A stretch of DNA of 64,000 nt from Acidimicrobiales bacterium (GTDB taxonomy: Bacteria > Actinomycetota > Acidimicrobiia > Acidimicrobiales > DATDAH01). Numbering within the stretch: the stretch's first letter is position 1; each line of letters starts with the position of its first letter. Under the pieces are notes generated by a model. The model saw nothing but the letters and a program-made list of their open reading frames with translations, made no database searches and had not been told where the DNA came from. A program made the translations under genes and the position numbers. The DNA lies in contig JAEUJM010000015.1 in the NCBI GenBank assembly GCA_016794585.1, positions 124,001 to 188,000 on the forward strand, written 5' to 3'. Of the stretch, positions 1 through 64,000 are shown one piece after another.

Positions 1-187
1 GGCCTACGAGGTCGAGCCGAAGGCCCGGGGCGCGAAGGAGCTGCGCCACCCCACGCTCGGGCCGCTCCGCTTCGACCTCGAGGTCCTCCGCTTCGACGAC
101 TGCATCGACCGCCTGCTCGTCACCTGGTTGCCCGCCGACGAGGCGACCGAGGCGGCGCTCCGCCCCCGACTGCGCAGCGTGGGCTGA
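1..187 (+). CDS. XRE-family regulator with MmyB-like ligand domain, C-terminal fragment
   Basis: The open frame runs in from the left edge (first full codon at base 2) and stops with TGA at 185-187, giving about 61 residues. The text contains 'GAKELRHPTLGPLRFDLEVL' followed by 'DDCIDRLLVTWLPADE'. This fits the end of the MmyB-like ligand-binding domain found C-terminal to a helix-turn-helix in many actinobacterial regulators, where a conserved HP.lG.l.l..E.l pattern precedes a 'll.v...p' strand. The DNA-binding half lies outside the window, so the regulator type is inferred from this tail only. Confidence 0.6.
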   Translation, partial: AYEVEPKARGAKELRHPTLGPLRFDLEVLRFDDCIDRLLVTWLPADEATEAALRPRLRSVG

Positions 188-367
188 GCGCGGTTTGGCC
201 GGCGTCCTCTCCGGCGTCGGGAGGGTGGCGCCCTGCGCTCGGTTGGATCGAGCGCAACGAGCCGCCGCTGATGCGGCTGGCTGCGCTGGGTTGGGCTCAG
301 CGCAGCGGCGGGCGGTCGTCAGCCGATGCCGAATGGGCGGGCATGGGTGTCCGAGACGCCGTCCTCC

Positions 368-380
368 TAGAGTCGCAACG
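368..380 (+). promoter_or_regulatory. Probable -10 box for a leaderless transcript
   Basis: TAGAGT at 368-373 fits the actinobacterial TAnnnT -10 pattern. It is followed by six bases and then the GTG start at 380, so transcription would begin at or next to the start codon. No Shine-Dalgarno sequence lies before this GTG, and no clear -35 box is visible. Confidence 0.35.
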
Positions 381-1009
381 TGGGGGACGAGGTCGCCGCC
401 GACAGCGTGCCGCCGTCGGCGTCAGCGCACCCGGAGGCGTGGAAGTTCGACTTCCCGATCTACCACCCGCCCGATCGGGCGGCCTGGCGGGCGTGGCTGG
501 CCGAGCACAACGGCAGCGCCCGCGGTGTCTGGGTCGTGTCGTGGCGCAAGGCGAGCGGCCGTGAGGCGGTCCCGTACGAGGAGCTCGTCCTGGAGGCGCT
601 CTGCTTCGGGTGGATCGACTCGACGGTCAACATCCTCGACGACGACCGGGGCCTGCAACTGATGACCCCGCGCAAGGCGAAGAGCACGTGGACGCGCCTG
701 AACCGCCAGCGCGTCGCCGACCTCGAGGCGCAGGGTCTGCTCACCGACGCCGGCCGTCGGGTGGTCGAGGTCGCGCAGGCCAACGGGTGGTGGACCATCT
801 ACGACCCGGTCGAAGACCTCATCGAGCCCGACGATCTCGCCGCTGCGCTCGACGCGGCGCCGATGGCCCGCACGGCGTGGGACAGCTTCCCGCCGTCGTC
901 CCGCAAGCAGATGCTGTGGTGGGTGCTCAGCGCCGGTAAGCCCGAGACCCGTGCCACCCGCATCAGGAAGATCGTGGCCGAGGCCGAGGAGGGCCGGCGG
1001 GCGCAGTAG
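380..1009 (+). CDS. YdeI/OmpD-associated family protein
   Basis: The 209-residue product reads as a YdeI/OmpD-associated (OmdA) family protein. The N-terminal half has 'AAWRAWLAEHN' and 'GVWVVSWRKASG', then 'EALCFGWIDSTVN', 'TPRKAKSTWTRLNRQRV' and 'LTDAGRRVVEVAQANGWW'. These are the usual landmarks of the family: the W.aWL..n, the CFGWID segment and the S.Ws..N..r segment. The C-terminal part ('WDSFPPSSRKQMLWWVLSAGKPETRATRI') matches the helical OmdA domain. Members are cytoplasmic and have been linked to bacteriocin or peptide resistance, but the biochemical role is unsettled. The GTG start is chosen because it directly follows a -10-like box; no in-frame ATG precedes the conserved region. 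Confidence 0.8.
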   Translation: MGDEVAADSVPPSASAHPEAWKFDFPIYHPPDRAAWRAWLAEHNGSARGVWVVSWRKASGREAVPYEELVLEALCFGWIDSTVNILDDDRGLQLMTPRKAKSTWTRLNRQRVADLEAQGLLTDAGRRVVEVAQANGWWTIYDPVEDLIEPDDLAAALDAAPMARTAWDSFPPSSRKQMLWWVLSAGKPETRATRIRKIVAEAEEGRRAQ

Positions 1010-1083
1010 GGCCGACCGGCGATCGTGTCGCTGGCCATGGAGGAGTGGGTTCCCAGCGGCCGCCGTCGTCAGGACGGGCGGGG

Positions 1084-1467
1084 TCACCGGCCGCGGTGGC
1101 GCTCCATCTGGCGGCGGTCCCGCTTGGTGGGGCGGCCGGCGCCGCGGTCGCGCACCGGGACGCCGATTGCGTGCCCGGTCGGGCGCTCGTCGGGTGGTGT
1201 GTGGTCGACCACGCACTCGGCGGCGATCGGCGCCCCGACCCGCTTGTCGATCACCCGGGCCACCTCGAGCAGCCGTCGGCGGGGGCCGACGGTCGCCTCC
1301 ACCCGGTCGCCGACTCGCACCGGGGTGGCGGGCTTGGCCGCTCGGCCGTTGACCCGTACGTGCCCGCCACGGCAGGCGTCGGTGGCGGCGGACCGGGTCT
1401 TGTGCACGCGGACGGCCCACAGCCAGCGGTCGACCCGGGTCTCGTCCACCGTTGGATGGTCGCGCAT
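1084..1467 (-). CDS. hslR: S4-domain RNA-binding protein, Hsp15 (HslR) family
   Basis: The frame encodes about 127 residues from the ATG at 1467; an alternative GTG at 1506 would add 13. The S4 fold is clear: 'TRVDRWLWAVRVHKTRSAAT', then 'GGHVRVNGRAAKPATPVRVGD' and 'LEVARVIDKRVGAP', ending in a very basic tail 'GRPTKRDRRQMERHRGR'. Hsp15 binds stalled 50S subunits carrying nascent chains and helps recycle them; that is family knowledge. Length and tail agree with the family. The gene is divergent from the secreted protein at 1537, with 69 bases between them for both promoters. Confidence 0.8.
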   Translation of the reverse strand: MRDHPTVDETRVDRWLWAVRVHKTRSAATDACRGGHVRVNGRAAKPATPVRVGDRVEATVGPRRRLLEVARVIDKRVGAPIAAECVVDHTPPDERPTGHAIGVPVRDRGAGRPTKRDRRQMERHRGR

Positions 1468-1536
1468 GGCGCGCGGGCCGTGTCGACGATCTGGACCACC
1501 CTTCACTGGGCCAGGCCGCGGCCGACGGGTGTACCC

Positions 1537-3894
1537 ATGGATCGTCGACTGCCGGGCGCCGCCGTGGCAGCGATCGTGGTCGGGGTCCTCGCGGCAGCGG
1601 TCCCCTCCTCCGCCTCGACGATCACGGGCCCGGAGGCCCCGGAGCCGGCGGTCGCTCGAGGGGTCGAGACGTCTTCGCCGATGGAGCCGTCGCCGACGGT
1701 TCGAGCGGTCGCCGGTGACGGGTCGGTCACCCTCACCTGGACCGACGCTGCGGACGGGCCGCGCCCCGACCAGTACCGGGTGTACCAGGACCGAGCGTGG
1801 GTCGCGACCGTCGGCGATGACGAGGCCGCGACCACTCGCCTAACGGTGCCGCAGTTGGCGAACGGGATCACCCACGCCTTCCAGGTCAGCGCCCGCAGGG
1901 ACGGTCGGTGGTCGGCACTCAGCACCCCGGCGGCGGCGACGCCGTCACCACCACACGGCCTCTTGGACCTCCCCGCCGACGAAGCCGTGGCCTGGCTCAT
2001 GGCCCCGGGGTCCGACCCGGGCCGTCCCATCGGCGGGCACCTCGCCGACCGCCGCTTCCGCCCGCTGCTACCGGTGACCCGCGGACAGGCGGCGCGCACG
2101 GTCTATCGCTACGCCCAGGAACCGGCCGTGGACTCGCTGCCCCCGCACGGGTTGGTCGACGTGCCCGCCGCGCTCGAGGGCGCGGTCCGCCACCTGGTTC
2201 AGGACCCCGATGGCGACGGCCCCCGCCGGCCGATGCTCTCGGGCCTGGGCGACCGCCGCTTCCGACCCAACCGGCTGCTCACCCGTGGCCAGTGGGCGAT
2301 GATCCTCCACGGGCTGGCCGGCAGTCCCGAGTCCTCCGGCGGCGACCCGGAGTACGTCGATGTCCGCGACTCGTCGTCGACTGCCGTCGGCTGGGCGGTG
2401 GCCATCGGGGCGCTCGCTCCCGTGACCGTCCGTCGGTTCGTGCCTCAGCTCCCCGTCACGCGGCGGGGGCTGGCCCGCGGGCTCTACCGGACCGACACCT
2501 GGAGGGCCGAGCAGGCCACGACCCGCCTGCCCGACGATCTCTGGCAACCACCGGCGGACGCGCTCCCGGCCTCGGGGAACTACCTCTACGTCCAGGCCAT
2601 CGACGGCTGGGCCAGCACGCCCGACGGCCTGCGCACCCCCCGGGACGCACGGCTCACGATCGAGAGTGCACGCACGAGCGGGCGCATCACCCTTGTCGCC
2701 AACGGTGACGATCGCTGGTCTCTCTGGCTCGCCTTGGCGGATGGGGCGGACCTCGACCACGTCGGGCTCATCGACGACCTCGGCTACCACACCGGGGTCT
2801 CCCACCTGGGCAACGAGTGCGGGATGCCCGCGCTCGGCTGGCTGGCGGTCGACCACGTCCGCTGGAAGCCGGACGGCACCCTCGACGAGCTCGACTACCG
2901 CCTCGAGTACCGGTGCGGCGGCATCCAGATCCACGCCGCGGTCCGCTACGACTCGGACGACCCACTGTTCGACCCACCGCCACCGGCGGCCGTCCCGGGC
3001 GACCTGTGGTCGCCGGCGCCGGGAACCACGCCGGCCACCGGCAACTGGATCCGCATGGAGTCTCACGGGCGGGCGCTCGGGAACGGGAGCTCGGCGACGT
3101 ACACGGCGGCCAGCAGGCTCTCGGTGGGGGTGAGCGGGCCACGCATCAGGGCCGCCGTCGCCGGGGCCGGAAACTGGACCATCGACGCATCGGCCCCGAT
3201 CCGCGACGGCGCACCGATCCCCACCGGCTACTACACCGACACCGTGCGCCCGACGCTGGGCAACCCAGCTCGAGCCGGACTGCAGTTGAGTTACGACTAC
3301 CGCACCTGCTGGGACGGCGGCTGGTTGGCCATCGACCACATCGCCTACGCCGCCGACGGGACCCTTGCCGAGCTCGACCTGCGCTTCGAGCTGCGATGCC
3401 AGTCGACTCCGGGCGACGTCGTGAACGGCGCGATCCACTACGACGTCGACGATCCCGTGTTCGTCCCTGCGACGCCACGCCCCATCCCGCCCGACCTGTG
3501 GGGCCCGGCACCGGGCTCGACGCCGACGGAGGGCAATTGGGTGCAGCTGCAAGGCACGAACCACACGTCGCCGAGCAGCCAACTGGCGGTCGGCCGCACC
3601 AACGACGTCATCGAGGTACAGGTCACCGGTACCACGCCGATCCTCGGCCGCTTCGCCGTCTCGGGGGGCGCCACCCCGGCCGTCGGCTACTACGACCAGC
3701 TGCGGCCTCACCCTGGCCATGACCCGGTGCGCGGGGGCATCTACGTGCACACGCCGAGGTGCAGCACCCAGATGGGCGGCTGGTTCGCGATCGACCACCT
3801 GGTGCTCACGCCGTCCGGCACGGTGGCGGAGCTGGACCTGCGGTTCTCGACTGATTGCGTCGGCGTCGGCGCCGTGCACTTCCGCGCCGCCTGA
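1537..3894 (+). CDS. Secreted Fn3 / S-layer-homology protein with three copies of an uncharacterised C-terminal module
   Basis: The ATG at 1537 gives 785 residues and starts a clean signal peptide (basic 'MDRR', hydrophobic 'AAVAAIVVGVLAAAV', then 'PSSAS'). The frame stays open further upstream, but that part looks non-coding. Residues about 52-135 form a fibronectin type III domain ('VRAVAGDGSVTLTWTDA', 'YRVYQDRAWVATV'). Three S-layer-homology-like repeats follow near 142-193, 205-262 and 273-320, each with '(D)RRFRP...(L)PVTRGQ' or a variant, a motif that tethers proteins to cell-wall polymers. The rest is three copies of a roughly 160-residue module starting at about residues 333, 489 and 653, each opening with 'DLW.P...P..GN' and holding 'GW.AIDH' and 'DG.l.ELD.R.E..C'. 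I do not recognise that module. No C-terminal membrane anchor is present, so SLH-type anchoring is the likely attachment. Confidence 0.8.
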   Translation: MDRRLPGAAVAAIVVGVLAAAVPSSASTITGPEAPEPAVARGVETSSPMEPSPTVRAVAGDGSVTLTWTDAADGPRPDQYRVYQDRAWVATVGDDEAATTRLTVPQLANGITHAFQVSARRDGRWSALSTPAAATPSPPHGLLDLPADEAVAWLMAPGSDPGRPIGGHLADRRFRPLLPVTRGQAARTVYRYAQEPAVDSLPPHGLVDVPAALEGAVRHLVQDPDGDGPRRPMLSGLGDRRFRPNRLLTRGQWAMILHGLAGSPESSGGDPEYVDVRDSSSTAVGWAVAIGALAPVTVRRFVPQLPVTRRGLARGLYRTDTWRAEQATTRLPDDLWQPPADALPASGNYLYVQAIDGWASTPDGLRTPRDARLTIESARTSGRITLVANGDDRWSLWLALADGADLDHVGLIDDLGYHTGVSHLGNECGMPALGWLAVDHVRWKPDGTLDELDYRLEYRCGGIQIHAAVRYDSDDPLFDPPPPAAVPGDLWSPAPGTTPATGNWIRMESHGRALGNGSSATYTAASRLSVGVSGPRIRAAVAGAGNWTIDASAPIRDGAPIPTGYYTDTVRPTLGNPARAGLQLSYDYRTCWDGGWLAIDHIAYAADGTLAELDLRFELRCQSTPGDVVNGAIHYDVDDPVFVPATPRPIPPDLWGPAPGSTPTEGNWVQLQGTNHTSPSSQLAVGRTNDVIEVQVTGTTPILGRFAVSGGATPAVGYYDQLRPHPGHDPVRGGIYVHTPRCSTQMGGWFAIDHLVLTPSGTVAELDLRFSTDCVGVGAVHFRAA

Positions 3895-3964
3895 GGGCGC
3901 GCTCGGGCGAGGCATCGTCGGTTCAGGTGGGTGTCGTGCGCTGACGGGACGCGATGATGGGCAG

Positions 3965-5386
3965 GTGGTGCTGAGTCGACGGGGGTTCCTGCGGGGGGCG
4001 GCGGGAGTCGGGCTCGGCCTCGTCGCCGGCGGGACCGAGGGACTGCGCCTGGTGCTCCCCGCCGGCGCGGCGCCGGCGATGGCCGCGGGGTTCGGGCCGC
4101 TGCGGCGCGATCCCGCCGGGCGCCTCGACCTGCCCCCCGGCTACTCGTACCGGGTCGTGACCAAGGCGGGCCGGGCGATGCCGGCGCCGCAGGTCGGGCT
4201 CGTGCCCGGACGCCCCGATGGCACCGCCGCTTTCGCCGGCCCGGGCGGCAACGTCCACCTCGTCAACAACCACGAGCAGGGGGCGACGGCGGCGTTCCCG
4301 GTCGTCGGCCCACCGAACCTCACCTACGACCCGGGCGCCACCGGGGGGACCACCACCCTCGTCGTGGACGGCGACAACCGACTCGTCGACCAGACCGTCA
4401 GCCTCGCCGGCACGCTGCTCAACTGCTCGGGCGGGCCGACGCCCTGGGGCACGTGGCTGAGCGGCGAGGAGAGCGAGCAGACCGCCGGCGGCGCCATCAC
4501 CCGGGACCACGGCTACGTGTTCGAGGTCGATCCCCTGAACGCGGCCTCCAACGTGGACCCGCAGCCGCTGACCGCCCTCGGCCGGTTCGCCCACGAGGCG
4601 GTGGCCGTCGACCCCCACCGCGGTCACGTCTACCTCACCGAGGACGCCGTCGCCCCGGCCGGCCTGCTCTACCGCTTCACCCCCGCGCAGCTGCCCAATG
4701 GCCTGCACACCTTGCGCAACGGCGGCCTTCTGGAGGCGCTGCGCGTGCCCGGTGTCGAGGACCTGTCGGTGTACCGCACCGTGGGCACGACGCTGGCCGC
4801 GAAGTGGAAGGCCGTGCCCGACCCGTCCGCGCTCGTGCAGGGATCGACCCGTGAGCAGTTCACGTACGTCGACCGCACCAACCGCAACGCCCCCGTCACC
4901 CGCCGAGGCCCGGGGGGTGGCATCACGCGGGCCCGCAAGCTGGAGGGGCTCTGGTGGAGCGGTGGCAAGTGCCACGTCGTCAGCTCGTTCGCCCGCACCG
5001 GCAGCCCGCAGGACTGGAGCGTCGCCGCGCACGACGGTCAGATCTGGTCCTACGACCCAGCGACCTCGACGCTGCGCCTGCGGGCCTTCTTCCCCCGGAA
5101 CGTCGCGCCGAGCGGCGCCGGCGCCGATGTCCCCGACGGTCCGGACAACATCACCGCCGGGCCGGCGGGCAGCCTGATGGTCGCGGAGGACGGTGCCGGC
5201 ACCCAGCACCTCGTCACGGTGTCGGCCACCGGCCGCAAGGCCGTCTTCGCCCGCAACGCCCTCAGCCGCAGCGAGTTCACCGGGGTGTGCTTCTCGCCCG
5301 ACGGTCGGACCCTGTTCGCCGGCATCCAGGACGAGGGCTTCGTCTTCGCCATCACCGGCCCCTTCGCGACCGACATCACCCGCTGA
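3965..5386 (+). CDS. PhoX-like (DUF839) Tat-exported protein
   Basis: The product has about 473 residues from the GTG at 3965; a second GTG follows at 3968. The N-terminus carries a twin-arginine signal: 'LSRRGFLRGAAGVGLGLVAG' followed by an Ala-rich cleavage region. The mature part shows PhoX/DUF839 features: 'LDLPPGYSYRVVTKAG', 'NVHLVNNHEQG', 'GGTTTLVVDGDNRLV', 'NCSGGPTPWGTWLSGEE', 'GRFAHEAVAVDP', 'VYLTEDA' and 'PDGPDNITAGPAGSLMVAEDG'. In characterised PhoX enzymes this six-bladed propeller binds calcium and iron and acts as a phosphatase outside the membrane. Actual phosphatase activity here is inferred. The gene follows the SLH protein by 70 bases and converges on the NHL gene that ends at 5412. 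Confidence 0.85.
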   Translation: MVLSRRGFLRGAAGVGLGLVAGGTEGLRLVLPAGAAPAMAAGFGPLRRDPAGRLDLPPGYSYRVVTKAGRAMPAPQVGLVPGRPDGTAAFAGPGGNVHLVNNHEQGATAAFPVVGPPNLTYDPGATGGTTTLVVDGDNRLVDQTVSLAGTLLNCSGGPTPWGTWLSGEESEQTAGGAITRDHGYVFEVDPLNAASNVDPQPLTALGRFAHEAVAVDPHRGHVYLTEDAVAPAGLLYRFTPAQLPNGLHTLRNGGLLEALRVPGVEDLSVYRTVGTTLAAKWKAVPDPSALVQGSTREQFTYVDRTNRNAPVTRRGPGGGITRARKLEGLWWSGGKCHVVSSFARTGSPQDWSVAAHDGQIWSYDPATSTLRLRAFFPRNVAPSGAGADVPDGPDNITAGPAGSLMVAEDGAGTQHLVTVSATGRKAVFARNALSRSEFTGVCFSPDGRTLFAGIQDEGFVFAITGPFATDITR

Positions 5387-5411
5387 CGCCGGCGGCCCGC
5401 CGCGTGGCGGA

Positions 5412-8400
5412 TCAGGCCACCGGATCGAGGGCGGCGTCCACCGTGGTCTCGCCGTCGGCGGTGACCGTCACCGGGGTGGTGCCGACGGGGCCAGGGCGGT
5501 CCTCGTGGTACTCGAAGCGAAGGGTGGCGGTCGGGTCGACGAAGGCGACCGTGTACGAGCCTGGTGGGAGTCCCTCGATCGTGTAGCTCCCGTCGCTCCC
5601 GGTGGCGACCGAACGGGTGGCGGCGTCGCTGTAGACGATCACCCAGGCGCCCTCGACCGGGCTCCCGCCGCCGGTGGTGACGGTCCCGCCGATCGCGCCG
5701 GTCGTGCGCCGCAACGCCGCGTCCGCGCTGGTCGTGCCCGCCGTGACCGTCGTCAGCTCGGCGAACGAGGCGGGCTCGGCCTCGTCGTCGTACCACTCGA
5801 ACCGGTGGGCCCCCGAGGGGTCGGCGATCTCGAGGAGGTGCTCGCCCGACGGCAGGGACAGCGTGTAGCTGCCGTCGGCGGCCGTGCGGGTGGAGCGCAC
5901 GAAGCCGAGGTCGCTCGCCCGCAGCGCGACGACCATGACCCCCTCGACGGGTCGACCGGTGCCCTCCTCGGTGACCGTCCCGGAGACAGGGCCGACGTGC
6001 GGGGCCGGGGTGGCCGCGGGCAGGTCGGCGCCGGCGTTGAACCCGTCGTTGGCCGCGATGGTGAAGGTCGTCGCCCCGGTCGGGGTGGGGGACCCGCTGT
6101 AGAAGATCGGTGTGTGGGCACCCGTCGGGTCGACGAACACCGCGGTGTAGGTGCCTGGGCGTAGGCCCTCGATCAGGTACTCGCTGCCGGCGGTGGTCGT
6201 GCTGCCTGCCGGAGTGCCGCGGCGCAAGGCGATCACCTCGATGCCGGGGCCGGCCGGGCTGCCCCCACTGAACAGGGGGCCGCTGAGGAAGCCGGTGTCT
6301 CGCGCCAGGCGGGTGTCGACCCGTGACTCTGCCCCCTCGGTGACGGTCACCCGGGGCACCTCGTCGAGCGAGGCCGGCGCCGGGTTGTTGTCGTACCACT
6401 CGAAGCGGTGGGCGCCCGAGGGGTCGTAGAACTCCAGGAGGTAGCGGCCCGCGGGCACGTCCATGCGGTAGTAGCCGTCCTCGTCGGCGCGCGCTCCCCG
6501 CACGAGGCTCAGGTCGCTCTCGCGGAGCGCGACCACGTACGCACCCGGCACCGGCTCGTCGGTGTTGTCCTCGGCCACCCGCCCGGTGATCGCGGTGACC
6601 GGCGTCCCGACCCCGAGCTTCAGCACCCGGTCGCCGGCGGTCACGTACACGTTGTCCCGGTCGACGGCGACGTTGGTGGCACCTGGGATCGGGTAGTCGG
6701 ACAAGACGTTGCCGGCGGGCGTGAGCTCGCGGAGTCGGTTGTCGCCGACCGCCCAGATGTGCCCGAAGCGGTCGACGGCCACGTCCTTCACCCCGGCGAG
6801 GCCGGGGAGGGTGCCCTGTGCGACCCCGTCGAGGGTGTTGACCTGGACGCCGCCGTCGTTCACGAGATGGAGCGCGCCGCCGCCGGTGATCCACAGGCCG
6901 TTCAGCAGGAAGCGGCCGGAGTCGTACCCACCCCATTCGGAGAGGAACGTCCCGTCCGGCCCGAAGCGGCGGACGAGGTTGTTCCCTCCCGGGGGCACGA
7001 AGTGGAACACGTCCCTGCAGCACGTCCAGCCCCAGCCGTCGAAGTAGGACTCCTGGGTGGTGTAGGAGTGGGTGGACTCGCTGTCGGTGACGTACACGTT
7101 GCCGGCACCGTCGACGTCGATGGCGTTGGGCGTCCCCGCGCTGCTCGTGCGGGTCAGCCACCACCGCTGGAACGCGCCGGTCGGCTCGAACTCCTGGACG
7201 AGCTGGTTGCCCCGGTCGAGCACCAGCACGTTGCCGCCGTCGTCGAGCACGACGTCGGCGGGGCAGTTGAGGTGGCCCGGGACGTGGGTGGGGGTCCTGG
7301 GCTGGCCGACCGAGCCGAGCACGGAGCCGTCGGCCGTCGACAGGTGGACCACCCGGTCGTTACCGCAGTCCGCCACCCACAGATCGCCCTGCCAGTTGGC
7401 GGTGAGCCCGACAGGGTCGTCGAAGGCCTCGGGTCCCCCGGTGAACTGCGCGATGGTGGGGCGCAGGACCTGGACGGCCAGGGGGTTCGAGGCGGTGGGC
7501 GGCGTCTCGTTCGTCTCCACCGTGGCGAGCAGGTGCAGGCGACCGACGTGGGCGGTGGTCGCGGTCGACGAGCACGTGACGGTGCGGCTCCCGAACGCGG
7601 CGAGCTCCTCGACCGGGCCGCTGCAGCCGGTGAGCCCGCCGGCGTCGACCACCACCCCGGTGAGCGCGACGGGCCCGGGGTTGTCGAGGCGCAGCGTGTA
7701 GGTCACGGTGTCGCCGACGTCGAGCTGGGCGACGTCGGAGCTGAGGGTCGGCACGACGACGGGACCCTCGGCGAGCACGTACTCGCGGATCGAGCCGGTC
7801 AGGGTCCCGTAGGCCGTCGGCACACTCGGATAGCTGTAGACGTGGGTCGAACCGCCCGCGTCGGTGTGGACCGCGAGCCGGGGAGATCCGATCGGCAGGT
7901 TGGCGAGGACCTGACCCGTCGGGGTGAAGACCTGGACCCGCCTGGGTGTGAGGTAGCCGCCGACCCACTCCGTCACGTACACCCGCCCCTCGCCGTCGAC
8001 GTCGATGGCCACGGGCGCCGACAGCTGGCCGAGACCGGTCCCGGCGCTCGCGAACTTGCCGAGGAACCCGCCGGCCGCCGTGAAGCGCTGGACCCGGCGG
8101 TTGCCGGCGTCGAGGACGTACACGGTGCCGTCCGGCGCGGCCGCCACCCCGATCGGGTTGTTGAACTGTCCGTCGCCGTTGCCGCCCGTGCCCCATCCGG
8201 GCGTCAGGCTGCCTCCGCTGATGACGTCGATCCGGTCGTTGGCGGCGTCGGCGACGTAGGCGGTGCCGTCGGGCGCGACCGTCACGTCGGCGGGCGAGCA
8301 GACATCGCGGCTGAACCAGCTGCGCTCCTCGGTCCAGGCGCCGTCCGGCGTGCCGTCGGCGGTGAAGCGCTGGATGCGATCCGACTCGCACTCGGTCACG

Positions 8401-10766
8401 TAGACCTCGCCCGAGGGCCCGACCGCGATCTGCTCGGGGGAGTGGAGTTGGCCGACCGACGTCCCGGGTGTGCCCCAGGCCTGCTCGTAGCGGCCGTCGG
8501 CGCTGAAGCGCTGCACCTGGGTCGCGGCGGGGTACGTCCGGCTGCCCACGACGTGGACGTCGCCGTCGGGCCCGACCGCGAGCCCCGGCGCGGTGGCCTC
8601 CGTGGTGCCGCCGATGGGGTCGCCGTCGGACAGGCCGGTGGGCGACGGTCGCCACTGCCGGCCGGGGAACGGGAGGGGCACGCCGTTCACCGGCAGCGAC
8701 ACCGCCGTTGAGGTCACCGGGTCCGTCTCGGCGGTGTCGACGGTGAGCGAGGCTGTGAAGGTGCCGGCGTCGGCCACCACGGGGGTGTAGATGCAGTCGA
8801 AGCGCACCGTCGCCCGCACGGCCACGTCGTCCAGCGACCGCGCACAGTCGGCCAGCTTCGTCGAGGAGGTGGTCACCCCGGTGAGCGGGACGCCCCCGTT
8901 GTTCGACACCGTGACGTGGAAGTGCACCGGGGTGCCGGCGTGGCCGACGGTCTCGTCGACCGTCAGCGTCAGGTCGACGACCGGGCCCGCCGGATAGGTG
9001 AAGCGGTCGATGCGCGAGACGGGGACGAAGCCCTCGAGCGGGTGCGCCTCGGCGACGTAGACGTCGTCGCCACGGGTCGCGACGTCGAAGGCGCAGCTGG
9101 TCGTGGGGATCACGAAGGTGGCGTCGCCGGTGAGGCTCGTCCGCGTGACCCTTCCGTCGGTGCAGTCGGAGCCGGGGTTGCCGGCGGCGTAGACGAGACC
9201 GTGGGTGCGGTCGACGGCGACCGACTCCACGTCGGCGGACGGCCAGCTCCGAAGCAGCGCGCCGGTGGGCGAGAAGACCCGCACGTGGTCGTTGGTGCGG
9301 TCGGCCACGTAGACGTTGCCGTCGGCGTCGAGGTCGAGGCCCCCGGGGGTCCAGCAGCAGTCCTGGGTGTCCCCCAGGTTGGTGCGCCAACTCCGCACGA
9401 ACGCCCCGTCGGGGTCGAACTGCTCCACCCGCTTGGCCCAGCTGTCGGAGACGAACACGTCGCCATCGGGTCCGACGGCGACCCCGACGGGGGTCAGGCG
9501 GCTGTCGACCTGGACACCTGACGAAGGCCAGCTGCCAGCGGGCGTGCCGTCGGCGTCGTAGCGCCGGACGAGGTTGTATCCGGTGTCGACGGCCAGGATG
9601 TCGCCGTCGGCGTCGACGGCGACGCCCTCGATGTGACGGCGCGCGCCGGGGTCGTCGTTGGGGATGGTCACCACGACGGTGCCGTCCGGGGCGAAGACCT
9701 TGATCTCGTCGCTTCGCGCGTCGCTCACCACGATGCGTCCATCCGGGGCGAGGGCGACGCTCGTGGGGGTGTGGACGCGCTCGGGCACGGTGGTCATCCC
9801 CCACATCGTCGTCAACGCGCCGGAGGCGTCGAAGCGTTGGATGCGGTACCCGTTCGCGTCCGACACGAACACGGACCCGTCCGGGCGCACCGCGATGCCG
9901 GTCAGGTCGGCGGCGGCGTTCGACCAGGTCCGGGGTGTGTCCCAGTCGTCCGTCAGGACCCCGCCGGTGGTGTAGCGCTGGACGTCCGATCGGTTCGTGT
10001 CCACGATGAGGACCGAGCCGTCCGGCGCGACGGCCACCCCCGTGACGCGCTGGAACTGGCCGGCCCCGTCGCCCCGGCTGCCCCACTTGCGCAGGAAGGT
10101 GCCGGAGGGGTCGAAGGCCTGGACGTCGTCCCTGGAGCTGTCGGCCACGAACACGGTGCCGTCCGACCCCACGGCGAGCGCCACCGGGTTGTTGAACTGG
10201 CCGTCCGCCGTGCCCTGGGTCCCGAAGCGGCGCACGAACGAGCCGGTGGCGGTGAACTGCTGCACGCGGTCGTTGCCCGTGTCCGCCACGTAGAGGTCGC
10301 CCCCCGGCGCGACGGCGAGGTCCTCAGGAGCGCTGAGGGACCCGTCGGCGGAGCCGCAGCTCCCGAAGGTGCGCACCGGGGTGCCCGTCGCGTCGAACTC
10401 CGAGAGCAGGCAGGTGGACGACCTCAAGGTGTACACGTGTCCCGTGGCCGGGGAGACCGCGAGCGCGCCCGGGTCGGTGACCGTCCAGCGGCGCTGGAAC
10501 GTGCCGTCGGAGTCGAAGACGGCGACGTCGTCGCGGTTGAAGTCGGCGACGTAGATCAGCCCGTCGGGGCCCACCGCCACGTCGGACGGGTTCGAGAGGT
10601 CCGTGTCCTGGAGCGGCACGAGGCCGAGGGTCTGCGTGAGCGGCGGCGGGGCGGCCGAGGCCGGCGGGGCGCCGGTGACCGTGACGATCAGGGTCGTCGC
10701 GACGAGCGCGCCGGCCAGCAGGGTGGCCAGGGCCTGGTTCGGACGGCGGTGGCGTGGCGTGGTCAT
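5412..10766 (-). CDS. Giant secreted NHL-repeat protein with C-terminal carboxypeptidase-regulatory-like repeats (paralog A)
   Basis: The product has 1,784 residues. A Sec signal peptide ('ALATLLAGALVATTLIVTVTG', then 'APPASA') follows a basic N-terminus, and the ATG at 10766 is preceded by a good GGAGGGG ribosome site. The body holds three blocks of NHL propeller repeats with the recurrent pattern 'G.G.GQF..P..vAV..DG.vYV.D..N.RVQ.F'. They are separated by two beta-sandwich linkers of the DUF11/CARDB kind ('VDLTLTVDETVGHAG', 'VTYTLRLDNPGPVALTGV'). The last 390 residues are four repeats like the carboxypeptidase regulatory or prealbumin-like fold ('GTV....G.PVEG..V.A', 'DG.Y.i.GL.PG.Y...F.DP.GAH.FEWYDD'). 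No sortase motif or membrane anchor ends the chain. The protein at 10852-16182 has the same plan, so the two arose by tandem duplication. The ligand is unknown. Confidence 0.85.
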   Translation of the reverse strand: MTTPRHRRPNQALATLLAGALVATTLIVTVTGAPPASAAPPPLTQTLGLVPLQDTDLSNPSDVAVGPDGLIYVADFNRDDVAVFDSDGTFQRRWTVTDPGALAVSPATGHVYTLRSSTCLLSEFDATGTPVRTFGSCGSADGSLSAPEDLAVAPGGDLYVADTGNDRVQQFTATGSFVRRFGTQGTADGQFNNPVALAVGSDGTVFVADSSRDDVQAFDPSGTFLRKWGSRGDGAGQFQRVTGVAVAPDGSVLIVDTNRSDVQRYTTGGVLTDDWDTPRTWSNAAADLTGIAVRPDGSVFVSDANGYRIQRFDASGALTTMWGMTTVPERVHTPTSVALAPDGRIVVSDARSDEIKVFAPDGTVVVTIPNDDPGARRHIEGVAVDADGDILAVDTGYNLVRRYDADGTPAGSWPSSGVQVDSRLTPVGVAVGPDGDVFVSDSWAKRVEQFDPDGAFVRSWRTNLGDTQDCCWTPGGLDLDADGNVYVADRTNDHVRVFSPTGALLRSWPSADVESVAVDRTHGLVYAAGNPGSDCTDGRVTRTSLTGDATFVIPTTSCAFDVATRGDDVYVAEAHPLEGFVPVSRIDRFTYPAGPVVDLTLTVDETVGHAGTPVHFHVTVSNNGGVPLTGVTTSSTKLADCARSLDDVAVRATVRFDCIYTPVVADAGTFTASLTVDTAETDPVTSTAVSLPVNGVPLPFPGRQWRPSPTGLSDGDPIGGTTEATAPGLAVGPDGDVHVVGSRTYPAATQVQRFSADGRYEQAWGTPGTSVGQLHSPEQIAVGPSGEVYVTECESDRIQRFTADGTPDGAWTEERSWFSRDVCSPADVTVAPDGTAYVADAANDRIDVISGGSLTPGWGTGGNGDGQFNNPIGVAAAPDGTVYVLDAGNRRVQRFTAAGGFLGKFASAGTGLGQLSAPVAIDVDGEGRVYVTEWVGGYLTPRRVQVFTPTGQVLANLPIGSPRLAVHTDAGGSTHVYSYPSVPTAYGTLTGSIREYVLAEGPVVVPTLSSDVAQLDVGDTVTYTLRLDNPGPVALTGVVVDAGGLTGCSGPVEELAAFGSRTVTCSSTATTAHVGRLHLLATVETNETPPTASNPLAVQVLRPTIAQFTGGPEAFDDPVGLTANWQGDLWVADCGNDRVVHLSTADGSVLGSVGQPRTPTHVPGHLNCPADVVLDDGGNVLVLDRGNQLVQEFEPTGAFQRWWLTRTSSAGTPNAIDVDGAGNVYVTDSESTHSYTTQESYFDGWGWTCCRDVFHFVPPGGNNLVRRFGPDGTFLSEWGGYDSGRFLLNGLWITGGGALHLVNDGGVQVNTLDGVAQGTLPGLAGVKDVAVDRFGHIWAVGDNRLRELTPAGNVLSDYPIPGATNVAVDRDNVYVTAGDRVLKLGVGTPVTAITGRVAEDNTDEPVPGAYVVALRESDLSLVRGARADEDGYYRMDVPAGRYLLEFYDPSGAHRFEWYDNNPAPASLDEVPRVTVTEGAESRVDTRLARDTGFLSGPLFSGGSPAGPGIEVIALRRGTPAGSTTTAGSEYLIEGLRPGTYTAVFVDPTGAHTPIFYSGSPTPTGATTFTIAANDGFNAGADLPAATPAPHVGPVSGTVTEEGTGRPVEGVMVVALRASDLGFVRSTRTAADGSYTLSLPSGEHLLEIADPSGAHRFEWYDDEAEPASFAELTTVTAGTTSADAALRRTTGAIGGTVTTGGGSPVEGAWVIVYSDAATRSVATGSDGSYTIEGLPPGSYTVAFVDPTATLRFEYHEDRPGPVGTTPVTVTADGETTVDAALDPVA

Positions 10767-10851
10767 CGTCGACCAACCCCTCCGATCCGACGATCGTCCG
10801 AGTGCACCTGCGGTTCCCCGTTCGGGAGGCGCTCGCCGCGCCGAGCGTCGC

Positions 10852-13800
10852 TCACCATGCTTCCATGCTCTGGCTCGAGAGGTTGGTGCGCACGCCGGCG
10901 CTGACCGTGACCCGGCTGGCCAGGGTCGTGAGCGACTGGTTCCGGTAGAAGTTCGCCCGGTAGTTGCCGGTGGGGTCGATGTACACGAGCAGGTAGGTCG
11001 TGGGCGGGAGGTGGCTGATGGTGTACACGCCGGAGCTGTTGGTGAGGGTGGCGCCGGCGATGCCCGTCGGGCGCACCGCCAGGACCGCGACGCCGTTGGT
11101 GTCGGTGCCGCTCACGGTCCCGGTGAGGTCACCGGTGGTGCGGGCCAGCGTGGCGTTCGCCGTGTCGCCGGCACGCACGCGGGCGACGTCGTCGAAGCTC
11201 GCGGGCTCGGTCTGGTCGTCGTACCACTCGAAGGCGTGGCGGCCGAGGGGATCGACGAACGCGACCAGGACGTCGCCGGAGGGCACCTGGAGCTCGTAGG
11301 CGCCGGTGTTGGAGGTGGCGGCGGCGGCGACCAGGTGCAGGTCGGCGGGGTCGAGGCCGACGACCAGGGCTCCCGGCAAAGGGGCCGAGGTGGCGTTGCC
11401 CGAGCTCGTCGTCGTGGCCAGGACCGTGCCGGTCACTGCGCCTGCGGGGGACGGTCGGGGGTCGAGCGCGGCGTCGGCGGTGGCCGTCCCGCCATCGGTG
11501 ACGGTCACGGGGACCACCGCGGGAGTGGCGAACCGGTTCTCGAGGTCCACCATCGCGACGAAGTAGTCGCCGGGGTCGAGGCCGGTCAGGCGGTAGCGGC
11601 CGGCGGGGTCGGTCACGGCCCGACCACCGACGGCACCGCTCGACGCGGCCGCCGCACCCGTGCGAACCGCGAGCACGGTGATCCCGTCGACGGGAGCGCC
11701 GCCGGCGAGCTCGGTCACCGTGCCGGCCACCGAGCCTCGGGCAGGGGCGAGCGCGCCGGACACCGTCGTGAGCGAGCCCGATGTGACCGTGACCGTGGTG
11801 ATGCCCTCGGGGGTCGGGCGGTCCTCGTACCACTCGTAGCCGTGGGCCCCGGTCGGGTCGGCGAACTCGATGGCGTAGTCGCCGGGTGCGAGCTCGAGTC
11901 GGTAGTCGCCGTTGGCGTCGGCGTTCGCGGCGGCCAGCAGCGTGTAGTCGTCGCGGCGCAGGGCGAGCACGGCGGCGCCGGGGATCGGGTCGCCCGAGCC
12001 GTCCTCGGTGACGCGACCGGTGATCCCGGTTCCGGGGTCGCGGACCCCCAGCTTCACCACGCGGTCCGTGGTGGTCGTGACGTACACCTCACCTGCGGCG
12101 ATGGTGATGCCGGTGGGGCCGGGAATGGTCCAGCGGCCGAGCACGGTGCCGGTGGCGGTGAGCTTGCGCACCTCGTTCAGGCTGGGGACCGTCATCCACA
12201 GGTTGCCCTGGAGGTCCAACGCGACCTCGTGGGCGCTGTAGGCCGAGGTCGGGCCGAGGGTCAGCGACCCGAGGAACGTGCCACTGAGGTCGTACGTGTC
12301 CATCGTCTGGCCGGCGCCCACGAGGTGCAACACGCCCGCCGAGGTGATCCAGATCCCCGACGGTCGGTAGCGGTTGCCGGCGTTCGGGAAGGTCGTCACC
12401 AGCGTGCCGGTGGGCGTGAAGCGCCGGACGGTGTTGCGGCCACCCGTGTTCGAGGAGTTGTTCGAGTCGACGACGTAGACGTTGTCGTCGTCGTCGACGT
12501 CGATGGCGTGGGGGGTGCCGCCGCTCGGGGTCTGCGAGCTCCAGGCCCGGACGAACGCCCCGTGCGCGGTGAACTCCTGGACCCGGCCGTTGCCGCTGTC
12601 CACCACCAGCACGTTCCCGGTGCTCGCGATGGTGACGTCGGTGGGGCAGTCGAACTGCCCGTCACCCGTCCCCGGCGTGCCCCACGCCCGGACGAAGGCC
12701 GTGCTCCCGTCGAACTGCTGGACGCGGTCGTTGCCGCAGTCGGCCACGTAGACGCGCCCGGCGCGCGCTGCGATCCCGTCCGGGTCGGCGAAGCGACCCG
12801 GGCCCGCGCCGGCCGAGCCCCACCGCTGCACCTTGCGCAGCCGCACCTCCACCCAGGCCGTGTTCGAGGGCTCCGGGGCGATCTGGTCGGCGTCGACCGT
12901 GACGCGGGCGTGGAATTCGCCGGCGTCGGCTTCCTCAGGCACGTAGGTGCAGGTGAGGCTGCGGGATGCGCCAGGCGCCAGGTCCGCAGTCGCCCCGCCG
13001 CAGCCCGACAGGATCCCCGCGTCGACCGTCAACCCCGTGAGGGCGACCGCGCCGAGGTTGTCGATGCGCAGCGTGAACGACGCGGTGCGCCCGGGATCGA
13101 CCTGCGTCGTCGCCGGCGTGAGCTGGGCGCCCACCAGCGCGCCGGGAGCGAACGCGTAGGTCCGGATCGCTCCCGTCAGGGCCCCTCCGTTGCTGATGGT
13201 CGGCGTGGTGTGGACGAGCACGGTGCCGTCCGGCGCCGTCTGGGCCGCCAGGTTCGGGGTCTCGACGCTCCACCGGGCCAGGTAGCGGCCGTCGGCGGTG
13301 TACACCTGCACCAGGTCGCGGGTGGTGTCGGACACGTAGACCCGGCCGGCGCCGTCGATGGCCAGGTCGGTCGGAAGTCGGAGCTGGCCGTTGTGGTCAC
13401 CCTGGCCGCCGAAGCTCGACAGGAACGTGCCGTCGGCGGCGAAGCGTTGGACCCGGTCGTTGCCGAGGTCGAGCACGTAGAGCGTGCCGTCGGGTCCGAC
13501 CGCCAGCTTGGTCGGGTGCTCGAACTGGCCGTCGCCGGTGCCGGGGGAGCCCACGAGCGTGACGAGGTCGTCGCCGACGAGGTGCGCCACCCGGTCGTTC
13601 GCCGCGTCGGCCGTGTAGACGTGCCCGTCGGGGCCGACCGCGACGTCCGAGGGCGAGCACACCTGCCGGCTGCCGAGAAAGCGCTGCTCGAGCCAGTAGC
13701 TGATGAGCTGCCCATCGGCGGTGAAGTGGCTCAGGCGGTTGATGCCGCACTCGGTGGTGTACACGCTGCCGTCGGGAGCGGGAGCGACGCTCTCGGGGCG

Positions 13801-16182
13801 GTCGAGCTGACCGGGGGCCGAACCGGTGGCGTCCCACGCGTCCGCCAGGTCCCCATCGCTGTCGAAGCGCTGGACCAGGCTGGTCGCCGGCGCGGGTCGA
13901 CTGCCGGTGACGTACAGGTGGCCGTCGCCGTCCGCGGTCAGACCCGTGGGGCCGGTCAGCGGCGCATCGTCGGCGCCGGTCGCGCTCGGCCACCACGTCC
14001 GGGCGGTGACCGGCGCGCCGAACGCGCTGACGTCCACGCGGGCGGGGTCACTCGTCGCCGGAGCCGCCTCGACGGAGGTGACGGTGACGGCGTTGGGGAA
14101 CCAGCCGGAGTCCGCCGCGGTGACCTCGTAGGTGCAGTCGAACCGGTACCGGTCCCCGACGGGGATGTCGGGGACGGACCGTGAGCACGACGAGCCGGCC
14201 GTGTCCTCGGTGGCCACGCCCGTGAGGGGGACGCCGCCCAGGTTGTCGATGGTGACGTGGTAGTGGACGGTGGCGCCGGCCATCACGTCGGTCTCGTCGA
14301 CGGTGATGGTGGCGCTCATCAGGCCGCCGGTCGGGTACTCGTACCGGACGATCCGGTCGTCCTCCGACCCGTTGTTCCGGTCGGTGGCGTGGTACACCCA
14401 GCGGTCGCTCAGGGCGATGCCGGAGTCGCAGCCGGCGAAGCCCCCGTCGTCGGCCCCCCAGGAGGCGAGGGCGGTGCCGGCGAGGTCGAACACCTGCACG
14501 CGGTCGGCCGCGCCGCAGTCCGAGGCGTAGATGCGGCCCGCGGCGTTGGCGACCAGGTCCCTGATGGTCCCGAACTGGCCGTCGCCCGTGCCGGCGGCAC
14601 CCCACTTGCCGAGGAAGGCCCCCGTCGGGGAGAAGCGCTGGATCCGTGGTGCCGCGGCGCCGCCGCTCGTCGAGTTGTTGTCGCCGACGTACACGTTGCC
14701 ATCGGGGCCGACGGCGATCCCGGCCACGCCCTTGAACTGGCCGTCGGCGGTTCCCCGCGTGCCGAAGGACCGCACGAAGGCCCCGTCGGTGGTGAACACC
14801 GAGACCCGGTCGTTGCCGGCGTCGCCGACGTACAGCAGCCCGGACCCGTCGAGCGCGAGGTAGGTCGGCTCGTCGAGTTGGCCGGCTCCGGTGCCCTGGG
14901 CGCCGAACGCCGAGATCTGCGTGCCGTCGTCGTCGTACCGCTGGATGCGCCCGTGGGCGGCGTCGGCCACGAAGACGTCCCCCGATGCGCTCACCGCGAT
15001 GCCCCGGGGATCGCCGAGGACGCCGCCGGGGTTGTCGGCCCGTCGCCAGGTGCGGAGGAACTGCCCGTTCGGATCGAAGACCTCGACCCGGTTCGCCCCG
15101 GTCTCGGTGACGTAGGCGTTGCCCGCCGCGTCGGTCGCCACGTCGAAGGGCTGCACGACACGACCCTCCGCCTCGAAGTACCCGCGGAGGCCGAGGAAGG
15201 TGCCCGACGACGAGAACCGTTGGATGCGGCGGTTGCTCGTGTCGGCGACCACGACATCCCCGCTCACGGGGTCGAGCGCGAGGTCGAGGTTCTCGATGCT
15301 GAGGTTGTCGGGGTCGGTGAGGGCGCCCGGCTCGGATCCCGCCTGGCCGAACGTGTCGAGGAGGTTGCCGGCGGTGTCGAAGCGCTGGACGCGGCCGAGG
15401 CTGGCGTCGGCGACGCGCACGCTGCCGTCACCGGCGACGGCGAGGTCGCGGGCGTACTGGAACTGGCCGGCGCCGCTCCCCGAGGACCCCCACCCCCGGA
15501 CGAACGTGCCGGTGGGGGTGAACTCCTGCACGTCGTCACGGATCGGGTCGGCCAGGTACACGTTCCCGTTGGCCGCGACCGCGATCGCCGACGGGTCGGT
15601 CAGCGCGCCGGCGCCCGAGCTCGCTCCGGTCCACGACCGGACCTGGCGGCCGGTGGCGCCGGAGTACACCCGGACCCTCGGGGTCTCGGTCTGCCAGGTG
15701 AGCAGGTTCTCGAGCACGTAGATGTCCCCGGTCGGGGCAACGGCGAGGTCGAGCCCGTACTGGAACAGGCAGCCGCCGGCGATGGCGTTGAGCGAACGGA
15801 CCAGGGTGCCGTCCGCGGTCTGCTCCCTCACCTCGCACTGCGCGATCGACCACACGTTCCCGGTGGTGGGGGAGACGGTGATCCGGGTGGACGACGTGTC
15901 GGCCCAGCTCCGCAGCAGGGTCCCGTCGGTCCCGAAGACGAGGAGCCGGTCCCGGGTCGGGTCGAGGACGAAGAGCTCCCGGGTCGGGGCGATGGCGACG
16001 CTGACGGGGTCGCGGAAGTCGGCCTCCGAGGCCGCGACCGTCCCCCATTCGTCCAGGAACTGCGGCGGCTGGTCGGCGGCCGCCGGTGCCGGTGTCAGCA
16101 CCAGCAGGGAGCCGGCCGAGAGCACGGCCGCGACGACGCCCGCCGCCCGCCGCCACGCCCCTCGTCCGGCCCGTGCCCGCAC
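10852..16182 (-). CDS. Giant secreted NHL-repeat protein with C-terminal carboxypeptidase-regulatory-like repeats (paralog B)
   Basis: The product has 1,776 residues. The GTG at 16182 is preceded by AGGAGG and opens a signal peptide ('AAGVVAAVLSAGSLLVLTPA', then 'PAAADQ'). Domain order copies the neighbour at 5412-10766: NHL propeller blocks, two DUF11-like linkers ('SATITVDETDVMAGATVHYH', 'TASFTLRIDNLGAVALTGL') and four C-terminal prealbumin-like repeats with 'FADPTGAHGYEWYEDRP' and 'FVDPLGRHAFEWYDDQTEPA'. Both proteins share a cysteine-bearing segment near 'DVYVTDC..DRVQ' in some blades. The gene lies 85 bases upstream of its paralog on the same strand, so the two may share a transcript. 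A role in surface adhesion or sensing is a guess from the fold alone. Confidence 0.85.
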   Translation of the reverse strand: MRARAGRGAWRRAAGVVAAVLSAGSLLVLTPAPAAADQPPQFLDEWGTVAASEADFRDPVSVAIAPTRELFVLDPTRDRLLVFGTDGTLLRSWADTSSTRITVSPTTGNVWSIAQCEVREQTADGTLVRSLNAIAGGCLFQYGLDLAVAPTGDIYVLENLLTWQTETPRVRVYSGATGRQVRSWTGASSGAGALTDPSAIAVAANGNVYLADPIRDDVQEFTPTGTFVRGWGSSGSGAGQFQYARDLAVAGDGSVRVADASLGRVQRFDTAGNLLDTFGQAGSEPGALTDPDNLSIENLDLALDPVSGDVVVADTSNRRIQRFSSSGTFLGLRGYFEAEGRVVQPFDVATDAAGNAYVTETGANRVEVFDPNGQFLRTWRRADNPGGVLGDPRGIAVSASGDVFVADAAHGRIQRYDDDGTQISAFGAQGTGAGQLDEPTYLALDGSGLLYVGDAGNDRVSVFTTDGAFVRSFGTRGTADGQFKGVAGIAVGPDGNVYVGDNNSTSGGAAAPRIQRFSPTGAFLGKWGAAGTGDGQFGTIRDLVANAAGRIYASDCGAADRVQVFDLAGTALASWGADDGGFAGCDSGIALSDRWVYHATDRNNGSEDDRIVRYEYPTGGLMSATITVDETDVMAGATVHYHVTIDNLGGVPLTGVATEDTAGSSCSRSVPDIPVGDRYRFDCTYEVTAADSGWFPNAVTVTSVEAAPATSDPARVDVSAFGAPVTARTWWPSATGADDAPLTGPTGLTADGDGHLYVTGSRPAPATSLVQRFDSDGDLADAWDATGSAPGQLDRPESVAPAPDGSVYTTECGINRLSHFTADGQLISYWLEQRFLGSRQVCSPSDVAVGPDGHVYTADAANDRVAHLVGDDLVTLVGSPGTGDGQFEHPTKLAVGPDGTLYVLDLGNDRVQRFAADGTFLSSFGGQGDHNGQLRLPTDLAIDGAGRVYVSDTTRDLVQVYTADGRYLARWSVETPNLAAQTAPDGTVLVHTTPTISNGGALTGAIRTYAFAPGALVGAQLTPATTQVDPGRTASFTLRIDNLGAVALTGLTVDAGILSGCGGATADLAPGASRSLTCTYVPEEADAGEFHARVTVDADQIAPEPSNTAWVEVRLRKVQRWGSAGAGPGRFADPDGIAARAGRVYVADCGNDRVQQFDGSTAFVRAWGTPGTGDGQFDCPTDVTIASTGNVLVVDSGNGRVQEFTAHGAFVRAWSSQTPSGGTPHAIDVDDDDNVYVVDSNNSSNTGGRNTVRRFTPTGTLVTTFPNAGNRYRPSGIWITSAGVLHLVGAGQTMDTYDLSGTFLGSLTLGPTSAYSAHEVALDLQGNLWMTVPSLNEVRKLTATGTVLGRWTIPGPTGITIAAGEVYVTTTTDRVVKLGVRDPGTGITGRVTEDGSGDPIPGAAVLALRRDDYTLLAAANADANGDYRLELAPGDYAIEFADPTGAHGYEWYEDRPTPEGITTVTVTSGSLTTVSGALAPARGSVAGTVTELAGGAPVDGITVLAVRTGAAAASSGAVGGRAVTDPAGRYRLTGLDPGDYFVAMVDLENRFATPAVVPVTVTDGGTATADAALDPRPSPAGAVTGTVLATTTSSGNATSAPLPGALVVGLDPADLHLVAAAATSNTGAYELQVPSGDVLVAFVDPLGRHAFEWYDDQTEPASFDDVARVRAGDTANATLARTTGDLTGTVSGTDTNGVAVLAVRPTGIAGATLTNSSGVYTISHLPPTTYLLVYIDPTGNYRANFYRNQSLTTLASRVTVSAGVRTNLSSQSMEAW

Positions 16183-16255
16183 GCTCGCCTCCTGGGGAGA
16201 GGCTACGGCAGTGGTTCGCCCGGAGGGAAGGGCGAGAGCAGCTTCGGGGGCGCGG

Positions 16256-17926
16256 TCAGCGGATCACGACGAGCTCGTGGGCGGCTCGGCTGGCGGCGAG
16301 GTAGACCTCGGCGGGGGAGAGTCCGGCGGTGTCGACCACGACGGCGTCGTACTCCACGCCCTTGTGCTCCCACACCTCGTGTTCCCGGATCACGGCCACG
16401 TTGTGCCAGCGCCCGGCGAGCTCGTCGGCGAGCGCCTCGGGGTCGGCGCCGGCGGCCCGGTCGAGCTCGCGGACCGGGGTGTCGGTGGGGCGGATGCCGA
16501 CGAGGTGCACGGCGTCGATCTCCTCCCGGTCGGCGTGGGCGTTCAGCCAGTCGGCGATCTCGGCCGACATCCGGTAGGCGGTGTCCATGGTGACGAGCGA
16601 GGTGTCGAGCTCCGCCGCGGCAGCCGCCAGGCCGATCCCGGCCGGAGTCGAGCGTTGCGCGTCGTCGCCCACGAGGGTGAGGCCATCGCCGCGGCGCAGG
16701 ACCGCCCGCAACTGGAAGAAGGTGAGGTCCTGCGCCTCGTCGACGATGACGTGGCCGTACCGCAGCGGGGTCCCCTCGAAACGGGCGCGCACCTCGTCGT
16801 AGAGCGCCCCGTCCTCCCGGCCGTCGGCGAACCAGGCGTCGACCAGGTCGGCCGGCGCGCCGAGCTCGGTGAGGGTGGCTCGGCTGCGCAGTCTGGCCCA
16901 GGCCGCCTTGGCCGTCACCGCCGGCCACACCTCGCCGGCGGCGGCGCTGACCTCGGCCCGTGTGACGGTCTTGCGGCGCTGCTGGAGCCGGTTGGTGAGG
17001 TTGTCGACGAACACCTTGCGCTTGTCCCGCCACGGGATCGGACGGTCGCGCAGGCGGGCGACCAGCGCCTCGACGTCGGCCGCGGGCACGCCCAGGTGGC
17101 CGACGCGCACCTCCTGTGGCAGCAGGAGGTGCGCTTCGAGCTCGTCGAGCACCGCCACCCATCTCGGGTCGCTGCCCGCAGGCGTGCAGGGCCCGAGCAG
17201 GCGGTCGAAGGTGGTCTGGGTGACGCGGGCCTCGCCCAGGGTGGGGAGGACCGTGGCCACGAAGCGCAGGAACTTGTCACTCGGGCCGACGACGAGGATG
17301 CGGTCGGCGGCGATGCGGTTGTCGTTGTAGACGAGCCACGCCGCCCGGTGCAGGCCCACCACGGTCTTGCCGGTGCCTGGCCCGCCCCGGAGCACCAACC
17401 GCTCGCGGGGGTCGAGGCGCACGAGCGCGTCCTGCTCGGACTGCAGGGTGGCCACGGCGGCGCGCATGGTCGTGCCCCGCTCCCGGGAGAGCTCGGTCAG
17501 CAGCGGGGACGAGCCCTCGACGAGGCCGGTGGTGAACTCCTCGACGAAGAGGTCCTCGATGCACCCGACGTAGCTCACGCGACGATCGAGGCCCTGCGGC
17601 TCGTCGAAGGTCGCCTGGTAGAAGCGGGTGGCGAAGGGCGCCCGCCAGTCCATGACGAGTTGGTCGCCGCCCTCGTCGATGCCGTAGAGGCCCACCCGCC
17701 AGGGCCGGTCGTCGTCGATGCGCCCGAACACGACGAGGTCCTGTTGGAGCTTCTCGACGGCACCGCGCACGACCGCGGCGACGTACTCGTCGCTCAACGC
17801 GTCGGCGCCGCTGTCTTCGGCCCGGATGGCCTCGAAGGTGGCGAGCTTGGCCTGCACCGCACGCCGGGCGCGCCGGAGCGCGTCACGCTCCACATCCAGG
17901 CTGACGGGCGCGCCGGCGGGCGACAT
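16256..17926 (-). CDS. Short HelD-like superfamily 1 helicase/translocase
   Basis: The product has 556 residues from the ATG at 17926. The N-terminal part has a coiled-coil-like stretch ('DVERDALRRARRAVQAKLAT'), then 'VMDWRAPFATRFYQATFDEP', the segment typical of HelD proteins that push into RNA polymerase. The Walker A motif 'GGPGTGKTVVGLHRAAWLVY' is at about residues 181-200, and 'VIVDEAQDLTFFQLRAVLRR' is the Walker B/DExQ motif. 'GLTLVGDDAQRS', 'YRMSAEIADWLN', 'EYDAVVVDTAGLSPAEVYLA' and 'AASRAAHELVVI' supply motifs III to VI. Known HelD proteins usually exceed 700 residues, so this one is compact, but its motor is complete. HelD recycles stalled RNA polymerase; a DNA-repair role remains possible. 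It is transcribed toward the NHL genes, 73 bases away. Confidence 0.8.
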   Translation of the reverse strand: MSPAGAPVSLDVERDALRRARRAVQAKLATFEAIRAEDSGADALSDEYVAAVVRGAVEKLQQDLVVFGRIDDDRPWRVGLYGIDEGGDQLVMDWRAPFATRFYQATFDEPQGLDRRVSYVGCIEDLFVEEFTTGLVEGSSPLLTELSRERGTTMRAAVATLQSEQDALVRLDPRERLVLRGGPGTGKTVVGLHRAAWLVYNDNRIAADRILVVGPSDKFLRFVATVLPTLGEARVTQTTFDRLLGPCTPAGSDPRWVAVLDELEAHLLLPQEVRVGHLGVPAADVEALVARLRDRPIPWRDKRKVFVDNLTNRLQQRRKTVTRAEVSAAAGEVWPAVTAKAAWARLRSRATLTELGAPADLVDAWFADGREDGALYDEVRARFEGTPLRYGHVIVDEAQDLTFFQLRAVLRRGDGLTLVGDDAQRSTPAGIGLAAAAAELDTSLVTMDTAYRMSAEIADWLNAHADREEIDAVHLVGIRPTDTPVRELDRAAGADPEALADELAGRWHNVAVIREHEVWEHKGVEYDAVVVDTAGLSPAEVYLAASRAAHELVVIR

Positions 17927-18039
17927 GCGGCGGTCTCCTGGCCGCCGAAGCGGCCGGTCGGCGAAAGGGCGGGAGAACCTACCCGCGTGTCCTCGACCGT
18001 TGCCGGGAGTTTTCGGTCCCGGCCGCGGCGCCGCGCCGT

Positions 18040-18948
18040 TCAGCGGAAGTCGGGCGCCACCTCTTCGATGACGCGATCGAGCGCCTCCGCTCGTGCCGAG
18101 CCGCTGCCGAGGGTGAAGTCGGGGACGATCACCTCGTCGACGCCGGCGTCGCGCCAGGCGGCCACGCTCTCGGCGATGCGCTCGGGGGTGCCGGCGACGC
18201 AGGGCCGACCCGACACCATCTGGATGTACGACTCCGCGTCGTCGTTGCTGTCGAGGACGAAGAACAGGGCCTGGGTGGAGGTGGCGATGTCGCCGGGATC
18301 GCGCCCGTTGGCCTCGCAGGCCTGGTCGAGCTCCGCCCGCTTGGCCGCGAGCTCCGGGGGCAGCGACCACATGTTCCATTCGTCCGCGTGGCGGGCGACC
18401 ACGCCGAGCATGCGGGGCCCCTTTCCGCCGACGAGGATCGGCAGCCGGGGTTGCACGGGCTTGGGGTACGCGATCGCCTCGCGGACCGTGTAGTGCTCGC
18501 CCTCCACGGTCGTGGTCTCCTCGTCGAGCAGGCCTCGGAGGATGCGCAACGCCTCCTCGAAGCGCTCGATGCGCTCGCCCGGGCGACCGAGGGGGATGCC
18601 GTACTGCTCGTGCTCGTTCTCCTGCCAGCCGGCGCCGACGCCCAGCAGGAGGCGGCCGGCGCTGATGTGGTCGGTCGTGGCCGCCCACTTCGCCAGCACG
18701 GCCGGGTGGCGGTAGGTGATCCCGAACACGAGGGCGGACAGGCGCACCCGCTCGGTGATCGCGGCGAGCGCGCTCAGGGCGGCGGTGGCCTCGAAGGTGG
18801 GCAGGTCCGGGGGGTAGGGGCCGCCCGCGTCGGCCATGAAGTGGTCGGCGACGTAGACGCCGTCCCAGCCCGTGGCCTCGGCGTGGCGCACCACGTCCGC
18901 GGCATCGGCCCACGGCTGGCTGAGGTTCGTCCAGAGCGAGAAGCGCAT
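18040..18948 (-). CDS. LLM-class F420-dependent oxidoreductase
   Basis: The product has 302 residues. The ATG at 18948 is chosen because 'MRFSLWTNLSQPWADAADVV' is the normal luciferase-like beginning; a longer frame to 19029 adds a non-family Ser/Cys-rich extension. The TIM-barrel landmarks are 'GWDGVYVADHFM', 'ERVRLSALVFGITYRHPAVL', 'DHISAGRLLLGVGAGWQENE', 'PILVGGKGPRMLGVVARHAD' and 'GTPERIAESVAAWRDAGVDE'. 'GVGAGW.e.E' and 'GG.G....L..aA..AD' are features of the actinobacterial F420 group, which oxidise or reduce small organic substrates with coenzyme F420. The substrate cannot be read from the sequence. A second F420-type protein lies at 19872. Confidence 0.85.
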   Translation of the reverse strand: MRFSLWTNLSQPWADAADVVRHAEATGWDGVYVADHFMADAGGPYPPDLPTFEATAALSALAAITERVRLSALVFGITYRHPAVLAKWAATTDHISAGRLLLGVGAGWQENEHEQYGIPLGRPGERIERFEEALRILRGLLDEETTTVEGEHYTVREAIAYPKPVQPRLPILVGGKGPRMLGVVARHADEWNMWSLPPELAAKRAELDQACEANGRDPGDIATSTQALFFVLDSNDDAESYIQMVSGRPCVAGTPERIAESVAAWRDAGVDEVIVPDFTLGSGSARAEALDRVIEEVAPDFR

Positions 18949-19071
18949 GGCGCGATGCTCGCAGCTGGCGGCCGTCGACGCGCAGGATCCCGACGCCTCC
19001 GCTTTTGGGCACTCGCCCGTGTTCTCCACGACACGGGGGAGTACCCGGAACGAGCGGCGGTGGCGGCGGGC

Positions 19072-19761
19072 TCAGGGTTCGGCGATGAGGCGGGCGGTGC
19101 GGTGGAGCTGGTGGTCGAAGTAGGCGGGGTGGTCGGCCACGATGCCGTGGAGGTGGCCGAACAGCTCGTAGCTGATGGCGCCGAGCACCGCGGACCAGGC
19201 CAGGAGCGTGCGGGCGAGGACCTCGTCGGGGATGGCGAGGCCGACGCCGTCGCGCAGCGCCGCCATCTCGCCGTGGACCGAGCGCGGCATCGGGCCCGGC
19301 GGCGTCGGATCGATCTCGCCGGCCGCCACGCCGTCGGCGACCAACCGGAGCGCCACCAGGCTGACCCGGGCGGCCGGGTCCACGGTGTCGGCGGGCGCCT
19401 CGTAGCCCGGGACGGGGCTGCCGTAGACCAGCGCGTAGTCGTGCGGCTGATCGACCGCCCACCCCCGGACCGCAGTGCCGAGCGCGACCCAGCGGCGGGT
19501 GAAGCCGCCGGCGGCGGGTAGGTCGGCCTCGACCTGCTCGGCCACGACACCGACGGCGTCGAAGGCATCGACGATGAGGGCCGTGAGCAGGGCGTCGCGG
19601 CTGGGGAAGTAGCGGTAGAGCGCCGACGACACCATCCCGAGGTCGCGTGACACTGCCCGCAGCGAGAGCGCGGAGGCGCCGACCTCGGCGAGCTGGCGCC
19701 GCGCCGACTCCTTGATCTCCCGGGTGAGCTCGGCCCGTGCCCGGGCCCGTGCCGTCGTCAT
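19072..19761 (-). CDS. TetR-family repressor
   Basis: The product has 229 residues from the ATG at 19761. The N-terminal helix-turn-helix reads 'LTREIKESARRQLAEVGASA' then 'SLRAVSRDLGMVSSALYRYF', a standard TetR DNA-binding domain. It is followed by a TetR_C_33-type ligand domain with 'HDYALVYGSPVPGYEAP' and 'ELFGHLHGI'. A longer frame to 19836 would run through the operator region, so the shorter start is preferred. The gene is divergent from the deazaflavin-dependent reductase at 19872. Two copies of a 15-bp near-palindrome sit between them, and a further half-site lies just upstream of this start. That is the arrangement of a repressor controlling itself and its neighbour; the inducer is unknown. 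Confidence 0.9.
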   Translation of the reverse strand: MTTARARARAELTREIKESARRQLAEVGASALSLRAVSRDLGMVSSALYRYFPSRDALLTALIVDAFDAVGVVAEQVEADLPAAGGFTRRWVALGTAVRGWAVDQPHDYALVYGSPVPGYEAPADTVDPAARVSLVALRLVADGVAAGEIDPTPPGPMPRSVHGEMAALRDGVGLAIPDEVLARTLLAWSAVLGAISYELFGHLHGIVADHPAYFDHQLHRTARLIAEP

Positions 19762-19781
19762 GGAGAGCACCGTACCAAAAC

Positions 19782-19796
19782 GAGAGCAGTGCTCTT
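19782..19796. promoter_or_regulatory. Probable TetR operator, copy 1
   Basis: GAGAGCA-G-TGCTCTT is an inverted repeat with 7-bp arms, one mismatch and one central base. It is 21 bases upstream of the repressor start and matches the second copy at 19840 in 14 of 15 positions. A TTGACT (-35-like) sequence directed at the reductase overlaps its right end. A further GAGAGCA half-site lies at 19763-19769, touching the repressor's start region. Confidence 0.65.
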
Positions 19797-19839
19797 GACT
19801 TTTCGGCGGGACCACGCGAACCTGCCGATACCGCAAAGA

Positions 19840-19854
19840 GAGAGCAGTGCTCTC
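19840..19854. promoter_or_regulatory. Probable TetR operator, copy 2
   Basis: GAGAGCA-G-TGCTCTC is a perfect 7-bp-arm inverted repeat lying between the divergent repressor and reductase genes, 17 bases upstream of the reductase ATG. Its centre is 58 bases from that of copy 1, which allows two dimers to cover both promoters. Confidence 0.7.
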
Positions 19855-19871
19855 GATTCCGAGGAGGACCC

Positions 19872-20354
19872 ATGGACACCACCACGACCACCACCACCAC
19901 CACGACCACCAGCGCCACCGACCGCTACCTCGCCCCCGACCGTTTCACCCTCCGGGTCATGAACCCGACGGTGGCCTGGCTCGCCCGTCACGGCATCAGC
20001 CTCCTGGGCTCTCGCGAGCTGCGCATCGTCGGGCGCAGGAGCGGGCTGGTGCGCACGAACGTCGTCAACGTGCTCGAGCTCGACGGCCGCCGCTACCTGG
20101 TGGCGCCTCGCGGCACCACCGAGTGGGTGCGCAACCTGCGGGCTGCCGGCGAGGGCGAGCTGCGCATCGGTCGCCGGGTCGAGGCCTTCGCCGCCCTCGA
20201 GGTCGACGACGCCGACAAGCTGCCCGTGCTTCGGGCCTACCTCCGCAAGTGGGCCTGGGAGGTCGGGCAGTTCTTCGACGGTGTCGACAAGGACAGCGCC
20301 GACGAGGACCTCGCCGCCATCGCCTCCGGGTTCCCGGTCTTCGAGCTGCGATGA
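19872..20354 (+). CDS. Deazaflavin (F420)-dependent nitroreductase-family protein
   Basis: The product has 160 residues. The ATG at 19872 follows a GAGGAGG ribosome site. Beyond an odd run of 11 threonines (residues 3-13), the fold is that of the Ddn-like split-barrel family: 'VMNPTVAWLARHGISLLGSR', 'LRIVGRRSGLVRTNVVNVLE', 'GRRYLVAPRGTTEWVRNLRA', 'GEGELRIGRRVEAF'. 'GRrSG..R...v' and 'G.t.Wv.NlrA' are the usual F420-contact segments. Such proteins reduce quinones or nitro compounds with F420H2. The gene is divergent from the TetR repressor and almost certainly its target, which fits a detoxification role. Confidence 0.85.
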   Translation: MDTTTTTTTTTTTSATDRYLAPDRFTLRVMNPTVAWLARHGISLLGSRELRIVGRRSGLVRTNVVNVLELDGRRYLVAPRGTTEWVRNLRAAGEGELRIGRRVEAFAALEVDDADKLPVLRAYLRKWAWEVGQFFDGVDKDSADEDLAAIASGFPVFELR

Positions 20355-20399
20355 CCTCCGGCCCTGGCGCCGGGGTCGACCGGTTCGGATGATCGAATC

Positions 20400-20819
20400 G
20401 TGACCACACACCTCGACCCTGCGTCCCGGCCGGTCGCCGTCGTGGCCCGCCACCGCCTGCTCGCCGCCTTCGCCGGCCTCAACGCCCTGTCGGCCTGGTT
20501 CGGGGTGGTGGGGCTGGTCGGCGGCGGACTGTCCTTCGGCGACGAGCTGAACCAGCGCCTCCCCTTCGACAGCCTCGTGCTGGCGGGCCTCGCGCTCGCG
20601 GCCATCGTGGCCATCCCCTCGACGGCGCTCGCCGTGCTCGCGTGGCGAGGCGATGCACGAACGCCACTGGCCACGTCGGCGCTCGGCGCCCTCTTGATCG
20701 GCTGGATCGTCGTCCAGCTGCTCTTCCTCCAGTCGTTCTCGTTCTTCCAACCGCTCTACGCGGCCATCGGGGTGGCGTTCCTGGTCGCCGGACGCCGGAT
20801 GGCCCACCGTCGGCGCTGA
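20400..20819 (+). CDS. Small integral membrane protein, unknown function
   Basis: The product has 139 residues from a GTG start. I do not recognise the family. Four hydrophobic segments are visible: 'LLAAFAGLNALSAWFGVVGL', 'SLVLAGLALAAIVAIPSTAL', 'TSALGALLIGWIVVQLLFLQ' and 'FFQPLYAAIGVAFLVAGRRM'. A basic end 'AHRRR' follows. The loop between helices 1 and 2 ('SFGDELNQRLPFD') is polar. It follows the reductase by 45 bases on the same strand and may be co-regulated with it. Similar four-helix proteins are common and uncharacterised in actinobacteria. Confidence 0.7.
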   Translation: MTTHLDPASRPVAVVARHRLLAAFAGLNALSAWFGVVGLVGGGLSFGDELNQRLPFDSLVLAGLALAAIVAIPSTALAVLAWRGDARTPLATSALGALLIGWIVVQLLFLQSFSFFQPLYAAIGVAFLVAGRRMAHRRR

Positions 20820-20865
20820 GCCGACACCGTCCCGACCGGCGGCGGCGGGGCGCGTCGGGGTGGAT

Positions 20866-20919
20866 GTCAAGATCGCGTCAGAAACCCCAGAAAAGGCACC
20901 AGGGAAACATGCCGGAAAC
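20866..20919. promoter_or_regulatory. GlnR-like nitrogen-control half-sites upstream of glutamine synthetase III
   Basis: Two GAAAC half-sites at 20904-20908 and 20915-20919 are spaced exactly 11 bases apart, so their AC dinucleotides fit the AC-n9-AC rule described for actinobacterial GlnR. A third GAAAC lies at 20881, and GTCAA/GTCAG at 20866 and 20877 are again 11 bases apart. The array ends 67 bases before the glutamine synthetase start. The region is also visibly richer in A than its surroundings. Confidence 0.4.
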
Positions 20920-20986
20920 ACGGCACCCGTAGGGTCGGCCGGTCGCTGCTCGCGACCCACCTCCCCTTTTGAACAGGAGCACCTTG

Positions 20987-23164
20987 ATGAGCGACGCCGC
21001 TGCCCGCCGACGAGCGATCGATTCGGTCATTCAGTACAAGGCCCCCCCGACGGCACTCGACATCGGTGCCCCGGGCGAGATCTTCGGCAAGAACGTCTTC
21101 TCCGCCGCGGTGATGAAGGCCCGCCTTCCCAAGGCGGTCTACAAGTCGGTCATGGCGACGATCGAGCACGCCGAGCGCCTCGACCCGGCGGTCGCCGACG
21201 TCGTGGCCACCGCCATGAAGGACTGGGCCACCGAGAAGGGCGCCACCCACTACGCCCACGTCTTCTACCCGCTCACGGGGCTCACCGCCGAGAAGCACGA
21301 CAGCTTCCTCGAGCCCGACGGCACGGGCGCCTCGATCGCCGAGTTCGCGGGCAAGACGCTCGTGCAGGGCGAGCCGGACGCCTCCAGCTTCCCCAACGGC
21401 GGCCTGCGTCAGACCTTCGAGGCCCGCGGCTACACCGGGTGGGACGTCACCAGCCCCGCCTACGTCATGGAGACGGCCAACGGTTCGACGCTGTGCATCC
21501 CCACGGTGTTCATCTCGTGGACGGGTGAGGCGCTCGACAAGAAGACCCCGATCCTGCGCTCGCAGCAGGCCCTCGCCAAGCAGGCCCAGCGGGTGCTGCG
21601 GCTCTTCGGCCACGAGGAGCCGGGCGCCGTGTCCAGCTTCGCCGGCGCCGAGCAGGAGTACTTCCTGATCGACCGTAGCTTCTACTTCAGCCGCCCCGAC
21701 CTCGTGTCGGCCGGCCGGACGCTCTTCGGGGCGCCCTCGCCGAAGGGTCAGGAGTTCGACGACCACTACTTCGGGGCCATCCCCGAGCGGGTGCTCGGCT
21801 TCATGCTCGAGACCGAGGCCGAGCTGTGGAAGCTGGGCATCCCGGCCAAGACCCGCCACAACGAGGTCGCCCCCGGCCAGTTCGAGATCGCCCCGGTGTT
21901 CGAGAAGGCCAACCTGGCCACCGACCACCAGCAGCTCCTGATGGTCACGCTGCGTCGGGTGGCCGAGAAGTACGGCATGGAGTGCCTGCTGCACGAGAAG
22001 CCCTTCGCCGGCGTGAACGGGTCGGGCAAGCACGTCAACTTCTCGCTCGGCAGCACCACCGAGGGCAACCTGCTCGATCCGGGCCACACCCCCCACGAGA
22101 ACGCCCAGTTCCTGGTGTTCTGCGCCGCGGTCATCCGGGCCGTGCACCGCTACGGCGGCCTGCTCCGCGCCGTGGTGGCGTCGTCCCGCAACGACCACCG
22201 ACTCGGTGCGAACGAGGCCCCGCCGGCCATCATCTCGATCTTCCTGGGCGACCAGCTCATGGACGTGTTCGACCAGATCGCCAAGGGCGGTGCCACCCAG
22301 TCGAAGGAGAAGGGCACGCTCATCGTCGGCGTGGACACCATCCCGGACCTGCCCAGCGATCCGGGCGACCGCAACCGGACCAGCCCGTTCGCGTTCACGG
22401 GCAACCGCTTCGAGTTCCGGGCGCCGGGCTCGTCGCAGTCCATCGCCGGCCCGCTCATCGCGCTCAACACGTCCATCGCCGAGTCGCTCGACTTCATCGC
22501 CACCGAGCTCGAGTCGGCGGTCGAGTCGGGCACCGACTTCAACGCCGCGGTGCAGACGCTGCTGCAGGGCATCATCGCCGACCACGGCAACGTGATCTTC
22601 AACGGCGACGGCTACGGCGAGGAGTGGCAGGTCGAGGCCGAGGCCCGCGGTCTGCTGAACCTGCGCACCACGGTCGACGCGCTGCCGCAGTTCGACACGC
22701 CCGAGGTGAAGGAGCTCTTCGCCAAGTACGGCGTGCTCAACGAGCGGGAGCTGGCCAGCCGCTACGAGGTGTACCTCGAGCAGTACGTGCTGAGCCTGGC
22801 CGTCGAGGCCAAGCAGACCCTCGAGATGGCCAAGACGCTCGTCCTGCCCGCCGGTCTCCGGTACCAGGGTGAGCTCGCCGGTCAGGGCGCCAACCTCAAG
22901 GCCGTCGGCGTGGAATTCGACTCCAGCCTGCTCGACGAGGTGTCAGGGCTCGTGGCCGACCTCCAGAGCGGCATCGCCGGCCTCGAGTCTGGCATCGCCG
23001 GCGCCCACGGTGCCGAGGACACGTTGGCCGAGGCGCGGTACGCCTGCGAAACGCTGCTGCCCGCCATGGCGGCGGTGCGTGACGCCGCCGACGGCCTCGA
23101 GCACATCGTGGCCGACGACCTGTGGCCCCTGCCCACCTACCAGGAGATGCTCTTCGTCCTGTAG
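20987..23164 (+). CDS. glnN: Glutamine synthetase type III
   Basis: The product has 725 residues, the size of the dodecameric type III enzyme rather than the 450-residue type I. The ATG at 20987 follows AGGAG; an upstream TTG at 20969 is less likely. Landmarks are '[20 protein letters not shown]' in the N-terminal GSIII domain, '[20 protein letters not shown]', '[12 protein letters not shown]', '[17 protein letters not shown]', '[20 protein letters not shown]', '[20 protein letters not shown]' and '[19 protein letters not shown]'. These cover the ATP, metal and glutamate sites. The enzyme makes glutamine from glutamate, ammonia and ATP. Type III enzymes are not known to be adenylylated, so control is more likely transcriptional, in line with the half-sites upstream. 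The C-terminus is helical ('[20 protein letters not shown]'). Confidence 0.95.
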
Positions 23165-23188
23165 GGGCCAGCCGCACGGATTGCGCTC

Positions 23189-23235
23189 GCCGGCACCGGA
23201 TCCTCCCCGCCTCGGCGGAGAGGGCCGGTGCCGGC
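23189..23235. terminator. Hairpin between convergent genes
   Basis: An 11-bp perfect stem, GCCGGCACCGG (23189-23199) with CCGGTGCCGGC (23225-23235), encloses a loop that itself can pair partly (CCGCC with GGCGG). It sits between the stop of glutamine synthetase III and the stop of the convergent RTX gene, so it can serve both strands. No T-run follows. Confidence 0.55.
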
Positions 23236-23266
23236 TCGCGTGCGAGGCGCCGTCGCGCCCGTGTGC

Positions 23267-24973
23267 TCAGTTCGGGGCGTGGACCCCGTTGCCGGCGCCG
23301 TAGTCCACCGAGCGGCCGAACAGACGCCGCTTGAGCTCGGGGTAGGCCGAGTTGTCGGTGGGGCTGACGAGCTGGCAGACGTACCCGGGCGCCGGCGTGG
23401 TGCGGCCGTTCTCGCCGTACGGGTCGGTGTACCAGCGGGTGGGCCCGCTGGCATTGGTCACCTCGGTGTCCTGGAGGTAGAAGTCGCGCTGCGCGCCGTC
23501 GAACGGCGACCGGGGGTCCCGGTACTCGAAGGGACCGATGGCCGTCACCGACGTCCACGGCTGGCGGTTGGCCGTGCCGCTGTCCGCGGGGTCGGTCTCC
23601 CAGGCGGCGTCCACCGGTCGGCCCACCGCCTGGCCGGGCCACGGGTACCGGCTCGGGTTGCGCACGGCCCACCACGGGTCGAACCGGGCGAGTGGCGCGC
23701 CGCCCTCGGCGGTGAGGGTGACCTCCAGGGGCCAGTTCTCGTACAGCGCCCAGATGTCGCTTCCTGCCGTCGGCGGCACGAGCACGAACTGCTCGACGCA
23801 ACCGCGGTCGGGGAGTTGGCGCGCCCCGGTGCCCGACGGGTAGGCCGCCGCGCCGCTCGTGGCGACCGTGGTGCCCGTCGCACAGGAGCGGTTGAACTCG
23901 TTGGCGGCGCCGAAGCGGGCCATCGTGACCGAGATCACCTCGGTGCCGTCGTTGCAGCGGGCGGCGTACAGCACCTCGTGCACGTTGTTGGCCGTGGCGT
24001 CCGCGGAGTGGCTGCCCTGGTGCACCTTCGTCAGGTAGTCGCACACCACCCGGACCGGCTCGCCGTCGGGTCCGGGCACCTCCACATAGCGGCCCCGGTC
24101 GTCGAGCAGGGTCACGTCGTTGGCCACGTCCACCTTGTGGCCGACGTGGTCCTCATAGCGGGTGAGCGTCCCCGGGTGGGCGGCGGCGTACTCCGTGAGC
24201 GCCTCGTTCGCCGTCCCGAACGCGACCCCCGCCTCCTCTTCGTAACCCGGCGCCGCCTGGTGGGCCGCCACCCACTCGAACAGGTCGGAGGTGCGGGGGT
24301 CGGCCCCGTGCTCGTGGCCGAACGTGCAGGTGGCACCGGTGGCCGGGTCCACGGCCGTGGGCGGGTGCCAGGTGGGGTAGCGGCGGCCGTCCGGACCCAC
24401 GACGGTGAAGCTGTCGTGCAGGGCCCTCGGGCACGTGTCGTAGGGCGTGGGCTGCCACACGCGGTTGGCGAGGGCATCCGAGGCGGGTGCCTCGGGGAAG
24501 GCGCCGTCGAGGTCCTCGCAGTCGGTGACCGCGACCTCCTCGGGGTCGACGAGGCAGGTGTCGTGGCCGGCGCCACCGACCACCGCAGTGTCGACCCTGC
24601 CGTCGCGGGCGTCGAGGACGTCGTCGCCCGCGCCGCCGCGCAGCGCATCCTCGCCGGCGCCGCCGACCAGGTGATCGGTGCCCTGCCCGCCCCGGAGGTC
24701 GTCGTCCCCCTTGCCGCCGCGCAGGTCGTCGTCGCCGGGCCCGCCGTTCAGGCGGTCGTCGCCCTGGTCGCCCCACAGCTGGTCGCCGCCACCGAGGCCG
24801 AAGACCGAGTCGTTCCCAGCACGTGCCCGGAACTGATCGGGCCCCGCGGTGAGCCGGACGGTGTCGTCGCCGGTGGTCGCCACCGGGCCGGCGCCGGCCC
24901 CGCTCGCCGAAGCGAGCGCGACCGCGGTGAGGGCGAGAGCGGCCAGAGCGCCGAGCGGTCGGCGGCGGCTCAT
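23267..24973 (-). CDS. Secreted protein with RTX-type calcium repeats and an uncharacterised C-terminal domain
   Basis: The product has 568 residues with a signal peptide ('[20 protein letters not shown]'). Residues about 32-125 are RTX-like nonapeptides ('[20 protein letters not shown]', '[20 protein letters not shown]') that bind calcium and fold as a beta roll. From about residue 165 the protein changes to a domain I cannot name, with several Cys residues ('[10 protein letters not shown]', '[10 protein letters not shown]', '[17 protein letters not shown]', 'RSCATGTT', 'RGCVEQF', 'YVCQLVSP') and a His-rich part that could hold metal or form disulfides. The reading frame overlaps the upstream gene by four bases (ATGA), so the two are translated from one mRNA. 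Despite the RTX repeats it carries a Sec signal, unlike type I secreted toxins. Confidence 0.8.
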
Positions 24974-27666
24974 CGCTCACCCCGCACGAGCTCGCAGTCG
25001 GCCGCGACCGAGTCGAACCGGTCGGCGATCACGACGTCGTAGCCGCCGCCGCACCGGATGGTGTCGGCCCCCTTGCCGCCGACGATGAGATCGCCGAGCT
25101 CACCGCCACGGAGCAGGTCGTCGCCTGCTCCTCCGTACAGCTCGTCGTTGCCACGGCCGCCGCCGAGGGTGTCGTCCCCCTGGCCGCCGTAGAGCTCGTC
25201 CGCGCCGCGATCGCCCACGACCGTGTCGTTGCCGGCACCGGCGTTGACGGTGTCCGCGAGCACCAGCGCGCACACGAGGTCGGCGCCGCCGAGGGTGTCG
25301 AGGTCGTCTGCAGCCGAGGTGCCCACGACCACGTCGTCACCCGTGGTGGGCGACTGCTGCTGGCCGAGGTCGACGGTGGCGAGCAGGCCCGAGCACCGTC
25401 GGCTGACGACGAGCTCGATGGGAGCGGCGTCCGACGACTCGAGACCGTCGGTGCCGGTGTACGACGCGGTGGCCGTGTAGGTGCCGGGATCGACGTCGGC
25501 GCTCAGGGTGCACGAGGCCTCACCCGTCGTTGCCACCGCCGCGGCGGCACACGCCGGCACCTCGATCCCCTCCACCGAGAAGGAGACGCTGCCGGCGTCG
25601 GCCGGGGCGTTCGAGATGGACCCGACGACGGTGGCGGTCGCGGTGATCTCCTCGCCGATGCCGACGTGCAGCGCCGAGGCCTCGAGCGTCGTCGTGGAGG
25701 GCTCGGTGACGAGGAGCTCGAAGGGGTCGCTCGCGCTGTCGGCGTGCGACTCGTCGCCTGTGTAGGCGGCGGACACGGTGTGGGTGCCCCGAGCGGCGAA
25801 GGTCGCTCCTGGGCAGGTGGCGGTGCCGTCGTCGGTCACGACCGGGACGTCGACGCACCCGGCCACGGTGGACCCGTCGACGGCGAACGTCACCGTGCCC
25901 ACACCGACGGGCCCGGCGCCGCCAGCCGCCCGGGTCACCGTCGCGGTCAGCACGACGCTGCCGTCGAGCGCCACGGTGTCGTCGGCGGCGTCGGTGGTGA
26001 GGGCGGTGTCCGTGGCCAACGGGCCGAGCAGCGCGACGGCGACCTCGCCGGCCTGGCTGCGTGGCGTGCCGGGGGGAAGGGGCCGCTGGGCGAAGTCGCC
26101 GGCGCCGGCGAAGTCGGCGACGCCGTTGCCGTCGAGGTCGCCGAGGCCCGCGACCTGGCGTCCGAAGCGGTCACCGGCGGCGAGGCCGTCGATTCGGTAG
26201 CCGTCGTCGGGGGTCAGGGCGGCGAGGTCCTGGGTGGCGGTCGTGGCCTTGCCGTGCACGATCCAGACCGCGCCGGCGCCGCTCATGGTTGCCGCCGGGT
26301 TGGCAGGGTTGACCGGGTCGTAGCCGTAGGCGCCGATGGCGAAGTCGGGGGTGCCGTCCGCATTGACGTCGCCGATCCCCGACAGCGAGTAGCCGGTGCC
26401 CTCGGTCCCGTTGCCGGGGTCCGAGTCCGCCCCCACGATCCAGTAGCCCCTGGCGGCGGTCTCGTCCGGGGCGCAGGTGCCGGCGCCTGCGTCGGGCGCG
26501 CACGTGAAGACGGCAGCGGTCGCGTCCGGTGCGGTCGCGGTGTAGACGGTGGCGTTCGAGTCGGCGCCGAAGACCACCCACGCGCTGCCGGTGCGCGGGC
26601 CGGTCGCGGCGTTGTACACCCCGTCGCCGCCGATGATCACGTCGTCGAGGCCGTCGCCGTTGACGTCGCCCGCGCCGGCCACGGAGATGCCGAGACGATC
26701 GCGCCCACGTTGCGGCCCGTGGACGGCGAAGCCCTCCTCGCCGACGTTCGCCAGATCGACCGTGCCGTCCCCGCCACCCCAGACCACCCACGCGGCCCCG
26801 GGGACCGCCACCCCCGCGCCCCACGGTGTGGCCGTGTAGGCGCCGACCACGAGATCGTCCACCCCGTCGCCGTTCACGTCGCCCGCCGGTGCGACCGACC
26901 CGAGGCGGTCCTCGTTCCCGCGCCCGTCGATGACGGAGAGCACGTCGCCTTCGTCCGGAGCGATCAGGTCGACGTCAGCGACGTCGTCCTTGCCCGCGAC
27001 GATCCACACCCGTCCGTTGTTGGTGCGGCCCTGGGTGTCGGCCACGACGCCGGCGACGGCGAAGTCGGCCAGGCCGTCGTCGTCGTGGTCGCCGACCGGG
27101 GCCATCGAGAACCCGACGTTGTAGTCGAGCGCGTCGGTGGGGTCGCCGAGCACCTGGAAGCCGCGCTCGCCGAGGTTGGCGAGGTCGACGTCGCCGAACT
27201 CCTCGGCTCCGAGGACCACGAACACCCGCTCCTGCACGTAGTAGCTGATGGCGAGATCGTCGATGTCGTCGCCGTTCACGTCGCCGAGGCAGGCGACCGA
27301 GAAGCCCACGAAGGCGTTGGCGGTGCTGGGACCGTCGATGCGCGCCGCACCGGCCGCGACCGGGTCGTTCAGGTCGCCGCCGGCGACCTGCGGGCCCCCG
27401 AACAGGACGTAGGCGGCGCCCACGTTGTTGTTCGGCGCCTTGTCCCAGAACCAGGCGCCGACCACGGCGTCGTCGTACCCGTCGGCGTCGACGTCGCACG
27501 CGCCTTGGGCCAAGGCGGCGCCCGTCGCGCTCGACGTGTCCCCGAACCATCGGACCGTTGCCGAGGGCTCGGAGGCGCCTGCGTGCCCGATCCCCAGGGC
27601 GGTGACCGCAACCGAGACCAGCACGGCCATCGGTAGAAGGTGAAGCAAACTCTTGAAATTAGGCAT
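24970..27666 (-). CDS. Secreted FG-GAP propeller / Ig-like / RTX protein
   Basis: The product has 898 residues from the ATG at 27666; a TTG at 27675 is an alternative. A signal peptide ('[20 protein letters not shown]') is followed by about seven FG-GAP/integrin-alpha-like repeats, each with a calcium loop such as '[14 protein letters not shown]', '[13 protein letters not shown]', '[15 protein letters not shown]' and '[14 protein letters not shown]'. Next come two Ig-like domains ('[20 protein letters not shown]', '[20 protein letters not shown]'), then a C-terminal RTX block ('[20 protein letters not shown]', '[20 protein letters not shown]'). Two kinds of Ca2+ site in one chain suggest a calcium-stabilised extracellular protein. 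It overlaps the RTX gene downstream. A DtxR/IdeR-like box covers its start codon. Confidence 0.85.
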
Positions 27667-27672
27667 ACCTAA
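27659..27672. promoter_or_regulatory. DtxR/IdeR-like iron-box candidate over the start codon
   Basis: On the minus strand the bases read TTAGGTATGCCTAA, with 5-bp inverted arms TTAGG and CCTAA. This differs at only two places from the inner part of the DtxR-family consensus, TTAGGTTAGCCTAA. Its ATG is the start codon of the FG-GAP gene. The surrounding 30 bases are A+T-rich in an otherwise very GC-rich window. Confidence 0.35.
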
Positions 27673-27741
27673 CAATTAGCACAGGCGCGGAGATCGGCAA
27701 GCGGGGCGCGGAGTGGGCACCGGGTCGACCGGGACGAGAAA

Positions 27742-27768
27742 CGCCCACCGGGAGGATCCCGGTGGGCG
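27742..27768 (-). terminator. Rho-independent-type terminator
   Basis: A 12-bp perfect stem with a 3-base loop (arms 27742-27753 and 27757-27768) is followed on the minus strand by TTTCTCGT. It lies 46 bases past the stop of the hemerythrin-like gene and upstream of the FG-GAP gene start, so it separates the two units. Confidence 0.75.
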
Positions 27769-27813
27769 CTGGGCGGCCCTCGCCGGAGCGGGGCGGTCGA
27801 CCTCGGCGGACGG

Positions 27814-28728
27814 TCAGCGGCGGGCGGCGGCGCTGCGCTTCGCGGTCGTCTTGGCGGTGGCCGCCGTCTTTCGCGCGGTGGTCCGTGCCGTCCCGGCGGT
27901 CTTCTTGGCGGTGCTCCCGGCCCGCTTGGAGGTGGACGTGGCGGCCTTCTTGGCGCTGCCGCCGGCGCGCTTGGTCGCAGTCGTCGCCTTCTTGGCGGTT
28001 CCGCCCGCCCGCTTCGCCGTCGAACCTGCTGCCTTCTTGGCGCTGCTCGTGGCCTTGCGGCTCTTCGTCGCCGCCTTCGACCCGGTCCGCTTGGTGGCCT
28101 TCACCGGCGATGCGTTGCGGGACGAGCCGTTGCGCCCGCCGAGGATGCGACCGATCACGTCCTGCGCGGTCGACACGGCGCCCTGCGCCGCGTCCCTCAC
28201 CCCGTCACCGACGCGGTCGGCGACGGCCGCCGCCGCCCCCACGGCGATGTTGCCCGGCGGGGTGTCCGGGCTGCGCGGGTGCGGGTGGGTCGGGGCGATG
28301 CGGCGTGCCCGCTGCATGGCGTCGCCGAGCGCGCCCAGGTCCTTGCGACCGAGCGCATCGCGCACCTTGGGGAAGAGGTCGTCCTCCTCCTCCTCGACGT
28401 GGTGACGGACGTTCTCGATGAGGACCGTCATCTTGGCGGTGAAGCGCTCGTCCTTCGGGTCCATGTCGTCGAGCTCGGACAGCACCCACTTGACGATGTG
28501 GTGCTCCTCGAGGCTCTCGAGGGTGAGGTCCTCGACGTCGTCGACGGTGGCCCGGATGACCGGGTAGAAGAGCTGCTCCTCGATGGCTGCGTGCCGGGAG
28601 AGCTCCTCGCGGATCTTGTCCGCGACGTTGGCCTTCTCCTTGTAGGCACCGTCACCGGCCTTCTCGAATCGCTTGAACAGCTTCTCGACGGTCTTGTGGT
28701 CGTCCTTCAACAGGGTGATGGCATCCAT
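27814..28728 (-). CDS. Hemerythrin-like HHE protein with histone-H1-like Lys/Ala tail
   Basis: The product has 304 residues. Residues 1-125 form a hemerythrin-like HHE four-helix bundle: 'ITLLKDDHKTVEKLFKRFEK' with His11, 'ELSRHAAIEEQLFYPVI' with His46 and Glu50, 'ESLEEHHIVKWVLSELDDMD' with His76/77, and 'LIENVRHHVEEEEDDLFPKV' with His109/110 and Glu113-115. These can form a di-iron site. Residues about 209-304 are almost only Lys, Ala, Thr, Ser, Arg and Gly in 'TAKKA', 'TAKRAGG' and 'SAKKAAT' units, like eukaryotic H1 or bacterial HU/HupB tails that bind DNA. A Pro/Gly-rich hinge connects the halves. An oxygen- or redox-responsive nucleoid protein is an inference. An intrinsic terminator follows the gene. 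Confidence 0.85.
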   Translation of the reverse strand: MDAITLLKDDHKTVEKLFKRFEKAGDGAYKEKANVADKIREELSRHAAIEEQLFYPVIRATVDDVEDLTLESLEEHHIVKWVLSELDDMDPKDERFTAKMTVLIENVRHHVEEEEDDLFPKVRDALGRKDLGALGDAMQRARRIAPTHPHPRSPDTPPGNIAVGAAAAVADRVGDGVRDAAQGAVSTAQDVIGRILGGRNGSSRNASPVKATKRTGSKAATKSRKATSSAKKAAGSTAKRAGGTAKKATTATKRAGGSAKKAATSTSKRAGSTAKKTAGTARTTARKTAATAKTTAKRSAAARR

Positions 28729-28773
28729 GGTCCACGGCCCTACCCGACGTCTCGGGGGCCAGAACCGGGAGGG

Positions 28774-30213
28774 TCAGTGGCGGGACAGGTGGGAGCCTCG
28801 GCTGCTGGGCAGGGGCGGCTCCCACAGCACCGAGGTGTCCCGACCGCTGCGCTTGGCCCGGTACAACGCGTCGTCGGCCCGCCGGAACAGCTCGTCGCAG
28901 TCGAGGTCCTCGCCCAGCGAGATCGCGATGCCGATCGACACCGACGACCCGGCCCGGTGGGCGGCACCGCGGATGCGCTCGGCCACCTCGACGGCCTGCT
29001 GGCCGTCGCTGATGCCGACGAGCACGGCGGCGAACTCGTCCCCGCCGACCCGGAACAGGTCGTCGCGGCCGCGCAGCTCCTTCGCCATGGCACCGGCGAG
29101 CTCGCGGAGGACGCGGTCGCCGGCTTGGTGGCCACCGGCGTCGTTGACGGCCTTGAAGTGGTCGACGTCCACCGACAGCAGGGCGCTGCCCGCGAAGCCT
29201 CCGTGCGCGAGCTGGTCGAGCCGGTCTTGGAAGGCCCGCTGGTGCCCGAGCCCCGTCAGCGGGTCCTGGCGGCTCAGGGAGAGGAGCTCGTCCATGTACC
29301 GGGTCCGCACGAGCGCGCCGGCCACCAGGGTGGCCAGCAGCTCCAGCTGCTCGACGAGCTCGGGCTCGGGCAGGGTGGCGCGTTCGTCGGCGACCAGGAG
29401 GAACCCGAGGCGCTCGTCCGACGCGGCGAGGGAGACGACGATCAACGAGTTGATGCCGGCCACGCGCAGCGAGTCGTCGCCGGTGAAGCCGCGGCCGTCC
29501 GGCTCGCCGACCGTGTAGCAGGAGAGGGGACCGTCGACCCAGGCGGCGATCTCGGCGAGGCTCCCTGCGCCGAGGAACTGCAACGAGTCGCCCAGCGGCC
29601 CCACCGATCGGGTCACGACCAGCTCGCCGGTGTTGCGCAGCGCGACGAGCCCCGACGGCGAGCCCGAGAGCTCGGTGGCCACCTCGAGCGCGGTCTCGAT
29701 CACCTCCGCCTTGTGCTCGGCGCGGGCGATGCGGGCGGCGTTGTCGGCGAGCAACACCCAGCCGGAGGCGGCGGGAAGGCCACCGAGCTCCTCGACCCGC
29801 CGGGCGAAGTGCTCGGCCGCGGTCTGGAGATCGCCGAGCACGTCGCCGGTGAAGGGCGTCCCGGACTCGACGTTGAGGGCGCCGACGACCTCGCCACCAA
29901 GGCGGATGGGCACGCAGGCCTCGGCCACGATGTTGGGTGCCGCCTCGAGGTACTCCGCGCTGGTGGCCACCTCGATCAGGTGCGGGCGACCGGTGCGCAC
30001 GGTGGCCGCGATCACGCCGCTCGCCTCGGGAAAGCCGTCGAGCACCTGCCAGTAGCCGTTGGAGGCGAAGCGGCGCAGCCGGCCCGACCGGCGGAGGTAC
30101 AGGCTCGGCAGCTCGTAGCCGGCAGCGACGAGGTGGTCGCAGCACTGCTGGGCGCACGTCACCAGGTCGGGTGCGTCGTCCAGCATCTGCCGGAGCTCGG
30201 GCACGGAGCGCAT
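28774..30213 (-). CDS. Diguanylate cyclase with two GAF-like sensor domains
   Basis: The product has 479 residues from the ATG at 30213. A first GAF-like domain covers about residues 12-142 ('LVTCAQQCCDHLVAAGYELP', 'EACVPIRLGGEVVGALNVES'), and a second covers about 165-300 ('VIETALEVATELSGSPSGLV', 'LIVVSLAASDERLGFLLVAD'). The GGDEF domain follows from 'DPLTGLGHQRAFQDRLDQL', with the intact active-site loop GGDEF at 390-394 and an allosteric I-site RxxD (Arg381, Asp384) exactly five residues ahead. It should make c-di-GMP and be product-inhibited. No transmembrane helix is visible, so it senses a cytoplasmic signal. Cys20 and Cys24/25 in the first GAF are worth noting as redox candidates. Confidence 0.9.
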   Translation of the reverse strand: MRSVPELRQMLDDAPDLVTCAQQCCDHLVAAGYELPSLYLRRSGRLRRFASNGYWQVLDGFPEASGVIAATVRTGRPHLIEVATSAEYLEAAPNIVAEACVPIRLGGEVVGALNVESGTPFTGDVLGDLQTAAEHFARRVEELGGLPAASGWVLLADNAARIARAEHKAEVIETALEVATELSGSPSGLVALRNTGELVVTRSVGPLGDSLQFLGAGSLAEIAAWVDGPLSCYTVGEPDGRGFTGDDSLRVAGINSLIVVSLAASDERLGFLLVADERATLPEPELVEQLELLATLVAGALVRTRYMDELLSLSRQDPLTGLGHQRAFQDRLDQLAHGGFAGSALLSVDVDHFKAVNDAGGHQAGDRVLRELAGAMAKELRGRDDLFRVGGDEFAAVLVGISDGQQAVEVAERIRGAAHRAGSSVSIGIAISLGEDLDCDELFRRADDALYRAKRSGRDTSVLWEPPLPSSRGSHLSRH

Positions 30214-30320
30214 TGCCTCCACTATCGACCGCCGGTCAAGGGCCGTGAACGCCCGGGGCGACGATGGGCCGAACGATTCAGGTCGCCAGGTGACTCGGCC
30301 GGGGGCCCTCGTCGAGGGCG

Positions 30321-33005
30321 TCAGCCGCGGCCGTAGAAGACCCGTTCGACCACCGCGCGGCTCTTGCGGGTGACCCGCCGGTACTCGTTGCGGAGATCGG
30401 CGCCCGTCGCGTCGAGGGACCGGGCGAGCACCGCCAGGCGGTCGGCCTGTTGGGGGAGCGCGTCGCCGGGCTGGCCGTGGACGAGGAACCACCGGTTGCG
30501 GGTGCGCTCGCAGAAGGCGTAGGCCTCGCGCAGCACGTCGGCATCGTCGGGGGAGAGGATGTCCCTCGCCGCCAGCGTGTCGAGCGCCGCCATGGTGCCG
30601 GGCGAGTGCAGGCCGTGCTGGAGCTGGAGCAGCTGCGCGGTCCACTCGACGTCGGACAGCGAGCCGCGTCCGAGCTTGAGGTGGAACTTCGGGTCCTCGT
30701 TCGGCGGGATGCGCTCCTGCTCCACGCGCGCTTTCATCCGGCGGACGGCGCGCACCCCTTCGGCATCCAGGCCGCCGTCCCACACGTAGGGGTCGACGAG
30801 ACGGATCAGCGTGCGGCCGAGGTGCTCGTCGCCGGCCACGAAGCGGGCCCGCGTCCAGGCCTGGCGTTCCCACGTCTGGAGCCAGTGCTCGAAGTAGGCG
30901 GTGTACCCGTTGAGGCTCCGGGCGAGCGGGCCCTGCTTGCCCTCGGGGCGCAGATCGGCGTCGACGTCGTAGATGCGGGCCGCGGGCGTGTGGCCCTTGA
31001 GGAACTTCATGAGCCGGGTGGCCAGTCGGTCGGCCTCCTCGATGGCGGCGCTGCTGGAACCGTCGAAGACGAAGGCCACGTCGAGGTCGCTGGCGTACGA
31101 GAGCTCGCCGCCGCCGAAGCGGCCCAGGGCGAGGACGGCGAAGGGGACGGTCGGGTGCAGCGAGCGGAGCGCGGCCTCGAGCGTGGCCTCGGCGATGGCG
31201 GTCAGGTCACGGCCGACGGTGCGTACATCGTCGACGTCCATGACGTCGCGGGCGCCGACCCCGAGGAGGTGGCGACGCCGCCACCGGCGCAGCGCCTGCT
31301 GGCGTTCGTCGGCGTCCGCCCGCCACTCCAGGGACTTGGTGGCGCTCTCCACGAGCTCGTCACGCGGTCGGGTGCGGAGCGCAGTCGGGTCGGCGAGACG
31401 GGAGACCAGGTCGGGCTCCCTACCGAGGACCTCGCCGAGCAGCCGGCTCGTGCCGAGCACCTGGCAGAGCCGCTGGGCCACCTCGGGCGACTCGCGGAAG
31501 GTGGCGGCGAGACGGCCCGTGCGGGCGGAGTCAGAGGCGAGGTTGCGCAACCCGAGGAGCCCCACGTCCGGGTCGGGCGAGGCGGAGAGCCAGTCGAGCA
31601 GCAGCGGCAGGACCTGTTGCATGAGGCGCGACGAGCGGGTCAGTCCCCGGGTCAGCTCGCTGACGGCCTGGCGGGTGCGAGCGGCGTCGGTGAAGCCGAA
31701 CGCGGCGAGGCGGGCCTCGATGGCCTCGTCGGTGAGGGCGCTGGCGGCCTCGGCGAAGGCCTCGAGCAGCGGCCGGAAGTACACCCGCTCGTGGATGGAG
31801 CGGGCGGTCGCCTGATGGGTGGCGAGGTCGCGGTCGAGCTGGGCGAGGTCGCTCTCCTCGACGGTGCTGCGGTAGCCGAGGTTGCGGGCGAGGCGGCTGC
31901 GCTCCTCGTCGCCCGTGGGCACGGCGTGCACCTGCTGCTCGTCCACGAGCTGGAGGCGGTGCTCGACCTCCCGCAGGAAGCGGTAGGCGGCGGCGAAGCC
32001 GTCGGCGTCCCCCTGGTCCACGTAGCCGGCGTCCGCCATCTCCCCGAGGGCGACGAGGGTGGTGGGTGACCGCAGTTCCGGGTCGAGGCGCCCGTGCACC
32101 AACTGGAGCAGCTGCACCGAGAACTCGATGTCCCGGATGCCGCCTCGGCCCCGTTTCACCTCTCGCTCGGACAGGCCCTTCTTCGCGATCTCGCTCTCGG
32201 CCCGCTCCTTCATGGCCCGCACCGATCGCAGATCGTCGGCGCTGAAGTGGCGGGACCACAGTCGTTCGGTGGCGGCCGCGTGGTACGCGGCGCCGAGCTC
32301 GGCGTCGCCGGCCACGGGCCGGGCCTTGAGGAGAGCCTGGAACTCCCACGGCTGGGCCCACTTGTCCCAGTACGCCTCGTAGGAGGACACCGTGCGGGCC
32401 AGCGGGCCGTCTCGACCCTCGGGGCGGAGGTTCGCGTCGACCCGGAAGCAGCGCCGGGCGTGGTCGAGCACGTTGCGGGCGGCCTTGACCATCGCGCTGT
32501 GCTCGGCCTCGCCCACGAACATCACGTCGATGTCGCTGGCGTAGTTCAGCTCGTCGCCGCCGAGCTTGCCCATGCCGATCACGGCGAGGTGCTCGGCCTC
32601 GGCCAGGGTGCAGGACGCGGCGAGCACGTCACGACCCAATGCCGCGAGGGCGGCGCCCGTGGCCTCGAGGGCGTCGATCCTGATGAGGTCGCGAGCGGCG
32701 ATGCGCAGGTACTCGAGGCGCTTGCTCGCGACGAGGCGCTCAGGGCTCTCGGCCGAGATGGGCACGGGCTCGTCGAGCGCGGCCAGCACGTCGAGGGCGG
32801 CCGCGTCGGTCTCGACGTGGCGGGTCAGCGACCGACTGGCCGACGTCACCGCCAGGAGTGCTCGCACCAGGTCCGGGTCGGCGGCGAGGCGGTCCGTCGC
32901 CTCGGGGTGGGCCTCGAGGGTGCGGGCGAGCCCGGCCCGGGCGAGGTCGGGGACGGGGCTCGCCTCCACCGCCTCCTCGAAGTGGCGCTCGGGGCCCCCG
33001 GTCAC
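30321..33005 (-). CDS. glnE: Glutamine synthetase adenylyltransferase/adenylyl-removing enzyme
   Basis: The product has about 894 residues from the GTG at 33005. The frame is open to 33323 but crosses the divergent nadE start, so the shorter form is chosen. GlnE has two related nucleotidyltransferase halves. The N-terminal one holds 'AVIGMGKLGGDELNYASDID' near residues 142-160, with 'VDANLRPEGRDGPLARTVSS' and 'GRGGIRDIEFSVQLLQLVHG'. The C-terminal one holds 'LGRFGGGELSYASDLDVAFV', 'YDVDADLRPEGKQGPLARSL' and 'GRGSLSDVEWTAQLLQLQHG'. The enzyme adds AMP to, and removes it from, type I glutamine synthetase. The glutamine synthetase in this window is type III, so the GlnE target should be a separate glnA elsewhere in the genome. 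Confidence 0.93.
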   Translation of the reverse strand: MTGGPERHFEEAVEASPVPDLARAGLARTLEAHPEATDRLAADPDLVRALLAVTSASRSLTRHVETDAAALDVLAALDEPVPISAESPERLVASKRLEYLRIAARDLIRIDALEATGAALAALGRDVLAASCTLAEAEHLAVIGMGKLGGDELNYASDIDVMFVGEAEHSAMVKAARNVLDHARRCFRVDANLRPEGRDGPLARTVSSYEAYWDKWAQPWEFQALLKARPVAGDAELGAAYHAAATERLWSRHFSADDLRSVRAMKERAESEIAKKGLSEREVKRGRGGIRDIEFSVQLLQLVHGRLDPELRSPTTLVALGEMADAGYVDQGDADGFAAAYRFLREVEHRLQLVDEQQVHAVPTGDEERSRLARNLGYRSTVEESDLAQLDRDLATHQATARSIHERVYFRPLLEAFAEAASALTDEAIEARLAAFGFTDAARTRQAVSELTRGLTRSSRLMQQVLPLLLDWLSASPDPDVGLLGLRNLASDSARTGRLAATFRESPEVAQRLCQVLGTSRLLGEVLGREPDLVSRLADPTALRTRPRDELVESATKSLEWRADADERQQALRRWRRRHLLGVGARDVMDVDDVRTVGRDLTAIAEATLEAALRSLHPTVPFAVLALGRFGGGELSYASDLDVAFVFDGSSSAAIEEADRLATRLMKFLKGHTPAARIYDVDADLRPEGKQGPLARSLNGYTAYFEHWLQTWERQAWTRARFVAGDEHLGRTLIRLVDPYVWDGGLDAEGVRAVRRMKARVEQERIPPNEDPKFHLKLGRGSLSDVEWTAQLLQLQHGLHSPGTMAALDTLAARDILSPDDADVLREAYAFCERTRNRWFLVHGQPGDALPQQADRLAVLARSLDATGADLRNEYRRVTRKSRAVVERVFYGRG

Positions 33006-33116
33006 GCCGACGAGTCTGCCCGTTGCGATCGACGGAGGTGGACGCGACGGGACGCCGGATTCCGAACGCGGCGGCTTCCGCTCCGGCGGGCTCGGAGCCG
33101 GCAGCGGGTCGGCCCA

Positions 33117-33130
33117 TAGGCTGACGGGTG
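33117..33130 (+). promoter_or_regulatory. Probable -10 box giving a leaderless nadE transcript
   Basis: TAGGCT at 33117-33122 matches the actinobacterial TAnnnT -10 pattern, and the nadE GTG begins seven bases later. No Shine-Dalgarno sequence precedes the start, which supports leaderless translation. A clear -35 box was not found. Confidence 0.4.
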
Positions 33131-34863
33131 TGACGACGCTGCGTGTGGCGCTGTGCCAGCTCAACCCGGTGGTCGGCGACCTCGAGGGCAACGCCGCCAA
33201 GGTGCTCGACGCCTTGGCGCAGGCCGAGGCCGAAGGCTGCCACCTCGCGGTGTACGGCGAGCTGGTGATCACCGGATACCCGCCGGAGGACCTGCTGCTC
33301 AAGCCGGGGTTCGTGGCCGACAACCGGGCCGCCCTCGACCGCGTCGCCGCCGAGACGGGTGACTGCGTCGCGCTGGTGGGCTTCGTGGACCAGGTGGCCG
33401 AGCAGGATCGGCCCGACGAGCCGGGCGAGCGGCCGCTCTACAACGCCGTGGCGGTGTGCGCCGGCGGCGAGGTCAGGGGCGTCTACCGCAAGCGACTGCT
33501 GCCCAACTACGCGGTGTTCGACGAGGAGCGCTACTTCGCTCCGGGCGACGACACCTTGGTGCTCTACGAGGTCGCCGGGGCCAAGGTCGGCGTCACCGTG
33601 TGCGAGGACGCATGGAGTGCCACCGGCCCCATCCCACGCCTCGCCGCCGGCGGCGCCGAGGTGATCGCCAACCTGAACGGTTCGCCCTACTACCGGGGCC
33701 GACTCGCCGAGCGCGAGACCATGCTGACCGGGCGCTCGGCCGGTGCCGACTGCCCCATCGTCTACGTGAACCAGGTGGGCGGCCAGGACGAGCTGATCTT
33801 CGACGGCGGATCGCTGGTGTTCGACGGCGCCGGCGCGATGGTCACGAGGGCACCGCAGTTCGTCGAGGAGGTGCGGGTCGTGGACCTCGACCTCGCCACC
33901 CGCACGGGCACGGAGCCGTTGGCGGTCGTCCCGGTCACCCCGGCCCCGGCCGGCCCGCCCGCGTCGCCCCGTCGGGCGCCCGCACCCGACGAGCCGGCGG
34001 GCCACGTCGAGGAGGTGTACCGCGCGCTCGTCCTCGGCACCCACGACTACGTCACCAAGAACGGCTTCGGCGACGTCGTCATCGGCCTCTCGGGCGGTGT
34101 GGACTCCTCCCTGGTCGCCGCGATCGCCGCCGACGCCCTCGGGCGCGACCGGGTGCACGGGGTGCTCATGCCGTCCCGCTTCTCCAGCGACCACTCGGTG
34201 AGCGATGCGGTCGGTCTCGCCGAGGCGCTGGGCATCGAGCACCGCACGATCCCCATCGAGGACGCCCACAAGGGCTTCGAGGCGATGCTGGCCGAGTCCT
34301 TCGACGGCCTCGCGCCCGACCTCACCGAGGAGAACCTCCAGTCCCGCATCCGGGGCACGGTGCTGATGGCCCTGTCCAACAAGTTCGGGTGGTTGGTGCT
34401 GTCCACCAGCAACAAGAGCGAGGCGGCGGTCGGCTACGCCACCCTCTACGGCGACACCGTGGGCGGCTACTCGGTCATCAAGGACGTGCCCAAGCTCCTC
34501 GTCTACGAGCTGTGCCGGTGGCGCAACGAGCAGGGCCGCTTCGACGGCTCGCCCGGTGCGGTGATCCCCGAGAACGTGCTGACGAAGCCACCGTCGGCGG
34601 AGCTGCGCCCGGACCAGCGCGACGACCAGAGCCTCCCGCCCTACGAGGTGCTGGTGCCCTTGCTCGAGGCCTACGTCGAGCAGGACCGCACCGCTGCGGA
34701 ACTGATCGCCGAGGGCTTCGACCCCGCGCTGGTGGCCAAGGTGTCCCGCCTCGTCGACCGGGCAGAGTACAAGCGGCGCCAGTCACCCCCCGGTCCACGG
34801 GTCACCCGCAAGGCCTTCGGCAAGGACCGGCGCCTCCCCATCACCAACCGCTACCAGGGCTGA
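33130..34863 (+). CDS. nadE: Glutamine-dependent NAD+ synthetase
   Basis: The product has 577 residues. The N-terminal half is a nitrilase-type glutaminase with the catalytic triad Glu44 ('AVYGELVITGYPPEDLLLKP'), Lys121 ('GVYRKRLLPNYAVFDEERYF') and Cys158 ('VGVTVCEDAWS'). The C-terminal half is the ammonia-using NAD synthetase with the P-loop 'IGLSGGVDSSLVAAIAADAL' (SGGVDSS at 321-327), 'LSTSNKSEAAVGYATLYGD' and 'VIPENVLTKPPSAELRPDQ'. It converts deamido-NAD to NAD using ATP and glutamine. This linked two-domain form is standard for bacteria that rely on glutamine. It is divergent from glnE, which makes both neighbours users or controllers of glutamine. The LuxR-type gene starts only 15 bases after its stop. 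Confidence 0.95.
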   Translation: MTTLRVALCQLNPVVGDLEGNAAKVLDALAQAEAEGCHLAVYGELVITGYPPEDLLLKPGFVADNRAALDRVAAETGDCVALVGFVDQVAEQDRPDEPGERPLYNAVAVCAGGEVRGVYRKRLLPNYAVFDEERYFAPGDDTLVLYEVAGAKVGVTVCEDAWSATGPIPRLAAGGAEVIANLNGSPYYRGRLAERETMLTGRSAGADCPIVYVNQVGGQDELIFDGGSLVFDGAGAMVTRAPQFVEEVRVVDLDLATRTGTEPLAVVPVTPAPAGPPASPRRAPAPDEPAGHVEEVYRALVLGTHDYVTKNGFGDVVIGLSGGVDSSLVAAIAADALGRDRVHGVLMPSRFSSDHSVSDAVGLAEALGIEHRTIPIEDAHKGFEAMLAESFDGLAPDLTEENLQSRIRGTVLMALSNKFGWLVLSTSNKSEAAVGYATLYGDTVGGYSVIKDVPKLLVYELCRWRNEQGRFDGSPGAVIPENVLTKPPSAELRPDQRDDQSLPPYEVLVPLLEAYVEQDRTAAELIAEGFDPALVAKVSRLVDRAEYKRRQSPPGPRVTRKAFGKDRRLPITNRYQG

Positions 34864-34878
34864 GACCCCGCACGACGC

Positions 34879-37485
34879 GTGACGGCGACCGTGGCGGTGG
34901 CGGGGACGACTGCTGGGCGGTTCCTCGGACGGGACGCCGAGCTGATCGCCCTTGTCCGGGCGGTCCGGGCCGGACGCCCGGTGCTGGTGGTCGGGCACTC
35001 GGGCACAGGGCGCCACCGCCTGGTGGTCGAGGCCGGACGCCGCCTCGGGCCGACGAGGCTCCGCACGGTGCGCGGCACCTCCGGGTCCGCTCCGCTGCTC
35101 GACCTTCGACCGCTCATCGGTGCCGCGGGCCTCGACGAGGCGTGGGCGGCCGTCGATCGGGCCCTGCCCGGGGACGCCATCGTGGTCGTCGACGAGCCGG
35201 GTGCGCTCGACCCCTCCAGCGCCGCGATCCTGCGCCAGATCGGCGAGGCCGGTCGAGCCTCGCTGGTGGGGGTGACGGCGTCGCCGAGCGGTGCGCTCGG
35301 CGTGCTCGACGGCTACTTCGGCGGTCCCGACGCCGAGACGCTCCGCCTCGGGCCGTTGCCGGAGGACGTGCTCCTCGATCTCCTGGCGGGGTGGGTCGAC
35401 CCACCGCTGGACCGTCGGTCGGCGCTCCACCTCACTCGTCTCAGCGAGGGCCTCCCCGGCTTCCTCGCGGACCTCGTGCGGGCTGCTTCGGACGAAGGGG
35501 CGCTGGTGGACGCGGACGGGGTCTGCCGGATCCCAGGGCTCCCGCCGCTCGGACGCCGCCTGGCCCGGCACGTGGACGCCCGCGTGGCACCGCACGGGGC
35601 CGCCGGGCGGTCCGTGCTGGAGGTGCTCCACGTCGCCGAGCAGTTGCCGGTGACGGTCGCAGAGCAGCTCGCAGGCATCGCGCTCTTGGCCGCGATGGAG
35701 GCCGACGGGCTGTTGGAGGTGCCGGCCAGCGCCACCGCAGGCGCCTGGGTCCGGGTGGCCTCGCCGCTGGTGGAGGCCTGGCTCGACGGACGCATGGGGG
35801 TGCTCGGTCGTCGCGCCGCCGCGTCCAGGCTTGCCGAGCTCGACCCTCCACCGGCCGGCGCCGGCGACGAGGCGGGCGAGGAGCTGCGGCTGCTGTGGGC
35901 GGTGCGTGCCGGCCGACCGGTCGACCCTGCCCAGGCGACCCGGTGTGCACAGCAGGCCGTGGCCGCCGGCCGCGTCGAGCGGGGGGCCGAGCTCGCGGTC
36001 GCGGCGTACGCCCTGGCCCCGGACGCGCACACCGCCGTGGTGGCGTCGTGGAACCTCGACCGCCTCGGTGAGCACGAGCAGGCCATGGCGTTGCTGGAAC
36101 GCGCCGCGAGCGTGGTGACCGACGACTGGGACCGGGCGTGGGTGGCGAAGCGCGCTGCCGAGGAGCGCTGGTGGTGGTCGAACGACACGGTGGCGGCCCG
36201 CGCGCTGGCCGACCCGGGCGCGCATCCGCCGGGGGCAGGACGCGATCTGCTCGTCGCACAGAACGCGATGTTCGACCTGCTCGACGGTCGTGTGGCCGAG
36301 GCCCGGGCCCGGGCGGAGGTGCTGACGGCCCACGAGCACCCCGAGGTGCGTTCGGTCGCGACGATGGTCGAAGCCCTCGGGGCGGCGCTGGCCGATCACG
36401 GCGACGACGCGCTCGCGATCGCCGAGGCCGCCCGGGCCGAGGTCGCCGCGACCGACGATCCCCGCCCGCCGGGTGACTTCCACGTCATCGCCGGCCTCGT
36501 CGCCCTCACCCTGGACGGCCGCTTCGACGACGCCGCGGCCGTCGCCGAGCTCGTCGCCGCCGGCGCCGGCCCCGGCAACGTCGAGGGACAGGGTTGGGCG
36601 GCGATGCTCGCGGCGTTCGTGGACCTCGGACGCGGTCGGCTGACGACCGCCACGGAGGGCTTCGGCGCCGCCGAGGTCGCGTTCCGGGATTGCGGCCTCC
36701 CCGGCCTCGCCCGTTGGTGCGTCACCGGACAGGCCTTGGCGAACCTCGCAAGGGGCGACGACGACGGGGCGGCCGGCGCCCTGGCGCGACTCGACACGTG
36801 GCCCGGTGACGGGTTCGCCCTCTTCGAGCCCTTGGCCGAGGTGGCCCGGGCCTGGCTCCTGGTGCGATCCGGCGCGCCGGACCGGGCGAGGGCGGCCGCC
36901 GGCGCCGCGGTGACCCGCGCCGCCGAGCACGGCTCGTGGGCCCTACTGGGTCAGGTCGCGCACGACCTGGCCCGGTTGGGGCTCCAGGACGACGCCCAGC
37001 GGGCTGCAGCTGCCTCTCGCGGGGAGGGCGCCCTGACGCGGCTGCGCCTCTCCGCGGTGGCGGCGCTCGCCGCCTCGGACGACGAGGCACTCCGGGTGGC
37101 GGGCGAGGGCCTCGCCGGACGGGGCGCCCTGCTCGCTGCGGCGGAGTGCTTCGTTCGTGCGTCGGCGGTCGCCGAGACCGCCGGCGATGCTCGGGCCGCG
37201 GCGGGCGACGCCACCCGAGCGGCGGACCTGCTCGTGTCCTGTCCCGAGGCCCGGACGCCGCTGCTGGACAGCGCCGCGGTCCGCGGCCTCTCCGACCGGG
37301 AGCTCGAGGCCGCCCGCCTGGCCCGGTCGGGCTGGAGCAACCGCCGCATCGCCGAGGAGCTCGGGCTCTCGTACCGCACGGTCGAGAACCACCTCTACCG
37401 GGCCTTCGCCAAGCTGGGCATCGGCGGGCGCGACGAGCTCGCCGGCGTGCTCGACCCTCCCGGGGCGGCGTCCGAACCCACCTGA
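34879..37485 (+). CDS. LuxR-family ATPase regulator (LAL-like) with degenerate Walker A
   Basis: The product has 868 residues from the GTG at 34879. The layout resembles large LAL regulators: an N-terminal AAA/NACHT-like region ('RFLGRDAELIALVRAVRAGR', 'PVLVVGHSGTGRHRLVVEAG'), a long helical repeat-like middle, and a C-terminal LuxR helix-turn-helix ('LSDRELEAARLARSGWSNRR', 'IAEELGLSYRTVENHLYRAF'). The P-loop position reads G-H-S-G-T-G-R45-H46, so the essential Lys and Ser/Thr of GxxxxGK[ST] are replaced by Arg and His. The Walker B-like 'DAIVVVDEPGALDP' is kept. ATP hydrolysis is therefore doubtful. Many Ala/Arg/Glu repeats in the middle ('RARAEVLTAHEHPEVRSVAT') look like TPRs. It sits 15 bases after nadE, possibly in the same transcript. 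Confidence 0.8.
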   Translation: MTATVAVAGTTAGRFLGRDAELIALVRAVRAGRPVLVVGHSGTGRHRLVVEAGRRLGPTRLRTVRGTSGSAPLLDLRPLIGAAGLDEAWAAVDRALPGDAIVVVDEPGALDPSSAAILRQIGEAGRASLVGVTASPSGALGVLDGYFGGPDAETLRLGPLPEDVLLDLLAGWVDPPLDRRSALHLTRLSEGLPGFLADLVRAASDEGALVDADGVCRIPGLPPLGRRLARHVDARVAPHGAAGRSVLEVLHVAEQLPVTVAEQLAGIALLAAMEADGLLEVPASATAGAWVRVASPLVEAWLDGRMGVLGRRAAASRLAELDPPPAGAGDEAGEELRLLWAVRAGRPVDPAQATRCAQQAVAAGRVERGAELAVAAYALAPDAHTAVVASWNLDRLGEHEQAMALLERAASVVTDDWDRAWVAKRAAEERWWWSNDTVAARALADPGAHPPGAGRDLLVAQNAMFDLLDGRVAEARARAEVLTAHEHPEVRSVATMVEALGAALADHGDDALAIAEAARAEVAATDDPRPPGDFHVIAGLVALTLDGRFDDAAAVAELVAAGAGPGNVEGQGWAAMLAAFVDLGRGRLTTATEGFGAAEVAFRDCGLPGLARWCVTGQALANLARGDDDGAAGALARLDTWPGDGFALFEPLAEVARAWLLVRSGAPDRARAAAGAAVTRAAEHGSWALLGQVAHDLARLGLQDDAQRAAAASRGEGALTRLRLSAVAALAASDDEALRVAGEGLAGRGALLAAAECFVRASAVAETAGDARAAAGDATRAADLLVSCPEARTPLLDSAAVRGLSDRELEAARLARSGWSNRRIAEELGLSYRTVENHLYRAFAKLGIGGRDELAGVLDPPGAASEPT

Positions 37486-37550
37486 GTGGCCGTGGCGCTC
37501 CGTGAATTGAGTGGTGAGCACTCAATACCCCGGCGGATCGGTGCGGTCCC

Positions 37551-38081
37551 ATGGGTCGCATGATCAGACGAGCGTTCAGCAGTGGAAGGTATGCGGCCGT
37601 GGCGAGCACTCTGGCCCTGGTGGTTGCCCTGAGCGGCTCGGCCTACGCCGCCAACAGCGTGCGCAGCACCGACATCGTGGACGGCCAGGTGAAGTCGAGC
37701 GACCTCAAGGACGGCGGCGTGCGGAGCGTCGACCTCCGGGACGAGTCGGTCACCGGCGCGGACATCTTCGACAAGAGCATCGAGACCACCGACCACAGCT
37801 TCGGGTCCCTCGGTCGGTCGCCCCGGATCTTCGCCTACGTGCTCGGCGACGGGACGATCCAGGCCGGCCAGGGCGTCACCGTGACCCGCCAGGCCGACGG
37901 TTTCTACAACGTCACCTTCAGCTCGGACGTGAGCTCGTGCGCGGTCACGGTCACCGCGGAGTCGGGCCCCGCCTCGGTGGCGCACTTCCTGCGGACGTCG
38001 GGTACGACCATCAACGTCCAGACCCAGAGCCTCGCGGGCACCATTGGCGACCGGGTCTGGAACCTCGTCACGGTCTGCTGA
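37551..38081 (+). CDS. Small secreted repeat protein of unknown function
   Basis: The product has 176 residues from the ATG at 37551; a second ATG at 37560 gives 'MIRRAFSSGRY'. The signal peptide is 'YAAVASTLALVVALSGSAYA' with likely cleavage before 'ANSV'. Right after it come short repeated units: 'STDIVDGQVKSSDLKDGGVR', then 'SVDLRDESVTGADIFDKS'. This roughly 10-residue pattern (.v.s.Dl.d..v) recurs in many actinobacterial exported proteins whose function is not known. The C-terminal half ('VLGDGTIQAGQGVTVTRQAD') is a compact beta-type domain with two Cys (one near the middle and the last residue) that could form a disulfide. It stands alone between the LuxR gene and an RTX gene. Confidence 0.75.
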   Translation: MGRMIRRAFSSGRYAAVASTLALVVALSGSAYAANSVRSTDIVDGQVKSSDLKDGGVRSVDLRDESVTGADIFDKSIETTDHSFGSLGRSPRIFAYVLGDGTIQAGQGVTVTRQADGFYNVTFSSDVSSCAVTVTAESGPASVAHFLRTSGTTINVQTQSLAGTIGDRVWNLVTVC

Positions 38082-38208
38082 CGGGACCGGTACCCGCTTC
38101 CTCGGTCCTCGGGGCGACGGCCCGCGGTGGTGCTCGTCGTCGCCCCACCCGAGCACGGCCCCGGGCGTTGTCGTAGCGTTGAGGCACCCCAGGGGACGGA
38201 GGGCGATC

Positions 38209-39465
38209 ATGAGGATCCGCAACGTCGTAGCCGCGATCGCGATCGGGATGGCGGCCGTCGCGGCCTCACCCCCGCCGGCGGAGGCGGCCACGCCGCCGAG
38301 CCCGGCGTGTCCCGCCGATGCTCCCACCATCCGGGGGTCGGGCTTCATCGTGGGCACGTCGGGGAGGGACGTCATCTGGGGGAGCGCCGGGCCGGACGTG
38401 ATCGACGCCCGAGGCGGTTGGGACATCGTGTGCGGCGGGGGTGGCGCCGACGCGATCCTCGGGGGGAGCGGTTCGGACTGGCTCCTGGGCGGCGCCGGTC
38501 CCGACACCATCGACGGGGACTACGGCGACGACTCGATCGTCGGTGAGGGTGGCGCCGACGACCTGACCGGTGACCTCGGCTTCAACCAGTTCGACGGTGG
38601 CGCCGGCGCGGACGAGATCCACGGCGGGGACGTGGAAGACCGCATCTTCGGGGGCTCCGGCGCCGACGAGATGTACGGCAACGGCGGTGCCGACTTCATG
38701 GACGGCGATGCCGGCAACGACTCGGTCCTCGGGGGTGCCGGCGACGACTCACAGGTCGCCGGGGACCAGGGCGACGACTTCGTCAGCGGCGGGGGCGGGC
38801 GCAACAACGTGTGGGGCGGCGACGACGACGACGTCCTCGTCGGTGGCTCGGGGGACGAGAACCTCTACGGCGAGGTGGGCAACGACACCGTGTCGGGCAG
38901 CGGCGGCAACGACGTCATCTGGGGCGGCGGGGGTACCGGGGCCGACACCCTCAACGGCGGGAACGGAAACGACACGATCTACGGCGAGGCGGGCGACGAC
39001 ACCCTCACCGGTGGAACGGGCATCGATCCGCTCCACGGCGGGGCGGGCACCCAGGACGTCTGCGACCCGGGTTCGGGGGCCGATCCCACCCCGACCGAGT
39101 GCGAGGCCGTCGCCGCCGAGGGGTTGCTGCGGTTCGTGCTGCGCTGGACGACCCAGGTCGACATGGACCTCTGGGTGACCGAGACGGGTGGGAACCGCAT
39201 CTGGTACCAGAACCCGTCGTCACCCACCGGCGGCCAGCTGGACGTCGATGTCCAGTGCAGTGGAAACGGGGGGCTCGAGAACATCGTGTGGACGTCCGGC
39301 GACCAACCCGTCGACGGGACCTATCAGTACAAGGTCCACGAGTTCCAGCAGTGCGGCGACGGGCCGGCCTCGTGGTTCCTCGAGGTCTGGGTGGGGAGCA
39401 CGCGCGTCCGATCGGAGTCGGGCACGGGCACACAGAGCCTCCGGACCATCTCGGTCAACGTCTGA
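38209..39465 (+). CDS. Secreted RTX-repeat protein with DUF2135-like C-terminal domain
   Basis: The product has 418 residues from the ATG at 38209, with ACGGAGGG upstream as ribosome site and TAGCGT near 38174 as a plausible -10. The signal peptide is 'VVAAIAIGMAAVAASPPPAE'. About 25 glycine-aspartate nonapeptides fill residues 45-300 ('GSSGSDWLLGGAGPDTI'-type units such as 'GSGADEMYGNGGADFMDGDA'), a calcium-binding beta roll. The last 110 residues ('LRFVLRWTTQVDMDLWVTET', 'GGNRIWYQNPSSPTGGQLDV', 'PVDGTYQYKVHEFQQCG') resemble the DUF2135/YfaP-like beta domain that often contains 'DvDL.v.dP.G....y....s..gG.ld.D'. It has no anchor and is probably released or bound to polymer. Confidence 0.85.
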   Translation: MRIRNVVAAIAIGMAAVAASPPPAEAATPPSPACPADAPTIRGSGFIVGTSGRDVIWGSAGPDVIDARGGWDIVCGGGGADAILGGSGSDWLLGGAGPDTIDGDYGDDSIVGEGGADDLTGDLGFNQFDGGAGADEIHGGDVEDRIFGGSGADEMYGNGGADFMDGDAGNDSVLGGAGDDSQVAGDQGDDFVSGGGGRNNVWGGDDDDVLVGGSGDENLYGEVGNDTVSGSGGNDVIWGGGGTGADTLNGGNGNDTIYGEAGDDTLTGGTGIDPLHGGAGTQDVCDPGSGADPTPTECEAVAAEGLLRFVLRWTTQVDMDLWVTETGGNRIWYQNPSSPTGGQLDVDVQCSGNGGLENIVWTSGDQPVDGTYQYKVHEFQQCGDGPASWFLEVWVGSTRVRSESGTGTQSLRTISVNV

Positions 39466-39501
39466 GCGCCGAGCCGGTCAGATCTCGTCCGGTCCGCCGG
39501 C

Positions 39502-40281
39502 TCACGCCGGCTTGTGGGCAACCCAGAGGTCCTCGGCGGGCCACTGGTCGGCCCACTCGGCGGTGACGATCTCGTACTCCGCGTGGGTGGCGGCGCCGGC
39601 GGGTGGGTGGAGCTCGTGGAGGGCGTCGACCACGAGGCCGGCGGCGACGAGCACGCGGATCCACTCGCCGTGGCCCGGGTGGTGCTCGGTGCCGCCGCCG
39701 GGCCAGGTGACGGGGGACAGCGCCCGCTGCGGTCGCTGGAGCCGGTCCGTGGCGTAGCCCTCGTCCTCGGGGACGCAGAGCGCGGCGAGCACGCTGTTGG
39801 TGAGGAAGACCAGGCGGCCACCGGGGCGCAGCAGCCGGGCCGCTTCGCCCACCCAGGCGGAGGGCGCACACCAGGGGGCGGCGCCGTACTCGCTGATGAC
39901 CAGGTCGAAGGCCCCGCTGCGTAGGGGCACGACGGCGGCGTCCGCCTCGACCAGGGGGAAGACCAGGCGATGGTCGCGCTGGCACCGGGCGGCGGTCGCC
40001 AACTGGTGGCGGCTCAGGTCGACCGCGACGGGGTGGGCTCCGGCACGCGCCAGCCACGCCGAGAGGTAGGCGGTGCCGCAGCCCAACTCGGCGATGGTGA
40101 GCCCCTCCAGGTCGCCGAGGAGCCCGAGCGTCGCCTCGGGGATGCGGAACAGGCCCCAGCTGATCGAGTCGTGCGCCCACAGCGCCGCCGCCCCCGGGTC
40201 GGTGACGTCGGCGTTCACGGCCGCCCACACGTCCCGGTTGCGGGCGGTGGTGTCCTCGTCGCGACCGACCGGTGGTTCCAC
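39502..40281 (-). CDS. Class I SAM-dependent methyltransferase
   Basis: The product has 259 residues from a GTG at 40281. The Rossmann SAM fold is plain: 'LTIAELGCGTAYLSAWLARA' (motif I), 'GAHPVAVDLSRHQLATAARC' (acidic end of beta 2), 'FPLVEADAAVVPLRSGAFDL' (motif II and the post I Asp), 'VISEYGAAPWC' and 'RLLRPGGRLVFLTNSVLAAL' (motif III). The N-terminus 'TARNRDVWAAVNADVTDPGA' and 'HDSISWGLFRIPEA' resemble the Methyltransf_11/25 group of small-molecule methylases. The C-terminal part ('GGGTEHHPGHGEWIRVLVAA', 'TAEWADQWPAEDLWVAHKPA') should hold the substrate, which I cannot predict. It converges with the RTX gene and is divergent from the lipase-like gene. Confidence 0.88.
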   Translation of the reverse strand: MEPPVGRDEDTTARNRDVWAAVNADVTDPGAAALWAHDSISWGLFRIPEATLGLLGDLEGLTIAELGCGTAYLSAWLARAGAHPVAVDLSRHQLATAARCQRDHRLVFPLVEADAAVVPLRSGAFDLVISEYGAAPWCAPSAWVGEAARLLRPGGRLVFLTNSVLAALCVPEDEGYATDRLQRPQRALSPVTWPGGGTEHHPGHGEWIRVLVAAGLVVDALHELHPPAGAATHAEYEIVTAEWADQWPAEDLWVAHKPA

Positions 40282-40392
40282 GGGCCCGTGTCTACCTGCT
40301 CCGTCCTGCTCGTCCTGCTCGTCCCGCTCCCCGGGAGCGTCGCGGGGACGCGGGGTACGCTCCGGGCCGAGCCGACGGGGGGAGGTCTCGCC

Positions 40393-41922
40393 ATGGACAG
40401 GCAGCGGTTCCGGCTGTCACCCCAGGCCCGATCGGCCGTCGTGCTGGGCGCCGGTTGGGTGATGGGTGTCGCACTGGTCTTCGCCATCGCGTTCGCCGTG
40501 GCGCCCTTCGAAGCCAGCGCCTCGGTCGTGTGGGCGGGGGTGGCCCTCGGTGCGCTGGTCCACGCCACGCTGGCCGCGCTCCTCGTCCGTTGGGGGTTCG
40601 AGCTCGGGCTCTGGCGGGTGGTGACGCCGTGGCGCCGTGTCGTGGCCGTCGCGGTGGTCGCCGTGGCCGGCCTCGCGTCGTTGGGCGTGCACGAGTTGGA
40701 CGGTCGGATCCTCGCCGAGCTCACCGGGGGCCAGGCCTCGGCGTACCGATGGGGGGTCGCCCTCGGGCTGGTGCTGGGCGCCGGCTTCGAGGCCGGTTAC
40801 CTGATCCGGTGGGTGTGGCGGGTCGACGCCGGCGGTCCCGCGACGCCCGGTCGGTGGGACGCCCTCGTCCCGCTGACCGGAGGCATCGGCGTCGGCGTGC
40901 TCGCCGCCGCCCTGTTCTTCGCCGGCGGGGCGGTGTGGCGCAACGAGCGCCTCGACCGCTTCGAGGCCGAGATCCCGGTGATCGAGGGCATCGACGGGGT
41001 GTACTTCGCGTTCGGGGACTCCTACTCGGCCGGCGAGGGCCTGCCGCCGTTCGACCGCTGGACGGCCAAGGTCGCCGCCGACGGGTCCAACCGGTGCCAC
41101 CGCTCCTCCCGGGGCTATCCCCGGTTGCTGCGCTTCGCCGAGCCGCAGCCGCCGCAGGTGTTCACCGCCTGTTCGGGGGCGGTCATCGCCGATCTCCACC
41201 GCGGCCACACCCAGCCGGGGGCCGATGCCGAGACCTTCGTGGCGCCGCAGGCGGACGGCGAGGTCCACCCGGAGGCCGGCCTCGTCACCGTGACCATCGG
41301 CGGCAACGACATGCAGTTCGCCGAGATGGTGACCTTCTGCATCATCCACTCGCACTGCATGCAGGACACGTTCGGCCACGGCATCACCGGCGGCGGCCGC
41401 TTCATCCGCTATCCCGAGCCGCAGCCGCTGGGTTCCTGGATCACCGAGACGATGGACCGTGTCTCGCGGGCGCACCGAGTGCTGTTCCGGCGTCTCCGCG
41501 CCGAGTACCCGCGAGCCCGGATCGTCGTCATCGGGTACCCGTACCTGTTTCCGGGCGGCTCGGCGGGATCCGTGCCGAACGACTGCGTCAGCGTGCTGCG
41601 CCGCGTCGGCGAAGACGAGCGCGAGGCGGTGCGGGCCCACACGGACCGGTTCAACGACCTCATCCACCGCAGGGCCGTGTCCGCGGGACTCGAGTTCCTC
41701 TCGCCGGTCGAGCTCTGGGACGGTCACGAGCCGTGCGGCGACGCCGGCCAGTTCACCAACTCGGTCAAGCCCATCGGGGGCGACGGATCCTTCCATCCGA
41801 GCCGCAGCGGTCAGCAGGCCTTGGCACAGCTCGTCTCGTGCTACCTCGTCTCCCACCCCGAGCCGCCGGCGGGCGGGCCGGTCCCCGGCTCACCCGAGGC
41901 GCCCGTCGAGTGCCCGTCATGA
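40393..41922 (+). CDS. Membrane-anchored SGNH/GDSL hydrolase
   Basis: The product has 509 residues from an ATG preceded by GGGGGGAGG. Five transmembrane helices are predicted by eye at about residues 13-38, 45-65, 83-99, 121-141 and 157-181, so the C-terminal domain should face outside. The catalytic domain begins with block I 'YFAFGDSYSAGEGLPPF' (nucleophile Ser210), continues with 'GSNRCHRSSRGYPRLLRFAE', 'FTACSGAVI' and 'VTVTIGGNDMQFAEMVTFCI' (block III Asn), and ends with 'GDGSFHPSRSGQQALAQLVS' (block V Asp/His). Paired Cys residues suggest disulfides. Relatives are secreted esterases or lipases of actinobacteria, usually without the five-helix anchor. The lipid or sugar-ester substrate is unknown. 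Confidence 0.88.
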   Translation: MDRQRFRLSPQARSAVVLGAGWVMGVALVFAIAFAVAPFEASASVVWAGVALGALVHATLAALLVRWGFELGLWRVVTPWRRVVAVAVVAVAGLASLGVHELDGRILAELTGGQASAYRWGVALGLVLGAGFEAGYLIRWVWRVDAGGPATPGRWDALVPLTGGIGVGVLAAALFFAGGAVWRNERLDRFEAEIPVIEGIDGVYFAFGDSYSAGEGLPPFDRWTAKVAADGSNRCHRSSRGYPRLLRFAEPQPPQVFTACSGAVIADLHRGHTQPGADAETFVAPQADGEVHPEAGLVTVTIGGNDMQFAEMVTFCIIHSHCMQDTFGHGITGGGRFIRYPEPQPLGSWITETMDRVSRAHRVLFRRLRAEYPRARIVVIGYPYLFPGGSAGSVPNDCVSVLRRVGEDEREAVRAHTDRFNDLIHRRAVSAGLEFLSPVELWDGHEPCGDAGQFTNSVKPIGGDGSFHPSRSGQQALAQLVSCYLVSHPEPPAGGPVPGSPEAPVECPS

Positions 41923-42120
41923 GCTGCGCGGTCGCTCGGGGAAGCGGTGGACGGCGTCGTGTCCGGGCCGATCCGGGTCTGCCGGGGTAGGGGGAGCCCA
42001 TGCGCTGTGACCGATTGGTGACATACAGACAAGCAACGACATGTTGTCAACCAGCGGAGATACGCTTGGGGTCCTCCGCTCCCCGGGCCGACACGGGAGG
42101 CGCCGACTGCCGAGGCTGCG

Positions 42121-43857
42121 ATGAGTGCTGAGAACCGTTTGCCCAGCACCCGCCGCCCCGATCAGGACGTCCACGACCTCGCCGAGCATCTCCGGCTGGC
42201 CCTGGACGCGGCCGGCCTCGGCACGTTCCGGTGGGACCGCGCCACCGGAACGGTGGTCTGGGACGAGCGCATGGAGGAGCTTTTCGGCTTCGAGCCGGGG
42301 ACCTTCGACGGCACCTTCGAGTCCTACGTCGGCGCCCTCCACCCGGACGACCGGCCCGTCACGCTGGCGGCGGTGGACGAGGCCATGCGCACCGGGGAGG
42401 GCTACCGGGTGGAGCACCGCGTCGTGCTCGCCGACGGCACCGAGCGGTGGATCGCCGGCGCCGGTCGGCCGACCTTCGGCCCCGACGGGACCGTCACCGG
42501 GGCCATCGGCTGCAGTCGGGACAACACGCCGGTTGCCGAGCGCCGCCTCGAACAGGAGGCGGCTGCCGCCCAGGAACGGGTCCATCGGGAGCGTCTCGAG
42601 CTGCTGGCCGGCGTGAACGAGGCCATCGGCCTCGCCGCCACGACCCAGGAGATCATGGCGGGCGTCGTACGGGCGGTCGTGCCGCGCCTGGCCGACTGGT
42701 GCTCGATCCACGTGCTGACCGACGCGACCGCCAAGGTGCCCGAGGTCGCGACCCACCACGTGGACCCCGACATGGTGGCCTTCGCCCAGGATCTGGCCGA
42801 CCGCTATCCGTACGACCCGGACGCCGAGGTCGGCGTGCCGGCCGTCATCCGGACCGGCGCGCCGCAGTTCTTCCCCGACATCGACGATGAGGTCCTCGAC
42901 ACGTTCGACGCGAGCGACGACGAACGCCGCCTCGTCGCTCAGCTCGCCCTGCGCAGCGCGCTCGGGGTGCCGCTGGTCAAGCGGGGCCGGGTGATCGGCG
43001 CGCTGCAGTTCGTCATGACGGGTTCCCGGCGCCGCTACACGCAGGACGATCTCGCGCTCGCCGAGGCCCTGGCCAGCCGGGTGGCCTCTGCCATCGAGAA
43101 CCGCCGGCTGGCCGAGCAGCAGCACGTGATCGCGACGACGCTCCAGCAGAGCCTGCTGCCCGACCGTCTACCGGACATCCCCGGCATCGATGCGGCCGTG
43201 CGCTATTGGGCGGTGGGTGAGGGGACCGAGGTCGGGGGCGACTTCTACGACCTGTTCCCCACCAGCGAGGAGGGTTGGGGGGCGGTCGTGGGCGACGTGT
43301 GCGGCACCGGCCCGACCGCCGCGGCGGTCACGAGCATGGCCCGCCACAGCATCCGGCAGTCGGCGTGGCGGGGCGACGACCCGGGCGCCATCTTCGGGTG
43401 GCTCAACCGGGCCATGCACGAGGCGGGCACCGACGGGTTCCTCACCGCCGCCTACCTGGGGGTGCGCCGCACCGACGGGGGCTTCTCGGTCGAGGTGGCG
43501 TCCGCCGGTCACCCGCTGCCCGTCCTCGTGCGAGCCGACGGCGAGGCGTCGTTCGTGGGTGAACCGGGCACCCTCGTCGGGGTGTTCGAGAAGGTGCGCA
43601 TCAACCCGGTCCCCCTCGAGCTGGCCCCCGGGGACACCCTCGTGCTCTACACCGACGGGGTGTCCGACGTGGCCCCGCCCCACGACCTCGCGGAGTCCGA
43701 GGTGCTCGACCTCGTGGCGGCGAGCGCCCGCGGCGCCGCCGGCGCCCAGGACATCGCCGACCAGATCCACCTGGCCCTGGCCGGGATCCTGCCCTTGGAA
43801 CAGCGCGAGGACGACATCGCCCTCCTCGTGCTCCGGGTGTCGCCGTCGCCTGAGTAG
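42121..43857 (+). CDS. PAS-GAF-PP2C (RsbU-like) serine phosphatase
   Basis: The product has 578 residues. A PAS domain with its PAC tail covers about residues 18-140 ('GTFRWDRATGTVVWDERMEE', 'YRVEHRVVLADGTERWIAGA'). A linker helix and a GAF domain follow to about 325 ('LLAGVNEAIGLAATTQEIMA', 'SALGVPLVKRGRVIGALQFV'). The SpoIIE/PP2C phosphatase covers about 345-575 ('TLQQSLLPDRLPDIPGIDAA', 'EVGGDFYDLFPTSEEGWGAV', 'VGDVCGTGPTAAAVTSMARH', 'VLYTDGVSDV', 'REDDIALLVLRV'), with the metal-binding Asp residues kept in 'GGDFYD', 'GDVCG', 'TDG' and 'DDI'. Such proteins dephosphorylate anti-anti-sigma factors to switch on general stress or surface regulons. No partner switch genes lie in this window. Confidence 0.92.
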   Translation: MSAENRLPSTRRPDQDVHDLAEHLRLALDAAGLGTFRWDRATGTVVWDERMEELFGFEPGTFDGTFESYVGALHPDDRPVTLAAVDEAMRTGEGYRVEHRVVLADGTERWIAGAGRPTFGPDGTVTGAIGCSRDNTPVAERRLEQEAAAAQERVHRERLELLAGVNEAIGLAATTQEIMAGVVRAVVPRLADWCSIHVLTDATAKVPEVATHHVDPDMVAFAQDLADRYPYDPDAEVGVPAVIRTGAPQFFPDIDDEVLDTFDASDDERRLVAQLALRSALGVPLVKRGRVIGALQFVMTGSRRRYTQDDLALAEALASRVASAIENRRLAEQQHVIATTLQQSLLPDRLPDIPGIDAAVRYWAVGEGTEVGGDFYDLFPTSEEGWGAVVGDVCGTGPTAAAVTSMARHSIRQSAWRGDDPGAIFGWLNRAMHEAGTDGFLTAAYLGVRRTDGGFSVEVASAGHPLPVLVRADGEASFVGEPGTLVGVFEKVRINPVPLELAPGDTLVLYTDGVSDVAPPHDLAESEVLDLVAASARGAAGAQDIADQIHLALAGILPLEQREDDIALLVLRVSPSPE

Positions 43858-43864
43858 GCGACGC

Positions 43865-45103
43865 TCAGTCAGTGAGGCCGAAGCGGTCCAGGCCGTAGGC
43901 GGCGATGGCGTTGGTGCGCAGCACCTTGCGGCACTCGTCGGCGTCCATGCCCGCGGCCACGAAGAGCTCGTGGGCCACCTTGCGGGAGTGCGGGAAGGTG
44001 CCGTCGGAGTGCGGGTAGTCGGTCTCGAACAGGATCATGTCGACGCCGACGTCGTCACGGCACTTGAGCCCGTGCAGGTCGTCGAACACGCAGCCGTAGA
44101 CCCGGCCCTTCACCTGCTCGCTGGGCAGGACCGGCCCGCCCACGCCGCCGCGGCCGTCGGCCCAGACCGCGTCCATGCGCTCGAGCTGGAACGGCATCCA
44201 ACCCACCTGGCTCTCGGCGTACGCGATCTTGAGGTCGCTGAAGCGCTCGAGGGTGCCGGAGAAGACCCAGTCGGCCAGCGAGCCCTGGGCGTTCTGGGCG
44301 TAGAGGGACATGGAGGTGGCGAGGGGGGCGTCCGGTGAGGTGGACGGCATCGACGAGGACGAGCCGATGTGCATCGACACGGTGGTGTCGGTGTCCTCGG
44401 CGGCGGCCCACAGGACGTCCCACTCGCCGGTGTACATGGAGGGGACCCCGAGCTTGGACGGGTTCTCGCTGAAGGCGATGGCGTGGCTGCCCTTGGCGGC
44501 GCAGCGGCGGAGCTCGTCCGCGGCGAGCTGCGGGTCCCACAGGGGGACGAGGGTGAGCGGGATGAGGCGACCCTTGCCGGCACCGCCGCACCACTCGTCG
44601 ATCATCCAGTCGTTGTAGATGCGCAGGCAGGCGAGGGCGAGGTCCTTGTCCTCGCGCTCGAGGAAGCCCTGGCCGGCGAAGCGGGGGAAGATGTTCGGGT
44701 AGTTGATGGCGGCCTCGACGTGGTTGAGGTCCATGTCGGCCAGCCGCTCGGTCTGGTCGTAGGTGCCGGGGCGGAAGTCGTCGTAGGTGGCGGGGACGTT
44801 GCGCTGCTCGTCGCGGGGCATGCCGGCGGGCGCATGGAGCAGGCCGGTGGGGGTCACCAGGTCGTCGAAGAGCCAGAGGTCGCACCAGTCGCCGTCGGGG
44901 ACGTCGCGGGAGAACCCGTAGTGGCCACCCACGAACTCGAGCTTGACCCGCTCGGTGACCACCTTCGGGCCCCGGTCGCGCATCGACGCGGGCAGCTCGC
45001 GCTGCCAGAGGTCCTTGGGCTCCATCACGTGGTCGTCGACGGAGATGATGAGCGGGAGGTCGGCCTCGGCGGGGGTGGGAACGTCACCGGTCATGGGGTT
45101 CAT
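43865..45103 (-). CDS. Amidohydrolase-family (metal-dependent hydrolase) protein
   Basis: The product has 412 residues. It belongs to the amidohydrolase 2 type: 'LPLIISVDDHVMEPKDLWQR' near the start replaces the usual HxH with 'DDHVMEP', a form seen in this subgroup. The barrel continues with 'RLADMDLNHVEAAINYPNIF', 'AFSENPSKLGVPSMYTGEWD', 'DTTVSMHIGSSSSMPS', 'ERFSDLKIAYAESQVGWMPF' and 'MILFETDYPHSDGTFPHS', which carries the late acidic ligand. Relatives act on aromatic or steroid breakdown intermediates by decarboxylation or hydrolysis. The gene overlaps the preceding cupin gene by four bases (ATGA), so both probably serve one pathway. Confidence 0.85.
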   Translation of the reverse strand: MNPMTGDVPTPAEADLPLIISVDDHVMEPKDLWQRELPASMRDRGPKVVTERVKLEFVGGHYGFSRDVPDGDWCDLWLFDDLVTPTGLLHAPAGMPRDEQRNVPATYDDFRPGTYDQTERLADMDLNHVEAAINYPNIFPRFAGQGFLEREDKDLALACLRIYNDWMIDEWCGGAGKGRLIPLTLVPLWDPQLAADELRRCAAKGSHAIAFSENPSKLGVPSMYTGEWDVLWAAAEDTDTTVSMHIGSSSSMPSTSPDAPLATSMSLYAQNAQGSLADWVFSGTLERFSDLKIAYAESQVGWMPFQLERMDAVWADGRGGVGGPVLPSEQVKGRVYGCVFDDLHGLKCRDDVGVDMILFETDYPHSDGTFPHSRKVAHELFVAAGMDADECRKVLRTNAIAAYGLDRFGLTD

Positions 45104-45624
45104 CCTTGCTCAGGTTTGGCGCTGAAGACCGCACGCAGGTCCTCGAGACCGGCGGGCAGCTCGATGGGCGGGTCGGGCAGGACGGTGACGCCGTGCTCGG
45201 CGAGCACCGCGGCGAGGGCCTCGGGCTCGTCGCTCCACGAGCGGGGGTCGCCCAGCATCACCTCGTAGAGCTCGACGCCGTCGGGGCCGGCCACGAAGGG
45301 GCCGAAGGAGGCCCCGAGGGGCAGCTCGAGGTGGTCGCCGGGACCCAGCTCGACGCCGTCGCAGCTGAACGAGCCGGCCAGCACCTGCAGGGTGTGCGGG
45401 CTGTGGTGGCCGTGGCGGCGCACGATCATGCCGGGATCCCATCGGGCCTGCAGGGCCAGGTACAGCGGGTCGACCGAGAAGGCCACCCACCGCTCCCAGA
45501 CGTGGGACTCGGAGCCGTCCGCGTTGCGTTGGCTGCGCACGGCGAACCAGGGGAGCGTCTCGTCGTCGTGGCGCACGAGGCGGTGCTCGAGGCCCGGGAC
45601 CCGCGGTGACGGGGGAGCGCCCAT
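45100..45624 (-). CDS. Cupin-domain protein
   Basis: The product has 174 residues. A single cupin barrel is visible: 'LALQARWDPGMIVRRHGHHS' and 'PHTLQVLAGSFSCDGVELGP' form motif 1 (His residues in RRHGHHSPHT), with 'GDHLELPLGASFGPFVAGPD' and 'GVELYEVMLGD' as motif 2. A metal site is likely. It overlaps the amidohydrolase gene by four bases and comes first in the transcript, so it probably acts in the same catabolic step, perhaps as a dioxygenase, isomerase or sensing subunit. The name cannot be narrowed further from the sequence. Confidence 0.8.
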   Translation of the reverse strand: MGAPPSPRVPGLEHRLVRHDDETLPWFAVRSQRNADGSESHVWERWVAFSVDPLYLALQARWDPGMIVRRHGHHSPHTLQVLAGSFSCDGVELGPGDHLELPLGASFGPFVAGPDGVELYEVMLGDPRSWSDEPEALAAVLAEHGVTVLPDPPIELPAGLEDLRAVFSAKPEQG

Positions 45625-45679
45625 TGCGGCAACCTACCCGCGCCGCAGGCAGGCGCCGTCCGGCGAGGCGCGACCGCCG

Positions 45680-46306
45680 CTAGGAAGTCGCCGCCGGCGC
45701 CACCAGCGCCGGCTTCGCACCGCGGTGGTTCGCCTTCGGCGCCGTGCTGTAGACCGCCATCGCGCAGTCGACGATGGTCTGGCGCACGGCGGGATCGTCG
45801 AAGTCGACGATCCCGGGCGGCGTGTAGACCGGCCGCAGCATGGCCCCGAGGGCGCAGAACGCCCGGGTGGCCGCCTGCGGGTCGTCCTGGTTCACGGTGG
45901 CGAGACGGGCGAAGCGAGCGCCGCGCTGGTCGATCTGGTGCCCGGCGTCCATGCGATGGCGGATGCTGGCGTCGAAGGCGGCGATGGCCGCCGCGTCCGG
46001 GTGGTCGCAGATGATGTCGACGAGCTCGACCAGGAAGGGGCGGCGGGTGCGGGGCGTGAGCCGTCCGGCGGCCTCCCGACGATCGAGCAGCCCGTCCATC
46101 GCCGCGACGAGGGGGATCAGCACCTCGGCGAGGAGGGCCTCCTTGGACTCGAAGTGGTGCAGCACCGCGGAGCGGGTGATGCCGAGCTCCTCGGCGATCT
46201 CGCCGAGGGTGGCGGTCTCGTAGCCCTTGTTGCGGAAGACCCGCGCCGCGGTGTCGATGATGGCGCGGCGTGTCTCCGCCCCGGAACGGTCAGGGGATGC
46301 GGGCAA
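45680..46306 (-). CDS. TetR-family regulator
   Basis: The product has 208 residues. The DNA-binding domain reads 'TRRAIIDTAARVFRNKGYET', 'ATLGEIAEELGITRSAVLHH' and 'FESKEALLAEVLIPLVAAMD', a strong TetR_N match. The ligand domain ('FLVELVDIICDHPDAAAIAA', 'RAFCALGAMLRPVYTPPGIV') is typical for regulators of lipid, aromatic or drug responses. It lies 55 bases upstream of the cupin-amidohydrolase pair on the same strand and divergent from the secreted protein at 46604. A 10-bp palindrome and a nearby inverted repeat at 46378-46397 are candidate operators. The likely target is the pair downstream or the gene itself. Confidence 0.9.
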   Translation of the reverse strand: MPASPDRSGAETRRAIIDTAARVFRNKGYETATLGEIAEELGITRSAVLHHFESKEALLAEVLIPLVAAMDGLLDRREAAGRLTPRTRRPFLVELVDIICDHPDAAAIAAFDASIRHRMDAGHQIDQRGARFARLATVNQDDPQAATRAFCALGAMLRPVYTPPGIVDFDDPAVRQTIVDCAMAVYSTAPKANHRGAKPALVAPAATS

Positions 46307-46377
46307 GGTCGGCCTCCCAGGCTGGTTGCATTCGTCGGTGTCCTGCCCGCCAGGGCCTCAGTGTGACAGGTGTGTAT

Positions 46378-46397
46378 CGACCGGTCGGCGGACCGAC
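46378..46397. promoter_or_regulatory. Candidate TetR operator between divergent genes
   Basis: CGACCGGTCG at 46378-46387 is a perfect 10-bp palindrome, and GTCGGcggaCCGAC at 46384-46397 overlaps it as a second inverted repeat. They sit 72 bases upstream of the TetR start and on the far side from the secreted protein at 46604. Confidence 0.4.
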
Positions 46398-46462
46398 TGA
46401 CCCCCAAACCAGGGGGCGGCCTGGGTCGAAAGGCCCAACCAGGCGCCGATTGCAGCACCTCG

Positions 46463-46508
46463 CTGACCCGGAAGTCAGTGCAACCAATGGGTCCACTGAC
46501 TCATTGGT
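46463..46508. repeat. Two inverted repeats upstream of the secreted-protein gene
   Basis: CTGAC/GTCAG (46463-46467 with 46474-46478) and ACCAATG/CATTGGT (46483-46489 with 46502-46508) lie in tandem. The ATTGG motif recurs at 46514 and 46543, giving four CCAAT/ATTGG boxes within 70 bases. The 5' region of the gene at 46604 is long for this window, at nearly 300 bases. The repeats could be a regulator array or a folded leader. Confidence 0.35.
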
Positions 46509-46603
46509 CAGCGATTGGCTCATTTGCACCAGTCCCCGGGCCGATTGGTTACACGCCGGCACCCGTCGGCGCCCCTGACTCCCTCGAAGGAAGGTCCAGC
46601 ACG

Positions 46604-47071
46604 ATGCGAGTTCGCACCCGCAACAAGGTGGCCGCCCTGGTCATCGCACTCACGGTGATGTTGACCGCGGGCCTGGCGGTCGCCCTTTGGACGGCCAACG
46701 GCACGGGTAGCGGCAACGCACGCGCCCTCACCGCCCAGACGATCACCGTCAACGCCACGACCGGGACGGCCGACCTGTACCCCGGCTTCAACGACGGTGA
46801 CGTCCACTTCACGCTCACCAACACCAACCCCTACGACGTGACCTTCGACTCCATGACGCCGGGTGCCATCACCTCGTCGAACCCTGGGGCCTGCCCCTCG
46901 ACCAACGTGACGGCCTCCTCGGCGACCGGTCTGTCGCTCTCGGTCGGCGCCAACGCCACCAGCAGTGCGCAGTCCATCGCCAACGTCGTCTCGATGGACT
47001 CCGGCGCTCCCGACGGTTGCCAGGGCGTGACGTTCTCCATCGCCCTGACCCTCACGGGCTCGCAGGACTGA
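46604..47071 (+). CDS. Small secreted camelysin-like protein
   Basis: The product has 155 residues from the ATG at 46604. The signal peptide 'VAALVIALTVMLTAGLAVAL' is followed by 'WTANGTGSGNARALTAQTIT', a pattern like the mature start of SipW-dependent TasA/camelysin-type proteins (a 'W.A.G.GSG.a.A.T' segment right after the hydrophobic core). The rest is beta-rich and Thr/Ser/Asn-rich ('LYPGFNDGDVHFTLTNTNPY', 'SMDSGAPDGCQGVTFSIALT') with two Cys. The ribosome site GAAGGAAGG is good. The next gene also starts its mature part with a related 'W.ADASGSG.VDADTL' motif, which links the two as a surface pair. Fibre formation is inference only. Confidence 0.75.
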   Translation: MRVRTRNKVAALVIALTVMLTAGLAVALWTANGTGSGNARALTAQTITVNATTGTADLYPGFNDGDVHFTLTNTNPYDVTFDSMTPGAITSSNPGACPSTNVTASSATGLSLSVGANATSSAQSIANVVSMDSGAPDGCQGVTFSIALTLTGSQD

Positions 47072-47082
47072 TCTGAGCTCGG

Positions 47083-47106
47083 CCGGAGCGGCATCCCCCG
47101 CTCCGG
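47083..47106. terminator. Hairpin 12 bases after the camelysin-like gene
   Basis: CCGGAGCGG and CCGCTCCGG form a 9-bp perfect stem with a 6-base loop (47092-47097). No T-run follows. A second, larger hairpin lies at 47143. Confidence 0.45.
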
Positions 47107-47142
47107 TCCCGCTCGGCTGACGCCTTCCATGGGCACGTACGG

Positions 47143-47189
47143 ACGCCGCCACCGATCGCCGCTCTCCGGAGCGGTCTCGGTGGCGGCGT
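47143..47189. terminator. Long two-part hairpin between two surface-protein genes
   Basis: A 13-bp outer stem (47143-47155 with 47177-47189) encloses a 6-bp inner stem (CCGCTC with GAGCGG at 47159-47174) around a TCCG loop. It ends 50 bases before the GTG of the SbsA-like gene. It could attenuate read-through or protect the upstream mRNA, giving more of the small protein than of the large one. Confidence 0.6.
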
Positions 47190-47239
47190 TCGCCGTTCCC
47201 GGCGCCCGCCGCGGCGTCGGTCGACCCTGAGAGCACCCC

Positions 47240-49813
47240 GTGTTCACCGATCCGCTCGTCTCGCTGCTCTCGCCCGCCGGCGACCAGGAACCGCCCCGGG
47301 CACGGCACCGGCGGGCCCGCGCGGCGAGGCGATCGACTCGCCGCCAGCGTCGAGTCGGGCGGGCGGTCGCCGTCGTCGTCCTGGCGTGGCTGATGGCCAT
47401 GGCGACGGTCCCGCAGCAGTCCTGGGCGCAGTGGGTGGCCGACGCCAGCGGCAGCGGCCGCGTCGACGCCGACACCCTCCCCGCAGGGGACATCCCCTTC
47501 GCAGTGGCGACGGGCCGGGATGTCACGGTCAGCTGGGACCAGGCCACGCTGACCAGCGGGGCCCCCGTCCAGGGATACCGGCTCCAGCGCTACCCCTCCA
47601 CCGGCACGACGCCGGCCACGATGACCACCACCTGCACGACGATGATCACCGCGCTCAGCTGCGTCGAGACCAGCGTCCCCCCCGGGATCTGGCGCTACAC
47701 GATCACTCCCCTCCAGGCCGGCTGGAACGGCGAGGAGAGCCCGTTCGGCGCGCCGGTGACCGTCGGCGACCCGTCGCTCACGTTCTCCTCGTCGACCACC
47801 ATCCCCATCGCGAGCCTGCCGGTCGTCCTGAACGGGACGCTCGGCAACTTCCTCGCGAACGAGCCGATCACCTACCGCCTCGACAGCCCGAGCGGCACCG
47901 TGCTCTCGGGCGCCCCCGCCACTGCCGGGTCGGGCGGGAACGGCTCGATCGCGGTGACCGTCCCCGCGGGCACGAACGACTCCCCCCACAGCGTGTTCGT
48001 GGTCGGCTCGGGCGGCAGCGTGGCAAGCGCCGCGATCACCATCGTCGATCCGCCGACGTTGTCGACGCTCCAGATGTTCGACGGGAACAAGAACGGCAAG
48101 GTCGACCAGGTGGTGGCCACCTTCTCGGAGACCCTGGCCACGCCGTACACCGCCGGTACGACGGGCTGGACCGTCGCCAACGCCCCGTCCGGCGCCACGC
48201 TCTCGTCGGTGTCGGTGGCGGGCAACGCCGCCACCCTGACCCTGGCCGAAGGGCCAGGGGCAGCCAGCACGTCCGTCGGCTCCTTCACGGTGGCGCTGGC
48301 CGCGACGAGCGGCGGCGTCCGTGACGCCAACGGGCATCGCTCGTCCTTCAGCGCCACCGCGCCGGCCGACCGGGCCGCGCCCGCGCCGGTCAACAGCCCG
48401 ATCATGCAGGACGCCGACGTCGACGGCCGGGTGGACCGGGTGGCGCTGACCTGGTCCGAGCCGATCGCCGCCTACTCGGCCGGCAACACGCCGTGGACCC
48501 TGGTCGACATCCCGTCGGCGGGCAGCCTCTCGTCGGTGACGGCCACGACAGGCTCGACCGCGACCACCCTGAACCTCACCGAGGGCGCCGGCGCGGTCAA
48601 CACCGCGGTCGGCTCGTTCACCTTGGGCCTGGCCCCCTCGGCGACCGGCATCCGTGACACGGCCGGCAACCTGACGTCGTTCTCGGCTCGCACGCCGCTC
48701 GACGGTGCCCGCCCCGTGCGGGTCTCGCAGCGGGGCTTCGACGCGAACGCCAACGGCAAGTTCGACCGGGTCGACGTGGTCTTCAGCGAGCCGCTCGGCG
48801 CCTACTCGCCGAGCACCGTGCCATGGACCATGGTGAGTGCCCCGACCGGCACCGGCATCGGATCGGTCTCGGTCGGGGGCTCGACCGCCACGCTGAACCT
48901 GAACGAGGGCACCACCTTCACCACCGCGGTCGGGTCGTGGACCATCGCGCTCGCGGCCAATGCCGCCGGCGCCGTCGACCCCTCGGGCAACCAGGCCAGC
49001 TACACGGCGACGGCCGTCACCGACGCCGCCGCACCCGCGGTGGTGACCATGACGATGCTCGACGCCGCCGGCAACAACGGCATCGTGGACCGCGTCAACG
49101 TCGTGTTCTCGGAGACCCTGTCGGCCTACAGCGCCGGTACCACCCCGTGGACGTTGGTCGGCGTCCCCTCCGGGAGCGTGCTCACCGGAGCCTCCCGCAG
49201 CGGCTCGACCATGCGGCTGACGCTCGGCAGCCCGAACGGCCCGGCCGACACCGCAGTCGGCGCGTTCACCGTCGCACTGGCGCCGGCGGCCACCGGTGTG
49301 CGCGACGCCGCCGGCAACCAGAGCTCGTTCGCGGCCCGGGCGCCCGCCGACGGCGCCCGGCCGGTTCCCGTGGGGCTCTCCGGAACCGGTGGGTCGATCG
49401 TCGGTCGCATCCAGCCGGGCGACACGCTCTCCGTGCTGATGAGCGAGGCCCTCGGCGCGGCGGTCACCCCGGCGGCGTCGACCACGGTGACGATGACCGA
49501 CCCCAACGGCGGCGGCTCGGACACGATCACGATTGCCGGGCTCTTCAACGGGGCCCGCTCGACCGGCTCGAACAACTACCTCTCGACGAACAACTCCTCG
49601 GCGTCGTTCGCGGCGTCGCCCCTGGCGCTCAGCGGAGACCGCAAGACCCTCACCGTCACGGTCGGCCCGACGTGTGCGGGCACCGGCTGCGCCGGCATCG
49701 CCACGAACGGGACAGCAGCGAGCGTCTCTGCCTTGCTCGCCCCCACCCTGCTCGACGCCGCCGGCCTCGCCCCGACGACGACCGCCCGCAACATCTCCTA
49801 CCGCCTGTTCTAG
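47240..49813 (+). CDS. Secreted SbsA-like Ig-repeat surface protein
   Basis: The product has 857 residues from the GTG at 47240. A very basic N-region ('RRARAARRSTRRQRRVGR') precedes 'AVAVVVLAWLMAMATVPQQS', probably cleaved after 'SWA'. The mature start 'QWVADASGSGRVDADTL' matches the small protein upstream. An Fn3-like domain follows ('DVTVSWDQATLTSGAPVQGY'). Then come five Ig-like modules, four of them close copies of about 105 residues: a Ca-type loop such as 'DGNKNGKVDQV', 'DADVDGRVDRV' or 'DANANGKFDRV', then 'vvFSE.L..YSAGTTPWT', 'GSFTVALA..ATGVRDAAGN' and 'SFsAr.P.DGArPV'. These resemble S-layer Ig (SbsA) folds. No anchor or LPxTG is visible. Confidence 0.82.
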   Translation: MFTDPLVSLLSPAGDQEPPRARHRRARAARRSTRRQRRVGRAVAVVVLAWLMAMATVPQQSWAQWVADASGSGRVDADTLPAGDIPFAVATGRDVTVSWDQATLTSGAPVQGYRLQRYPSTGTTPATMTTTCTTMITALSCVETSVPPGIWRYTITPLQAGWNGEESPFGAPVTVGDPSLTFSSSTTIPIASLPVVLNGTLGNFLANEPITYRLDSPSGTVLSGAPATAGSGGNGSIAVTVPAGTNDSPHSVFVVGSGGSVASAAITIVDPPTLSTLQMFDGNKNGKVDQVVATFSETLATPYTAGTTGWTVANAPSGATLSSVSVAGNAATLTLAEGPGAASTSVGSFTVALAATSGGVRDANGHRSSFSATAPADRAAPAPVNSPIMQDADVDGRVDRVALTWSEPIAAYSAGNTPWTLVDIPSAGSLSSVTATTGSTATTLNLTEGAGAVNTAVGSFTLGLAPSATGIRDTAGNLTSFSARTPLDGARPVRVSQRGFDANANGKFDRVDVVFSEPLGAYSPSTVPWTMVSAPTGTGIGSVSVGGSTATLNLNEGTTFTTAVGSWTIALAANAAGAVDPSGNQASYTATAVTDAAAPAVVTMTMLDAAGNNGIVDRVNVVFSETLSAYSAGTTPWTLVGVPSGSVLTGASRSGSTMRLTLGSPNGPADTAVGAFTVALAPAATGVRDAAGNQSSFAARAPADGARPVPVGLSGTGGSIVGRIQPGDTLSVLMSEALGAAVTPAASTTVTMTDPNGGGSDTITIAGLFNGARSTGSNNYLSTNNSSASFAASPLALSGDRKTLTVTVGPTCAGTGCAGIATNGTAASVSALLAPTLLDAAGLAPTTTARNISYRLF

Positions 49814-49897
49814 GCGGCGGGCGGTCCGCCGGCGGTGGCGCGGCCGTCCTCAGGACCCGCGCGCTCGCCCGATCTGGGTCGGTCGGCTCCTTCAACT

Positions 49898-49934
49898 CCG
49901 ACCGGGACCGAGCCATGGCTCCCGGTCCTGTCGG
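49898..49934. terminator. Composite hairpin between convergent genes
   Basis: Three 5-bp stems stack in line: CCGAC with GTCGG, GGACC with GGTCC, and GAGCC with GGCTC around AT, with small bulges between. The structure lies 85 bases after the SbsA-like gene and directly past the stop of the small minus-strand frame at 49941, so it can serve either direction. Confidence 0.5.
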
Positions 49935-49940
49935 ACCGTC

Positions 49941-50120
49941 TCAGGCCTCTTGTCCTTTGACTCGCAGGTAGTCGTTCCGGAGCTCGGTGAGCCCGCGACC
50001 GGCGGCGCCGTTGGCCACCCTTTCGCCCTCCATCACCACGGCGCGCAGCCCCTCGGCCGCCTGTTCGAGTGAGATGCCTCGCTTGATGGACGTACGAGTC
50101 AGCGCCCCATTCGACGTCAT
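49941..50120 (-). CDS. Small hypothetical protein, 59 residues
   Basis: The frame starts at the ATG at 50120 and ends with TGA at 49941. The protein reads naturally ('RGISLEQAAEGLRAVVMEGE', 'RVANGAAGRGLTELRNDYLR') with helix-like spacing and the expected G/C at third codon positions in its middle. No domain is recognised and no ribosome site is evident. The composite hairpin right after the stop supports a real transcription unit. It could also be the remnant of a larger gene, since the frame remains open upstream without looking like coding sequence. Confidence 0.35.
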   Translation of the reverse strand: MTSNGALTRTSIKRGISLEQAAEGLRAVVMEGERVANGAAGRGLTELRNDYLRVKGQEA

Positions 50121-50318
50121 GAGCCAATGCTGCTCGATTGAGCGCCAACGCGTATCGCCCAAGGTGCCACCTGGTGGAGACGTGCGGTCGGGGATCCGGA
50201 TGGGGCGACCGTCGGCCCACCTGGGCGTACAGGAGGGCTCTGGGGCGATCCCGTGACCACCACCGGCGCAGTGAGTGTGAAATAACTGAAAAACCATTGG
50301 TATCAGTTGAAACATCAT

Positions 50319-51740
50319 ATGTCGCCGGATATCATCGAACACATGTTCCGGATCCTTCGAGCCATCAAGGCGCACCTCGCCGCCGTGGCCCGCACCCTCG
50401 ATCCGGACACCCTCACGGTCGACCAGGCCGCTCGGGCCATCGAGCTGCTGGCGGCCATCGAGAAGGCGGCCGCCGGGCTGCGCCTCCTGCTCGCCCGGCG
50501 GGTCGACAACGCCTCGCTGTTCGGCCAGTCCGGTGAGCGCTCCGCCGCCGAGTGGCTGGCCAAGCAGACCGGCCAGTCCACGCGCGATGCCGAGGCCGAC
50601 CTCGCATGCTCGAAGCGGTTGCGCGAGCTGCCCGACGCACAAGACGCCGTTCGCAACGGCGAGCTGTCGTCCGATCAGGCCAAGGCCGTGGCCGATGGCG
50701 CCGCCGCGGATCCCTCGGCCGAACAAGAGCTGCTCGACACCGCCCGTCAAGGGTCGCTCGGTGAGCTGTCCCGCCAGTCGAAGTCCCGCAAGGCCGCCGC
50801 GCTCGGCGACGACGAGGCCCGCCGCAAGGCCGCCCATCGCAACCGTTCGTTCCGCACCGGCACGTCGGCCACCGGTGAAGGGTGGGGCCGCTTCACCGGG
50901 CCGGCCGAGTTCGTCGTGCGCCTCCAAGCCCACCTCAAGCCCTACTTGGACGCCGAGTTCGCCCGGGCCCGCGCGGAAGGCCGCCGCGAACGGGCCGACG
51001 CCTACGCCTACGACGCCCTCGCAGCGCTCCTCGGGCTCGCCGACACACCCGCGGCGTCCGAAGGTGCCGGCGACGCCGCTGCGCCTGAGCCCGACCCGCC
51101 CATCAACCCCAACGGGACCGGGGGTGCGGCGCCCTCCGCGCCCTCCGCGCCTTCCGCGCCGACGCCAGCCCCTGCCCCTTCGCCGGCGGCCTCAGGCCAG
51201 AAGCCGGCCAAGGCGGGCCGCCCGCCGCAGGTGCGCCTCATCCTCCGGGCCGACATCAGCGCCGTGCGCCGCGGGGCCACCCAACCCGGTGAGCTGTGCG
51301 ACGTCGCCGGCCTCGGCCCCATTCCCGTCGCCGACCTCCTCGAGTTCCTCCCCCAAGCCGCCATCGACCTCGTCGTGACCAACGGCGTCGACGCCTTCAA
51401 CGTCACCCATTTCGGCCGCCAAGCGTCCGCCCGCCAACAGGTCGTGCTCGACCTCCTCAACATCGGCTGCAGCCGCCGCGGGTGCAACGCCACTGCGCAC
51501 CTCCAGGTCGACCACCGCGTCGACTGGGCCAAGATCAAGGTCACCGAGCTCGCCAACCTCGACTGGCTCTGCCCGCACGACCACCGCCTCAAGACCTACG
51601 ACGGCTGGCAGCTCGAACCCGGGACCGGCAAGCGCGCCCTGCTCCCGCCTGCCGAGCAGTGGTGGCAACCCGACCGCGACGGCGGTGTGCCCGAGGGCAG
51701 TGGACCGCCCGGTGACCCGCCCGAATCCCACGCCGCCTGA
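50319..51740 (+). CDS. DUF222 / HNH endonuclease-family protein (13E12 type)
   Basis: The product has 473 residues from the ATG at 50319; a TTG at 50307 and an ATG at 50343 are alternatives. DUF222 fills the first 250 residues ('TLTVDQAARAIELLAAIEKA', 'AAGLRLLLARRVDNASLFGQ', 'SAAEWLAKQTGQSTRDAEAD', 'QDAVRNGELSSDQAKAVADG'). An Ala/Pro linker ('APSAPSAPSAPTPAPAPSPA') follows. The C-terminal HNH nuclease site is 'CSRRGCNATAHLQVDHRVDW' with 'LANLDWLCPHDHRLKTYDGW', which gives the Cys, His and Asp ligands of HNH. Such genes are multicopy in actinobacteria and sometimes act as repeat-borne homing-like elements. Its biological role is unclear. The 5' flank has a notable A+T-rich stretch. Confidence 0.88.
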   Translation: MSPDIIEHMFRILRAIKAHLAAVARTLDPDTLTVDQAARAIELLAAIEKAAAGLRLLLARRVDNASLFGQSGERSAAEWLAKQTGQSTRDAEADLACSKRLRELPDAQDAVRNGELSSDQAKAVADGAAADPSAEQELLDTARQGSLGELSRQSKSRKAAALGDDEARRKAAHRNRSFRTGTSATGEGWGRFTGPAEFVVRLQAHLKPYLDAEFARARAEGRRERADAYAYDALAALLGLADTPAASEGAGDAAAPEPDPPINPNGTGGAAPSAPSAPSAPTPAPAPSPAASGQKPAKAGRPPQVRLILRADISAVRRGATQPGELCDVAGLGPIPVADLLEFLPQAAIDLVVTNGVDAFNVTHFGRQASARQQVVLDLLNIGCSRRGCNATAHLQVDHRVDWAKIKVTELANLDWLCPHDHRLKTYDGWQLEPGTGKRALLPPAEQWWQPDRDGGVPEGSGPPGDPPESHAA

Positions 51741-52062
51741 GCGCGGGCGGCGACGCGACCGAAGCGGGGTCTACGTCCCGATCGCGTGCCGGGCCTGAGC
51801 CGGCCGGTGTCCCGCTACCGCCTGGGAGCGACCCGAGCCGAGCCAGAATCGACCCGCGGGCCCGGTCGGGAGCGAACCGAGGAGCTCTCGCCGTCTGCGC
51901 CTGGCCGTCGGTACTGCCGAGCTCATCGAAGGCGTCTGCACCCCTCGCGATCACCCATGCGGCCGCGGTCTCGTGGCGTCTCGCTGGTGTTCGTGGCGAC
52001 TGTCCCAGTGGCGCCGTGAGTCGCGGCTGTGCGTCGGGGGCTCAGTCGGCACGGGGCCGCCG
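51741..52062. other. Intergenic stretch without a clear gene
   Basis: The region between the HNH gene and the convergent beta-propeller gene holds only short frames with Arg/Pro/Ala-rich, shadow-like composition. Apart from the inverted repeat at its right edge (52063) I see no RNA gene, promoter or repeat here. Confidence 0.6.
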
Positions 52063-52099
52063 CCCCGGCGCCGAGAAGGGGGGATGCCCGGCGCCGGGG
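52063..52099. terminator. Hairpin after the beta-propeller gene
   Basis: An 11-bp perfect stem, CCCCGGCGCCG (52063-52073) with CGGCGCCGGGG (52089-52099), encloses a 15-base loop. It lies 16 bases past the stop of the minus-strand propeller gene and is well placed to end its transcript. No T-run follows. Confidence 0.55.
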
Positions 52100-52114
52100 G
52101 GCGAGGTGGGGTGA

Positions 52115-53386
52115 TCAGGTGTCGGCGGCGAAGACGTCGATGGTGCCGTCGTCCTCGTTGGCCGAGACGAACAGGCCACGGGCCGGGATGGCGAGCAGGC
52201 CCTCGGGCCGGGCGCCGGTCGGCAGGATCTCCACGAAGAGGGGTGCCTCCTCGGGGCCGACCAGGCGGTAGACGGCCACGAAGTCGCCCCGCTCGGCGCC
52301 GATGAAGGCGAAGGTCCGGCCGCCGAAGCGGGCCACCTCGACCCCCTCGGGCTCGACGCCCTTGGCGTCCGAGCGGCTGTCCGGGTAGAGCCCGGCCAGG
52401 TTGGCCTTGCGCTCCAGGTTGGCGCCGCGCTCCCAGCGGACGCCGCCGCCACGACCGAACACCGTGAAGTTGCGTCCGCCCACGAATTGGCCAGGGGTGA
52501 GGTCGACGTCGTAGTCGCCCTCGTTCGCCGTGGTCAGCCGACCCAGTGGTGTCCAGGCGATGCCGTCCGGCTCGCGGCGGGCGTCGGTGAGGGTCTCGGT
52601 GAAGCTCACGGTGGCGTTGTCGGTCAGGTCGGCGGCGTGCGTGGTGGTACCGGCAGAGAAGTCGGCGACGATCGCGCCGCTCGACAGGCGCACGAGCACG
52701 ATGTGGTTGTTCTCCTGGAGGGTCACCGCGGCGATGCCGGCCCGGATGTCGATGAACTCCGGCTCGGGGTCGGTGGGGAAGCGGTCGGCGATGCCGGTGA
52801 GGGCGACGTCACGGGTGGTCCACTCGTCCGGGTCGCCGACGAGGTCGACGATGGTGAGCAGGCCCGCAGGGTCCTGGGGCATGGCGCCGCCGTCGACGTC
52901 CTCGTTGCGCTCGTTCTCGATGGCGATGGCGGCGTAGCGGCCGCTCTTGTTCACGACCACGGCGTCGGGCTGGCCGCCGAGGGCGATCGAGTGCACGGCG
53001 GTGCGGGTGGCCACGTCGACCACGACGAGCTCGTTCGTGTTGGAGACGGCGACGAGCGCGAAGTCGCCGTCCGGGGTCACGGCCACCGAGGTGGGGGACC
53101 CGCCCATGGCGAGGGTGCCGAGCTCGGTCGGCAGCGCCGGGTCCGTGATGTCCACGAAGCCGATCTCGGCGGTCTCGGAGTCGGTGTAGACGAGCGTCCC
53201 GCCGTCGGGGGTGGCGGCGACGATCTCGGCCACCGCGCCCGAGACCGTGTAACGGGTCACCGGATCGAAGTCGACCACGGGGGCCCGGGCGCCCGCCCCG
53301 GCCGGGCTCGGGGCGGCGCCGATCACCAGCCCGGCGGCCAGGGCCACCGCGGTGATGGATGCGGATCGACGGACGGTGCTGCGCAT
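52115..53386 (-). CDS. Secreted beta-propeller protein (choice-of-anchor-I / phytase-like esterase type)
   Basis: The product has 423 residues. The signal peptide 'SITAVALAAGLVIGAAPSPA' leads into a seven-bladed-type repeat ('EIVAATPDGGTLVYTDSETA', 'GFVDITDPALPTELGTLAMG', 'GSPTSVAVTPDGDFALVAVS', 'TNELVVVDVATRTAVHSIAL', 'GQPDAVVVNKSGRYAAIAIE'). The later part has 'PEPEFIDIRAGIAAVTLQEN', 'GVEPEGVEVARFGGRTFAFI' and 'GARPEGLLAIPARGLFVSAN'. The 'GvePEG' and 'rPEGl' segments are shared with the choice-of-anchor I and phytase-like esterase propellers found beside secreted phosphatases. Substrate binding is inferred only. It has no anchor and is divergent from the HAD gene. Confidence 0.78.
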   Translation of the reverse strand: MRSTVRRSASITAVALAAGLVIGAAPSPAGAGARAPVVDFDPVTRYTVSGAVAEIVAATPDGGTLVYTDSETAEIGFVDITDPALPTELGTLAMGGSPTSVAVTPDGDFALVAVSNTNELVVVDVATRTAVHSIALGGQPDAVVVNKSGRYAAIAIENERNEDVDGGAMPQDPAGLLTIVDLVGDPDEWTTRDVALTGIADRFPTDPEPEFIDIRAGIAAVTLQENNHIVLVRLSSGAIVADFSAGTTTHAADLTDNATVSFTETLTDARREPDGIAWTPLGRLTTANEGDYDVDLTPGQFVGGRNFTVFGRGGGVRWERGANLERKANLAGLYPDSRSDAKGVEPEGVEVARFGGRTFAFIGAERGDFVAVYRLVGPEEAPLFVEILPTGARPEGLLAIPARGLFVSANEDDGTIDVFAADT

Positions 53387-53615
53387 GGACCCTCCTCAGG
53401 GCTGTCGGATGCGCGCAACCTAGGAAGGCCCGGTGACCGCCGACCCTGCGTGCGGTGGCCGCCCGGCGACGCTGCGGTGAACGTCTGCACGCTCGTCGCA
53501 GGTCGGCGACCGGCCCGCGGCTCACGCCCGGCCGAACCCGCCGCGAGGTCCCGACCGGCAGTCCGAGCCCACGGCCGAGTTGCCGGGGGCCGGGCGCGGG
53601 GGCGAGGCTGCCGAC

Positions 53616-54257
53616 GTGGGCGACGAGCGAGTGGTCGAGGCGGTGCTGTTCGACTTCACCGGGGTGCTGACGGGGTCGCCGTGGGCGGCCATCGGGGGCA
53701 TCGGGGACAAGGACGGGCTCAGTCACGACGAGGTGCTCGAGTTCATGCTCGGCCCCTACGACCGGGACACCGACCACCCGATGCACCAGCTCGAGCGTGG
53801 CGAGATCGAGCTGATGGCCTACGTCGCCGACGTGCAGGCCCGGGCCGACGCCGCTGGTCTCGCCCTCGACTTCGACCGGCTGCGCACGCTGATGGCCGAT
53901 CTGCCGGTGTACGACCAGATCGTCGACCGCATCCGGGCCTTGCGAGCGGCCGGCTACCGAACCGCCCTCATCACCAACAACATCCGTGAGGCCGGCGAGC
54001 AGTGGCGTGCCAAGGTGCCGCTCGACGAGCTCTTCGATGTGGTGATCGACTCGTCCGCGGTCGGCCTGCGCAAGCCCAACCCCGCCATCTTCCACCTCGC
54101 CCTCGAGCAGCTCGGCGGGGTCGACCCCGCCCGCGCCGTCTTCCTCGACGACCACCCGGGCAACGTCGCCGGGGCGCAGGCCGCCGGCCTCCAGGCCCTC
54201 CTCGTCGACGACCCCGACGAGGCCCTCGCCGACCTCGACGCGCTGCTGGGGACCTGA
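53616..54257 (+). CDS. HAD-superfamily hydrolase
   Basis: The product has 213 residues from the GTG at 53616; an upstream in-frame ATG at 53580 would add a Gly-rich extension that looks non-coding. Motif I is 'AVLFDFTGVLTGSPWAAIGG' (nucleophile Asp then Thr in place of the usual second Asp), motif II is 'YRTALITNNIREAGEQW' (Thr), motif III is 'GLRKPNPAIFHLALEQLGG' (Lys) and motif IV is 'AVFLDDHPGNVAGAQAAGLQ' (Asp-Asp). The second motif I Asp being Thr places it in the 'DFxG' subgroup that includes the N-terminal domain of soluble epoxide hydrolase. The cap segment ('LEFMLGPYDRDTDHPMHQLE') fits. A phosphatase role is likely, substrate unknown. Confidence 0.85.
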   Translation: MGDERVVEAVLFDFTGVLTGSPWAAIGGIGDKDGLSHDEVLEFMLGPYDRDTDHPMHQLERGEIELMAYVADVQARADAAGLALDFDRLRTLMADLPVYDQIVDRIRALRAAGYRTALITNNIREAGEQWRAKVPLDELFDVVIDSSAVGLRKPNPAIFHLALEQLGGVDPARAVFLDDHPGNVAGAQAAGLQALLVDDPDEALADLDALLGT

Positions 54258-54356
54258 CGGCCGGCCTCCGCGCCGCCCGGACCCGAGGCGGCGCCGACAC
54301 CGTGGCGACGGCCACCGATCCGCACCAGCGCCACACACAGGGCCCGCCCGCGGAAC

Positions 54357-54372
54357 TTGACCGCCCGGTCAA
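54357..54372. promoter_or_regulatory. Palindromic operator upstream of the ferritin-like operon
   Basis: TTGACCG-CC-CGGTCAA is a perfect 7-bp-arm inverted repeat 62 bases before the GTG at 54435. It is of the TTGACCGnnCGGTCAA kind bound by several actinobacterial TetR regulators. A TAAGCT at 54394-54399 could be the -10 box. The regulator is not adjacent. Confidence 0.5.
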
Positions 54373-54434
54373 CAAGGTCCGACGCCGACCCCCTAAGCTG
54401 CGGGGAGATCGTTTCGCGCACGTCAGGGGGACGA

Positions 54435-55109
54435 GTGGCAGATCCGAAGCGGCCCCGGGCCGCGTTCACGCCGTGGGACCGCCGGGAGCTCCCGGGCGCC
54501 TTCACGGTCGAGGAGAGCGCCAAGCGCGTCGGCCACTACAAGTGGATCGAGATGCGCACGTTCGAGGTGCTGGGCGGCTGGGTCGCCACGGTGCCCGAGC
54601 TCGACGTGAAGCTCCGCCTCGGCACCCACACCTACCACCACGCCTGGCACGCCGAGCTCTGGCACAAGCGTCTGCCCGAGCTGCGGGAGATGAACCAGGA
54701 GCGCCTCAACGTGCCGCCCAACGACGAGCTCGTGGCCTTCGTGGACGCCATGACCGAGCCCGAGGCCCCCGAGCTGACCATCGAGAAGCTGGTGGGCGTC
54801 TACCGGGTGCTCATCCCCCACAAGATCGCGGCCTACACGTACCACCTCAACAACACGAGCACGATCACCGACGCGCCGACCGTTCGTTCGCTGAAGTTCG
54901 CCCTCGCCGACGAGTTCGAGGACTGGCGTGACGGCGAGATGCTCATCCAGTCGCTCATCGAGACCCCCGAGGAAGTGCAGCGGGCGGCCGATCGCCAGGC
55001 CGAGCTCGAGAAGCTGCTGCTGGCCGCCGGCGGCATCGCCGGGCCCGGCTCCATCGGGACCCCCGTCCTGGCCCCCATCGAGAACGAAAGCGAGCAGGTG
55101 CCCTCATGA
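54435..55109 (+). CDS. Ferritin-like protein of unknown function (first gene of a three-gene operon)
   Basis: The product has 224 residues from the GTG at 54435. The chain looks like a four-helix bundle: 'HYKWIEMRTFEVLGGWVATV' (Glu39, Glu44), 'HTYHHAWHAELWHKRLPELR' (His65, 68, 69, 72 and Glu74), 'VGVYRVLIPHKIAAYTYHLN' (His129, His137) and 'KFALADEFEDWRDGEMLIQS' (Asp/Glu cluster 159-168). The His and Glu content suits a metal site, although it lacks the canonical ExxH pairs. The C-terminal 40 residues are probably disordered. It overlaps the next gene by four bases (ATGA), so the two are co-translated and the proteins may form a complex. I do not recognise a named family. Confidence 0.7.
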   Translation: MADPKRPRAAFTPWDRRELPGAFTVEESAKRVGHYKWIEMRTFEVLGGWVATVPELDVKLRLGTHTYHHAWHAELWHKRLPELREMNQERLNVPPNDELVAFVDAMTEPEAPELTIEKLVGVYRVLIPHKIAAYTYHLNNTSTITDAPTVRSLKFALADEFEDWRDGEMLIQSLIETPEEVQRAADRQAELEKLLLAAGGIAGPGSIGTPVLAPIENESEQVPS

Positions 55110-55942
55110 GGAAGACACTCCCCGTCGAGGACCTGGCCCGCGACGAGCGCTTCGTCCGCGTGCCCCTCACGGATCGCATCAACGACCCGCGCTCCATCAA
55201 GAACACGGCCATGCGCACCCAGGCCAAGCTCACCCCCAAGCGCCCCGACGCGTCGGACGCGGCCCGGTCGCTGATGCACGGCATCTTCGTGGGCGAGATC
55301 CAGGCCCTCGAGGGCGCCGGCCGCACGTGCTGGGACTTCGAGACCGGCGACGGCCGGGACGAGGCGCCGTTCGCCCTCAAGCTGGACATGGCTCGTCAGT
55401 GCTGGGACGAGGCCCGTCACTGCGAGATCTCGGTGAAGCTCAGCGACTGGATGGGCACCGAGATCGGCGAGTTCTCGGAGGGCACCTTCCTCTACGAGGC
55501 GGCCTGCAACCCCGACCCGGTCCTGCGCCTCACCGGCGTGAACCGGGCCCTCGAGGGCCTCGCCATCGACGTGTTCAACACCATGCGCGACTTCGGCGAC
55601 GCCGCCGGCGACCCCGTCCTCGAGTTCTGCGAGGACTGGATGCTCGCCGACGAGGTCACCCACGTGAAGATGGGATCCGACTGGCTGCGCCGCCTGACCG
55701 CCGACGACCCCGAGCGGCGCAAGAACGCGCTCGAGTTCCAGCGTGTGGTGGACAAGTTGTTCTCCCTCGGTGGCTTCCGGGGCGAGGACGACGAGAGCCC
55801 GGTCAAGCTGGCCCGGCGCTTCCGCGAGCTCGCCGGCTTCGAGGACGCCGAGATCGACGAGATCGCCGAAGACGCCCACGAGGCCCTGCGCGAGGCCCAG
55901 GCGCGCACCGAGGCGCTCGCGGCCGACGTCGCCGCGGGCTGA
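55106..55942 (+). CDS. DUF455-like ferritin-fold di-iron protein (second gene of the operon)
   Basis: The product has 278 residues. It carries the complete carboxylate-bridged di-iron signature spread over four helices: Glu64 ('HGIFVGEIQALEGAGR'), Glu102-x-x-His105 ('ARQCWDEARHCEISVKLSD'), Glu150 ('GVNRALEGLAIDVFNTMRD') and Glu183-x-x-His186 ('DWMLADEVTHVKMGSDWLRR'). Order and spacing match ferritin-like oxygenases, and the pattern recalls DUF455 proteins. The C-terminal part ('ELAGFEDAEIDEIAEDAHEA') is acidic and helical. An O2-activating role is likely; the substrate is not known. It is the likely catalytic subunit, encoded with the ferritin-like protein before it (four-base overlap) and followed 43 bases later by a third gene. 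Confidence 0.8.
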   Translation: MRKTLPVEDLARDERFVRVPLTDRINDPRSIKNTAMRTQAKLTPKRPDASDAARSLMHGIFVGEIQALEGAGRTCWDFETGDGRDEAPFALKLDMARQCWDEARHCEISVKLSDWMGTEIGEFSEGTFLYEAACNPDPVLRLTGVNRALEGLAIDVFNTMRDFGDAAGDPVLEFCEDWMLADEVTHVKMGSDWLRRLTADDPERRKNALEFQRVVDKLFSLGGFRGEDDESPVKLARRFRELAGFEDAEIDEIAEDAHEALREAQARTEALAADVAAG

Positions 55943-55985
55943 GCCCCCGCCGACCGCCGACCGCCGACACCGGAACCCCCCCCCC

Positions 55986-56549
55986 ATGCCCGTCATCGTC
56001 ACGCCCGACACCTTCTCCCTGGTCGGCTTCGACCGCGACGAGATCGCGGCCATCGCCGAGGACCTGCTCCCCAAGGTGGGCATCGACGCCGACGCCGACG
56101 TGCACCTCGACGTCAACGAGGGGTCGCCCCTCGGCTGGGCCGTCGTCACCTCGCTCGACCCCGTCACCCTGAACATCGAGAGCGGGGCCCTCGAGGATCC
56201 CAAGCGGCCCCGCCAGCTCTCGCCAGCCGGCGCCCAGAACGTGATCGGACGTCTGCTCCTCCAGGCGTCGGACCGCCTCGATCCGGCCTTCGGGGCGCCA
56301 CCGCTGGACGAGCCCCTCGACCCAGCATTGGCCAACGCCTGGGAGACCTACAGCGCCGGCCGCCTCGACCAGCTCGGCTACCGCTACGCCGACCAGCGCC
56401 AGCGCCGCCTGTACCACTTCCGCAACCGCCACGGCTTCACCGACCGGGCCGACGCCGTGTTCGAGCGTCTCTGGTCCGGCGACGGCCTCACCTTCGCCGA
56501 CCTTCGGGCCCTCTCCGACGAGGCCCTCGGCACCGCCAACCAGCCCTGA
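55986..56549 (+). CDS. Hypothetical protein (third gene of the ferritin-like operon)
   Basis: The product has 187 residues from an ATG directly after a run of C; three GCCGACC-type 7-base repeats lie in the gap before it. I do not recognise the family. It opens with 'VIVTPDTFSLVGFDRDEIAA', continues with an acidic stretch ('GIDADADVHLDVNEGSPLGW', 'SLDPVTLNIESGALEDP') and ends in helices ('GRLDQLGYRYADQRQRRLYH', 'DGLTFADLRALSDEALGTAN'). It lacks a signal peptide or membrane segment. Position in the operon suggests a partner, maturation factor or regulator of the di-iron protein. No catalytic motif is visible. Confidence 0.7.
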   Translation: MPVIVTPDTFSLVGFDRDEIAAIAEDLLPKVGIDADADVHLDVNEGSPLGWAVVTSLDPVTLNIESGALEDPKRPRQLSPAGAQNVIGRLLLQASDRLDPAFGAPPLDEPLDPALANAWETYSAGRLDQLGYRYADQRQRRLYHFRNRHGFTDRADAVFERLWSGDGLTFADLRALSDEALGTANQP

Positions 56550-56668
56550 GCGGGGCCTGAACCGGTCCTGCTCCGGCGGCCGCTGCGCTCGACCGGGGGG
56601 TGCTCGCGTCCCGCCGGCCCCAGGGTTAGGGTGCGGCCGAGGGGGTCGGGGCGATCCGGGGAGCGCGC

Positions 56669-59600
56669 GTGCGGAGCAGGACGCGGGGTGGGCGAGCGTG
56701 GGCCTCCGGGGCGTCCCTCGCCGTGGTGGGCGTAGCGCTCGCGACGGCCGCCGCCCCCGGCAGTGCCCTCCCGGTGGGTCCGACACCGACCCCGACGGCG
56801 CCGGCCCCGTCGACGACGACCCTGCCGCCCTCGGAGGCCGACCGCACGCCCGGGGCGCCCCCGGGCCTCGTCCCGCCCGAACCCCAGGTGCACTACCTCC
56901 CGTACCGAGCGGACCAGCTCTGGACGATCCTCTCGAGCGAGGAGTCCGGTGTGCCGTCGCAGCCCATCCGCCTGATCGCCGCGGCCGCCGCACCCCGGTC
57001 CGGGACCCGCGTGGCCGTCGACCACTGGGAGGACGGCTACGACGTCGATCCCCTCGGGGCGCCGGGTCCGACCACCGAGGTCACGACCTTGGGCGCGGGC
57101 GGCGTCCTCGACCTCTCGGACACCGTCGACCTGGGCCTCATCGGTTCGCTCGATCCGGTGGGGGCCGGGCGGCCGTACCACGACGGCGGGGACAAGGTCG
57201 TGTCGTCACAGCCCGTCTCGGTGACCGCCGGCGGGTGGCCGGCCACCACCGGCGCGGTGCACGGCGGGTCCAGCGCGGTGCCCGACGTGGCTCACCAGGG
57301 AACCTCGTTCACCCTCCCGGTCGGGGAGGACGCCCCGTTCCCTTCGGGCACGCCCACCGCGTCGCCGTTCGAGTACACCGGCTTGGTGGTGGTGGCGACG
57401 CAGGACGCCACCACGGTCACGGTCGCGGGTGGCCCGGCCGTCACACTGGACGAGGGCGAGGCCCACCTCGTCGACGGTGGCCTGCACCTCGGTGACACCG
57501 TGATCACCAACCGACCCGTGGCGGTGTACCTCGCGGCGGGCGACGTCGACGCCGGCTACGAAGGGCGGCTGTTCGACCTCGCGCCGACCACCTCGTGGTC
57601 CGACCGCTACGTCACCCCCGTCACGTCCACCAACAACTCCAACGAGGTGGTGCGGGCGTTCCTCTACAACCCGTTGGGCAGCGCCCTGACGGTCACTGTC
57701 GAGCGGTCGAACGCCACCACCAGCACCGTGAGCATCCCGGCCCACGGCCAGAGCTCGTTCCTGCTGTCCAGCGATGTCGGCGCCCGCTTCTCCGCACCTG
57801 GCCGGCCCTTCACCGGCCTCCTCGTCATCACGACCCCCGAGGTGGCCAACGACTCGAGCGCCGCCTACAACTGGGGCGTCCCCCTCGTGCCCGAGGACGA
57901 GCTCACGTCGAGCGTGATCGTCCCCTCCGGCCCGGGGTCCGCCAACGGCACCGCCAACTACAACCCCGTGTGGTTCGCGGCGGCAGCGACCACGACCGTC
58001 TACGTGGACCGCGACGGGGACCCGAGCACCGGTGGGTCGGTCGCGCCGGGGGGCCGCCGCTACGACTTCTCCTGCCCGGCGACGGCGCTGGTGCCCCGGG
58101 TGGTGGCGGACGGGGGCGCGCCCGTCTGTTCCACGCCGAGCGCCTCCACGGGGACCAAGGGCACCGGCGACGCCGACATGACCGGCGCCCAGCTGTTCAC
58201 CGTCGACGGCACCCGCCTCGTCGCCGCCTGGGGTCAGGTGCCCGGGCTCAACGCGCAGAACCCGGCGCTCGACCTCGGGGCCGCCCTGGCGCCGGTGCCC
58301 GAGCCGACCCCGACGGTGTCGGTGGAGAAGACGGTGTACCGCGGCCACGACAGCGGCGCCGGCTGCGACGACGGAGGCGAGGTCGTCGTCGGCGTCAGCG
58401 GGGACCAGGTCACCTTCTGCTTCCTCGTCACCAACACCGGCGAGGTGGCGGTCGGGCCGGTGTCGGTCGCCGATCCCGACCTCGGGGTGGACGAGGCGGA
58501 CCTCGATCTCCCGCTGGCCGGTGACCTCGCCCGCCTCGAGCCGGGCGACTCCGTCGGCCTCTCCTACGAGGCCACGGTCGGCGGCGACGTGGTCAACACC
58601 GTCTACGTGACGGCGCCGGCCCTGTCGCCCACCGGACCGCCGCTCCCCGTCGCCGAGGCCGAGGCGAGCGACTCGGCCGTGGTCGACGAGGTCGCACCCG
58701 ACCTGTGGCTGACGACCGAGGTGTACGCCGGCCACGACGGGGGAGCGACCTGCGGGGTCGGGGGACCCTCGCTCACCACCGTGGTCGACGCCCCCGTGAC
58801 CTGGTGCTTCCACGTCACCAATGCCGGCGACACCCGGCTCGCGGACGTGACCCTGGACGACCCGGCACTGGGCGTCACCGAGGCCGACCTCGTCGCCCTC
58901 TCCGGCAGCCTCGACGGGCTGGATCCGGGGGAGACCACAACCCTCTACCTCGAGTCGAGGGTCACGGGTGCTGTGGTGAGCAGCACCACCGCGCGGGCCG
59001 TACCCGCCGATCCCGTGGGCGAGCCCCTGCCGGGCCTCGACCCGGTGGAGGCACAGGCATCGGCGTCGGTGAGCGTCGTGGGCCCCGCCCTCACCCTGCT
59101 CACCGAGGCCCTCGATCCCTTCACCGGCAGCAATCTCGATGCCGACGACGTGGTGGGCAGCCCCGGGACGAACGATGGGGTGCCGGTGGTGCTGGCGGTG
59201 GGCGCGACCACGACGGCCCGCTTCACCGTGGCCAACGCGGGCGACGTGGACATCAGTGAAGTAGAGGTCGAGGGTTCGGGGTGCGATGCGCCGCCGGCAC
59301 TGGTGGCGGGCGATGTGGGCGTGCCGGGTGTGCTCGAGGTCGGAGAGGTGTGGGAGCTCACGTGCACGGTCACCGTCGGCGCCCAGGGCCTCGTGATCGA
59401 CGGCGTGGCCCGGGGCGTCACCGCCTTCGGGCCGGTGCCGGGCTCGGAGGTGCACGAGACCGCCCTGCTCCAGGTGGCCGCCGTGGGCGTGCAGGTGCAG
59501 GTGCGCCACCCAGGGTCGGGGGACTACGTCGACACGGCGGTGGTCCCACCACGGGAGACCGCGAGCTTCCGCATCGTGGTCGCCAACACCGGCGAGGCCG

Positions 59601-60112
59601 CGCTCGGACAGGTCGCCGTCCACTCGGACACCGTGCCGGCGTGCGACCGCGTCCTCCCCGGCGTGCTGCCAGCGGGCGCGACCAGCCCGCCGATCGATTG
59701 CGTGAGCCCGCCCCTGGACAGCGACATCGTCAACGAGGTGGCGGTCTCGGCCTCCCCGGTGGGCGCCGGGGGCGAGGCGGTGGCGGAGCCCGTGCGAGCG
59801 AGCGCCACGGCGTCGGCCACCGTCGACAGCTCCACCACCACCACCAGCACGACGACCAGCACGACCACGACCAGCACGACCACGACCAGCACGACCTCCA
59901 GCACCTCGACGACGACGACGCCGGGGCCGACGACGTCGGTGACCCCGGCGCCGCCGGCGGTGGGGGCCGACGGCGCGGCCGCCGGAGACGGCCCGGGCGG
60001 CGGGCTGCTCGAGCGCCTGCCGGGCACCGGTGCCGGTCGCGTGGCCCCGCTCCTGGGGGCCGCGGCGCTGGCCATCGCCGCCGGTCTCGCCCTGCAGCGC
60101 CGCCTGCGCTGA
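56669..60112 (+). CDS. LPxTG-anchored surface protein with IgGFc-binding-like N-domain and DUF11-like repeats
   Basis: The product has 1,147 residues from a GTG with a GGGGAG site. After a signal peptide ('ASLAVVGVALATAAAPGSA') and a Thr/Pro spacer, residues about 70-530 match the IgGFc-binding/'PF17517-like' pattern ('DQLWTILSSEESGVPSQPIR', 'TRVAVDHWEDGYDVDPLGAP', 'PFEYTGLVVVATQDATTVTV', 'VITNRPVAVYLAAGDVDAGY'). Two DUF11-like modules follow, starting 390 bases apart at 'EKTVYRGHDSGAGC' and 'TEVYAGHDGGATC'. Further beta-sandwich domains and a Thr/Ser-rich stretch (59831-59920) come next. The end is a full sorting signal: LPGTG, a hydrophobic helix 'RVAPLLGAAALAIAAGLAL' and 'QRRLR'. A sortase should link it to the wall. 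No sortase gene is in this window. The gene at 60268 is a paralog. Confidence 0.88.
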   Translation: MRSRTRGGRAWASGASLAVVGVALATAAAPGSALPVGPTPTPTAPAPSTTTLPPSEADRTPGAPPGLVPPEPQVHYLPYRADQLWTILSSEESGVPSQPIRLIAAAAAPRSGTRVAVDHWEDGYDVDPLGAPGPTTEVTTLGAGGVLDLSDTVDLGLIGSLDPVGAGRPYHDGGDKVVSSQPVSVTAGGWPATTGAVHGGSSAVPDVAHQGTSFTLPVGEDAPFPSGTPTASPFEYTGLVVVATQDATTVTVAGGPAVTLDEGEAHLVDGGLHLGDTVITNRPVAVYLAAGDVDAGYEGRLFDLAPTTSWSDRYVTPVTSTNNSNEVVRAFLYNPLGSALTVTVERSNATTSTVSIPAHGQSSFLLSSDVGARFSAPGRPFTGLLVITTPEVANDSSAAYNWGVPLVPEDELTSSVIVPSGPGSANGTANYNPVWFAAAATTTVYVDRDGDPSTGGSVAPGGRRYDFSCPATALVPRVVADGGAPVCSTPSASTGTKGTGDADMTGAQLFTVDGTRLVAAWGQVPGLNAQNPALDLGAALAPVPEPTPTVSVEKTVYRGHDSGAGCDDGGEVVVGVSGDQVTFCFLVTNTGEVAVGPVSVADPDLGVDEADLDLPLAGDLARLEPGDSVGLSYEATVGGDVVNTVYVTAPALSPTGPPLPVAEAEASDSAVVDEVAPDLWLTTEVYAGHDGGATCGVGGPSLTTVVDAPVTWCFHVTNAGDTRLADVTLDDPALGVTEADLVALSGSLDGLDPGETTTLYLESRVTGAVVSSTTARAVPADPVGEPLPGLDPVEAQASASVSVVGPALTLLTEALDPFTGSNLDADDVVGSPGTNDGVPVVLAVGATTTARFTVANAGDVDISEVEVEGSGCDAPPALVAGDVGVPGVLEVGEVWELTCTVTVGAQGLVIDGVARGVTAFGPVPGSEVHETALLQVAAVGVQVQVRHPGSGDYVDTAVVPPRETASFRIVVANTGEAALGQVAVHSDTVPACDRVLPGVLPAGATSPPIDCVSPPLDSDIVNEVAVSASPVGAGGEAVAEPVRASATASATVDSSTTTTSTTTSTTTTSTTTTSTTSSTSTTTTPGPTTSVTPAPPAVGADGAAAGDGPGGGLLERLPGTGAGRVAPLLGAAALAIAAGLALQRRLR
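59831..59921 (+). repeat. Thr/Ser low-complexity repeat inside the surface-protein gene
   Basis: The DNA is a run of ACC/ACG triplets broken by AGC, with a recurring AGCACGACCACGACC unit. It codes a Thr/Ser spacer between the last folded domain and the sorting signal. Such runs often change length by slippage and act as flexible, possibly glycosylated stalks. Confidence 0.75.
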
Positions 60113-60120
60113 GACGGCCC

Positions 60121-60155
60121 AACCCTCGACCACGGATCGAGGCGAGTCGAGGGTT
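60121..60155. terminator. Hairpin after the LPxTG-protein gene
   Basis: AACCCTCGAC (60121-60130) pairs perfectly with GTCGAGGGTT (60146-60155) around a 15-base loop, nine bases after the stop codon. No T-run follows, so the termination strength is uncertain. Confidence 0.5.
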
Positions 60156-60172
60156 CCCGCTCGCATAGGCCG

Positions 60173-60190
60173 ACTGACCCAACGGTCAGT
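60173..60190. promoter_or_regulatory. Inverted repeat upstream of the second surface-protein gene
   Basis: ACTGACC-CAAC-GGTCAGT has perfect 7-bp arms and ends 77 bases before the ATG at 60268. Its core TGACC...GGTCA resembles TetR/GntR-type operators and the palindrome at 54357, but the spacing differs. Confidence 0.4.
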
Positions 60191-60267
60191 GGTTCCTCTG
60201 CGTCCCCCTCATCTCGGGGGGTGCCGTACCGAAAGATGCGGGACCTCTCACTCAGGAGCATTTGGCG

Positions 60268-63200
60268 ATGCGCGTCATGGCGGAGCAGTTCGACAAGTTC
60301 AAGGGCAAGGCGGCGGGCGGCCGCCGGCGGCCCTTCTCGTGGGGCCACGTGCTGGCACCGTTGGCGGTGGTGGCCGTGCTGGGGGCGGCCCTGGTCACGT
60401 CGCCGACGCGTGCGCCCTGGACGGCGCCGCCGGAGCTGACGGCGGCAGGGGAGCAGTTGCACTACCTCCCTCTCGACGCCCAGCAGTTCTACGACACGCT
60501 GCTCAGCGAGGAGCCGGGCCTGCCCGCACAGGACGTGCGCCTCATCAGCTCGATCATCTCGTCCCGCGCGGGCAACACCGTGGCCATCGACCACTGGGAG
60601 GACGGCTACGACGCCGACCCGATCGGCAGCCCGAGCTCGACGACCGAGGTCTCGACCATGGGTGAAGGGGAGGTCCAGGTCCTCGACAACGTCATCGTGC
60701 TCGCCAACATCGGTGACATCACCCCGGGTGGGTCGGGTCAGCCCTACTACGACGGCCGGGACAAGATCGTCTCGACCTCGCCCACCGTCGTGACCATGGG
60801 CGGGTGGGGGAACTCGACCGGCTCGGTGCACGCCGGCGCGTCGGCGGTGCCCGAGGTGTCCCGCTACGGCTACGCCTTCGAGAGCCCCGTCGGCGAGAAC
60901 ACGCCGTTCCCTTCGGGCAGCCCCACGGCCTCGCCGTGGGAGTACACCGGCCTGATCGTCGCTGCGGCGCAAGACGGCACCACCGTGAACATCACGGGGG
61001 AAGCACCGGTCAGCCTGGACGAGGGTGACCTGCACCTCGTCGACGGCGGCATTAACGTGGGCGACGACATCACGGCCGACAAGCCCATCGCCGTGTACCT
61101 CGCCACCGGCGACGTCGGCGCCGGCTTCGAGGGGCGGCTCTACGAGCTCACCCCGACCGAGCGCTGGACCGACACCTACTTCTCGCCGGTGACCTCGACC
61201 AACAACAGCGCCCGGGTCACCCGCGCGTTCCTCTACAACCCCGGCAGCTCGGCCATCACGGTGAACGTGACCCGCTCGAACGCGACGAGCACCACCGTCA
61301 CGGTTCCCGCCAACGGGCAGGCCAGCTACCTCTTCCCGTCCGACGTCGGCGCGAAGTTCGAGAGCAGCGGCAACCCCTTCTACGCCCTCCAGGTGATCAC
61401 CACGCCGGAGTCCGGCAACGACAGCAGCTCGTCGTGGAACTGGGGCTTCTCGCTCATCCCGCAGGCCTACCTGACGCCGATGGTCGTCCTCGGGTACGCC
61501 ACCGGCTCGTCCAACCTCACGGAGAACGACAGCGCGGTGTGGGTCGCTCCCGCCGCCGCAACCACGATCTACGTCGACCGCGACGGCGACACGTCCACCG
61601 GTCCGCTCACCGACGCGAACGGGAACAAGTACGACTTCAGCTGCGCGATGAACGCCCTGCGGCCGCGCCTGATCGCCGACGACGGCACCACCACCTGCCA
61701 CGTCCCCAGCGCCTTCACCAACGCAGTTGGCAGTGGCGACGCCGACATGACGGGTGCGCGCATCTACACCCTCGACGGCACGTCGCTGGCGGCGGCCTGG
61801 GGACAGGTCCCGGGGCTGAACGCACAGAACCCCGCCATCGACATGGGCACCACCGTGCTGCCCTTCCCGACCGTCGACCTCGACAAGACGTCGGTCATCG
61901 TGGACGACGACGGCGACGGGCTCGCCGACCCCGGCGAGACCATCCGCTACACCATCTCGGCCACCAACGCCGGCATCACCCCCGTCGACAACCTGCTGTT
62001 GAGCGACGAGGTGCCCGAGCACACCACCTACGTGCTGGGCACCACCGTCCACAACGGCAGCCCCATCCCCGACGATGGCTCGGGCACGCCCTTCCCCCTC
62101 GACGGCGCCGGGGTCACGCTCCCGCCGGCACTGTCGATCGGGCAGACCCGCACCGTGACCTTCGACGTGAAGGTGGACAAGCCGCTCGACCCGACCGTCA
62201 CCCAGATCGTCAACGAGGCCACCCTCGCCACGAGCTACGGCACGTACACCGACGTCGACGTGAAGCCCGTCTCGCCACCCGAGCCCGGCATCGCGCTCGC
62301 GAAGACCGTCTACCCCGGCCATGACGGCGGGGCGTCCTGCCAGGGCGCCGACCTCGTCGCCGGCACCAACGGCGACGCCGTCACCTACTGCTTCACCGTC
62401 ACCAACGACGGCGACACCTACCTCGGCACCGTGACCCTCGACGACCCGGACCTCGGCATCGACGACACGGACATGACCCTCGTCTCGGGCGACCCGTCGC
62501 TGGTCGCCGCCGGCGACACCGTGACGTGGGCCTACGAGACCACCATCGACGGTGACCTCACCAACACGGCGACCGCCACGGCGGCGCCCGTGGACGACCA
62601 GAACGTGCCCCTGCCCGACACCGGGCCCATCACCGACGACGACTCGGCCCAGGTGGACGAGGTGGCCCCCGCCCTCTCGATCGCCAAGACGATCTACCGC
62701 GGCCACGACGACGGCGCACTGTGCCAGGGCCAGGAGACCGCGACGGGCGTGAACGGTGACCCCGTGACCTACTGCTTCGCGGTCACCAACACCGGGGACA
62801 CGACCCTCGCCCCCGTCACCGTCAGCGACCCCGACCTCGGCATCGACCAGACCGACATGGGCGTCGTCTCCGGCGACCTCGCCCAGCTCGACCCGGGCGA
62901 CACCGCGATCCTCTACCACGAGACCACCCTCGACGGTGACCTCACCAACACCGCCACCGGCACCGGCACCCCGTCCGACCCGAACGGCGACCCCCTGCCC
63001 GGCGTCGACCCGGTCGACGACGACGACACCGCCGACGCCGACGAGGTGCACCCCGCCCTGTCGGTGGCGAAGACCGTGTACCAGGGCCACGACGCCGGGG
63101 CCTCCTGCCAGGGCAGCAACCTGGTCAACGCCCTGAACGGCGAGGACCTGACCTGGTGCTTCGTGGTCACCAACGACGGTGACACCGAGCTCGCCCCGAT

Positions 63201-64000
63201 CACCCTCGACGACGGCGACCTCGGCATCGACGAGACCGATATGACCGTCCTGTCCGGCACCCTGGCGACGCTCGCCCCCGGCGACTCGGTCGCCCTCTAC
63301 TACCAGGGCGCCGCCGCCGGCGACCTCACCAACACGGTCACCGCCACCGGCGTCCCCGCCGACGGCTCGAGCGACCCGCTGCCCGGGCTCACCCCGGTCA
63401 CCGACGAGGACGACGCTGCGGTCGACACCGTCGGCCCCGCCGTCACCATCCAGAAGACCGTCTACCGGGGCCACGACGCCGGTGCCGGCTGCGACGGCGT
63501 CGAGAACCTCTCGGGCCGCAACGGCGAAGAGGTCACCTGGTGCTTCCGGGTGACCAACAGCGGTGACACCGACCTGTCGCCGGTGACCCTCGTCGACGGC
63601 GACCTCGGCATCGACGAGAGCGACCTGACCGTCCTCTCGGGTGATCTCTCGAACCTGCCCGCCGGCGAGACCGCGGTCCTCTACCTCGAGGGCACGGTCG
63701 ACGGCGACCTGCACAACACCGCCGCCGTCACCGGCACCCCGGTCGACGGCAACGGCGACCCCCTCGTGGGCATCGACGACGTGACCGACGAGGACGACGC
63801 CACCATCGACGAGGTGGCCCCGGCCGTCTCGGTGGCCAAGACCGTCTACCGCGGCCACACCGCGGGCGCCGGCTGCCCCGGCGGCGAGCTGGTGAACGCC
63901 GCCAACGGCGGTGCGGTCACGTGGTGCTTCACCATCACCAACGACGGTGACACCCGCCTCGCCCCGGTCGAGCTGACCGACCTCGACCTCGGCATCGCCG
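60268..64000 (+). CDS. Surface protein with IgGFc-binding-like N-domain and 128-residue DUF11-like repeats, 3'-truncated by the window
   Basis: The ATG at 60268 follows AGGAG; 1,244 codons are seen before the window ends. A hydrophobic segment near residues 28-46 ('VLAPLAVVAVLGAALVTSPT') is the signal or anchor. Residues about 60-530 repeat the neighbour's domain ('TVAIDHWEDGYDADPIGSPS', 'SPWEYTGLIVAAAQDGTTVN', 'AAAWGQVPGLNAQNPAIDMG'), so the two genes arose by duplication. A 'DLDKTSVIVDDDGDGLADPG' DUF11 domain follows. From about residue 676 the protein is an array of 128-residue modules, each with 'KTVY.GHD.GA.C', 'TWCF.VTN.GDT.L.PVTL', 'DLGID..DMTVLSGDLA.L' and 'GDLTNTATATG.P.D'. The modules look like extracellular rods with one disulfide each. 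The C-terminal anchor is not seen. Confidence 0.88.
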   Translation, partial: MRVMAEQFDKFKGKAAGGRRRPFSWGHVLAPLAVVAVLGAALVTSPTRAPWTAPPELTAAGEQLHYLPLDAQQFYDTLLSEEPGLPAQDVRLISSIISSRAGNTVAIDHWEDGYDADPIGSPSSTTEVSTMGEGEVQVLDNVIVLANIGDITPGGSGQPYYDGRDKIVSTSPTVVTMGGWGNSTGSVHAGASAVPEVSRYGYAFESPVGENTPFPSGSPTASPWEYTGLIVAAAQDGTTVNITGEAPVSLDEGDLHLVDGGINVGDDITADKPIAVYLATGDVGAGFEGRLYELTPTERWTDTYFSPVTSTNNSARVTRAFLYNPGSSAITVNVTRSNATSTTVTVPANGQASYLFPSDVGAKFESSGNPFYALQVITTPESGNDSSSSWNWGFSLIPQAYLTPMVVLGYATGSSNLTENDSAVWVAPAAATTIYVDRDGDTSTGPLTDANGNKYDFSCAMNALRPRLIADDGTTTCHVPSAFTNAVGSGDADMTGARIYTLDGTSLAAAWGQVPGLNAQNPAIDMGTTVLPFPTVDLDKTSVIVDDDGDGLADPGETIRYTISATNAGITPVDNLLLSDEVPEHTTYVLGTTVHNGSPIPDDGSGTPFPLDGAGVTLPPALSIGQTRTVTFDVKVDKPLDPTVTQIVNEATLATSYGTYTDVDVKPVSPPEPGIALAKTVYPGHDGGASCQGADLVAGTNGDAVTYCFTVTNDGDTYLGTVTLDDPDLGIDDTDMTLVSGDPSLVAAGDTVTWAYETTIDGDLTNTATATAAPVDDQNVPLPDTGPITDDDSAQVDEVAPALSIAKTIYRGHDDGALCQGQETATGVNGDPVTYCFAVTNTGDTTLAPVTVSDPDLGIDQTDMGVVSGDLAQLDPGDTAILYHETTLDGDLTNTATGTGTPSDPNGDPLPGVDPVDDDDTADADEVHPALSVAKTVYQGHDAGASCQGSNLVNALNGEDLTWCFVVTNDGDTELAPITLDDGDLGIDETDMTVLSGTLATLAPGDSVALYYQGAAAGDLTNTVTATGVPADGSSDPLPGLTPVTDEDDAAVDTVGPAVTIQKTVYRGHDAGAGCDGVENLSGRNGEEVTWCFRVTNSGDTDLSPVTLVDGDLGIDESDLTVLSGDLSNLPAGETAVLYLEGTVDGDLHNTAAVTGTPVDGNGDPLVGIDDVTDEDDATIDEVAPAVSVAKTVYRGHTAGAGCPGGELVNAANGGAVTWCFTITNDGDTRLAPVELTDLDLGIA
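62302..64000 (+). repeat. In-gene tandem array with an exact 384-nt period
   Basis: The conserved 'AAG ACn nTC/GTG TAC' codon set (Lys-Thr-Val-Tyr) starts at 62302, 62686, 63070, 63454 and 63838, which is exactly 384 bases (128 codons) each time. Four complete units and the start of a fifth are in view, and the array continues past the right edge. There is no indel between units over 1.5 kb. Confidence 0.9.

Follow-up and report, generated by a model that had tools for sequence, protein, structure and literature searches.

Three neighbouring genes of an Acidimicrobiales bacterium, conserved as a cluster throughout an order of actinobacteria from soil and water, appear to encode a two-part, oxygen-using metal enzyme with a helper protein. 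Their operon appears to be regulated jointly with genes of fatty-acid breakdown. The locus was studied in a stretch of 64,000 nucleotides (hereafter the window), which belongs to a genome of 5.49 Mb in 51 contigs. Three intact genes follow each other on the forward strand. ORF1 (54435..55109, GTG start, 224 aa) encodes a ferritin-fold partner subunit with an altered metal site, ORF2 (55106..55942, 278 aa) a ferritin-like, putatively catalytic subunit of the DUF455 family (PF04305), and ORF3 (55986..56549, 187 aa) a candidate accessory protein, predicted to adopt a zincin-like fold without the HExxH motif. ORF1 and ORF2 overlap by 4 bases (ATGA), 43 bases separate ORF2 from ORF3, and a perfect inverted repeat (54357..54372) ends 62 bases before the GTG start of ORF1. 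The initial annotation, made from the window by itself, had given the coordinates, the overlap, the gap and the distance of the palindrome exactly.

Conservation of the gene unit

The coding bias is strong in all three genes (GC3 0.94-0.96, GC2 0.43-0.46). A longer version of ORF1, proposed by the ORF finder and starting at TTG 54357, was rejected: the homologues begin level with GTG 54435, and the TTG is therefore not the real start. Named relatives of ORF1 come nearly all from Acidimicrobiales/Acidimicrobiia or from unspecified actinobacterial MAGs.

In species-level genomes, ORF1, ORF2 and ORF3 are contiguous and in this order at 62 of 80 ORF1 loci. Nine other loci have ORF1 and ORF3 without ORF2, and a contig end lies close downstream in eight of the remaining nine. 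Four genomes with clusters of ORF1 and ORF3 only (G004, G016, G027 and G036) were searched whole, and their ORF2 copy is located elsewhere in the genome. Close homologues of ORF1 and ORF2 were then counted in 59 genomes of the order, one per family. Both genes are present in 22 genomes, ORF1 only in one, ORF2 only in none and neither in 36 (Fisher p = 2.6e-15, kinship still inflating such p-values). ORF2 and ORF3 occur together in 21 of these genomes, and the one ORF2 found without ORF3 is at a contig end. Gene neighbourhood and near-perfect co-occurrence in related genomes thus agree with the operon read from the window.

Some lineages depart from this arrangement. At one locus (L206, genome G431), ORF1 and ORF2 are adjacent in the reversed order, ORF2-ORF1. 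At others (L220, L222, L098), ORF1 persists without ORF2 and ORF3, and it may therefore also act alone. Divergent ORF1 homologues of this type (L220, L222, L219, L221) are found in the same conserved surroundings, frequently with NadE or GlnE on one side and a sigma factor on the other, which suggests that ORF1 was at the locus before its partners. A second, stand-alone ORF2 paralogue, with no ORF1, was observed at L089, L090, L092 and L093 (genomes G041, G027, G037 and G013). Its neighbours are variable and include genes for CoA-transferase III, Fe-alcohol dehydrogenase, PIG-L, ABM and glyoxalase proteins.

The wider neighbourhood of the operon consists of housekeeping genes (NadE, GlnE, glutamine synthetase, a sigma-70 factor and Tad-type secretion genes) and offers little functional hint. 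The exception is an ABM-domain gene (antibiotic biosynthesis monooxygenase, PF03992), located downstream of ORF3 on the opposite strand in many relatives (for example L088:10085-10531); none was found beside ORF3 in the window. In the window, a gene for a HAD-type hydrolase (53607-54257) lies directly upstream, and a related gene is close to the ORF1 cluster in L083. Downstream, two very large, mutually related proteins are encoded (56669-60112 and 60262-63999). The first of them is rich in Thr over one stretch, ends in a hydrophobic tail and resembles a surface protein.

Predicted folds and putative metal ligands of the three proteins

ORF2 is the only DUF455 protein encoded in its genome (62.8 bits against PF04305, E 4.7e-17, gathering cut-off 34.3). 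The full di-iron ligand set ascribed to it by the initial annotation proved correct, with no deviation in any of 86 sequences. It comprises E64, E102xxH105, E150 and E183xxH186, with codons between 55295 and 55663 on the forward strand (E64 55295, E102 55409, H105 55418, E150 55553, E183 55652, H186 55661). E69, D101, E107, E125, D155 and D182 are likewise invariant. ORF2 thus has the E / ExxH / E / ExxH pattern of carboxylate-bridged di-metal ferritin-like enzymes, and the model of a natural fusion, described below, contains a helical bundle with ferritin-type structural matches. A sequence search of the PDB with ORF2 returned no match. Our literature search found no experimentally known function for DUF455, and no paired DUF455 protein or fusion; O2 chemistry is therefore proposed by analogy.

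ORF1 is homologous to ORF2 and shares its fold, but its site is altered. The protein has no Pfam match even at E 10 and no NCBIfam match, and it is not a member of DUF455, its relation to ORF2 being remote and visible only at the profile level. Direct hhalign comparison of shallow profiles was weak (prob 6), whereas deeper profiles resolved the relation over the full length (prob 95.7, E 3.7e-9). The positions of ORF1 that match the ORF2 ligands are E39, H69xxH72, I127 and E160xxD163. Hence five of the six keep a possible metal ligand, two of them in changed form (E to H and H to D), and the helix-C glutamate is lost, being replaced by I127 (I, L, V or A across homologues). In 95 ORF1 sequences that carry the N-terminal tail described below, E39, E44, H65, H69, H72 and D159 are invariant, and position 163 is D or E. 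The initial annotation had described ORF1 as lacking ExxH pairs. One such string exists (E74-LW-H77) and is not strictly conserved; the description holds for the ligand positions, since E74-LW-H77 falls outside them in the ORF2 register. The accompanying proposal of a non-catalytic or structural partner is likely to be right, with the amendment that ORF1 is not ligand-free and retains an invariant E/H/H/D set.

The N-terminal tail of ORF1, PWDRRELPG (residues 13-21, 54471..54497, forward strand), is a putative docking segment. W14 and D15 are kept in 95 of 95 tailed sequences, and nine homologues have no tail. The tail is found in ORF1 proteins with an ORF2 partner and is missing from the divergent ORF1-only forms and from L053.

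In six genomes, ORF1 and ORF2 are fused into a single ORF of 391-452 aa (L195, L197, L204, L199, L208 and L095). Five of the hosts are outside the order and within the phylum, in three families; L095 is inside the order. The ORF1 half is N-terminal and the ORF2 half C-terminal, as in the operon. By profile comparison, the ORF1 profile aligns on the N half (prob 99.1, E 1.7e-18) and the ORF2 profile on the C half (prob 98.6). The C halves have E260, E293xxH296, E340 and E373xxH376 (L195 numbering) invariant in all six, and those that were scanned exceed the curated cut-off of DUF455 and show the E/ExxH/E/ExxH set; no such di-metal ligand set is present in the N halves. The N and C halves taken alone gave no profile match to each other. 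Six more candidates from tblastn extraction were rejected, their N part being, as judged from the sequences, an out-of-frame reading. The fusions establish computationally that the ORF1-ORF2 pairing is real. Together with the reversed order in L206, they also mean that the pairing is independent of one inherited gene order.

The L195 fusion was modelled (mean pLDDT 87.7, pTM 0.90) without use of a joint alignment with ORF2, in which the ORF2 sequences had landed on the N domain. The N domain matches the B chain of toluene 4-monooxygenase hydroxylase (Z 16.4, 2.9 A, 180 residues), the ferritin-like protein of unknown function 3ez0 (Z 16.6) and also aldehyde-deformylating oxygenases, and the C domain matches an aldehyde-deformylating oxygenase (Z 14.7, 175 residues); these values are somewhat higher than the Z of up to about 13 that, according to the tool's warning, is common among helical bundles. 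Long, unrelated helical proteins among the Foldseek rows were disregarded. Overall, synteny, co-occurrence, six fusions and a confident fusion model bear out the idea, put forward in the initial annotation, of a catalytic ferritin-like subunit in one operon with a second ferritin-like protein, here a homologue with an altered site, and a third product.

ORF3 has no match in Pfam or NCBIfam. Its AlphaFold2 model is confident (mean pLDDT 96.1, pTM 0.91), and the best 50 VIA matches are all zincin-type folds, nearly all of them metallopeptidases, with Z of 6.0-7.9, a range under 8 that may reflect merely a common arrangement. Foldseek gave no match at E below 0.001. The model aligns with zincin-fold metallopeptidases such as M1, selecase and YbeY-like proteins; it differs from them in that the HExxH zinc motif is found in 0 of 86 ORF3 homologues. 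ORF3 is best read as a putative zincin-like pseudo-enzyme. The earlier statement that it resembles nothing known is hence valid for sequence families and probably not for the predicted fold.

A probable shared operator and its regulon

The inverted repeat upstream of ORF1 (TTGACCGCCCGGTCAA, 54357..54372) consists of the arms TTGACCG and CGGTCAA around CC. It is perfect in 11 of 102 ORF1 upstream regions and present with at most two mismatches in 21 of 102, compared with 0.2% of shuffles. The 16-mer has 10 perfect copies in its own genome and 35 in ten related genomes, versus 0 for the reversed control. The palindrome noticed in the window is thus not a product of chance. The alternative that it is simply a -35 box was rejected, as there is no -10 element at the right distance from TTGACC, with TAnnnT lying 31 bases on. 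A literature search with the operator sequence produced no usable result.

The candidate regulator is a TetR-family gene of the same genome, unlinked to the operon (G000:C43, about 55529-56125). The operator lies 3-14 bp before this gene in five genomes (G000, G037, G027, G003 and G024), and TetR orthologues 58-78% identical are found in seven genomes besides G037, the own genome included. From these positions, the palindrome is likely the operator of an autoregulated TetR-family gene, whose product, encoded away from the operon, would also bind upstream of ORF1. FasR and Bacillus FadR are among the nearest named families of the TetR orthologue, and a search of the PDB matched it to KstR2 and a fatty acid metabolism regulator, among others. 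The regulator thus resembles TetR-family fatty-acid regulators in its nearest named relatives and in its acyl-CoA gene regulon. It differs from them in falling far below the family cut-offs and in its operator, TTGACCGNNCGGTCAA, which was not matched to a published one.

Seven acyl-CoA dehydrogenases are located at operator sites in the own genome and in relatives. Thiolases with a divergent FadD-type (fatty-acyl-CoA) ligase accompany the operator in the own genome (with one mismatch) and in G043. Sharing of the operator among ORF1, the TetR gene (in 5 genomes) and acyl-CoA genes places the operon in one regulon with them, and the presence of acyl-CoA dehydrogenases, a thiolase and a fatty-acyl-CoA ligase therefore suggests a lipid or acyl-CoA role. 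Other genes at operator sites encode alpha/beta hydrolases, thiolase-like proteins, luciferase-family flavoproteins, glycosyltransferases and a MoxR-type AAA/CoxE-VWA pair. With its glycosyltransferases, luciferase-family flavoproteins and AAA/VWA genes, the TetR regulon is most likely lipid-leaning, not purely lipid. About four-fifths of the ORF1 upstream regions are without the operator, so that lipid control is not universal.

The operator was also observed at a MoxR-type AAA gene in L232 (G000:C43:188600-195200), L280, L288 and L263; in the own genome, a CoxE-like VWA gene comes after it. Pairs of MoxR-type AAA and CoxE-like VWA proteins are known from metal-enzyme maturation, and the operator-linked pair may be a maturation system. 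Elsewhere in the own genome, a 449-aa protein with no Pfam match is encoded directly downstream of a perfect operator copy (L227:3355-4701).

The proposed enzyme and known systems

Our preferred reading, held with moderate confidence, is that the products of the operon form a heteromeric di-metal oxygenase or oxidase whose substrate is an acyl compound or a lipid, with ORF2 as the catalytic subunit, ORF1 as its altered partner and ORF3 as accessory protein. ORF2 would form a four-helix bundle whose carboxylate-bridged di-metal site, held by the E/ExxH/E/ExxH set, binds and reduces O2. ORF1 would pack against it in the manner of the fusion halves and shape or stabilise the active site. ORF3 would have an accessory role, probably in scaffolding, coupling or maturation. 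The palindrome would be bound by a TetR-family repressor that also controls the acyl-CoA dehydrogenases, the thiolase and the fatty-acyl-CoA ligase; because the repressor would be shared with these genes, the substrate is most likely an acyl-CoA, a free acyl chain or some other lipid. Electrons may come from a generic ferredoxin, or none may be needed. The operon encodes no reductase, ferredoxin or bridging subunit, and as no reductase is linked, the electron source is the main gap of the scheme. A bolder version, in which we place little confidence, gives ORF1 a non-canonical metal site of its own, built from E39, E44, H65, H69, H72 and D159 with the nearly invariant D163. The complex would then have unlike metal centres in its two homologous subunits, with a zinc-less zincin-fold protein to join or mature them, and would catalyse an undescribed O2-dependent acyl-CoA or lipid reaction in Acidimicrobiales.

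The fold matches also include bacterioferritin, Dps, mini-bacterioferritin, Mn catalase and rubrerythrin. ORF1-ORF2 could accordingly handle iron, peroxide or redox stress, as a rubrerythrin, ferritin or sensor-like pair and not a substrate oxygenase, the regulon link then reflecting oxidative stress from beta-oxidation. Peroxide is generally tied to acyl-CoA metabolism, and Mn-catalase-like chemistry would need no reductase. We nevertheless judge this reading unlikely: DUF455 is a distinct sequence family, the proteins have no rubredoxin domain, and a heteromeric pair that is fixed, can be fused and has one altered member is characteristic of oxygenases, not of ferritins.

The loci that depart from the three-gene order could also mean that ORF2 acts alone, ORF1 and ORF3 being a separate unit that is merely co-regulated. 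ORF1 and ORF3 are adjacent without ORF2 in nine of the 80 loci, ORF2 paralogues stand alone in other loci, and ORF1 is alone in some genomes. Against this, the six fusions in several families of the phylum, the near-perfect co-occurrence and the ORF1 tail, which tracks the presence of ORF2, make such a separation quite improbable.

A phenylacetyl-CoA-epoxidase-like enzyme or a true bacterial multicomponent monooxygenase, its reductase and coupling proteins being encoded at other loci, would share the principle of catalytic and altered ferritin-fold subunits and would fit the match of the ORF1-type domain to chain B of toluene 4-monooxygenase (Z 16.4), but it is very improbable, as PF05138 is missing from the whole genome, no PaaB, PaaE, Rieske or effector gene is present in the operon or among the scanned conserved neighbours, and helical-bundle Z values of this size can reflect the fold alone.

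Identity with phenylacetyl-CoA epoxidase itself was rejected. PF05138 (PaaA_PaaC) had no match in the own genome, controls being positive in 4 genomes; neither the PaaE reductase nor the PaaB bridging subunit is encoded in the operon or among its scanned conserved neighbours; and DUF455 is a different family. The two subunits of the PaaAC pair have one fold and 17% mutual identity (PMC4498308). The comparison with epoxidase layouts drawn in the initial annotation therefore survives for the pairing of catalytic and structural ferritin-fold subunits of low mutual identity, which works alike in PaaAC(BE), and finds no support in homology. The present pair also differs in that ORF1 keeps possible ligands.

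The hydroxylases of multicomponent monooxygenases (toluene 4-monooxygenase, sMMO) have alpha and metal-free beta subunits of one fold, and the superposition of the ORF1-type domain on the toluene 4-monooxygenase B chain over 180 residues is a likeness of fold alone. ORF1 and ORF2 are smaller, have no detectable sequence relation to these enzymes and no Pfam match to their families, and are not linked to effector, Rieske or reductase genes. Aldehyde-deformylating oxygenase superposes on both halves of the fusion model (Z 14.5-15.9) and CADD and R2lox on the N half, again by fold similarity only; these are single-bundle enzymes without an altered partner. ORF2 and the scanned fusion C halves are members of DUF455, whose Pfam model includes no ORF1-type partner, ORF3 or assigned function.

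If the preferred reading of a heteromeric di-metal enzyme holds, another catalytic-plus-altered ferritin-fold pair stands beside PaaAC and the multicomponent monooxygenases. In the ORF1/ORF2 pair, evolution between two genes and one can be followed. For the orphan DUF455 family, the partner found here is nearly obligate, natural fusions establish the pairing, and an accessory protein comes with it, as does a regulon by which the class of substrate is narrowed; the family thereby becomes a testable enzyme.
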